33,988 nucleotides of DNA from Flavobacteriaceae bacterium. Its GTDB lineage: Bacteria > Bacteroidota > Bacteroidia > Flavobacteriales > Flavobacteriaceae. Shown piece by piece: positions 1 through 33,988 of this stretch. The position numbers and the translations under genes were made by a program. The stretch is taken from the NCBI GenBank assembly GCA_002723075.1, contig PBNJ01000003.1, positions 1-33,988 of the forward strand. The letters run 5' to 3'. The notes beneath the pieces were generated by a model. That model worked only from the letters and a program-made list of their open reading frames with translations. It was not told the origin of the DNA and did not search any database. Each line of letters opens with the position of its first letter. Within the stretch, counting starts at the first letter, position 1.

Positions 1-686
1 ATAACCTCATCGCGATTTCAGGCGCGCGAGGAATTCCAACAGATCTTATTCGAAGACAGCGGTTGCGGGTAACCGAACTTCGAGATGTGCAAAAAACAAT
101 CTTCCTCACGCTGGAAGAAGCCGAAAAGTTGAAAAAAGAAATCAGTTTTGATAGTTTGGTTCGCAACATCAACAATCGACAATCATACAACACAAGCTTT
201 TTCCCAAATGACATTCGCTTTAACTGGAACGAAGACAATTTTGGGCCAATCGTAATGCCAAAAAAAGGAGTTACTGTTAGCCTGAGCAAAAAAAATATTC
301 CCTTGTATCGGAAATTGATTCGGGATTATGAAAACCGAACACTAAGCTACGAAGACAATACCATTCTGATCGATGGCAAGCCAACAGATCGATACACCTT
401 CTCACAAGACTACTTTTGGATGATGGGAGATAATCGCCACCGTTCGGAAGACAGTAGGTTTTGGGGCTTTGTACCAGCAGATCATATCGTTGGAAAACCC
501 ATTTTTATATGGATGAGCATTAGTGGGATCAATGATGGGGTCGCCAATTGGAAAGTGCGCTGGAATCGTGTCTTCACAACAACCAACGGAAATGGAGAAC
601 CCGTTTCCTATCGCTGGCACTTTTTGGCGATTATCGTTGTTTACCAAGTTTATACACGTGTTCGTAAGCGTCTTAAAAAGCAATGA
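1..686 (+). CDS. lepB: Signal peptidase I, 3' part (5' end outside window)
   Basis: Membrane-bound serine protease that removes signal peptides from exported proteins on the periplasmic side of the inner membrane. The reading frame is open from base 3, so the TTG at 63 is not the true start; the gene begins upstream of the window. Near the end lies conserved box E, MMGDNRHRSEDSRFWGFVP (bases about 420-475), followed by VGKPIFIWMS. The catalytic Ser and Lys boxes must lie upstream and cannot be checked. The long stretch between window start and box E fits the large insertion of flavobacterial LepB. The C-terminus holds a hydrophobic segment (HFLAIIVVYQVY) and a basic tail, probably a C-terminal membrane anchor. 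Its stop overlaps the next gene's ATG by four bases (ATGA), so the two are probably co-translated. Confidence 0.93.
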   Translation, partial: NLIAISGARGIPTDLIRRQRLRVTELRDVQKTIFLTLEEAEKLKKEISFDSLVRNINNRQSYNTSFFPNDIRFNWNEDNFGPIVMPKKGVTVSLSKKNIPLYRKLIRDYENRTLSYEDNTILIDGKPTDRYTFSQDYFWMMGDNRHRSEDSRFWGFVPADHIVGKPIFIWMSISGINDGVANWKVRWNRVFTTTNGNGEPVSYRWHFLAIIVVYQVYTRVRKRLKKQ

Positions 687-1294
687 CCCACACCCTACTT
701 CCCCTTGCCTATGCAGGACCAATCTCGCATTGGGTTCCCATATGCAAACAGCAACCTATTCTTTGGGAAGTAGAGGATTTTTATCAGAAACAAACCTATC
801 GCAATCGCATGGAAATCCATGCAGCCAACGGAAAGCTCATGCTGAGTATTCCGATTCAACATCTCGGTTATGACGGGCATCAAAACTATAAAGATGTACA
901 AATCGCAAACGAATTTCCATGGCAAAGAAATCATTGGTTGTCACTCAAGACCGCATACCAGTCTTCTCCCTTTTTTGAATACTATGAAGACGATATCGCA
1001 CCATTATACCAAGACAGATTTGAGTTTCTACTAGCGTTTAACATCCAGGTCATGAAAACGATTTGTGAGTTGTTGCAGATTCAAGCACCCCAAGAAACCA
1101 CAAAGATTTATGAAAAAGATAGTCCTCACCACGATTTACGGCATCTGATCGGTGCGAAAACCACTAAGGCAACCACAGCTTGTGAATACACCCAAGTCTT
1201 TAGCGACAAAAATGGGTTTATCCCTGACCTGAGCATTTTGGATTTACTATTCAACAACGGTCCCGAGACCGTACCCCTTTTGCAGTCCCATTAA
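683..1294 (+). CDS. WbqC-like family protein
   Basis: 203 residues. The pattern YQKQTYRNR at about residues 32-40, then ANGKLMLSIPIQH, and the C-terminal GFIPDLSILDLLFNNGP block are the hallmarks of the WbqC-like family, named after a protein from O-antigen gene clusters. The family has no firmly established reaction; a role in sugar or surface-polysaccharide metabolism is only suggested by the name-giving member. No signal peptide or strong membrane segment is visible, so it is probably cytoplasmic. The start ATG overlaps the lepB stop codon (ATGA), indicating a shared transcript. The gene is complete, with the usual length for the family. Confidence 0.85.
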   Translation: MTHTLLPLAYAGPISHWVPICKQQPILWEVEDFYQKQTYRNRMEIHAANGKLMLSIPIQHLGYDGHQNYKDVQIANEFPWQRNHWLSLKTAYQSSPFFEYYEDDIAPLYQDRFEFLLAFNIQVMKTICELLQIQAPQETTKIYEKDSPHHDLRHLIGAKTTKATTACEYTQVFSDKNGFIPDLSILDLLFNNGPETVPLLQSH

Positions 1295-1322
1295 ATGTTT
1301 ATATTTATTGAAAATAAGCCCC

Positions 1323-1742
1323 ATGTTAAAACCCAAAGTCATCGGAGTTGGTGGTATTTTTTTCAAAGCCAAAAAGCCAAGTCGCCTTCGCAAGTGGTAC
1401 AAAGACCATTTGAGTTTTAATCTTAATCCTTACGGTTCCTCATTTGAGTTTCGAAATGCAAATAACCCTGAAAAGGTTCAGTATTTTCTGTGGTCTGTTT
1501 TCAAAAATGATACAGATTACTTTTCGCCCTCAACCAAAGAGTTTATGGTTAATTTTCGAGTGGAAAACATCAAAAAAAAGGTAGCGTACTTGCGAAAAAT
1601 TGGAACAAAAATCATCGATGAAGTCACGACTTACCCCTGTGGGAAATTTGTACACATATTGGATCCCGAGGGGAATGCAATCGAATTATGGGAAGCCAAT
1701 GATAACTTTTTTAGTGATTTGATGGGGCCAACAAACAAATAA
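1323..1742 (+). CDS. VOC-family (glyoxalase/bleomycin-resistance fold) protein
   Basis: 139 residues from ATG 1323; an in-frame TTG at 1308 would add five residues but the ATG is the likelier start. The opening GVGGIFFKAKKPSRLRKWYKDHLSF is the first beta-alpha unit of a vicinal-oxygen-chelate domain, and the end, GKFVHILDPEGNAIELWE, is the typical closing strand with the metal-ligand Glu. One such module pairs with itself or a partner to make a metal site. The substrate cannot be told from sequence; a glyoxalase, dioxygenase or resistance function are all possible, and many members have no known role. It follows the WbqC gene by 28 bases and ends against the 3' end of the oppositely oriented RNase P RNA gene. 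Confidence 0.82.
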   Translation: MLKPKVIGVGGIFFKAKKPSRLRKWYKDHLSFNLNPYGSSFEFRNANNPEKVQYFLWSVFKNDTDYFSPSTKEFMVNFRVENIKKKVAYLRKIGTKIIDEVTTYPCGKFVHILDPEGNAIELWEANDNFFSDLMGPTNK

Positions 1743-2035
1743 AAAAGCAGGCCATAAGCCGGATTCTGTCGTGCCTTACCATTGATCTCGACCCAACATT
1801 ACTGCGGGGCTCTATCCGCCCACCCACCAGCTCAAGAGCGCTTCTTTCAAACACTGGTTTACTTGGCGTTTCACCGTATAGAGTTTACCTGATTTCACTA
1901 CAGCCGAACTGTACTTTCTTTCTGTTGCACTGGTCCTATCCGCTAGGCGGACGACGGGCGTTACCCGCTATACTGCGCTATGGTGTCCGGACTTTCCTCT
2001 GCACTTGCGCACAGCGGTAAGGTGGCCTGCTTTGC
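1743..2035 (-). ncRNA. rnpB: RNase P RNA (bacterial class A)
   Basis: The catalytic RNA that matures tRNA 5' ends. Read on the minus strand, it contains the conserved P4-forming block GAGGAAAGTCCGGAC (plus positions 1985-1999) and the matching 3' block ACAGAATCCGGCTTA (1755-1769). The ends pair as stem P1: AGCAGGCC near 2031-2024 with GGCCTGCT near 1754-1747, and the second arm runs into a T tract that also serves as a terminator. Exact ends are approximate within a few bases. It lies convergent to the VOC gene and divergent from dnaX. Confidence 0.95.
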
Positions 2036-2042
2036 AAAAATA
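2035..2042 (-). promoter_or_regulatory. Candidate -7 box of the rnpB promoter
   Basis: On the minus strand this reads TATTTTTG, a perfect match to the Bacteroidota -7 consensus TAnnTTTG, a few bases upstream of the predicted RNA 5' end. I see no clear TTG -33 element at the expected distance. Confidence 0.55.
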
Positions 2043-2100
2043 CATGATTTACAGTTGATAAACACATGAAAAGAGCAGATGGAAATCCAAGCGGTTTTGA

Positions 2101-2108
2101 TATCTTTG
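2101..2108 (+). promoter_or_regulatory. Candidate -7 box before the GTG start of dnaX
   Basis: TATCTTTG matches TAnnTTTG exactly and ends five bases before GTG 2114, which would give a transcript with almost no leader. There is no TTG at the -33 distance. If dnaX really starts at ATG 2066 this box would lie inside the gene and be meaningless. Confidence 0.3.
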
Positions 2109-2113
2109 TTTCT

Positions 2114-3862
2114 GTGGAACCCTTTGTTGTATCGGCCTTAAAATATCGCCCTCAGCGGTTTGAAGACGTTGTTGGACAGAAGTCCATTACCCAAACCCTA
2201 GAGAATGCAATTGCCAAAGACCATCTTGCCCAGGCCTTGTTGTTCTGCGGGCCACGTGGAGTTGGTAAAACGACTTGTGCGCGTATCCTCGCCAAAAAAA
2301 TCAATGATAGCGACGAAGCCGCTGCCCAAGACAACGATTTTTCCTTTAATATTTTTGAGTTGGATGCCGCCTCAAACAACTCTGTTGAGGATATTCGAAA
2401 TCTTATCGATCAGGTGCGAATTCCACCGCAAGTGGGGAAATACAAGGTCTACATCATCGACGAAGTACATATGCTTTCCCAAGCTGCTTTTAATGCCTTT
2501 TTAAAAACGTTGGAAGAACCGCCTGCCCATGCTATTTTTATCCTTGCTACAACCGAAAAACACAAAATAATCCCTACCATACTTTCGCGTTGTCAAATTT
2601 TTGATTTTAAACGCATTGGCGTAACGGACACAAAAAACTATTTGCAAAAAATCGCCAAAACCAAAGGGATTCAAGCCGAGGAAGAAGCCCTTCAACTCAT
2701 AGCACAAAAGGCAGACGGCGCCATGCGAGATGCGCTCTCCATCTTTGATCGTATTGTTAGCTTTTCCAATGATACCATCACGGCAGAGCATGTTTCTGTC
2801 AACCTAAACATACTCGATTTTGACACCTATTTGCAAATCACCAAGCAATTGATTGAAGGAGATATCAGAGGTGTAATTTTATCGTTTGACCAAGTCTTAT
2901 CCAAAGGATTTGACGGGCATCAATTTATTGTTGGGCTTGCCAGTCATTTTCGTGATTTGTGGATGTGTAAGCACCCAGACACCGTTTCTTTAATTGAAGT
3001 TGGTTCTTCGACGCAAAAAAAATATCTAACCCAATCCGAAATGGCTGACCTATCGTTTCTCGAAAAAGCAATTACCTTGACAAACGAATGCGATTTACAG
3101 TATAAAGGATCTAAAAACCAGCGTTTGCATGTTGAGCTCTGTTTGATGCAAATCGCCTCTGTAGAGGACGAAAAAAAAAAGGATAAACCCTACATCAAAC
3201 CAGCCCTAAAGACAGACAAAGCACCCCAAAAGCCCGCCGCAAAAGAAGAACCCAAATCAATTGCTGAGTCAATAGTCGCCAAACCCATTGAGGAGACTTC
3301 TGTAGAAACCATTCAGCCCCCTAATCTTGAAAAACCAGATGCGGAATCAACCACAGCACCAGCGGAGCCAGTCAAGGAAAAGCCCATAGCACTTGATATT
3401 CAGCCCAAAGGGGTTTCTGGATTGTCTCTCTCCAGTATTGCTTATCAAAAGAACGTCAAGGCGAATCAGCCCACGATCGGCAAAAGTACACGCGAGGAAA
3501 CCATTGGTCAAGAGAGTTTGGAAACAGCGTGGAAAGCCTTGTCTTCCCAGTTGGAAGCCGATGGAGAGTACAATCTCGCTGCCCTACTCAATCTCGATAG
3601 TCCACGATTGAAAAACAAAGTGGAAATTCACCTCAATTTTCCCAATAAAACCAACAAACTCGAACTGGAAAGTGAGAAGGGAAAGATTATCGGTGTACTT
3701 GCTGATGCGTTAAAAAATGATTTGCTTCAATTTGTAATTCATGTCAGCCAGGAAGAACAGCAAAACTATGTCTATACGCCCAGAGACAAATACGAGCAAC
3801 TGGTCAAAATCAACCCTTTGGTCGATGACATTCGCAAAGAATTTAATCTGGATTTAAATTAA
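2114..3862 (+). CDS. dnaX: DNA polymerase III subunit gamma/tau
   Basis: Clamp-loader ATPase subunit that loads the sliding clamp and ties the polymerase cores together. From the GTG at 2114 the protein is 582 residues and opens with EPFVVSALKYRP, where family members normally begin; an upstream ATG at 2066 would add 16 residues with no family resemblance. Walker A GPRGVGKT lies at about residues 46-53, the DEVH Walker B box at about 116-119 and the sensor SRC motif at about 158-160. The zinc-binding cysteines found in enterobacterial DnaX between Walker A and Walker B are absent, as is usual for flavobacteria as I recall. A Pro/Lys/Glu-rich linker (roughly residues 350-450) leads to a C-terminal tau-like domain. 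Five bases separate it from miaE. Confidence 0.96.
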   Translation: MEPFVVSALKYRPQRFEDVVGQKSITQTLENAIAKDHLAQALLFCGPRGVGKTTCARILAKKINDSDEAAAQDNDFSFNIFELDAASNNSVEDIRNLIDQVRIPPQVGKYKVYIIDEVHMLSQAAFNAFLKTLEEPPAHAIFILATTEKHKIIPTILSRCQIFDFKRIGVTDTKNYLQKIAKTKGIQAEEEALQLIAQKADGAMRDALSIFDRIVSFSNDTITAEHVSVNLNILDFDTYLQITKQLIEGDIRGVILSFDQVLSKGFDGHQFIVGLASHFRDLWMCKHPDTVSLIEVGSSTQKKYLTQSEMADLSFLEKAITLTNECDLQYKGSKNQRLHVELCLMQIASVEDEKKKDKPYIKPALKTDKAPQKPAAKEEPKSIAESIVAKPIEETSVETIQPPNLEKPDAESTTAPAEPVKEKPIALDIQPKGVSGLSLSSIAYQKNVKANQPTIGKSTREETIGQESLETAWKALSSQLEADGEYNLAALLNLDSPRLKNKVEIHLNFPNKTNKLELESEKGKIIGVLADALKNDLLQFVIHVSQEEQQNYVYTPRDKYEQLVKINPLVDDIRKEFNLDLN

Positions 3863-3867
3863 TCATC

Positions 3868-4449
3868 ATGTTAGGACTTCAACTCCCTACCGACCCACGC
3901 TGGGTGAATATCGTAGAGAAAAATATCGAAGAGATCTTGGTTGATCACGCCTATTGTGAGCAAAAAGCAGCGAGTACAGCCATTTCCTTTATCATTGGTT
4001 TTCCTGAAAAAACCGAATTGGTACGAGCCATGATTGATTTGGTCGCTGAGGAAATGAGTCATTTTAAAATGGTACACGAACTTTTGATTGAACGCGGATT
4101 TACGCTCGGTCGAGAGCGTAAAGATGCCTATGTGAATCAATTGATGCAATTTTTTCCCAAAGGCGGTAGCCGAGAGGTTCATTTGGTGCATAAGTTGTTG
4201 TATGCCGGCCTTATTGAAGCGCGGAGCTGTGAGCGTTTCCGTTTGTTATCTGAAAAATTGGAAGATAAGCAGTTGGCTCGTTTTTACAAAAAACTGATGA
4301 TTAGCGAAGCGAATCACTATACCATGTTTTTACAGTTTGCCCGCACCTATGGCGGACGCGAAAAAACCGATCAGAAATGGAAAGCCCTACTCGACTTTGA
4401 AGGCGAACTTATCAAAAGCTTTGGCAAAAAAGAGACCATGCATGGGTAA
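3868..4449 (+). CDS. miaE: tRNA 2-methylthio-N6-isopentenyladenosine-37 hydroxylase (MiaE-like)
   Basis: 193 residues. MiaE is a non-haem diiron monooxygenase that hydroxylates the isopentenyl group of ms2i6A at position 37 of some tRNAs. The four-helix ferritin-like iron ligands are visible as HAYCEQKAAS (about residues 27-36), EEMSHFKMVH (about 66-75), EARSCERF (about 111-118) and EANHYTMF (about 149-156). Length and order of motifs match the family. It is cytoplasmic, with no signal or membrane segment. Being five bases downstream of dnaX it is probably on the same transcript; I know of no functional link beyond shared housekeeping expression. Confidence 0.9.
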   Translation: MLGLQLPTDPRWVNIVEKNIEEILVDHAYCEQKAASTAISFIIGFPEKTELVRAMIDLVAEEMSHFKMVHELLIERGFTLGRERKDAYVNQLMQFFPKGGSREVHLVHKLLYAGLIEARSCERFRLLSEKLEDKQLARFYKKLMISEANHYTMFLQFARTYGGREKTDQKWKALLDFEGELIKSFGKKETMHG

Positions 4450-4489
4450 GGGTATCAAAAAAAGATTTAGATAGAAGGGGAATTGAACT

Positions 4490-4506
4490 GAAGGGGCTAC
4501 CCCTTC
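4490..4506. terminator. Hairpin between convergent miaE and ppx
   Basis: GAAGGGG and CCCCTTC form a perfect 7-bp stem around the three-base loop CTA, which is the ppx stop codon read from the other strand. A second copy of AGAAGGGG at 4473-4480 could compete for the same 3' arm. T tracts are poor on both sides, so termination strength is uncertain. Confidence 0.4.
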
Positions 4507-5384
4507 TCTTTATAAAGCAATTTTACCATCCCATCGGCTAGTCCAACTTTCGGGACATGAATCTGCGTAGAGTTGGAGTGCTTCATGCCCATAAGGTATA
4601 TGCGGGTGGCTTGCTCGATCACATCTGCACGGTCGGCATTAAAACTAAAATCAACCATCATTTGCTTGGGGCTCATCGACTGGAAGGTTTTGTACTTTTC
4701 TTTGATAAAGTCATAGGACAAGGGCTCTCCAGCACTGTTTCCAGAAAGCTTAAACAGAGAGTTAATCGTTCCGCCAGAACCCAACACCGACATTTGTTTG
4801 TAACCAGAAGTGTGTTTGATAATCCAACGCTTGTAGGAATTCCAAACTGATTTGTCCACCATTTTCTTAAGCAGACGTACCGTTCCGATCTTAAAGGATT
4901 TCGACACCACAATCTGCCCTTGACTATAAACCGTCAGCTCGGTGCTTCCGCCACCCACGTCGACAAACAGATAGTTTTGATCTGGCTTTACCACCTTATA
5001 CAAATCAGTTGAAGCAATGATTTCTGCCTCACGATGACCATCGATAATTTCGATGTTAACCCCTGTTTTTTTTCGAATCTCGGCAGTGACCTGTAAGCCG
5101 TTGTTTGCCTCACGCAAAGCGGAGGTCGCATAGGCCAAATAGCGATCGACATTGTGCACTTTCATCAACAGCTGAAAGGCCTTGATGGAATCAATCATTC
5201 GCTTTTTCTTTTTGGGTGATATTTCACCAACCACAAACGAATCCGAACCCAATCGAATGGGTGCACGTATGATCGCATTTTTGGTAAACAGCGGCTCCTC
5301 CCCTTTGCGTTCAATGATGTTCAAGATCAACAATCGAATTGCGTTGGATCCAACATCAATTGCAGCATATTTTTTAACCTTCAA
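4497..5384 (-). CDS. ppx: Ppx/GppA-family exopolyphosphatase
   Basis: Hydrolyses polyphosphate from the end, or pppGpp in GppA-type members. With a TTG start at 5384 the protein is 295 residues and opens MKVKKYAAIDVGSNAIRLL, the phosphate-1 motif of the ASKHA fold, where flavobacterial homologues begin. The frame is open further upstream (to 5477) but that part is read from ppk coding sequence. The phosphate-2 motif FVDVGGGSTEL lies near residue 140, and a GSGGT motif near 208. It is the short form containing only the two-lobed ASKHA core; the C-terminal HD-like domain of the roughly 500-residue enterobacterial PPX is missing. It overlaps the end of ppk by 11 bases, so synthesis and breakdown of polyphosphate are encoded together. 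Confidence 0.9.
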   Translation of the reverse strand: MKVKKYAAIDVGSNAIRLLILNIIERKGEEPLFTKNAIIRAPIRLGSDSFVVGEISPKKKKRMIDSIKAFQLLMKVHNVDRYLAYATSALREANNGLQVTAEIRKKTGVNIEIIDGHREAEIIASTDLYKVVKPDQNYLFVDVGGGSTELTVYSQGQIVVSKSFKIGTVRLLKKMVDKSVWNSYKRWIIKHTSGYKQMSVLGSGGTINSLFKLSGNSAGEPLSYDFIKEKYKTFQSMSPKQMMVDFSFNADRADVIEQATRIYLMGMKHSNSTQIHVPKVGLADGMVKLLYKEKG

Positions 5385-7446
5385 GAGTGAGCTTGTTTTT
5401 GTAGTGGTTATACATATCGATTTGGGTTCTGCGTTGTTCCGAACTGGATTTTTTATAGGTATTGGGCTTTTTGCCATTTAACAAACGTGCCTTTACGGTA
5501 TCGTCCCAAGTGATGGCAAAAGTGTCTAACAGATCTTGTTTGATGTCAGGGTCATAGATTGGACAAGACACCTCTACCCTGTTGTCAAGGTTACGTGTCA
5601 TCCAATCCGCTGATGAAATATAGACCAAGGGGTCGCCATCATTTTCAAAAATCATCATGCGAGTATGTTCCAAAAACTTATCGACCACGCTGATGACTTC
5701 GATGTTTTCGCTCATCCCTTCTATGCCTGGAATCAAACAACAAACCCCACGAACAATGAGCTGGATATGCACCCCTGCCCGACTCGCATCATAGAGCGTT
5801 TCGATGATGTTGTAGTTGGTCAAACTGTTCATTTTTAACTTGATCAGTCCTGTTTTACCATTTTTTACATGATCGATTTCTTGTTCAATCAAAGAGGTAA
5901 AAAAGGAAGAGGTTGAATGCGGGGATACGACGAGATGCTTGTATTTGTTGACGCGATAGCTCGCTTCCAAAAACCGAAACACTTTGTCAACTTCTTTTAA
6001 AATCGGTTGGTTGGAGGTAAACAGCGTATAATCTGTATATATTTTTGCTGTGGACTCATTAAAATTCCCTGTACTGACAAATCCATAGCGTTTGAGTTTA
6101 TCGCCCTCAAGACGATGAACCACACAGATTTTGGAATGCACTTTGAGTCCAGGAACCCCAAAAATGAGTCGGATCCCTTCTTTTTTCATTTCTTCCGCAT
6201 AACTGATGTTGGCTTCTTCATCAAAACGGGCTTGTAATTCAATTTGAACAGTTACGCGTTTGCCATTTCGAGCGGCTTGAATCAAGGCACTCGCTACATT
6301 CGATAGTTTGGAAAGGCGATAGATGGTAATCGAAATGCTTTTAACATTGGGGTCAATGGCTGCTTCACGAAGGAATTTAACCAAATAGGCAAAGGAATGA
6401 TAGGGCGTAAACATCAAGCGATCCTTGGTTGCAATCTGGGAGAATATACTCTTATGCAAATCAAAATCAACGATCGGCAATGGGTCTTGCGGTTGGTATT
6501 TTAAATCCGATCTGCCCAAATCGGGAAACTTGATATAGTCTGTGCGGTTGTGATATCGACCGCCAGCGATGACACTATCGCGACTATCGATATCAAGACG
6601 GTCTAGCAACAGCGATAAGGTATCCTCTGCAATATCTTGATCATATACAAAACGAACTGCTTCACCATGCGAACGGTCTTTGACACTCTCTGCTACTTTT
6701 TCGACATAGCTTTTGGATAAATCATCGTCGATATCGAGTTCGGCATCACGACTAAATTTAACCATATGCGCTTCAATTGTTTTGTTTTGAAACACATCAA
6801 AAATTGTTGATAACTGGGTGCGAATCAGGTCGTCTAACAACATCACATGGGTTTTTCCCTCTGCAGATGGTAAAACAACAAACCGCTTGAGCGAGGATGG
6901 AATTTCAATCAATGCAAACTGTATAGGATCTAGAAAAGGGTGTTTTTCGGCATCCAGCTCCATACGTACAGCCAAAAACGCATTGACGTCCTTAATTCTT
7001 GAAATCGACTCGATATTATTCAACATCAAAGTGACTAATGAGGGGCCGACTTCTTGCGAAAAATAGGTGTTGATAAACAAGCGTTGCTCCTCATTGATTT
7101 CATCTTCTCTAACGATAAAAATATTTTCTTGTTCTAGGGCAGTGTGTAAGGCGTTTAGGGTGTCTAAACTTTCCTTTTGCAGGGCGATGGTTTTGTTTGT
7201 AATTTCTTTGAGTAGAACTTCTGCAGGGCGGTCTCCAAACACTCTGTTTTTGGCTTCCTCCAGCCGAGCAATTCGCTTGACCGTCGCATAACGCACTTTG
7301 TAAAACTCATCCAGATTATTCGAAAAAATGCCAATAAAGCGCAAACGCTCAATAAGTGGGACTTTCTCATCTTGCGCTTCTTGCAATACACGCGCATTAA
7401 AGTCCAACCAACTAATTTCCCTATTGACGAAACGATTTTGTGACAT
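5374..7446 (-). CDS. ppk1: Polyphosphate kinase 1
   Basis: 690 residues, full length for PPK1. The enzyme makes polyphosphate from ATP reversibly through a phosphohistidine. The N-terminal domain starts NREISWLDFNARVLQEA; the ATP-binding and catalytic domains hold GLKVHSKICVVHR with the likely autophosphorylated His437, and a second histidine motif LEHTRMMIF further on. Arg and Gly motifs typical of the PLD-like catalytic fold (YRLSK, QARFDE, STGNFNE) are all present. Its ATG directly abuts the TAA of sixA, and its end overlaps ppx, so sixA-ppk-ppx form one coupled unit. Probably membrane-associated, as known for the family, though no membrane segment is visible. Confidence 0.97.
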   Translation of the reverse strand: MSQNRFVNREISWLDFNARVLQEAQDEKVPLIERLRFIGIFSNNLDEFYKVRYATVKRIARLEEAKNRVFGDRPAEVLLKEITNKTIALQKESLDTLNALHTALEQENIFIVREDEINEEQRLFINTYFSQEVGPSLVTLMLNNIESISRIKDVNAFLAVRMELDAEKHPFLDPIQFALIEIPSSLKRFVVLPSAEGKTHVMLLDDLIRTQLSTIFDVFQNKTIEAHMVKFSRDAELDIDDDLSKSYVEKVAESVKDRSHGEAVRFVYDQDIAEDTLSLLLDRLDIDSRDSVIAGGRYHNRTDYIKFPDLGRSDLKYQPQDPLPIVDFDLHKSIFSQIATKDRLMFTPYHSFAYLVKFLREAAIDPNVKSISITIYRLSKLSNVASALIQAARNGKRVTVQIELQARFDEEANISYAEEMKKEGIRLIFGVPGLKVHSKICVVHRLEGDKLKRYGFVSTGNFNESTAKIYTDYTLFTSNQPILKEVDKVFRFLEASYRVNKYKHLVVSPHSTSSFFTSLIEQEIDHVKNGKTGLIKLKMNSLTNYNIIETLYDASRAGVHIQLIVRGVCCLIPGIEGMSENIEVISVVDKFLEHTRMMIFENDGDPLVYISSADWMTRNLDNRVEVSCPIYDPDIKQDLLDTFAITWDDTVKARLLNGKKPNTYKKSSSEQRRTQIDMYNHYKNKLTLEG

Positions 7447-7929
7447 TTAGCGTAGTGTTTTTGGACGAATAGAAGTGCAGTTACACTGCTGGATATCCGA
7501 CCATAAAGATACGTCAAAATGAAAAATCACAGCTGTTGCTGTCGGGATATTGGCGTTTGTGTAATTTCCCAAGGATTGTGCAAGGTGCGTGCAGGCATTG
7601 TTATGCCCAAAAGTCATGATGGTATGGAGATCATCGGGAAGAGAACGAACAAACCCTAAAGCTTGTTTCCCCATAAAATCATAGAGATCTTCTTCGACTT
7701 GAATATTTTCTGTCGATAGCCCCAGTTCAGATCCCATGAGCAAGGCGGTGTCGAAAGCACGTTTTGCTGGGCTACTAAAGACCTGATCAATATGCAGATT
7801 GTGTTTACTGAGTTCTCGTCCGATCAAAATCGCATCTTTGACCCCTCGATCGGCTAGCGGACGTTCTCGGTCTGTCAAGTTGAACTCCCAAGACGATTTG
7901 GCATGACGAACCATTACCCATGTTTTCAT
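7447..7929 (-). CDS. sixA: SixA-type phosphohistidine phosphatase
   Basis: 160 residues from ATG 7929, a start fixed by its ATGA overlap with the pdxH stop; eight further upstream residues could be read but lack family support. SixA removes phosphate from phosphohistidine in proteins such as histidine phosphotransfer domains. The RHAKSS motif at residues 8-13 holds the catalytic His of the histidine-phosphatase fold, and GHNNACTHLA near residue 108 carries the second active-site His. The short length without the alpha-helical insert fits SixA rather than phosphoglycerate mutase. Sitting right before ppk, whose catalysis runs through a phosphohistidine, it may act on that or on an unrelated phosphorelay; the first is inference. 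Confidence 0.87.
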   Translation of the reverse strand: MKTWVMVRHAKSSWEFNLTDRERPLADRGVKDAILIGRELSKHNLHIDQVFSSPAKRAFDTALLMGSELGLSTENIQVEEDLYDFMGKQALGFVRSLPDDLHTIMTFGHNNACTHLAQSLGNYTNANIPTATAVIFHFDVSLWSDIQQCNCTSIRPKTLR

Positions 7930-8564
7930 GGGGAAAGGCGTGTGATTGTCCAAGCAGATGATTCCCTTTTGTAAGCCAAACGATCATGAAGTCTGTTTGC
8001 ACGTCCTTGCCAAAATTCTATAGAAGAGGGTGTCACTACATAACCACCCCAATGAGTCGGTCTGGGAATCGGTCGGTCTTGATATCGGGTCTCTAGGGCT
8101 GCTAACTTGCTTTCAAGCGCAGTTCGATCTTGAATTTTTGTACTTTGATATGAGACATGAGCGCCCAGTTGACTGCCACGTGGACGAGAATTAAAATATT
8201 GATCTGAGTCTTTGGCGGTTAGTTTGGTAGCGATTCCTTGAATGATTACCTGACGTTCCATACTTTGCCAAAAAAATGACAAGCAGACCCGATGATCATG
8301 TGCGATCGATTGCCCTTTGGTGCTGTTATAGTTGGTATAGAAAACAAAACCATCATCACGTACTTCTTTTAAAAGTACAACACGAGATGCAATCCCGCCT
8401 TCTGCTAGGTGCGTACTCAGTGTCATGGCATTGGTCTCTTGCTCCTTTCCATGGGATTGAACCTCATCAAACCAGTGTCCAAACAAATCGAATGGGTTGG
8501 GTGGAGCTTCAGACTCCAGCAACTGCCCCTTGGTGTATTGTTTTCGAAAATCAGAGAGATCCAT
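7926..8564 (-). CDS. pdxH: Pyridoxamine 5'-phosphate oxidase
   Basis: 212 residues, close to the usual 210-220. FMN-dependent oxidase that makes pyridoxal 5'-phosphate from the pyridoxine or pyridoxamine phosphates. Visible family blocks are RVVLLKEVRDDGFVFYTNYNSTKG (FMN-binding arginine and lysines), LSFFWQSMERQVIIQG, SRPRGSQLGAHVSYQS and the C-terminal signature WGGYVVTPSSIEFWQGRANRLHDR (FMN and substrate binding). The gene starts 32 bases after rnz and ends in an ATGA overlap with sixA. PLP made here is used by several enzymes in the window, including the two PLP enzymes at 12457-14801. Confidence 0.96.
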   Translation of the reverse strand: MDLSDFRKQYTKGQLLESEAPPNPFDLFGHWFDEVQSHGKEQETNAMTLSTHLAEGGIASRVVLLKEVRDDGFVFYTNYNSTKGQSIAHDHRVCLSFFWQSMERQVIIQGIATKLTAKDSDQYFNSRPRGSQLGAHVSYQSTKIQDRTALESKLAALETRYQDRPIPRPTHWGGYVVTPSSIEFWQGRANRLHDRLAYKRESSAWTITRLSP

Positions 8565-8596
8565 CGTTTGAATTTTACTGTGAAATTACAAAATCA

Positions 8597-9502
8597 TTAA
8601 AACTCTAGCGAATATCCATCGTATGCCAACTCGACATTGGGAAAAATTTCGGCTGCCTCGATTTTAAATAATTCTAAATTCTTGTAACGTGACGAATAAT
8701 GACCCAATATTAAACAGTTGACGTTGGCATCCTTGGCAATTTGCGCAGCTTGCTTGGCAGTAGAATGATCAGTCTTTTTGGCCAACTCCAGATTATCATC
8801 CAAAAAAGTTGCTTCGTGATACAAGACATCAACCCCTTGTATTTGTCGAGTCATTTCAGGATGATATGCCGTATCGCTACAAAACGCATATGCTTTTGAA
8901 GGTTTTGGGTCGTGCGTCAATTGTGTATTCGAAATGCTTTCTCCATCTGTATTGACCACATCTTTTCCTTGCTTTAGGTTTCTCATTTGACTTTGGTCAA
9001 TTCGAAGTTTCTTTACTGCCTTAGGATTGATTTTGCGTTCTTTTGGTGTTTCTCGAAACAAAAAACCATTCGTATATACGCGATGTTTCAATGGAATGGT
9101 GTGGACCTCCATTTCGCCATCTGAAAACAAACAAACGGGCTCTTTTTCGCTCAGTTCATGAAAATGTAAAGGGTAATTTGTCCATGAATCAGACAATTTG
9201 AGAAGTAGCGTTACCGCTTCTCGTATCCCGACTGGTCCATAGATATGCAAGGGGGCTTCACGACCCAAAAGTCGAAAGGTAGATATCAATCCAGGTAGCC
9301 CATAAAAGTGGTCACCATGCAGGTGGGAAATAAAAATATGTTTAATGTGTGCAAATTTGACCTTCGCTTTACGCAGTAATACTTGAGTTCCTTCACCGCA
9401 ATCAATCAGAAAATGATGCTTTTTGGTCGACAACAATTGTGCAGTAGGTGCTTTATCAGTATGTGGAGTAGCAGAATGACACCCAAGAATTGTGAGTTTC
9501 AT
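8597..9502 (-). CDS. rnz: Ribonuclease Z
   Basis: 301 residues. Metallo-beta-lactamase-fold endonuclease that trims tRNA 3' trailers. The zinc motif HLHGDH is at residues 60-65 (SHLHGDHFYGLPG), preceded by LIDCGEGTQ; further zinc ligands are in FCSDTAYH and the C-terminal ILGHYSSRY, and the substrate-arm region lies between. Length is right for the short form RNase Z. Its ATG overlaps the TGA of the upstream STAS gene by one base (TGATG), suggesting coupled translation. With rnpB at 1743-2035 the window therefore encodes both the 5' and 3' tRNA end-processing enzymes' key parts. Confidence 0.96.
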   Translation of the reverse strand: MKLTILGCHSATPHTDKAPTAQLLSTKKHHFLIDCGEGTQVLLRKAKVKFAHIKHIFISHLHGDHFYGLPGLISTFRLLGREAPLHIYGPVGIREAVTLLLKLSDSWTNYPLHFHELSEKEPVCLFSDGEMEVHTIPLKHRVYTNGFLFRETPKERKINPKAVKKLRIDQSQMRNLKQGKDVVNTDGESISNTQLTHDPKPSKAYAFCSDTAYHPEMTRQIQGVDVLYHEATFLDDNLELAKKTDHSTAKQAAQIAKDANVNCLILGHYSSRYKNLELFKIEAAEIFPNVELAYDGYSLEF

Positions 9503-9843
9503 CAGATCCCTAAATCGCGTTCAATCTCCTCAATCTCAACCGTATCAAGGGCTTCATGTAAGGTCGGAACAACAGTAAGACCCTCTGGTAATCGTTTTAA
9601 AGATATTGGACCAGTTACGATAACAAAAGACTTGTTGTTTAAATTTTTATGATGACCTGCGAGCTCGATAAAGTCTTTAATATGTTTGGATAAAACAGGT
9701 TTTATTAAACTTAGATCCACGACGATATTGTGGGACGAAAAGGATTTGTATTTGCGCTTAATTTCATCACGGAATGGACGTCCAATTATATCTGAATCTT
9801 TACAGGTGATAATGGTGGTATTTTCTTTACTCTCAAATGTCAT
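9502..9843 (-). CDS. STAS-like domain protein upstream of RNase Z
   Basis: 113 residues, one domain. The pattern of alternating strands and helices, with IVVDLSLIKPVLSKHIKDFIEL in the middle and a C-terminal LPEGLTVVPTLHEALDTVEIEEIERDLG, resembles the STAS fold of anti-sigma-factor antagonists. The Ser/Thr that would be phosphorylated in a true antagonist is at best the serine in LSKHI. It has ATGA overlap with pyrB upstream and a one-base overlap with rnz downstream. I cannot name a partner kinase or anti-sigma factor from this window. It could instead be a degenerate fold partner of RNase Z; function unknown. Confidence 0.65.
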   Translation of the reverse strand: MTFESKENTTIITCKDSDIIGRPFRDEIKRKYKSFSSHNIVVDLSLIKPVLSKHIKDFIELAGHHKNLNNKSFVIVTGPISLKRLPEGLTVVPTLHEALDTVEIEEIERDLGI

Positions 9844-10769
9844 TGTTCAATTTTACTAGCCAAAAGATACAAAATCGCCATGCGGACAGCAACTCCATTT
9901 TCAACTTGATCAAGAATAATCGCATGCTCTGAGTCTGCAATATCAGATGAGATTTCAACTCCTCGATTGATCGGACCAGGGTGCATAATTAAGAGTCTTT
10001 TTTCTAAATTTTCAACCACCTGTTTTGTGATACCGTATTGCATAGCATATTCACGATTTGATGGAAAGAAACTGGTTCTCATGCGCTCAAACTGCACACG
10101 AAGTACATTGGCAACATCGGCCCATTGTAGTGCTTTTTCCAGACTGGTTTCAATGGTAACACCTAAAGATTCAATATGCTTAGGAATAAGTGTGAATGGG
10201 CCACAGACCATCACCTCTGCCCCGAGTTTTTTCAGAGCAAAAATATTTGACAATGCAACTCTAGAATGTAGAATGTCTCCGACGATAACAACCTTTTTTC
10301 CAGCGATATCTCCCAGCTTTTCCCGAATAGAAAAACAGTCCAAAAGAGCTTGTGTTGGGTGTTCGTGTGCGCCGTCACCGGCATTGACAATACAGGCATT
10401 AACATGCTTGGATAAAAACATAGCCGCGCCAGGATTTGGGTGACGCATCACAACCATATCTACCTTCATGGACAGGATGTTGTTGACGGTATCAATTAAT
10501 GATTCCCCTTTCTTGACAGAAGAGTTGGAAGCAGAGAAATTAATAACGTCTGCTGAAAGCCGTTTTTGAGCAAGTTCAAACGATAGTTTTGTTCGTGTGC
10601 TATTTTCAAAAAACAAATTGGCGATGGTAACATCTCGAAGAGACGGTACTTTTTTAATTGGTCGATTGATCACTTCTTTAAAATGGGAAGCTGTTTCAAA
10701 AATGAGTTCAATATCAGAAGTCGTTAAATATTTGATTCCCAATAAATGCGAAACACTCAGTTTACTCAT
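9840..10769 (-). CDS. pyrB: Aspartate carbamoyltransferase catalytic subunit
   Basis: 309 residues. Joins carbamoyl phosphate and aspartate, the committed step of pyrimidine synthesis. The carbamoyl-phosphate motif STRTKLSFE is at residues 57-65, the conserved HPTQALLD at 137-144, and HPGPINRGVEI at 263-273. Length and motif order match the catalytic chain. No pyrI regulatory chain lies next to it, so allosteric control by a partner cannot be assumed. The start lies inside the 3' end of pyrR (8-base overlap), and the stop overlaps the STAS gene start (ATGA). Confidence 0.97.
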   Translation of the reverse strand: MSKLSVSHLLGIKYLTTSDIELIFETASHFKEVINRPIKKVPSLRDVTIANLFFENSTRTKLSFELAQKRLSADVINFSASNSSVKKGESLIDTVNNILSMKVDMVVMRHPNPGAAMFLSKHVNACIVNAGDGAHEHPTQALLDCFSIREKLGDIAGKKVVIVGDILHSRVALSNIFALKKLGAEVMVCGPFTLIPKHIESLGVTIETSLEKALQWADVANVLRVQFERMRTSFFPSNREYAMQYGITKQVVENLEKRLLIMHPGPINRGVEISSDIADSEHAIILDQVENGVAVRMAILYLLASKIEQ

Positions 10770-11310
10770 TTGCCTTATTTATGATATAAACCGCATCTTC
10801 TCCATGTTCTTCTTCCCAGTGCACAAGTACTTTTTCGTCAGCAATCGCATCTACTTGTCGACCCAAATAGTCTGGCTGTATAGGTAAATGCCGAGAAAAC
10901 CGACGGTCAATCAGAGTTAACAGTTCGATTTCTGATGGACGGCCATAGGAGTCGATAGCCGTTAAAGCCGCTCGAATACTACGTCCTGTGTACAATACGT
11001 CATCGATAAGTACCACTTTTTTATTTTCAACCGAAACTTCCATCAAGTTTTCATTAGCAGACAATACCTTTTCTGAACGTCTAAAATCATCTCTAAAAAA
11101 AGTGATATCGATAAAACCATTCGAAATATCCTGAATATGGTGTTCTTGATTGAGAATAGACAGTAGTCGTTTGGCCAAAACAGTACCACGTGGTTGGATC
11201 CCGATAAGGACAGAATTAGAAAAATCTTGATGGGTCTCGCGTAACTGACAAGCTAGGCGATTGAGGATGATTTGAATTTCTTTAGTATCGAGGAGAAGTC
11301 GATTACTCAT
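10762..11310 (-). CDS. pyrR: PyrR: pyrimidine regulator / uracil phosphoribosyltransferase
   Basis: 182 residues. In Firmicutes PyrR binds pyr mRNA to cause attenuation and also makes UMP from uracil and PRPP. The PRPP-binding signature VVLIDDVLYTGRS is at about residues 99-111, and IGIQPRGTVLAKRL near 37-49 is the pyrophosphate loop. It is the first gene of the eight-gene minus-strand block. No attenuator-like hairpin is visible upstream of it (11311-11334), so here it may work mainly as an enzyme or act elsewhere. Confidence 0.95.
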   Translation of the reverse strand: MSNRLLLDTKEIQIILNRLACQLRETHQDFSNSVLIGIQPRGTVLAKRLLSILNQEHHIQDISNGFIDITFFRDDFRRSEKVLSANENLMEVSVENKKVVLIDDVLYTGRSIRAALTAIDSYGRPSEIELLTLIDRRFSRHLPIQPDYLGRQVDAIADEKVLVHWEEEHGEDAVYIINKANE

Positions 11311-11325
11311 CCATAATTATTTGAG

Positions 11326-11333
11326 CAAAATTA
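11326..11333 (-). promoter_or_regulatory. Candidate -7 box of the pyrR operon
   Basis: Minus strand TAATTTTG, an exact TAnnTTTG match, 16 bases upstream of the pyrR ATG. No good TTG at -33. The implied leader is only about ten bases. Confidence 0.5.
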
Positions 11334-11484
11334 GGAAATTTATATGAATTAGATAGAATCTGAATAGGGAATAACAAACGCACTTCAAAATAACCATTAA
11401 GGAAGGTGGAATCTCTCAAAAAAAATGTTTGCCGTTCTCTTTAAAATAATTAGTATAAATTAGAGCAATCAAAAAACAAATCAT

Positions 11485-12453
11485 ATGCACATACCTACTC
11501 TATTTTTTTTAGTTTTTTTTACATTTTTATCTTGTAAAAACCCCAAACCACAACCTACTGCCACGGTAATTGTACATGGTGGAGCTGGCTATATCAACAC
11601 CGAGCTCATGACACAAGAAGAAGAAGATGGGATTCGAAAGGCAATCGAAAAATCACTTCAAAAAAGTCATCAACATTTAGCAGATGGAGGTACGAGTGTT
11701 GAGGCGGTTCAGATTGCAATCAATATATTGGAGGACTCGCCCTATTTCAATGCAGGAAAAGGATCTGTGTTTACCTCTTCAGGAACCAATGAATTGGACG
11801 CTTCAATCATGAATGGACAAAACGGGCAAGCGGGAGCAGTCGCTGGACTCACAAACATCAAAAATCCGATCGACGCTGCCATTGCTGTCATGGAACATTC
11901 CCCTCATGTATTTATGATCGGTAAGGGAGCCGAGGAATTTGCAGTGATTCATGGCTTGGATACCGTACCTCAAACATATTTCTATAATAAAGATCGATAT
12001 AAGGAACACATAGAGGGATTGAGCGAGGACAGGTCAAAGTTCGGTACTGTGGGTGCAGTTGCCATTGATCACAATGGAAACATAGCAGCTGGGACTTCAA
12101 CTGGCGGGATGAACAACAAGCGCTTTGGGCGCGTGGGCGATGTTCCTGTGATTGGAGCGGGGACCTATGCGGAAAACGGTGTTGGAGGCTTGTCTGCAAC
12201 TGGTCATGGGGAGTACTTTATACGCAATGTAGCTACCTACGACATTGCCGCACAAGTCAAATATGGAAATACAACCCTAGACGAAGCGGGTTATAATACC
12301 TTGATGAAGAAACTGAAAAGTCAGGGTGGTGATGGGGGCGTTATCGGGCTTGATAGCCAAGGGGGTGTTGTCATCCACTGCAATACCGTAGCTATGCCAC
12401 GAGGATATATAAGTAGCAAAGGGGAAGCCGTTGTGATGATAGACATGGAATAG
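11485..12453 (+). CDS. Isoaspartyl peptidase / L-asparaginase (Ntn hydrolase), lipoprotein type
   Basis: 322 residues. Plant-type asparaginase that hydrolyses asparagine and/or beta-aspartyl dipeptides. The precursor is cut autocatalytically before a Thr; the conserved motif KFGTVGAVAID puts it at Thr188. Other family blocks are VIVHGGAGYI (28-37), YFNAGKGSVFTSSGTNELDASIM (87-109), AAGTSTGGMNNKRFGRVGDVPVIGAGTYA and SATGHGEYFIR. The N-terminus is a hydrophobic stretch ending in FLSC, a lipobox with Cys17, so the mature enzyme is probably a lipoprotein facing the periplasm. It stands alone: the 174 bases upstream separate it from divergent pyrR and show only AT-rich sequence with a weak TTTG/TATAAAT pair, and its stop lies 3 bases from that of the convergent oxoamine synthase. 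Confidence 0.9.
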   Translation: MHIPTLFFLVFFTFLSCKNPKPQPTATVIVHGGAGYINTELMTQEEEDGIRKAIEKSLQKSHQHLADGGTSVEAVQIAINILEDSPYFNAGKGSVFTSSGTNELDASIMNGQNGQAGAVAGLTNIKNPIDAAIAVMEHSPHVFMIGKGAEEFAVIHGLDTVPQTYFYNKDRYKEHIEGLSEDRSKFGTVGAVAIDHNGNIAAGTSTGGMNNKRFGRVGDVPVIGAGTYAENGVGGLSATGHGEYFIRNVATYDIAAQVKYGNTTLDEAGYNTLMKKLKSQGGDGGVIGLDSQGGVVIHCNTVAMPRGYISSKGEAVVMIDME

Positions 12454-12456
12454 GCC

Positions 12457-13719
12457 TTACACGCCTACTTCTTCAATAAATTTTGAGGATAGACGTTTGT
12501 ACAAACCGTCATTGAGTCGTTCTCGAATAGCTGAGAATGCCTCAAGAGTTTCATTGATATCTTCCATCGTGTGTGAAGCGGTTGGAATCAATCTCAATAA
12601 GATCAATCCTTTGGGAATCACTGGATAAACAACAATCGAACAGAAAATCCCAAAATTTTCTCTCAAATCTTTCACCAAAACCATAGCTTCAGGAACACTC
12701 CCTTTGAGGTAAACTGGGGTAACGCAACTTTGCGTAGATCCCAAGTCAAAACCACGCTGTCGAAGACCAGTTTGTAGTGCATCTACGTTTTTCCAAAGGT
12801 TTGCTTTGAATTCAGGCATAGAGCGCAGCATGTCTAAACGTTTTAATGCCCCTTTAACAAGCACCATTTGGAGGGATTTTGCAAACATCTGCGAACGCAT
12901 ATTGTATTTGAGATAATCAATGATGTCTTTATCTGCAGCGATAAATGCACCTGTACTTGCCATTGACTTGGCAAATGTGGCAAAATAAACATCGATATCG
13001 TCTTGAATGCCTTGTTCCTCCCCTGCACCAGCACCGGTAGCTCCAAGTGTACCAAACCCATGTGCATCATCGACAAGCAAGCGGAAATTAAATTTTTCTT
13101 TCAAGGCAACGATTTCACGCAAGCGACCTTGCTCCCCGCGCATCCCAAAAACTCCCTCCGAAATAACAAGTATTCCTCCACCTGTTTCCTCAACGACTTT
13201 GGTCGCACGAATCAAGTTTTTCTCTAGGCTTTCTATGTTGTTGTGCTGAAAGGTAAATCGCTTCCCTAGATGAAGTCTCACTCCGTCTACAATACACGCA
13301 TGCGCATCGACATCATAAACAATAACATCATTTTTTGATACAAGAGAATCGATTGTAGAAAGTATTCCTTGGTATCCAAAATTCAAAAGATATGCAGCTT
13401 CTTTATTGACAAAATCGGCTAACTCCTTTTGTAATTGCTCGTGTGCACTTGTGTGTCCAGACATAAGTCGAGCGCCCATAGGGTATGCAGACCCATAATC
13501 TTCAGCTGCCTGAGCATCAACTTTTCTCACCTCAGGATGGTTGGCTAATCCCAAATAGTCATTAACACTCCAAGTAACGACTTCTTTTCCCTGAAAATAC
13601 ATCCGATTTCCGATAGGTCCTTCTAGTTTGGGGAACGCAAAATAACCCTCTGCAAGGGATGCCCACTTCCCAAGTGGACCTTTATTTGTGCGCATTCTGT
13701 CAAAAATATCGTGATTCAT
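12457..13719 (-). CDS. Alpha-oxoamine synthase; likely cysteate (capnine) or serine palmitoyltransferase-type enzyme
   Basis: 420 residues. PLP enzyme of fold type I that condenses an amino acid with an acyl thioester and releases CO2. The PLP lysine is Lys251 in TFAKSMASTGAF; VDDAHGFGTLG (216-226), ISEGVFGM (186-193) and NDYLGLANHPEV (53-64) are the family blocks. The N-terminal extension GPLGKWASLAEGYFAFPKLEG is typical of the Bacteroidota subgroup rather than BioF or Kbl. Flavobacterial members of this subgroup have been reported to make 3-ketocapnine from cysteate. The immediate upstream gene is a cysteine-synthase-like enzyme, which supports that role over sphingolipid synthesis, but serine as substrate cannot be excluded by reading alone. 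Cytoplasmic; shares a transcript with the upstream gene (35-base gap). Confidence 0.78.
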   Translation of the reverse strand: MNHDIFDRMRTNKGPLGKWASLAEGYFAFPKLEGPIGNRMYFQGKEVVTWSVNDYLGLANHPEVRKVDAQAAEDYGSAYPMGARLMSGHTSAHEQLQKELADFVNKEAAYLLNFGYQGILSTIDSLVSKNDVIVYDVDAHACIVDGVRLHLGKRFTFQHNNIESLEKNLIRATKVVEETGGGILVISEGVFGMRGEQGRLREIVALKEKFNFRLLVDDAHGFGTLGATGAGAGEEQGIQDDIDVYFATFAKSMASTGAFIAADKDIIDYLKYNMRSQMFAKSLQMVLVKGALKRLDMLRSMPEFKANLWKNVDALQTGLRQRGFDLGSTQSCVTPVYLKGSVPEAMVLVKDLRENFGIFCSIVVYPVIPKGLILLRLIPTASHTMEDINETLEAFSAIRERLNDGLYKRLSSKFIEEVGV

Positions 13720-13754
13720 TGTTTACGTTTCTTTTCGTTCAAATTGTAATTTAG

Positions 13755-14801
13755 CTATTTGATATATTCAATTGCTTTTTCATCTTGCAAATGGTTTGCG
13801 TCGAAAAATCCTTGCTCTTTCATCCATTGATCACTATAGATCTTACTCATATAACGAGATCCATGATCGCAAAAGATAACGACTACAACACTGTCTTTAT
13901 CAAAAAATTGGTTTTGCTGATTTAACTGCCGAACAGCTTGAAGAGCCGCGCCAGAGGTATACCCCACAAAAAGTCCCTCACTCTTTGTGATTTCCCGAGC
14001 AGAATGAGCACTGTCTTCATCGGTTACTTTTTCAAAATGATCAATGTATTCAAAATGGGTCGTCGAGGGAATCAAGTTTTTTCCAAGACCTTCAATTCGG
14101 TAAGGGTAAATCTCATTTTCATCAAACTCAGAAGTTTCATGAAACTTCTTCAATACCGATCCATAGGCATCAACTCCAATGATTTTGATATTCTGGTTTT
14201 TCGATTTCAAATATCGTCCAATACCGGAAATCGTACCTCCTGTTCCACTGGCTGCCACCAAATGGGTGATTTGACCAGAAGTCTGCTGCCAGATTTCAGG
14301 GCCTGTTGTCAGGAAATGTGCTTCTGTGTTTAGTTCGTTGAAATACTGATTGATATAAACGGAACCTTTTATCTCGTTGTGTAAACGCTTTGCAACTTGA
14401 TAATAGGATCGTGGATCATCGGCTTTTACATGACCCGGGCATACATAAACTTCAGCTCCCATAGCGCGAAGCATATCAATCTTATCTCGGGATGATTTTG
14501 AGGAAACAGCTAAAACACACTGATATCCTTTAATGATACAGGCCATAGCAATACTAAAACCTGTGTTTCCTGAAGTCGTCTCGATAACCGTATTTCCAGG
14601 TTTAAGAATATTTTTTCGCTCTGCTTCTTCAACAATATGAAGAGCGATGCGATCTTTATTCGAATGACCTGGGTTGGTAAATTCAGCTTTGGCATAATAG
14701 CGACCTTGAAACTCTTTTACAGTTTCATTCAGCTTGATGAGTGGAGTGTTACCAATCAACTCTAGTACATTATCGTGTGACTCAATTGTTTTTTTAGTCA
14801 T
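13755..14801 (-). CDS. PLP-dependent cysteine-synthase-family enzyme; candidate cysteate synthase
   Basis: 348 residues from ATG 14801 (a TTG at 14810 is the less likely start). Fold type II PLP enzyme: [11 protein letters not shown] (15-25), PLP lysine Lys49 in NPGHSNKDR, phosphate loop TTSGNTG (75-81) and the glycine-rich [16 protein letters not shown]. It carries about 30 residues beyond the classic CysK catalytic core at the C-terminus. Two roles are possible: ordinary O-acetylserine sulfhydrylase, or cysteate synthase, which uses O-phosphoserine and sulfite. Pairing with the oxoamine synthase 35 bases downstream argues for the second. Lys/Asn replacing the usual SxK (NPGHSNKD instead of NPSFSVK) fits a divergent subfamily. 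Confidence 0.75.
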
Positions 14802-14834
14802 AAATAACAAGCCTTTGGCTTATTGATTCGTGTC

Positions 14835-14842
14835 CAAATTTA
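14835..14842 (-). promoter_or_regulatory. Candidate -7 box of the PLP-enzyme pair
   Basis: Minus strand TAAATTTG, exact TAnnTTTG match, 33 bases upstream of ATG 14801. The expected -33 region is T-rich but lacks a TTG. Confidence 0.55.
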
Positions 14843-14980
14843 CAGAATTTTAATGGTTTTTGGAAAAATCGAATTTTTAAAAAAGTATTGTTTAAAGAAG
14901 GTAAAACAAAATTAAACAATCAAGACATATTGATATACAAGTTTTGTGTAGAGTTTGTTTATATTCGCAAAAAAAATGCC

Positions 14981-16088
14981 ATGTTTACAACAGAACTCTA
15001 TTCAAAACTTAAAGATCGCCTGGTTGCGTTAAGGAGGTCTCTTTGACGTTGAATCGCTAACCATAGATGTTCAAAATAAAGAGGAAAAAACCCTAGCACC
15101 TGATTTTTGGGATGACACCACTGCTGCCGAAGCTTATGTACGGGCTCTTCAACCGCTAAAGCAATGGCTTTCAGACATTGATAGTTTAACTTCCAAAATT
15201 GATGATATTTCTGTGCTGGTTGAATTTTCCAAGAGTGGTGATGATGTAGCAGATGAGCTAAACTCACTTTTCACTGAGGCAACTAACTTTATTGAACAGC
15301 TCGAGTTTAAAAATATGCTTTCTGAAGAAGGCGATTCATTCTCTGCCGTACTGCAAATCACTGCTGGGGCAGGTGGAACGGAAAGCTGTGATTGGGCTTC
15401 AATGCTGATGAGAATGTACATGATGTGGGCAGAAAGGAAAGGGTATAAAGTTCGCGAGCTCAATCTACAAGAAGGTGATGTAGCTGGTATCAAAACCGTT
15501 ACGCTCGAATGTAAAGGAGATTATGCATTCGGTTGGCTAAAGGGTGAAAATGGTGTCCATCGCTTGGTGCGGATTTCTCCTTTTGACAGCAATGCAAAAA
15601 GACACACTAGTTTTGCATCTGTTTATGTTTATCCACTCGTAGATGATACAATACAAATTGATATTAACCCAGCTGATATTCAAATCACAACTGCACGATC
15701 TAGTGGAGCGGGAGGTCAGCATGTAAATAAGGTTGAAACCAAAGTTCAGCTGACCCATAAACCGACCGGAATTCAAATCAGCTGTTCGGAAACACGATCA
15801 CAACACGAAAATAGAGAGAGAGCCATGCAAATGTTGCGTTCTCAACTTTACGAAATTGAGCTTCAAAACAAAAGAAAAACAAGAGATGCAATTGAGGCCA
15901 ATAAAATGAAAATCGAATGGGGGTCTCAAATTCGAAATTATGTCATGCAACCCTATAAAATGATAAAAGATGTAAGAAGCGGATATGAGACAAGTGACGT
16001 CAGCTCCGTTTTGGATGGAGGACTAGACCCTTTTCTTCAATCTTTTTTAATGACAAATCAAGAATCTAAATCAAATGAACTTTTATGA
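14981..16088 (+). CDS. prfB: Peptide chain release factor 2, with programmed +1 frameshift
   Basis: RF2 ends translation at UAA and UGA. The gene is in two frames: ATG 14981 to an in-frame TGA at 15044-15046, then +1 (GAC at 15045) to TGA 16086-16088, giving 368 residues in one chain that starts [21 protein letters not shown] and continues [15 protein letters not shown]. The stop-recognition tripeptide is in [15 protein letters not shown] and the peptidyl-hydrolysis motif GGQ in [14 protein letters not shown]. Reading from an internal start at 15213 would miss the N-terminal domain. It is followed by a HAD gene overlapping by four bases (ATGA). No clear promoter; the best is TATATTCG at 14960, one mismatch from TAnnTTTG. 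Confidence 0.97.
15032..15047 (+). promoter_or_regulatory. RF2 programmed frameshift site
   Basis: AGGAGG, three bases, then CTT TGA C: the Shine-Dalgarno-like stimulator, slippery CTT codon and TGA with 3' C in exactly the spacing of the Escherichia coli site. Low RF2 lets the ribosome shift +1 at CTT; ample RF2 terminates at TGA after 21 codons, so RF2 controls its own amount. Confidence 0.95.
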
Positions 16089-16696
16089 TAAATACAATTG
16101 TTTTTGACCTTGGCGGTGTTCTAATTGACTGGAACCCTGAATATGTTTTCCTGAAAGAATTTCGCGGAAATCGTAAAAAAATGAACTGGTTTTTTGAAAA
16201 TATTTGTACCTCAGAATGGAATGAACAACAAGATGCTGGATATAACTTAGAACAAGCAACCCTTGAGCGAATTGCTCTCTTTCCTGAACATGAGCGTCTT
16301 ATTCGAATGTATTATGGTGAATGGGAACAGATGCTTGGTTATGAGCTTACTGGAACAGTAGAAATTCTAAAAAAATTACATCAATCTACCGATTACTCGA
16401 TCTACGCATTGACCAACTGGAGCGGAGAGACCTTCCCGGTTGCGCTGCAAAAATTTCCCTTTTTATCATGGTTTGAGGGTATTGTTGTCTCTGGCGATGA
16501 GAAACTCGTGAAACCAGACCCTGCAATCTATAAATTATTGTTAGACCGATATAATCTAGATGCTAAGACTTGTGTATTTATCGATGATCGAGCTGACAAT
16601 GTCCAGGCGGCTGTTCATTTGGGATTTAAAGGAATTCAATTTTCAAACTACCGTCAACTTCGAAATGAACTACTTGAACTAAACATCAAAATATAA
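16085..16696 (+). CDS. HAD-superfamily phosphatase
   Basis: 203 residues, subfamily IA style. Nucleophile Asp8 in [12 protein letters not shown] (the second motif-I Asp is replaced by Gly, as in the sugar-phosphatase-like YihX group), motif II TNWS near residue 116, motif III Lys in [15 protein letters not shown], and motif [16 protein letters not shown] near 162-175. A helical cap lies between motifs I and II. Substrate unknown; a small sugar or nucleotide phosphate is the usual guess. Start overlaps prfB (ATGA) and the stop overlaps the next gene's ATG (TAATG), so the three genes are probably one transcript. Confidence 0.88.
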
Positions 16697-19134
16697 TGAT
16701 AAGAAACACAACTTTAATTTTTATTTTTTTTCTAATTACTCTTGCAAGCTTTGGGCAGTCCGGTCAAATTGTTTTGAGTGGAATCATAACCGATGCTGAG
16801 AGCAGTGAGCCACTACCCTATGCCACTGTGTCTGTTTACAATCGCAATGGGGATTTAGCAGATGGAGGAATTGCTGATGAAAATGGGGTTTTTAAACTCA
16901 ATCTACCTCCAAATGACTATTCACTAAACTTTGAATATATCGGGTTTGAAAGTGTGACTATAGACATTAAACCATATCCAAACAATATCAACATTGGAAC
17001 GGTTAAGCTCATTTCATCATTTGATTCTCTAGAGGGTGTTGATGTCGTAGGACAAAGTGCAGAAGTTGAAATTCGTTTAGATAAACGTGTTTATAATGTT
17101 AGTAAAAACAACCTCATTCGAGGCGGAACAGTGTCTGATGTGTTGGAAAATGTACCCTCTGTTTCAGTTGATATTGATGGGAATATAGAACTTCGAGGAA
17201 ACAACAACGTACGAATTCTAGTTGATGGCAAACCATCGGGGCTAATTGGGCTCGGTGGCATCGACGCAATCACAAGACTACCTGCAGAATCTATCGAGAA
17301 AGTTGAAGTAATCACCTCACCTTCTGCGCGTTACCAAGCCGAGGGCACTACAGGAATTATCAACATCATTTTGACCAAACGATTCTTAAAAGGGCTCAAT
17401 GGGGTGTTTAATCTTTCGGCAGGAAGAAACGACACCTATAGCGGGTCTGCGAATTTAAATTATCGAAAAGGGAAGTTTAACTTCTTTACCAATTCGGGAT
17501 ATAGTGACCGCACAAACAAGGGGCGGGCTGTTCAAGATAATGTATACTCAGACCCTCTTGAATCGGTAGAACGTTATGTAGAAGAACGTCAATTCAATCG
17601 CAGAAGACAAGGGTTTAATGTTAATATTGGACTGGATTATCAAATGACTGAAAAGACTTCGCTAACCATGAGCTACCTCACGAACGAGAGAGATGGCGAC
17701 GACAGCACGATCAATGAGCAATCACAATATCAAATAGACGGGGTTTTAATTACAAACCGTTATGAAAAAGAAATTGACCGAGAGGATAGCAATCAGTTTA
17801 GTGTTGATTTTGAACATCAATTCAACAAACAAGGGCACAAACTGACTGCAACTTTACAAACAGAAAAAAATGACGAAACAGAAACTTCTGATATCAATTC
17901 ATTTTTCGAAAATGGCCAGCCTTCTGATGATAGTGAAATCAATAGAACAGTTGAAAATCAAGAGCAGAACTTAGCACAGCTAGACTATGTGTTTCCAATA
18001 GACAAAAACACGCAACTTGAAGCGGGTTATCGAGGAACAGATAACAAAAGAAAAATCGACTTTGAGGTTCAAATTATCGATGAAAATGACAATGCAACGG
18101 TAGATGAAAACCTGTCGAATGTTCTCGACTTTGAGCAGGAGGTACATGCGTTATATAGCCAATACGGTAAAAAATTCAATACTTTCTCATTCCTAGCTGG
18201 ACTGCGTTTTGAAAATACCAGAATATTTGTTGAACAACTCGACTCGAGCTCTCCGCTCAATAACAAAAGCTATAATGATTACTTTCCGACTCTCAATCTT
18301 GGTTGGGAAATCAGCCCTACAGCAAGCATCACATTAGGGTATAACCGAAGAATCTCTCGACCGAATGCTTGGACGCTAAATCCGTTCCAGTCCAGATCTA
18401 GCAAAACCAGTTATTTTCAAGGAAATCCAAAACTGGATCCGAGCTACTCCAACGGGATTGATATCGGCTATTTAAAACAATTCAAAAAAGTGACTCTGAA
18501 CAGTTCTGTTTATTACCGCAAGTCAACGGATGCCGTTAGCCGAGTTGCCATAGTAACTGACGAAACCGTTTTTGTCAACGGCATAGAAACTCCTGTGATA
18601 CGACGTCTTCCGATAAACCTTGGTACGGAAGAACAATTTGGAGTTGAGCTTAACACTTCTTTACGTTTAATCAAAGGAATGCGTACCAATGCTAGTGTGA
18701 ATTTATTTAGACGTATAGAAAAAGGTAATTATCAAGGCATTTCCTACGATTCAAACAACACGAGTTGGTCAGGAAATTTAAGTAACTCATATCGCTTACC
18801 TTTTGCTGTTCAGTCTCAATTTTCTGTGCGCTACAGAGGACCGAATGAATCCTCATTTGGGAAGAGTAAAGGATTTCTATACACGGATCTCGCTTTGAGT
18901 AAGGACATATTGAATGATAATGCGACAATCAACTTTCGATTCAGTGATTTGTTCAATACGGGGAAGTATGACTATCAAACCATTACTCCTGTAGCTGTAA
19001 CAGACGGGATTTATCAAAGACGTGAACCCACATATACCCTAACCTTTACATACCGATTTAGACAAGAAAAAAACAGACAGCGCGGTCGAAGGGGATCCTA
19101 CGGACAGGGAGACTTTGGGGAATTTGAATTATAA
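16696..19134 (+). CDS. TonB-receptor-like outer-membrane beta-barrel protein
   Basis: 812 residues. N-terminal signal peptide (about 1-20, LIFIFFLITLASFGQ), then a carboxypeptidase-regulatory-like domain (about 25-108, GIITDAESSEPLPYATVSVY...GFESVTIDI), a plug domain (about 115-230, including DVLENVPSVSVDIDGNIELRG, NVRILVDGKP and EKVEVITSPSARYQAEGTTGIINI), and a long beta-barrel to a C-terminus rich in Arg/Gly. The barrel resembles the outer_membrane beta-barrel class common in Bacteroidota that lacks a SusD partner. No SusD-like gene is adjacent. Substrate cannot be told; it may be an importer or an orphan barrel. It follows the HAD gene with a TAATG overlap. Confidence 0.9.
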   Translation: MIRNTTLIFIFFLITLASFGQSGQIVLSGIITDAESSEPLPYATVSVYNRNGDLADGGIADENGVFKLNLPPNDYSLNFEYIGFESVTIDIKPYPNNINIGTVKLISSFDSLEGVDVVGQSAEVEIRLDKRVYNVSKNNLIRGGTVSDVLENVPSVSVDIDGNIELRGNNNVRILVDGKPSGLIGLGGIDAITRLPAESIEKVEVITSPSARYQAEGTTGIINIILTKRFLKGLNGVFNLSAGRNDTYSGSANLNYRKGKFNFFTNSGYSDRTNKGRAVQDNVYSDPLESVERYVEERQFNRRRQGFNVNIGLDYQMTEKTSLTMSYLTNERDGDDSTINEQSQYQIDGVLITNRYEKEIDREDSNQFSVDFEHQFNKQGHKLTATLQTEKNDETETSDINSFFENGQPSDDSEINRTVENQEQNLAQLDYVFPIDKNTQLEAGYRGTDNKRKIDFEVQIIDENDNATVDENLSNVLDFEQEVHALYSQYGKKFNTFSFLAGLRFENTRIFVEQLDSSSPLNNKSYNDYFPTLNLGWEISPTASITLGYNRRISRPNAWTLNPFQSRSSKTSYFQGNPKLDPSYSNGIDIGYLKQFKKVTLNSSVYYRKSTDAVSRVAIVTDETVFVNGIETPVIRRLPINLGTEEQFGVELNTSLRLIKGMRTNASVNLFRRIEKGNYQGISYDSNNTSWSGNLSNSYRLPFAVQSQFSVRYRGPNESSFGKSKGFLYTDLALSKDILNDNATINFRFSDLFNTGKYDYQTITPVAVTDGIYQRREPTYTLTFTYRFRQEKNRQRGRRGSYGQGDFGEFEL

Positions 19135-19162
19135 AGCTACTCTGACTTTTTAGCTTTTTTTT
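19133..19162 (+). terminator. Terminator after the TonB-receptor-like gene
   Basis: AAAGCTA (19133-19139) and TAGCTTT (19151-19157) pair as a 7-bp stem with an 11-base loop, followed by a T run to 19162. The first arm overlaps the end of the gene and the T run overlaps the opposite-strand small gene. Confidence 0.55.
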
Positions 19163-19298
19163 CTTTAAACCACTCAATCAGGTTACCACTTAACCAGTAA
19201 GGAACTACAAAGCCAATGAGGAAAATCATAAGCCAAAAACCCGTTGTAAGTATGGTTAGAAATAGAATAAATCCTAAATATTGTTCAAACGTAAACAT
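19137..19298 (-). CDS. Small hydrophobic protein of unknown function (53 residues)
   Basis: From ATG 19298: MFTFEQYLGFILFLTILTTG, then a hydrophobic stretch WLMIFLIGFVVPYWLSGNLI and a charged tail EWFKEKKAKKSE. Two closely spaced transmembrane helices or one long hairpin look likely, with the basic end in the cytoplasm. I recall similar short membrane proteins next to fumC in flavobacteria but cannot confirm a family by reading. Support for a real gene is the strong promoter upstream (TTG, 20 bases, TAAATTTG) and its compact start. It is divergent from fumC and convergent on the TonB-receptor-like gene. Confidence 0.7.
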   Translation of the reverse strand: MFTFEQYLGFILFLTILTTGFWLMIFLIGFVVPYWLSGNLIEWFKEKKAKKSE

Positions 19299-19316
19299 AG
19301 ATAACAATTGATGTTG

Positions 19317-19347
19317 CAAATTTATTTAGAAAGTTTGATGCACACAA
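19317..19347 (-). promoter_or_regulatory. Promoter of the 53-residue membrane protein gene
   Basis: Minus strand TTG (19347-19345), exactly 20 bases, then TAAATTTG (19324-19317): the best match in the window to the Bacteroidota -33/-7 promoter. Confidence 0.75.
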
Positions 19348-19380
19348 GAAAGGTTGATAAAATCAGCATTTGATTTTTCG

Positions 19381-19388
19381 TACCTTTG
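19381..19388 (+). promoter_or_regulatory. Candidate -7 box of fumC
   Basis: TACCTTTG, exact TAnnTTTG match, 17 bases before ATG 19406. The nearest useful TTG (19354-19356) is 24 bases upstream of it, slightly too far. Confidence 0.55.
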
Positions 19389-19405
19389 TATAAAGATTTA
19401 TTTCC

Positions 19406-20797
19406 ATGACATTCCGAGCCGAAAAAGACACCTTAGGAGTTGTAAATGTACCCAAAGACAAGTATTGGGGTGCCCAGACCGAACGTTCAAGAAATAACTT
19501 TAAAATTGGAAACCCCGGTTCGATGCCAATCGAATTGATATATGGCTTTGCTTATCTAAAAAAAGCAGCTGCCTATGCCAATGCTGAACTTGGTGAATTG
19601 GAAGAGAACAAGCGAGACCTCATTGCCCAAGTTTGTGATGAAATATTGGAAGGGATGCATGACGATCAATTTCCACTTGTAATATGGCAAACAGGCTCAG
19701 GAACGCAGTCAAACATGAATGTCAATGAGGTGATAGCCAATCGTGGTCATGTCCTCGATGGCCAGCTTTTGGGTGAAGGTGAGAAAACATTGCACCCAAA
19801 CGATGATGTAAACAAGTCGCAATCTTCTAATGACACCTTTCCAACTGGAATGCATATTGCAGCGTATAAACGCATCGTTGAAAACACACTACCTGCGCTA
19901 TATCAGCTCAAAAAGACTCTATCTGAAAAGTCTGAACAATTTAAAGATATAATCAAAATCGGACGTACTCACATGATGGATGCTACTCCATTGAGCTTGG
20001 GTCAAGAGTTCTCTGGCTACGTCGCACAGATTGAATATGGGATAAAAGCCATTGAAAACAGCTTACCGCACTTGGCCGAGTTGGCTTTGGGTGGAACGGC
20101 AGTTGGCACTGGGATCAATACCCCCGATGGCTATGCAGAGCGGGTTGCCGCCTACATTGCCGAATTTACGGGTCATCCATTTGTTACGGCACCCAATAAG
20201 TTTGAAGCACTGGCAAATCATGATGCCTTTGTGGAAACACATGGTGCTTTGCGGCAAGTTGCTGTTTCACTTCATAAGATCGCCCATGATATCCGAGTCA
20301 TGTCAAGTGGTCCCAGATCTGGAATTGGTGAGTTATCTATTCCTGCAAACGAGCCAGGAAGCTCGATCATGCCAGGCAAGGTAAATCCTACCCAGTGTGA
20401 GGCACTCACTATGGTTTGCGCACAAGTTATCGGTAACGATGTTTCTGTTGCGTTTGGAGGCGCACAAGGTCACTTTGAACTCAATGTGTTTAAACCTCTA
20501 ATGGCCAACAATCTTTTGCAGTCAGCTCGTTTACTCGCAGATGCAGTTACAAGCTTTGATATACATTGTGCTCAGGGCATCGAACCCAACAGGAATGTCA
20601 TTCAAAAACTTGTTGACAACTCCCTCATGTTGGTGACTGCGCTCAATACAAAAATTGGATATTACAAAGCAGCAGAAATTGCGCAGAAGGCACATGAAGA
20701 AAACACAACACTCCGCGATGCTGCCATAGCAACCGGATATATTTCAGGAGAAGAATTTGATCAATGGGTTCGTACCGAAGACATGATCGGTCGTTAG
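19406..20797 (+). CDS. fumC: Fumarate hydratase, class II
   Basis: 463 residues, standard length. Iron-independent fumarase that interconverts fumarate and malate in the TCA cycle. Class II signature [17 protein letters not shown] at about residues 318-334, and the conserved [18 protein letters not shown] (near 96-113) and [20 protein letters not shown] blocks. Cytoplasmic homotetramer by family knowledge. Start fixed by the promoter box and homologous opening [26 protein letters not shown]. Its last four bases overlap the stop of the convergent 59-residue membrane protein gene. Confidence 0.97.
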
Positions 20798-20973
20798 ACC
20801 CTTCCTTTAAGAGCATTGAATGCCCATCCAACAGCGATAAAACCAATTCCAGTTAAACTTGACCAGTAGATATATTCAGGATACTTTATTGCACCCAATA
20901 GGATTATAACGATGCCTATGATGGTTAAAATCAGAGATGCGATGGCAAAAATCACATTTTTATTGAACTTCAT
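20794..20973 (-). CDS. Small two-helix membrane protein (59 residues) at the end of the men operon
   Basis: Translation starts [20 protein letters not shown] with a first membrane helix (about 8-27), a short polar turn [11 protein letters not shown], a second helix (about 38-53) and the tail FNALKGRV. I recall a short flavobacterial membrane protein family ending in the same FNALKGRV-like tail (CAL67264 type), but cannot confirm it by search. Support for a real gene: its ATG overlaps the menE TGA (ATGA), the codon use is normal and the frame is closed at both ends. Its role is unknown; the position suggests a link to membrane or quinone biology, which is only inference. Confidence 0.75.
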
Positions 20974-22004
20974 AAAAAGTCGATTGTTTGAATGGTTTGA
21001 TTTCGCAGAATTTTTCCGTTTTTGCGCACGAACTGCGAAAGTACGAAATAATCTTTTGGCTTCTCGTATTTGCTGAGTGTGTCAAGATTTAATACCATTG
21101 TTTCAATCTCATTTGGTATATGACCTTCAAACACAATGGACAATGACTGCCCCAATCGCTTGTCTGGCTTTCCAAATACAAAAAACGGAACTGAGATAAT
21201 CGCTGAAAGCGCTTTTTCAATCTGTTCAGGATGCAGTTTAATCCCTCCAGAATTAATCACAAGGTCGTTCCTTCCTTTCCATAGAAATTGGGTGGGTGAT
21301 ATCAAATCCACACAATCTGTCGTTATGAGGTTTTCAATACCGATATGGGGCGCGTGAACAACCAAAGAATCCCCTTGGGTGGAAAACCTAACATGATCAA
21401 CCGCTGTATAGTGTGTTTCACCTGCACTTAAATTTTGAAGAGCAACATGACTATAGGTCTCTGTCATCCCATAAGTGGAGAAAATTCGACTCGTATGATT
21501 CTTTACCTCAGCTCTGAGAAAATCCTCGACAGGGGCTCCTCCAACAATGATTAGTTTAAATTGATCTAAATGGTTGAGAGAACTTTTCAACTGTAGTGGT
21601 GTCATCGCCGTAAAGTCATAGGTTTTAGAAACCATTGGCGATTCGGTTGGTTTGATTACATCGATCCATAATCCAGCCAATAAAGCTCGAATCAACATCA
21701 TCTTTCCTGCGATATGTCGAAGAGGTAGGCAGAGAAGGGCTTGCTGTGTCGGTTGCAGAACAAGTGCTTTCACTGTGGTCATAGCCGAGGCAGACAACAT
21801 GGCTTTTGGAGCAACAATTTGTGTAGGTTTGCCTGTAGAACCACTGGTTTGGAGCTCAAGATGAGGACTATCGGAAAACCAATCCAAAACAAATCGACCC
21901 AATTCGTTCAGATATTCTGGCTTTGCGCTACTCAGCTCATGTGCATACGACAACAGATTGTCACGATCATAAGAAACCCCATTGAGACGAAAATCAGCAT
22001 GCAT
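20970..22004 (-). CDS. menE: o-Succinylbenzoate-CoA ligase
   Basis: 344 residues from ATG 22004, set by the TAATG overlap with the upstream gene; a longer read to 22055 has no family support. Adenylates o-succinylbenzoate and loads it on CoA for menaquinone synthesis. AMP-binding P-loop LQTSGSTGKPTQI near residue 52, the STYGMTETYSHVALQ motif near 188, NSGGIKLHPEQIEKAL near 267, and the C-terminal lysine in KNGKILRNQ. Shorter than the roughly 450-residue enterobacterial MenE, as is usual for the compact Bacteroidota form. Overlaps the 59-residue gene (ATGA). Confidence 0.92.
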   Translation of the reverse strand: MHADFRLNGVSYDRDNLLSYAHELSSAKPEYLNELGRFVLDWFSDSPHLELQTSGSTGKPTQIVAPKAMLSASAMTTVKALVLQPTQQALLCLPLRHIAGKMMLIRALLAGLWIDVIKPTESPMVSKTYDFTAMTPLQLKSSLNHLDQFKLIIVGGAPVEDFLRAEVKNHTSRIFSTYGMTETYSHVALQNLSAGETHYTAVDHVRFSTQGDSLVVHAPHIGIENLITTDCVDLISPTQFLWKGRNDLVINSGGIKLHPEQIEKALSAIISVPFFVFGKPDKRLGQSLSIVFEGHIPNEIETMVLNLDTLSKYEKPKDYFVLSQFVRKNGKILRNQTIQTIDFL

Positions 22005-22921
22005 TATGAAGAAATAGAAACAGGGCCCGTCAACTTTGATTTCCAGGAATTCCACTTGTATTTTTTACTAAAAATAAATCCAACCAATGAATATATAATA
22101 ACTGGAAGGATAATATACTCAGCCAATACAGGATCTGAAACATCTTTATAAATCGAGTTTGTTTGAAAAGCAGTCCAGTCAGAAGTCACTAGCAAAGCAA
22201 TAACCAAATTATTGGCAGCGTGGAAACCGATGGAGAGTTCAAGCCCTTCGTCCATTAAAGTAATCATACCTAAAAAGAGTCCTGTAATGACATAGATCGA
22301 AACCAACCCATACCCCAATTTGGCTACTTCTGGATTCAATGCGTGAAGAAATCCAAAAGAAATGGAGGTGATCAGCAACGGAGCTAATCGACTTTTGAAA
22401 GCTGCACCTAGCCCCTGAAACAAATAGCCTCTCATCAATATTTCTTCAGCAGTTGTCTGCAAAGGAATCATCAGTACGGCTATCAGCACAAGTCCTAAAA
22501 AACGTTCAGGATCATAATTCCAAGCGTAATCATCAGGGGAAAACGCTATATCTATGAGGAAGGATAAAACTGCTATGATAGAAACTAACAGAAACGAAAA
22601 AACGACACGACTCCAGTCAAACGAGGAACGACTTGTAACAATAAATTTGAGTGGCTGATCATGCAAAAAACGGACAATAACAAGAATCCCAAAAAATGTA
22701 AAAACAAAGGGCAAAAGCATGTAAAATAAGGTCGTGTTTGGATCGAGCACAGAAAGCATTTCAGTTTCAGACATTCCAGCAACTTTTTCAGCTCCTGCCT
22801 CTGCCATTAAGGCAATACCAAATGGCATAGAGGCCATAAAATAAACCAACACGATTAGAAAAACACCAAGAATATAGCGCCACGCATCTGGTTTTCCTTT
22901 ATATCCATTTTCTATAAACAT
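22004..22921 (-). CDS. CPBP-family intramembrane metalloprotease
   Basis: 305 residues, about eight predicted membrane helices. The three motifs of the CPBP (CAAX/Rce1-like, Abi) family are present: EEILMRGYLFQGL (about 163-175), SFGFLHALNPE (about 187-197) and FHAANNLVIALL (about 233-244), so the metal ligands are intact. Substrate unknown. It is embedded between menC and menE, overlapping the former by 10 bases and the latter by 3, so it is produced with the quinone enzymes. It is not a known menaquinone enzyme; neighbourhood alone is not proof of a link. Confidence 0.88.
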   Translation of the reverse strand: MFIENGYKGKPDAWRYILGVFLIVLVYFMASMPFGIALMAEAGAEKVAGMSETEMLSVLDPNTTLFYMLLPFVFTFFGILVIVRFLHDQPLKFIVTSRSSFDWSRVVFSFLLVSIIAVLSFLIDIAFSPDDYAWNYDPERFLGLVLIAVLMIPLQTTAEEILMRGYLFQGLGAAFKSRLAPLLITSISFGFLHALNPEVAKLGYGLVSIYVITGLFLGMITLMDEGLELSIGFHAANNLVIALLVTSDWTAFQTNSIYKDVSDPVLAEYIILPVIIYSLVGFIFSKKYKWNSWKSKLTGPVSISS

Positions 22922-23958
22922 GATTTCAATGTAACGTCAGTGAGTTTGTTTGGATCAAATCCCATATATTGGCCTCTAAGATACAAAGGTGCAGCGATAT
23001 TGTTGGTAAAAAGTCCACCTGTTCCCAGCCCTTGAGGCATAGAGGTTTTTTTTGTGCTTACCCATTGTGCAATAGCATTGAGTCCAATGTTACTTTCCAG
23101 CGCACTTGTTGCCCACCAGACAACACCATGATTTTCAGCAATTGATACCCACTGATCTGACCCTTGCCAACCCCCTAGCAAGCTCGGCTTAATGATGATG
23201 TATTGTGGATGAATCTTTTGGATTAGATTCTCTTTCTCTTGTTCAGAATTGATGCCGATCAATTCCTCGTCCAGTGCGATTGGAATGGGCGAAGTGTTAC
23301 ACAAAATGGCCATTTCATCCAATTGACCAGGAGCAATTGGTTGCTCGATGGAGTGAATGTCGTACTTTGACAACCTAATCAGTTTTGACATCACATCCTC
23401 GCATTGAAAAGCACCATTTGCGTCCAAACGAAGCTCAATATCAGAACTGTGATACTGTTTTCTGATATGATGTAAGAGCTCACATTCCGATTCGAAATCA
23501 ATCGCGCCAACTTTGATTTTAATACATGAAAATCCAAGTTTAATTTTTTGCTCAAGTTGTATCATCATGCTATCAATATCACCCATCCAGATCAATCCGT
23601 TGATTGGAATCATTTGTTGATGGTGAGTAAATTGGGTGTCGAAATGCAAGAAAGGATGATGTGAGTCTAATCCAGAAAAAGCCATTTCAATGGCAAACTG
23701 AACAGCAGGAGCTTTTGAGTAGCGTTCTAGAAGAAATTCCTTTCCCTTTTTGAGATGTTGTGGAATATCATCCAAAATGTTTTGAACATCCTGCGGAGAC
23801 TCTGGACTAAGCCCTTCAATAATGCTGCACTCTCCAATACCGTATTGATCTCCTTTGGAAATTTGAATAAACCAACTGTCTTTGTAACGCAAAACCCCCC
23901 TCGATGTCCCACTCGGAGATTTAAATTGAAGTTGGTGTCTCATCCATGAAAATTTCAT
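22912..23958 (-). CDS. menC: o-Succinylbenzoate synthase
   Basis: 348 residues. Enolase-superfamily enzyme that dehydrates SHCHC to o-succinylbenzoate. The catalytic KIKVG lysines (CIKIKVGAID), metal ligands in RLDANGAF, EQP (SIEQPIAPG) and DEEL, and the second lysine in IIIKPSLLGGW are in the expected order. Start ATG 23958 or the in-frame ATG 23943 are both possible. Two bases separate it from menA. Confidence 0.93.
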   Translation of the reverse strand: MKFSWMRHQLQFKSPSGTSRGVLRYKDSWFIQISKGDQYGIGECSIIEGLSPESPQDVQNILDDIPQHLKKGKEFLLERYSKAPAVQFAIEMAFSGLDSHHPFLHFDTQFTHHQQMIPINGLIWMGDIDSMMIQLEQKIKLGFSCIKIKVGAIDFESECELLHHIRKQYHSSDIELRLDANGAFQCEDVMSKLIRLSKYDIHSIEQPIAPGQLDEMAILCNTSPIPIALDEELIGINSEQEKENLIQKIHPQYIIIKPSLLGGWQGSDQWVSIAENHGVVWWATSALESNIGLNAIAQWVSTKKTSMPQGLGTGGLFTNNIAAPLYLRGQYMGFDPNKLTDVTLKSCL

Positions 23959-23960
23959 GC

Positions 23961-24866
23961 TCAGAAGAAAATTAACAATAAACTAAACGAGATGGCATAA
24001 AAGAAAGTCAGCAAAGCAATTTTTTTGAGTTCTGGGTCGAGGGCTTTATCGCTTTGTTTTTGAAACACAATATTGAGGTGGTGTGATATCGGAATCATCA
24101 TAATCGCTGACATCACAAAAAAAGCAAAAGCATGGTAAATCAAGCCGTAGACAACTGTTAAAATAAGGGGGGTAACAACCAATGCCAGTTGATATAAGGC
24201 CGATTTTTCAGCACCCAGTCGAACAGCAATCGTAGTTTTTCCAAATTGCTTGTCATTTACTCGGTCACGCATATTATTGATATTCAAAACCCCCACGGAA
24301 AGTAACCCTATTGAGATTGCTGGAAAAATCAATGAAAAATCAAATTCGAATGTAAATAAGTAATGGCTACCCAAAACACTGACACACCCAAAAAACAGAA
24401 AGACAAATAAATCTCCAAAACCCTTATAGCCATAAGCATTAGAGCCAACTGTGTATCGTATGGCAGCAACGATGGCAAAAAAGCCCAATCCCAGAAAACT
24501 TAAAGCAGTTCTACTCAATCCAAAAGCGTTATAAACCAATAAAATTGTTAAAAGTACAGCAACCCCTGAAATGATAAAAATTGCTTGGCGAAGTTGTGCT
24601 CTAGAAATTAGTTCAGATTGAAGGATTCTTTTTGGACCAAGTCTTTCATCATTATCTGTTCCTTTGACACCATCGCCATAATCATTGGCAAAATTGGAAA
24701 GCAACTGATAACAAATCGTAGTGAAGATCGCTAGTGTAAATACACTAATATTAAAATCATCTTTCAAAAAGGCTGACGCTGACCCAACTAATATTCCAGA
24801 TATGGAAAGCGGAATGGTCCTCAATCGAGCTGCTCTGATCCAAGTCGTAAAAGTCACCCTATTCAA
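23961..24866 (-). CDS. menA: 1,4-Dihydroxy-2-naphthoate polyprenyltransferase
   Basis: 301 residues with about eight to nine membrane helices. Attaches the polyprenyl tail to DHNA, giving demethylmenaquinone. First Asp-rich motif NFANDYGDGVKGTDND (near 61-76) and second motif NMRDRVNDKQFGKTTIAVRLG (near 198-218) bind the prenyl diphosphate through magnesium. The start is non-ATG: TTG 24866 or GTG 24860, both shortly after the menB stop (24882). Tail length of the quinone cannot be read from sequence. Confidence 0.94.
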   Translation of the reverse strand: MNRVTFTTWIRAARLRTIPLSISGILVGSASAFLKDDFNISVFTLAIFTTICYQLLSNFANDYGDGVKGTDNDERLGPKRILQSELISRAQLRQAIFIISGVAVLLTILLVYNAFGLSRTALSFLGLGFFAIVAAIRYTVGSNAYGYKGFGDLFVFLFFGCVSVLGSHYLFTFEFDFSLIFPAISIGLLSVGVLNINNMRDRVNDKQFGKTTIAVRLGAEKSALYQLALVVTPLILTVVYGLIYHAFAFFVMSAIMMIPISHHLNIVFQKQSDKALDPELKKIALLTFFYAISFSLLLIFF

Positions 24867-24881
24867 AAATTTGATTTTTAA

Positions 24882-25700
24882 CTAGGGGAATTTAGGGTAT
24901 TTGTCGAAATTAGGTCGTCGCTTTTCCAAAAAAGCATTTTTACCTTCTTGCGCTTCTTCCGTTAAATAATATAATAGCGTTGCGTCTCCAGCAAGTTGCA
25001 TCAACCCGTGTTGTCCATCTAATTCCGCATTTAAACTGCGTTTGATCATGCGAAGTGCCAAAGGGCTTCGTTGTTGCATGAGATCACACCATTCTAATGT
25101 GGCAGATTCCAAATCATCTAAGGGAACAACGCGGTTCACCAGACCCATATCCAAGGCCTCTTGCGCGCTATACTGCTTACACAAAAACCAAATTTCACGC
25201 GCTTTTTTTTGCCCGACATGGCGTGCCAAATAAGATGATCCAAAGCCCCCGTCAAAGCTACCTACTTTTGGGCCAGTCTGTCCAAAAATGGCATTTTCAC
25301 TCGCAATGGTTAGATCACATACAACATGAAGAACATGACCACCGCCAATGGCATACCCATTTACCATGGCGATTACAGGTTTGGGCAACTCCCGAATCTT
25401 TCTGTGCAAATCGAGAACATTCAACCTCGGTACGCCATCGTCTCCAATATATCCACCGATTCCTTTAACGTTTTGATCCCCTCCGCTACAAAAAGCTTTA
25501 TCGCCAGTACCTGTAAAAAGAACAATGTCGATATCATCACGCTCCCTGCAAATTTCGATAGCTTGAAGCATTTGTATATTGGTCTCGGGTCGAAATGCAT
25601 TGTAAACCTCTGGGCGATTGATTGTGATTTTAGCAACTCCGTTGTAAATTTCAAACAAGATATCGGAGTAGGTTTCTATGGGTTTCCAAACTGGTTTCAT
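24882..25700 (-). CDS. menB: 1,4-Dihydroxy-2-naphthoyl-CoA synthase
   Basis: 272 residues from ATG 25700 (a TTG at 25706 would add two). Crotonase-fold enzyme closing the naphthoate ring. Oxyanion-hole segments [18 protein letters not shown] and [22 protein letters not shown], and the catalytic-Asp region [15 protein letters not shown] are present. Length matches MenB, not general enoyl-CoA hydratases. 31 bases lie between it and menD. Confidence 0.95.
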
Positions 25701-25731
25701 ATTCAATTTTTTACAAAATTAAGACTTAATC

Positions 25732-27498
25732 TCAATGTTCACTCAAAAACTTAAAATAGGATTGCAAAACAAGGTCATTGATATTTGATGGTGTACTGAT
25801 TTCTAGTATTTTTCCACGGTTAGATTTTGAAAAAAATCGACCTAAAGCCAACCGCAAACCGATGCTAGTTCGCACACTTTGATAGGACAAGCCATACTGT
25901 TTTGCCATGTGCTTTGCAGTTCGTTTATGCTTGGTTTCAAAGTAAGTTTCAAAGCCAGGCGTTTCTTTTGCATTTGGTAATATCCTAAAAATGCCTCCTC
26001 CTCCATTATTGACGACAATCAATCTGAAAGTGGCTGGAATATATTGATTCCATAGTGCGTTTGCATCGTAAAAAAAGCTTAGGTCACCTGTGATTACCAA
26101 AGTTGGTCTATTGCTTCCTACAGCTGCTCCGACTGCTGTCGAAATACTTCCCTCAATTCCACTTGTCCCTCTGTTGCAAAAAGATTGGGAATCTGTTGGC
26201 ACAGAAAATAACTGTGCATATCGAATCGGAGAACTGTTTGCCCATTGTAGCAAATAATTTTTTGGAATCGCACGCATAATTTTATCAAAAATCAACAGAT
26301 CACTGAATGGCGCGTTTGCAAGAAAGTTTTTGTGTGCGATCTCTCGTTGTCTCGACAACTGAATCCACTTATCTTGATAATTCGCCTTGGGGTCAGATGA
26401 AGAGGCTAGGTTACTAAAGAAAGTATTTGGGTCAACCTGAAGGTGTTGAACACCCAAATAATAGGTGTCAAGTGGTCGATCAGTTCCGATATGATAGTGT
26501 GAGACTCCTTTGTATGATCGCAACAACGATTTAATCTTTTTTGAAACCACCATACCTCCTATAGTGATGAGAAGGTCTGGAGCAAATGATTGAAAGATCT
26601 CTTGGCTGTTTTTGTGTTTCTCTATCGGTAAAATCACACGATCAATATGGGCGATAAAGTTGTCATTGTAAAGATTGGAGGTGACTTCATGCAGGACGAC
26701 AACCCTTGGATCTTGCGCTAAGACCGAAATGGTTTTTGTATCTAAAACGTCTGGCGAAAGCGTTCCTACCAAAACAAGAATGCGTTTGGATTCATTCCAC
26801 TTTGATTGTACGGATTCAAGGTTTTTTGGTTTTGGATTATTTGGCTGTTTCACTTGCTCGACTACGAGGTCGTTATGATCATTAAAATCGTAAAGGGGTT
26901 CTTCCAAAGGAATATTAACATGCACTGGCCCTTGATGAAAAAGCATTTCCGAGAGCACTTTTTGAAGGAATTTTGTGTTGTTCTTCTCAATTGTTTTTTG
27001 TTGACTCTCCACCTCTTGAAGAGTTAATTTTTCATCAAGCATCTGCTGCGTATTGCTCTCAATAATTGCAGTCTGGTTATGTGTGATGTCTTGTAAAAGC
27101 GAACATTCTGAAATGAGGTGTTTTAAAAACACACCAGATTGTCTAATAGTTTGACCATTTCCAATATCGATTTGATAAGTCGGACGATCAGCGCTTAGTA
27201 CTAGAAGTGGATAACGACTGTAATATGCTTCTGAAACAGCAGGATAAATGTTTAAAAGTGCAGACCCAGAAGTGCACAGCAAAGCAACTGGCTTACCAAG
27301 TTGTTGAGAAAGACCAAGGCCAAAAAACCCAGCAGATCGCTCATCAACAATACTATAAGTTTTGAATGCTTTATGAGTTGTTAAACCAACTGTTATTGGG
27401 GCATTTCTTGAACCTGGTGAAATAACAACATGATGAACTCCATAATTGAGAAGTTGTTGAATTACCAAACGAACAACGGGTATAGTTGAGAGGTTCAT
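25732..27498 (-). CDS. menD: SEPHCHC synthase (2-succinyl-5-enolpyruvyl-6-hydroxy-3-cyclohexene-1-carboxylate synthase)
   Basis: 588 residues. Thiamine-diphosphate enzyme that adds succinic semialdehyde from 2-oxoglutarate to isochorismate. N-terminal pyrimidine-binding half with VVISPGSRNAPITVGL and CTSGSALLNIYPAVSEAYY, catalytic Glu region in DERSAGFFGLGL, and C-terminal half with the TPP-binding GDLSFFYDANALWN. Standard length. Follows menF by 26 bases. Confidence 0.94.
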   Translation of the reverse strand: MNLSTIPVVRLVIQQLLNYGVHHVVISPGSRNAPITVGLTTHKAFKTYSIVDERSAGFFGLGLSQQLGKPVALLCTSGSALLNIYPAVSEAYYSRYPLLVLSADRPTYQIDIGNGQTIRQSGVFLKHLISECSLLQDITHNQTAIIESNTQQMLDEKLTLQEVESQQKTIEKNNTKFLQKVLSEMLFHQGPVHVNIPLEEPLYDFNDHNDLVVEQVKQPNNPKPKNLESVQSKWNESKRILVLVGTLSPDVLDTKTISVLAQDPRVVVLHEVTSNLYNDNFIAHIDRVILPIEKHKNSQEIFQSFAPDLLITIGGMVVSKKIKSLLRSYKGVSHYHIGTDRPLDTYYLGVQHLQVDPNTFFSNLASSSDPKANYQDKWIQLSRQREIAHKNFLANAPFSDLLIFDKIMRAIPKNYLLQWANSSPIRYAQLFSVPTDSQSFCNRGTSGIEGSISTAVGAAVGSNRPTLVITGDLSFFYDANALWNQYIPATFRLIVVNNGGGGIFRILPNAKETPGFETYFETKHKRTAKHMAKQYGLSYQSVRTSIGLRLALGRFFSKSNRGKILEISTPSNINDLVLQSYFKFLSEH

Positions 27499-27524
27499 AG
27501 CAATGACAAAGGTACAAAATGCTC

Positions 27525-28556
27525 CTATTGTTCGCTAGCAAGAATACGCCCCATTGTGTTTGCTTTATGAAGCACCTCTTGCCACTCGTCATGTGGATCG
27601 CTTTTTTCAGTAATTCCACCTCCGATATAAACCGTTGCTTTATCGTCATGAACAGACATACATCGGAGATTGACGTAAAGGCTTGTTTGTTCTGGGGATA
27701 CAACTCCCAAAAATCCCGAGTATAGAGAGCGATCTAATTGCTCTTGATTCCTAATAAAGTCAACTGCATCCTCTTTAGGCACTCCCCCAACAGCTGGAGT
27801 TGGATGAAGTGCATGGGCTGCATCAATTGGCGAAATTGACAATTCTGCTGTTATCGTTGTTCTTAAGTGCTCCAGTTGACCAGCACGAATGGTTTCAGCA
27901 TTAGAATGATTTATGAGTTCACTTGCCGTGTACTGTGCCAAAGTGTTCACAATTTCTTGGACAACAAACTCCTGTTCTTCCTTCTCCTTGATACCCCATT
28001 CGTTTGTTTCCAAATGCCGTGTACCTGCTAAAGCCATCGTTTGTAAACGACGGCCACTCATTGTGATCAATCGCTCAGGTGTTGCCCCCAACCATACCCC
28101 ATAACCGGGGTAGAACAATAAGTAGTTGAAGGTGTTTGTATATTTTGAAAGGATCGTTTTCAAATATGTGAATGGTGATTTTGATGCGCCATCAAATTCG
28201 AGTGATGTCGCCAATACAACCTTCTTTAGAAGTGATGTTTGTATGCTTGAGAGAGCTTTACCAATCAGCTGAATGTGGTTGTTTTTCTTTATTTCTAAAT
28301 CAATCCACTCTATCTCATCCGATTTTGACGTTGAATGAATTGAATTGTAATCAATATTTAGAATTTTATGAGAATGTATTGTGAAATAATCTGAAGAGTC
28401 AAAAGGGCTTACAATAAATTTAGTTTCTGAATTAGCAGAGGTGCCAAGATCAAGAAAAGCTGTCAGTTTGGTCTCATTTGGATTTCGAAACACAACAAAT
28501 GGTAATTTGTTCTGATAGTGTTGTTCAATCGCTTCAAAAAATAATATCGAGGCCAA
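27525..28556 (-). CDS. menF: Isochorismate synthase
   Basis: 343 residues, chorismate-binding fold. Converts chorismate to isochorismate, the entry to menaquinone. Motifs: LGATPERLITMSGRRLQTMALAGTRH, HPTPAVGGVPKEDA, SLYSGFLGVVSPEQTSLYVNLRCM, and YIGGGITEKSDPHDEWQE. The gene begins with TTG 28556, five bases after the menI stop, and no ATG exists near; EAIEQHYQNKLPFVVFRNPNE is the usual opening of the family. The N-terminal portion is short compared with enterobacterial MenF. Confidence 0.92.
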   Translation of the reverse strand: MASILFFEAIEQHYQNKLPFVVFRNPNETKLTAFLDLGTSANSETKFIVSPFDSSDYFTIHSHKILNIDYNSIHSTSKSDEIEWIDLEIKKNNHIQLIGKALSSIQTSLLKKVVLATSLEFDGASKSPFTYLKTILSKYTNTFNYLLFYPGYGVWLGATPERLITMSGRRLQTMALAGTRHLETNEWGIKEKEEQEFVVQEIVNTLAQYTASELINHSNAETIRAGQLEHLRTTITAELSISPIDAAHALHPTPAVGGVPKEDAVDFIRNQEQLDRSLYSGFLGVVSPEQTSLYVNLRCMSVHDDKATVYIGGGITEKSDPHDEWQEVLHKANTMGRILASEQ

Positions 28557-28561
28557 TAAGG

Positions 28562-28981
28562 TTATTTTTTAATCGGAAGGATTAGAGTGGTCAATGAGCA
28601 TTTGGATACCAAGCGATTCTCATCGTCTGTAATTTCAATCGACCACACTTGCATCGTTTTCCCTTTATGTGTAGCAATTGCCTTGGCATATACAAATCCC
28701 GAACGCACTCCCCTTACATGCTTAGCAGACACATCGATTCCACGCAGCATATGATTTTTTGGAAGGCAAAATACTGCAGCGGCTGAACTTCCCACAGTTT
28801 CGGCTAGGGCTGCAGTTGCCCCGCCGTGAAGCACACCGTCTGGCTGATGTACTTCTGGACTCACTGGCATACGGGCAACCAAATAATCTTCTCCGATATC
28901 AGTGAATTCAATACCAAGAGTTTGCATAAGCGTTCCTTGATTTCTATCATTAATTTTTTTGAGTAGAGAAGAATTGTCCAT
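28562..28981 (-). CDS. menI: Hotdog-fold thioesterase, likely DHNA-CoA hydrolase
   Basis: 139 residues from ATG 28981; the ORF can be read nine codons further upstream but those lie inside the dnaK terminator. 4HBT-type hotdog enzyme with the catalytic-Glu block GVLHGGATAALAETVGSSAAA (near residues 47-67). First gene of the men operon, so hydrolysis of DHNA-CoA to DHNA is the likely job; a general PaaI-type thioesterase is the alternative. Confidence 0.78.
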   Translation of the reverse strand: MDNSSLLKKINDRNQGTLMQTLGIEFTDIGEDYLVARMPVSPEVHQPDGVLHGGATAALAETVGSSAAAVFCLPKNHMLRGIDVSAKHVRGVRSGFVYAKAIATHKGKTMQVWSIEITDDENRLVSKCSLTTLILPIKK

Positions 28982-28998
28982 AGGAACTGCTAAAATAC

Positions 28999-29027
28999 AA
29001 AAACGCACTGCGATTAGCAGTGCGTTT
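28999..29027 (-). terminator. Intrinsic terminator of dnaK
   Basis: A perfect 11-bp stem AAACGCACTGC (29001-29011) with GCAGTGCGTTT (29017-29027) around the five-base loop GATTA, followed on the minus strand by a short run of Ts. It lies 29 bases beyond the dnaK stop and 20 bases before the menI ATG. Confidence 0.8.
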
Positions 29028-29055
29028 TTAAAATAAGGGATGAGATTAAATTATT

Positions 29056-30960
29056 TTATTTGACTTCTTCAAAGTCTACATCTTCTACGTCTTCGTCGTT
29101 GGTCTCTCCAGATTGTGCACCTGCATCTGCTTGTGGTTCTGCGGCACCACCTTGATCAGCTTGAGCTTTGTACATCTCTTCAGAAGCATTTTTCCATGCC
29201 TCATTAATGCTGTCCAGCGCAGGTGTAATCGCCTCTACATCTTTGGCTTCATATGCTTTTTTCAAAACTTCTAAAGCGTCCTGAATCGGTTTCTTCTTCT
29301 CATCTGACAATTTATCTCCAAATTCAGTCAACTGCTTTTCGGTTTGAAAAATCATGGCATCAGCATTGTTTAGCGTATCCACTTGGTCTTTAGCTTTTTT
29401 ATCGGCCTCTGCATTTGCTTCGGCCTCTTTTTTCATCTTTTCGATTTCTTCTTCCGTTAATCCTGAAGAAGCTTCAATTCGGATGTCTTGAGACTTATTT
29501 GTAGCTTTATCAAGTGCAGTGACCTGAATCAAACCGTTTGCGTCAATATCAAAAGTCACCTCAATTTGTGGTGTGCCTCTAGGAGCTGGCGGAATTCCAT
29601 CTAAGTGGAATCTACCTATGGTTTTGTTATCAGCAGCCATCGGACGCTCACCCTGTAAAACATGGATTTCTACTGAGGGCTGGTTGTCAGCTGCTGTTGA
29701 AAACACTTGTGATTTTTTTGTGGGTATCGTTGTGTTTGCGTCGATCAACTTGGTCAACACTCCACCCATGGTCTCAATTCCCAATGAAAGGGGAGTTACG
29801 TCGAGCAGCAGCACATCTTTGACATCTCCTGTGAGTACACCTCCCTGAATCGCAGCACCAACGGCAACAACTTCGTCAGGATTTACACCTTTAGAAGGTT
29901 TTTTCCCAAAGAATTTTTCAACTTCTTCTTGAATCACGGGGATTCGAGTTGAACCACCTACCAAAATAACTTCATCAATTTCATCAGTTGATAGTCCAGC
30001 ATCTGAAAGTGCATTCTTGACAGGTGTCATTGAGCGCTTAACCAAATCAGCGGATAACTGCTCGAATTTGGCTCTGGTCAATGTTTGAACAAGGTGTTTT
30101 GGCCCGGATGCAGTTGCCGTTACATACGGCAAATTGATTTCAGTTTGCGTTGAGGATGATAATTCAATTTTCGCTTTCTCAGCAGCTTCTTTTAGTCGTT
30201 GAAGAGCCATTGGATCTCCTCGTAAATCAACATCTTCTGCAGATTTAAACTCTCCAGCAAGCCAGTCGATAATTACCTCATCAAAGTCATCCCCACCAAG
30301 GTGAGTATCTCCATTGGTTGACAATACCTCAAAAACACCATCTCCGAGCTCAAGAACTGAAATGTCAAATGTACCTCCTCCAAGGTCATATACTGCAATT
30401 TTTTTATCACTGCCACCCTTGTCTAATCCATATGCCAATGCAGCTGCTGTTGGTTCGTTGATAATTCTATGAACTTTTAAGCCTGAAATTTCTCCTGCCT
30501 CTTTAGTAGCTTGACGCTGGGCATCATTGAAATAAGCAGGAACAGTGATGACAGCATCAGTTACTGACTGCCCAAGATAGTCTTCAGCAGTTTTTTTCAT
30601 TTTTTGCAAGATCATCGCAGAAAGTTCTTGCGGGGTATACAAACGGCCATCGATATCAACCCGTGGCGTGTTATTATCACCTTTTACAACAGCATAAGGG
30701 ACTCGTTTAATTTCTTTTGTTGATTCGGAAAATTTATTTCCCATAAATCGCTTTACGGAGGAAATCGTTTTGGTTGGGTTTGTCACAGCTTGACGCTTTG
30801 CTGGATCTCCGACTTTGATTTCGCCTCCTTCAACAAATGCAATAACAGAAGGTGTTGTTCGCTTGCCTTCAGCGTTGGGAATAACAACAGGCTCGCTCCC
30901 TTCCATCACAGAAACACAAGAGTTTGTTGTTCCTAAATCAATACCGATTATTTTACTCAT
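29056..30960 (-). CDS. dnaK: Chaperone DnaK (Hsp70)
   Basis: 634 residues. ATP-driven chaperone. Opening [17 protein letters not shown], phosphate-2 [19 protein letters not shown], and signature [22 protein letters not shown] mark the ATPase domain; the substrate domain begins after [17 protein letters not shown], and the lid ends in the acidic tail [17 protein letters not shown] typical of bacterial DnaK. Monocistronic here: no grpE or dnaJ beside it, own terminator after it, and no TAnnTTTG box before it; instead inverted repeats at 30982-31039, so an alternative or stress-linked promoter is plausible. Confidence 0.98.
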
Positions 30961-30981
30961 GATTTATATTTTTTTCACCCT

Positions 30982-31039
30982 AACTCAATGACTATGCCAT
31001 TAGAGATATACTGACAGGGTGTCAGTCAACGATTGAGTT
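30982..31039. promoter_or_regulatory. Nested inverted repeats between dnaK and panB
   Basis: Inner palindrome ACTGACA (31010-31016), GGG, TGTCAGT (31020-31026), perfect 7+7. Outer arms AACTCAAT (30982-30989) and ATTGAGTT (31032-31039), perfect 8+8, the right arm covering the panB TTG -33 element. A regulator-binding operator or a transcript hairpin are both possible. Confidence 0.5.
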
Positions 31040-31061
31040 TCAGCTTTATAATGTATTTTTG
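31033..31061 (+). promoter_or_regulatory. Promoter of panB
   Basis: TTG (31033-31035), 18 bases, TATTTTTG (31054-31061): an exact -7 box at acceptable spacing. The implied start of transcription is within about ten bases of the ATG. Confidence 0.65.
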
Positions 31062-31075
31062 AACAAACTTGTACC

Positions 31076-31894
31076 ATGTCCAAGATCAATAAAGAATATA
31101 AACGAGTTACGACGAACAGTCTCATTGAGATGAAAGTGTCAAATGAGAAGATTTCTATGCTTACTGCATATGATTATTCAATGGCCAGTGTAGTCGATGC
31201 TGCAAACGTTGATGTAATTTTAGTTGGAGATTCTGCTTCCAATGTCATGTCGGGTCACGAAACAACTGTACCAATTACGTTAGATCAAATGATTTATCAT
31301 GCGTCAGGGGTTGTTAAGGCGAGTAAGCGCGCTCTTGTCGTTGTTGATTTGCCGTTTGGCAGCTATCAATCTGACGCACAAGAGGCACTTCGGTCATCTA
31401 TTCGGATCATGAAAGAGTCAGGTGCACATGCTGTCAAGCTTGAAGGTGGCCAAGAAATTGAGCAATCGATTATCAACATTCTCAATGCTGGAATCCCAGT
31501 AATGGGGCATTTGGGGCTTACTCCACAATCGATTTATAAATTTGGAACCTACTCCGTCAGGGCTAAGGAAAAAGAAGAAGCTCAAAAACTTATTTCGGAT
31601 GCAAAAAAGTTGGAGAAGCTTGGCTGCTTTGCGATTGTTTTGGAAAAAATCCCTTCGGCGTTAGCAAAGCAAGTTGCGGAATCTGTACGTATTCCCATCA
31701 TTGGAATTGGAGCAGGTTCTGATGTTGATGGGCAGGTGCTCGTCGTTCATGACCTTATTGGTTTGACCAATGCGTTTAATCCTCGGTTTTTGAGAAGATA
31801 TATGAATCTGTTTGAGGATATGAAAACAGCCATCGAAAATTATGTTTCCGATGTAAAATCCGTTGACTTTCCAAATCAAAACGAACAATATTAA
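31076..31894 (+). CDS. panB: 3-Methyl-2-oxobutanoate hydroxymethyltransferase
   Basis: 272 residues, normal length. Transfers a hydroxymethyl group from methylene-tetrahydrofolate to 2-oxoisovalerate, first step of pantothenate (CoA) synthesis. Motifs: [39 protein letters not shown] in the N-terminal part (metal-binding Asp), [21 protein letters not shown] and [25 protein letters not shown]-barrel, cytoplasmic. Followed directly by the pseudouridine synthase gene, no bases in between. Confidence 0.96.
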
Positions 31895-32569
31895 TTGTCT
31901 GATTTATCTGTAATTTACGAGGACAATCATATCCTGGTTGTCAATAAAGCTGCTGGATTGCTTGTGCAAGGTGATAAAACAGGAGATGAATCATTGGTCG
32001 ATATTGCAAAACGATACATAAAGGACAAATACCAGAAGCCAGGTAATGTATTTTTGGGTTTGGTCCATCGGCTCGACCGCCCAACGACTGGCGTCATTGT
32101 GCTTGCGCGAACATCAAAGGCGCTTACCCGACTCAATCAGCAATTTAAGGACAGACTGACCAAAAAAGTATATCGAGCTGTTGTCTCTGGGAGCCCTGAG
32201 CCAAAGGCAAGACTTGAGCACTTTTTGAAAAAAAATAGTTCTCAGAACAAATCTTTTCATTATCCAAAAAACACCCTCAACACTAAGCATGCGATTCTTC
32301 GTTACCGCTATATAGAACAATTAAGATCATATCATGTATTGGAGATAGAGCTGGAAACAGGACGACACCATCAAATTCGAGTACAATTGGCAGCAGTCGG
32401 ACTGCACATCAAAGGAGACTTAAAGTATGGTGCAAAGCGGCCCAACCAAAACGGGAGTATTCATCTTCATGCACAATCACTAGCATTAGCCCACCCGACA
32501 ACGAGAGAGGAAATGAAATTCATCGCTCCTTACCCCGATGATGTAATATGGAATTCGTTAACGCATTAG
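31895..32569 (+). CDS. RluA-family pseudouridine synthase
   Basis: 224 residues. Converts uridine to pseudouridine in rRNA or tRNA. Catalytic Asp61 in HRLDRPTTGVIVLART, followed by KKVYRAVVSG, and the closing HHQIRVQLAAVGLHIKGDLKYGA. There is no S4 RNA-binding domain, so it is the short form; target site unknown. The TTG start (31895-31897) directly abuts the panB TAA, and the opening MSDLSVIYEDNHILVVNKAAG is the usual family N-terminus, which supports the TTG. Convergent to the last gene with a 12-base overlap of the ends. Confidence 0.92.
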   Translation: MSDLSVIYEDNHILVVNKAAGLLVQGDKTGDESLVDIAKRYIKDKYQKPGNVFLGLVHRLDRPTTGVIVLARTSKALTRLNQQFKDRLTKKVYRAVVSGSPEPKARLEHFLKKNSSQNKSFHYPKNTLNTKHAILRYRYIEQLRSYHVLEIELETGRHHQIRVQLAAVGLHIKGDLKYGAKRPNQNGSIHLHAQSLALAHPTTREEMKFIAPYPDDVIWNSLTH

Positions 32570-33988
32570 CGAAGATGCCTTTTCGCGAATTACCTCTCCA
32601 ATCGATCGATTTTCAATCTTACTTTCTAGCCAAGACAAAATATCGAGATACAGAAAAGATCGTTTTTCATATGGGTCATTTTCAAAATGCTTTAATGATG
32701 CGTGGAGTTTGCGAAAAGCTTGCTTGAGTTCATTTGGATAAATATTGGTTAGACTTCTCATAAATCGAATCATCTCTTTCTGAACTGATTGTAGCTCATC
32801 CATTTTTAGCAAAAACTTATAGGTATGCTTGACTTGTGTCTCAAGCTCATAATCAAGCCCCGCATCATAATGAGCAACAACATTTAAGACTCTTGAAAAG
32901 CACATCAAATCTTGATGAACACGTAGTGTTTTATCGGCGATTATAAATTGCAAATACTCTATACATTTTAGATAATTTCCCGCACCAAAATATATGCAAG
33001 CAATTTTGTAATACAACACCATGATATGATGCTGGTCCAGCTGATCAGCATGTTGAATGACTCCATGTAACACTTCAGGAATCAAAGGGATAGCTTCGTC
33101 AAAAGTCCCTTCTAAAAAGTGAAAGTTAATTTTGTTGTTGTACCTACCCATAAAAATGTATGGGGAGATATTGTGATTTTTAGGAAAGCTCGACTGAGCC
33201 AAGGCTGCCTCAAATCGCTCCAGTGCCAATTTAAATTTAGACATATATTTCAGTAGGTACAAAATTTCGAATAAGTGTTGATGACCCCGTATAAAAAACA
33301 CTGGATGCAACTCGATCATATTAGGTGATATGAAAAAGAGCTCAACCCATTTATTGGCAAATTTATAGGCAGAAAGTAGGTCTTGAACCAAGATGCTGTA
33401 TAGCAAATAAGATTTATAATACCAGAAGGATTCAGAAAATCCTGCAGTCTCTAAATCAATTTCTGTAATGTGTGATTCAAAAAATGCTGTAACCTCCTTA
33501 AACTCATTGTCATTTTTTACGTAACCATAATGCACATTTTTTGCATATAGCAAAAGGGATAAGCTAGATAACTTTGCAGTTACTTCATTGTGCGAGGCAA
33601 TTTGAATGGATTGATTAGCAATCTCATGGACATAATCGAAGTTTGTTTTTGACAGATATTGCGTTTGTATTGCTTTTTCAAATTCAATAACCTGAAATTC
33701 AGTTGATCTTTCATCAAGTTTGACGGCCTGTGCTTTTACACGCTGAAGCATTTGCAAACTCTGTTCATACAAACCTTTGTTATAAAGAATGTAGACATAA
33801 TCGAATTGCTCTCGTAGCTGCAACCTCTTGTTCGTTGAGGATATCGATAGGCGTAGGCTGATCAAAATTTGCTTGTATAAATGACTTTTTACATTCGACA
33901 ACTGTTCTCGCTTTACGATTTTTGAATTTGCTATTTTTTGCTCATCATAAACCGTCATTTTGTCCATCAAATCGAAAAGAGCAATAAA
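32558..33988 (-). CDS. Long helical protein of unknown function, 5' end outside window
   Basis: About 476 residues visible; the frame is open to the window edge (reading FIALFDLMDKMTVYDEQK before ATG 33967), so the true start lies beyond 33988. The protein is almost wholly alpha-helical with Leu/Tyr/Phe-rich amphipathic helices at roughly 30- to 40-residue spacing (for example NKGLYEQSLQMLQRVKAQAV and FGAGNYLKCIEYLQFIIADK), a pattern like tetratricopeptide repeats. No signal peptide, membrane segment or catalytic motif is visible. A conserved Bacteroidota hypothetical protein is my best guess; a scaffold or regulatory role would be speculation. Confidence 0.7.
   Translation of the reverse strand, partial: FIALFDLMDKMTVYDEQKIANSKIVKREQLSNVKSHLYKQILISLRLSISSTNKRLQLREQFDYVYILYNKGLYEQSLQMLQRVKAQAVKLDERSTEFQVIEFEKAIQTQYLSKTNFDYVHEIANQSIQIASHNEVTAKLSSLSLLLYAKNVHYGYVKNDNEFKEVTAFFESHITEIDLETAGFSESFWYYKSYLLYSILVQDLLSAYKFANKWVELFFISPNMIELHPVFFIRGHQHLFEILYLLKYMSKFKLALERFEAALAQSSFPKNHNISPYIFMGRYNNKINFHFLEGTFDEAIPLIPEVLHGVIQHADQLDQHHIMVLYYKIACIYFGAGNYLKCIEYLQFIIADKTLRVHQDLMCFSRVLNVVAHYDAGLDYELETQVKHTYKFLLKMDELQSVQKEMIRFMRSLTNIYPNELKQAFRKLHASLKHFENDPYEKRSFLYLDILSWLESKIENRSIGEVIREKASSLMR

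Follow-up and report, generated by a model that had tools for sequence, protein, structure and literature searches.

Promoters that depend on σ54 (RpoN) require an AAA+ activator. Activators of the NtrC, NifA, and NorR type act from inverted-repeat enhancers upstream of the −24/−12 elements, and a dependence on helical phase is known for such enhancers. PspF, the phage-shock activator of Escherichia coli, has no sensory domain, pairs an AAA+ domain with a Fis-type helix-turn-helix (HTH), and represses its own σ70 promoter. Palindromes at the dnaK and groESL promoters are also known from the CIRCE element of HrcA, and Bacteroidota have RprY, an OmpR-type response regulator. According to the accessible text of PMC3646045, RprY of Porphyromonas gingivalis binds the dnaK, groES, and clpB promoters of this member of the Bacteroidota.

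For flavobacterial chaperone control, the sigma factor is known. In Flavobacterium psychrophilum, σ54 motifs (SM4) lie at the mapped starts of dnaK, groES-groEL, grpE-dnaJ, htpG, clpB, and lon, in the same family and at the same chaperone promoters as considered here; chaperones are induced on blood agar and under other conditions, and the main text leaves the activators open (PMC9723704). A term search of that main text turned up neither an enhancer palindrome nor a spacing rule nor a named activator; to the regulator gene adjoining lptE the paper assigns an SM5 promoter. A survey of σ54 promoters describes an enrichment of chaperones in Flavobacteriia (PMC12316311, accessible text). The reference given in the same text (number 80) for σ54-dependent grpE/groES in Bacteroides thetaiotaomicron is a paper on nitrogen recycling in Blattabacterium, an uncertain basis for that statement. 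The σ54 promoter class at chaperone genes is thus already known, and what look new are the enhancer and the candidate protein: searches of the accessible full-text literature and of the text of these two papers yielded no report of the palindrome, its phasing, or its activator. Our analysis names a candidate set of one gene, one 13-bp site, and one spacing rule.

Here, we analyzed a 33,988-nucleotide stretch of DNA (the window) from the draft genome, 85% complete, of a Flavobacteriaceae bacterium (assembly GCA_002723075.1, contig PBNJ01000003.1). A preliminary description had pointed to nested inverted repeats between the divergent genes dnaK and panB. We conclude that the inner palindrome is very probably the enhancer of a σ54-dependent chaperone promoter and is likely to be served by an activator that we call bEBP1.

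Promoters and repeats between dnaK and panB

The window ends with dnaK (HSP70; 29056 to 30960, minus strand), its divergent neighbor panB (ketopantoate hydroxymethyltransferase; 31076 to 31894, plus strand), and two further open frames. The inner palindrome, ACTGACAGGGTGTCAGT (ACTGACA-GGG-TGTCAGT), is present at 31010 to 31026 as described earlier, and its core, TGACA-N3-TGTCA (31012 to 31024), is the part that is kept and helically phased in relatives. Between the palindrome and dnaK lies a σ54-type promoter that the first reading had overlooked and that makes an enhancer the probable role of the site. On the minus strand, this −24/−12 element, TGGCATAGTCATTGAG (30999 to 30984), consists of TGGCAT (30994 to 30999), 12 nt from the palindrome core, and TTGAG (30984 to 30988). 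From the position of the −12 element, dnaK transcription is predicted to start at 30973 ± 2 nt, and the palindrome would be centered near −45. The absence of a TAnnTTTG box before dnaK, which had been remarked on, follows from the promoter being of the σ54 type. For panB, the letters give a plausible σA promoter on the plus strand at 31033 to 31061, with TTG at 31033 to 31035 and TATTTTTG at 31054 to 31061 across an 18-nt spacer, as judged against the consensus TAnnTTTG in the main text of PMC9723704. The palindrome is upstream of both predicted promoters.

The outer arms, AACTCAAT (30982 to 30989) and ATTGAGTT (31032 to 31039), were also reported correctly, and the right arm does cover a plausible panB −33 TTG. 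The letters are real, but we judge their pairing a coincidence and reject a nested element that includes the outer repeat: the partner of the left arm is missing in the closest relative among the matches listed (L005; dnaK 96% identical), and the window has 59 perfect inverted repeats of 8 nt with a spacer of 0 to 60 nt, versus 55 expected (∼0.19 per 115 bp). The left arm, which the −12 element overlaps, reads on the opposite strand as the −12 region of the dnaK promoter.

Perfect 7-N3-7 palindromes occur 3 times in the window versus 3.2 expected. Palindromes of such size are therefore no surprise in the window, and the case for the inner one rests on comparison. Taken as anonymous repeats, its arms are at chance level, which speaks for a rival reading: a palindrome without function or an RNA hairpin of the dnaK leader, the latter raised in the preliminary description. 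We dropped the hairpin because the palindrome precedes the −24/−12 element and by its position would be outside the predicted dnaK mRNA. Its location upstream of the panB promoter as well, and its frequency in relatives (below), also argue against both a hairpin and chance, which we regard as extremely improbable.

Conservation, phase, and recurrence of the palindrome

For comparison, we took the best 80 named dnaK loci of a scan (more than 80 exist) that were flavobacterial or Bacteroidetes by title. One locus, L074, was left out as its dnaK start is cut by a contig edge, and 79 relatives plus the window make up a set of 80 that are mutually dependent by descent. A direct count places TGGCA-N6-TTG, which has the spacing of σ54 −24/−12 elements, before dnaK in all 80. 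The −12 TTG is at fixed spacing throughout, and the C of the classical TTGC is mostly A (71%); that the window reads TTGA against the consensus TTGC counts against the σ54 reading. rpoN was found in 58 of 60 genomes, including the source genome (E value, 4.1e-48), and the two without a match are 58% and 69% complete. In the source genome, plain TGGCAY-N5-TTG has 56 matches versus 11 for the control.

In 77 of the 80 dnaK upstream regions, the 80 nt preceding the −24 element contain the core palindrome with 9 or more of its 10 bases matching. Resampled sequence gives an expectation of 0.45, roughly 170-fold lower. The exceptions match 8 of 10 bases at 70 nt (L009), 7 of 10 at 43 nt (L020), and 8 of 10 at 53 nt (L060), and L005 keeps the inner palindrome. 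As had been stated, this site is not CIRCE, TTAGCACTC-N9-GAGTGCTAA, for which the best match is 12 of 18 bases among the 80 dnaK upstream regions and 13 of 18 among 37 groES upstream regions; CIRCE was rejected on these numbers. Both elements are palindromes at the dnaK and groESL promoters, but they differ in sequence, and the control proposed here is positive rather than negative.

Gaps between the palindrome and TGGCA follow a simple rule. At dnaK they are 11 to 13 nt in 61 of the 80 upstream regions (12 nt in the window and in L005) and overall are 12 nt or 12 nt plus whole turns (33, 43, 54, or 65 nt). When the dnaK and groES sets are pooled, all gaps of >20 nt (37 palindromes matching 9 or more of 10 bases) are 32 to 34, 42 to 44, 53 to 55, or 65 nt. 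Phase coherence computed from these 37 peaks near 10.5 bp (R, 0.92), a value reached in 0 of 20,000 random draws. Because the relatives are not independent, the safer figure is that for the ten distinct gaps (R, 0.88; 0 of 20,000 random draws), for which 10.75 bp is an equally good period. The mean phase of the distal gaps is 1.49, compared with 1.5 for the 12-nt gap. A protein acting on polymerase from one and the same side of the helix would produce such phase dependence.

Two corrected groES gaps stand outside the phase statistics: measured from the TGGCA nearest the gene, L291 has a palindrome at 65 nt plus an 8-of-10 site at 12 nt, and L302 has an 8-of-10 palindrome at 44 nt. Off-phase palindromes matching 8 of 10 bases occur at groES with gaps of 50 nt (L309) and 4 nt (L303). 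The groES promoters of L288, L303, L304, L305, and L306 each carry two in-phase palindromes, with gaps of 12 and 32 to 34 nt; a proximal and a distal site in one promoter would fit a hexamer that is nucleated by two dimers. By eye, a half-site seems to be left at the proximal position in several dnaK promoters whose palindrome is distal.

In the mechanism that we propose, σ54 RNA polymerase would wait in a closed complex on TGGCAT-N5-TTGAG before dnaK. bEBP1 would bind TGACA-N3-TGTCA close to the polymerase and on the same helix face, its dimer at −45 adjoining the enzyme, and would open the promoter using ATP, presumably upon heat or the appearance of unfolded protein. Activators of σ54 usually bind farther upstream than a palindrome centered near −45, which counts against this proposal, and the PspF sites at pspA are farther from the promoter. 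A promoter-adjacent σ54 activator site that shifts by whole turns in evolution would bear on how activators contact polymerase.

Of 60 family genomes, 12 contain exact CTGACA-N3-TGTCAG, with 13 sites versus 4 for the reversed control, and in the source genome the inner palindrome is the only exact ACTGACA-N3-TGTCAGT site. The search for CTGACA-N3-TGTCAG being unpromising alone, we read the motif jointly with the −24 element. The composite of palindrome and −24/−12 elements occurs once in the window, with 0 mismatches, versus 0.01 expected at up to 3 mismatches. At up to 2 mismatches, 40 of 41 family genomes, the source included, contain it (130 matches, versus 2 for the reversed pattern). Twenty composite sites, hand-picked from 8 genomes, were fetched and their downstream genes read: 17 precede chaperone genes (htpG, 6; grpE-dnaJ, 5; groESL, 3; dnaK, clpB, and hsp20, 1 each) and 1 precedes secA, and the others precede genes for a TPR protein and an ABC transporter. 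Pfam searches of nine downstream genes confirmed htpG (twice), grpE (twice), secA, clpB, hsp20, the TPR protein, and the ABC transporter. The composite before secA is in G023 (L178:395-433) and would link secretion to the chaperone regulon in that genome.

At up to 3 mismatches, the source genome has the composite at dnaK (0 mismatches), htpG (2), and grpE-dnaJ (3). The control also gives 2 matches and, at 3 versus 2, is not clean, so that the htpG and grpE sites rest on their position and on the relatives. The groES promoter of this genome has palindromes at gaps of 33 nt (9 of 10 bases) and 23 nt (8 of 10) with a degenerate −12 element. A second site in the genome, AGAGACATTTTGTCAGT then TATATTTG, lies downstream of a small HTH regulator (L003:2700-2760; contig C16:95911).

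The preliminary description would have given up its idea of a chaperone-gene regulatory site of Bacteroidota had relatives lacked the palindrome or had other chaperone promoters been without it; the opposite was found, with the site kept before dnaK in relatives and before other chaperone genes. We propose that the same activator and geometry would drive groESL, grpE-dnaJ, and htpG, joined in part of the genomes by clpB, hsp20, and secA.

A palindrome beside a promoter is also what an operator commonly looks like, and we weighed a repressor, RprY-like or other, that closes the σ54-type promoter when chaperones are unneeded. A repressor, however, would rarely need sites that shift upstream by whole turns, as far as 65 nt away from the −24 element, and a σ54 promoter needs an activator anyway, for which the source genome offers the one protein with a Fis-type domain that we found there. 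As far as the accessible text of PMC3646045 goes, RprY seems to repress the groES, dnaK, and clpB promoters of P. gingivalis; it did not bind the htpG promoter, yet htpG has the composite in 6 of the 20 fetched sites. Weighing both sides, we consider a repressor very unlikely.

Candidate activators

The enhancer reading calls for an activator, and bEBP1 is the likely one. This protein of 414 amino acids has an AAA+ domain from residue 13 (PF00158; E value, 8.1e-67) and a C-terminal Fis-type HTH (PF02954; 5.7e-13), with no receiver, GAF, or other sensory domain. The Fis-type domain HTH_8 has a single match in the source draft genome, in bEBP1, and exactly one each in 29 of 40 genomes searched; PF00158 has 8 matches in the source genome, of which two are strong among the matches listed (bEBP1 and bEBP2). 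The gene order in the source genome is miaB-bEBP1-lptE-TPR-secG-groES-groEL, with lptE, TPR, and secG assigned by reading. In an alignment of 69 bEBP1 proteins (42 belong to free-living relatives and 27 to reduced genomes; L219 was left out), the recognition-helix residues SERTLYRK are identical in all 69, although these residues are also frequent in other Fis-type domains. The loop reads GAFTGA in 40 and GSFTGA in 29; the proteins were selected by their loop, and only this split is informative.

bEBP1 works like PspF, with the same domain plan, but it is not PspF: it scores 271 bits, below the TIGR02974 cutoff of 443.55, and its target genes are others. With NtrC, NifA, and NorR it would share an inverted-repeat enhancer upstream of the −24/−12 elements, but it falls below all of the NCBIfam equivalog cutoffs shown, has no sensory domain, and is assigned a site that abuts the promoter. 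Because a sensory domain is missing, control of bEBP1 through a partner is likely; a chaperone is the obvious candidate, and our guess is that free chaperones restrain bEBP1.

The palindrome also recurs at the operon of bEBP1 itself. Of 42 bEBP1 neighborhoods, five had no groES match and were left out of the groES set, and one without miaB was left out here; in 34 of the remaining 41, the 200 nt before miaB contain the palindrome with 9 or more of 10 bases matching, versus 0.30 expected. By eye, this copy is mostly just before or over the −33 element of a TAnnTTTG-like promoter, and that position suggests negative autoregulation: from its site near the σA-type promoter, the activator would probably limit its own synthesis. 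Two contigs of the source genome (L002:1-640 and L003:1054-1650, at the start of C10 and the end of C16) share a segment that includes a truncated permease-like frame as well as the miaB promoter with its palindrome; this segment is either a duplication or an assembly variant.

The enhancer could be real and yet be bound by another protein, for example, with bEBP2 acting through a separate DNA-binding partner. The bEBP2 gene (L173:4963-6111; contig C2 of the source genome) comes directly after grpE-dnaJ, and in many relatives a protein of about the size of bEBP2 has a strong PF00158 match, a top one among the matches listed. bEBP2 has a receiver and an AAA+ domain, but no HTH, and GAFTSA for GAFTGA; furthermore, reduced genomes with rpoN have a relative of bEBP1 as their only strong activator and keep the dnaK element. 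A binder other than bEBP1 is therefore, in our assessment, very unlikely.

Reduced genomes of the same order

A natural experiment is offered by 41 genomes, most of them reduced, from one family of the same order, which we reached through its 0.3-Mb member G086. To judge by their size and by PMC3971599, they probably belong to insect symbionts, for example, Blattabacterium and Sulcia (names that we infer). rpoN is present in 28 of the 41. All 28 have a single strong activator match, with blastp scores of 394 to 516 bits to bEBP1 versus 192 to 221 bits to bEBP2. Strong activator matches in the reduced genomes number 29 (E value, ≤2.9e-61; the next is 1.4e-11). Among the 13 genomes without rpoN, 12 have no strong activator and G097 has a 281-amino-acid remnant that blastp does not clearly assign (156 bits to bEBP1 and 172 bits to bEBP2). 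The σ54 element of dnaK matches at 8 or 9 of 9 positions in all 28 genomes with rpoN. Of the 13 that lack rpoN, 12 reach 6 of 9 at most, and in the remaining one, G106, no TGGCA occurs within 250 nt of dnaK. As computed across the 41 genomes, rpoN, an intact bEBP1, and the dnaK −24/−12 element are retained or lost jointly; the split is one of six genera with rpoN versus three without, so that the independent losses are few.

The retention of rpoN in such symbionts has been called unusual and tentatively tied to nitrogen (PMC3971599, accessible text). Chaperone expression would be a possible and simpler reason for keeping rpoN in reduced insect symbionts, and the palindrome system is probably also at work in some of those with tiny genomes. 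More tentatively, and with less than even confidence, we suggest that bEBP1 may be the master activator of the chaperone (heat-shock) response in Flavobacteriales, without a sensor of its own, restrained by free chaperones, and acting from next to the promoter, and that the need for chaperones may be what keeps σ54 in symbionts of 0.3 to 0.6 Mb.

The palindrome at dnaK is more loosely placed in these genomes, which counts against the enhancer reading. Matches of at least 9 of 10 bases in 23 reduced genomes are 51 to 88 nt away and poorly phased (R, 0.65; distinct gaps, 0.46), so that the dyad found elsewhere upstream of and in phase with the promoter lacks clear phasing at dnaK of the 0.6-Mb genomes; the G086 palindrome is 120 nt away, and 4 of the 28 genomes with rpoN have none at 9 of 10 bases. 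Because the palindromes are farther off, the strict composite search gives matches in only 7 of the 41. A groES start could be read at 6 of the 30 bEBP loci from reduced genomes (L192 to L221). Also against that reading, the palindrome was not found at two of these starts, L195, where TGGCA is present, and L218, which has neither; the other four have it with 10, 10, 10, and 8 of 10 bases at gaps of 23, 33, 44, and 44 nt, the same series as in the free-living relatives.
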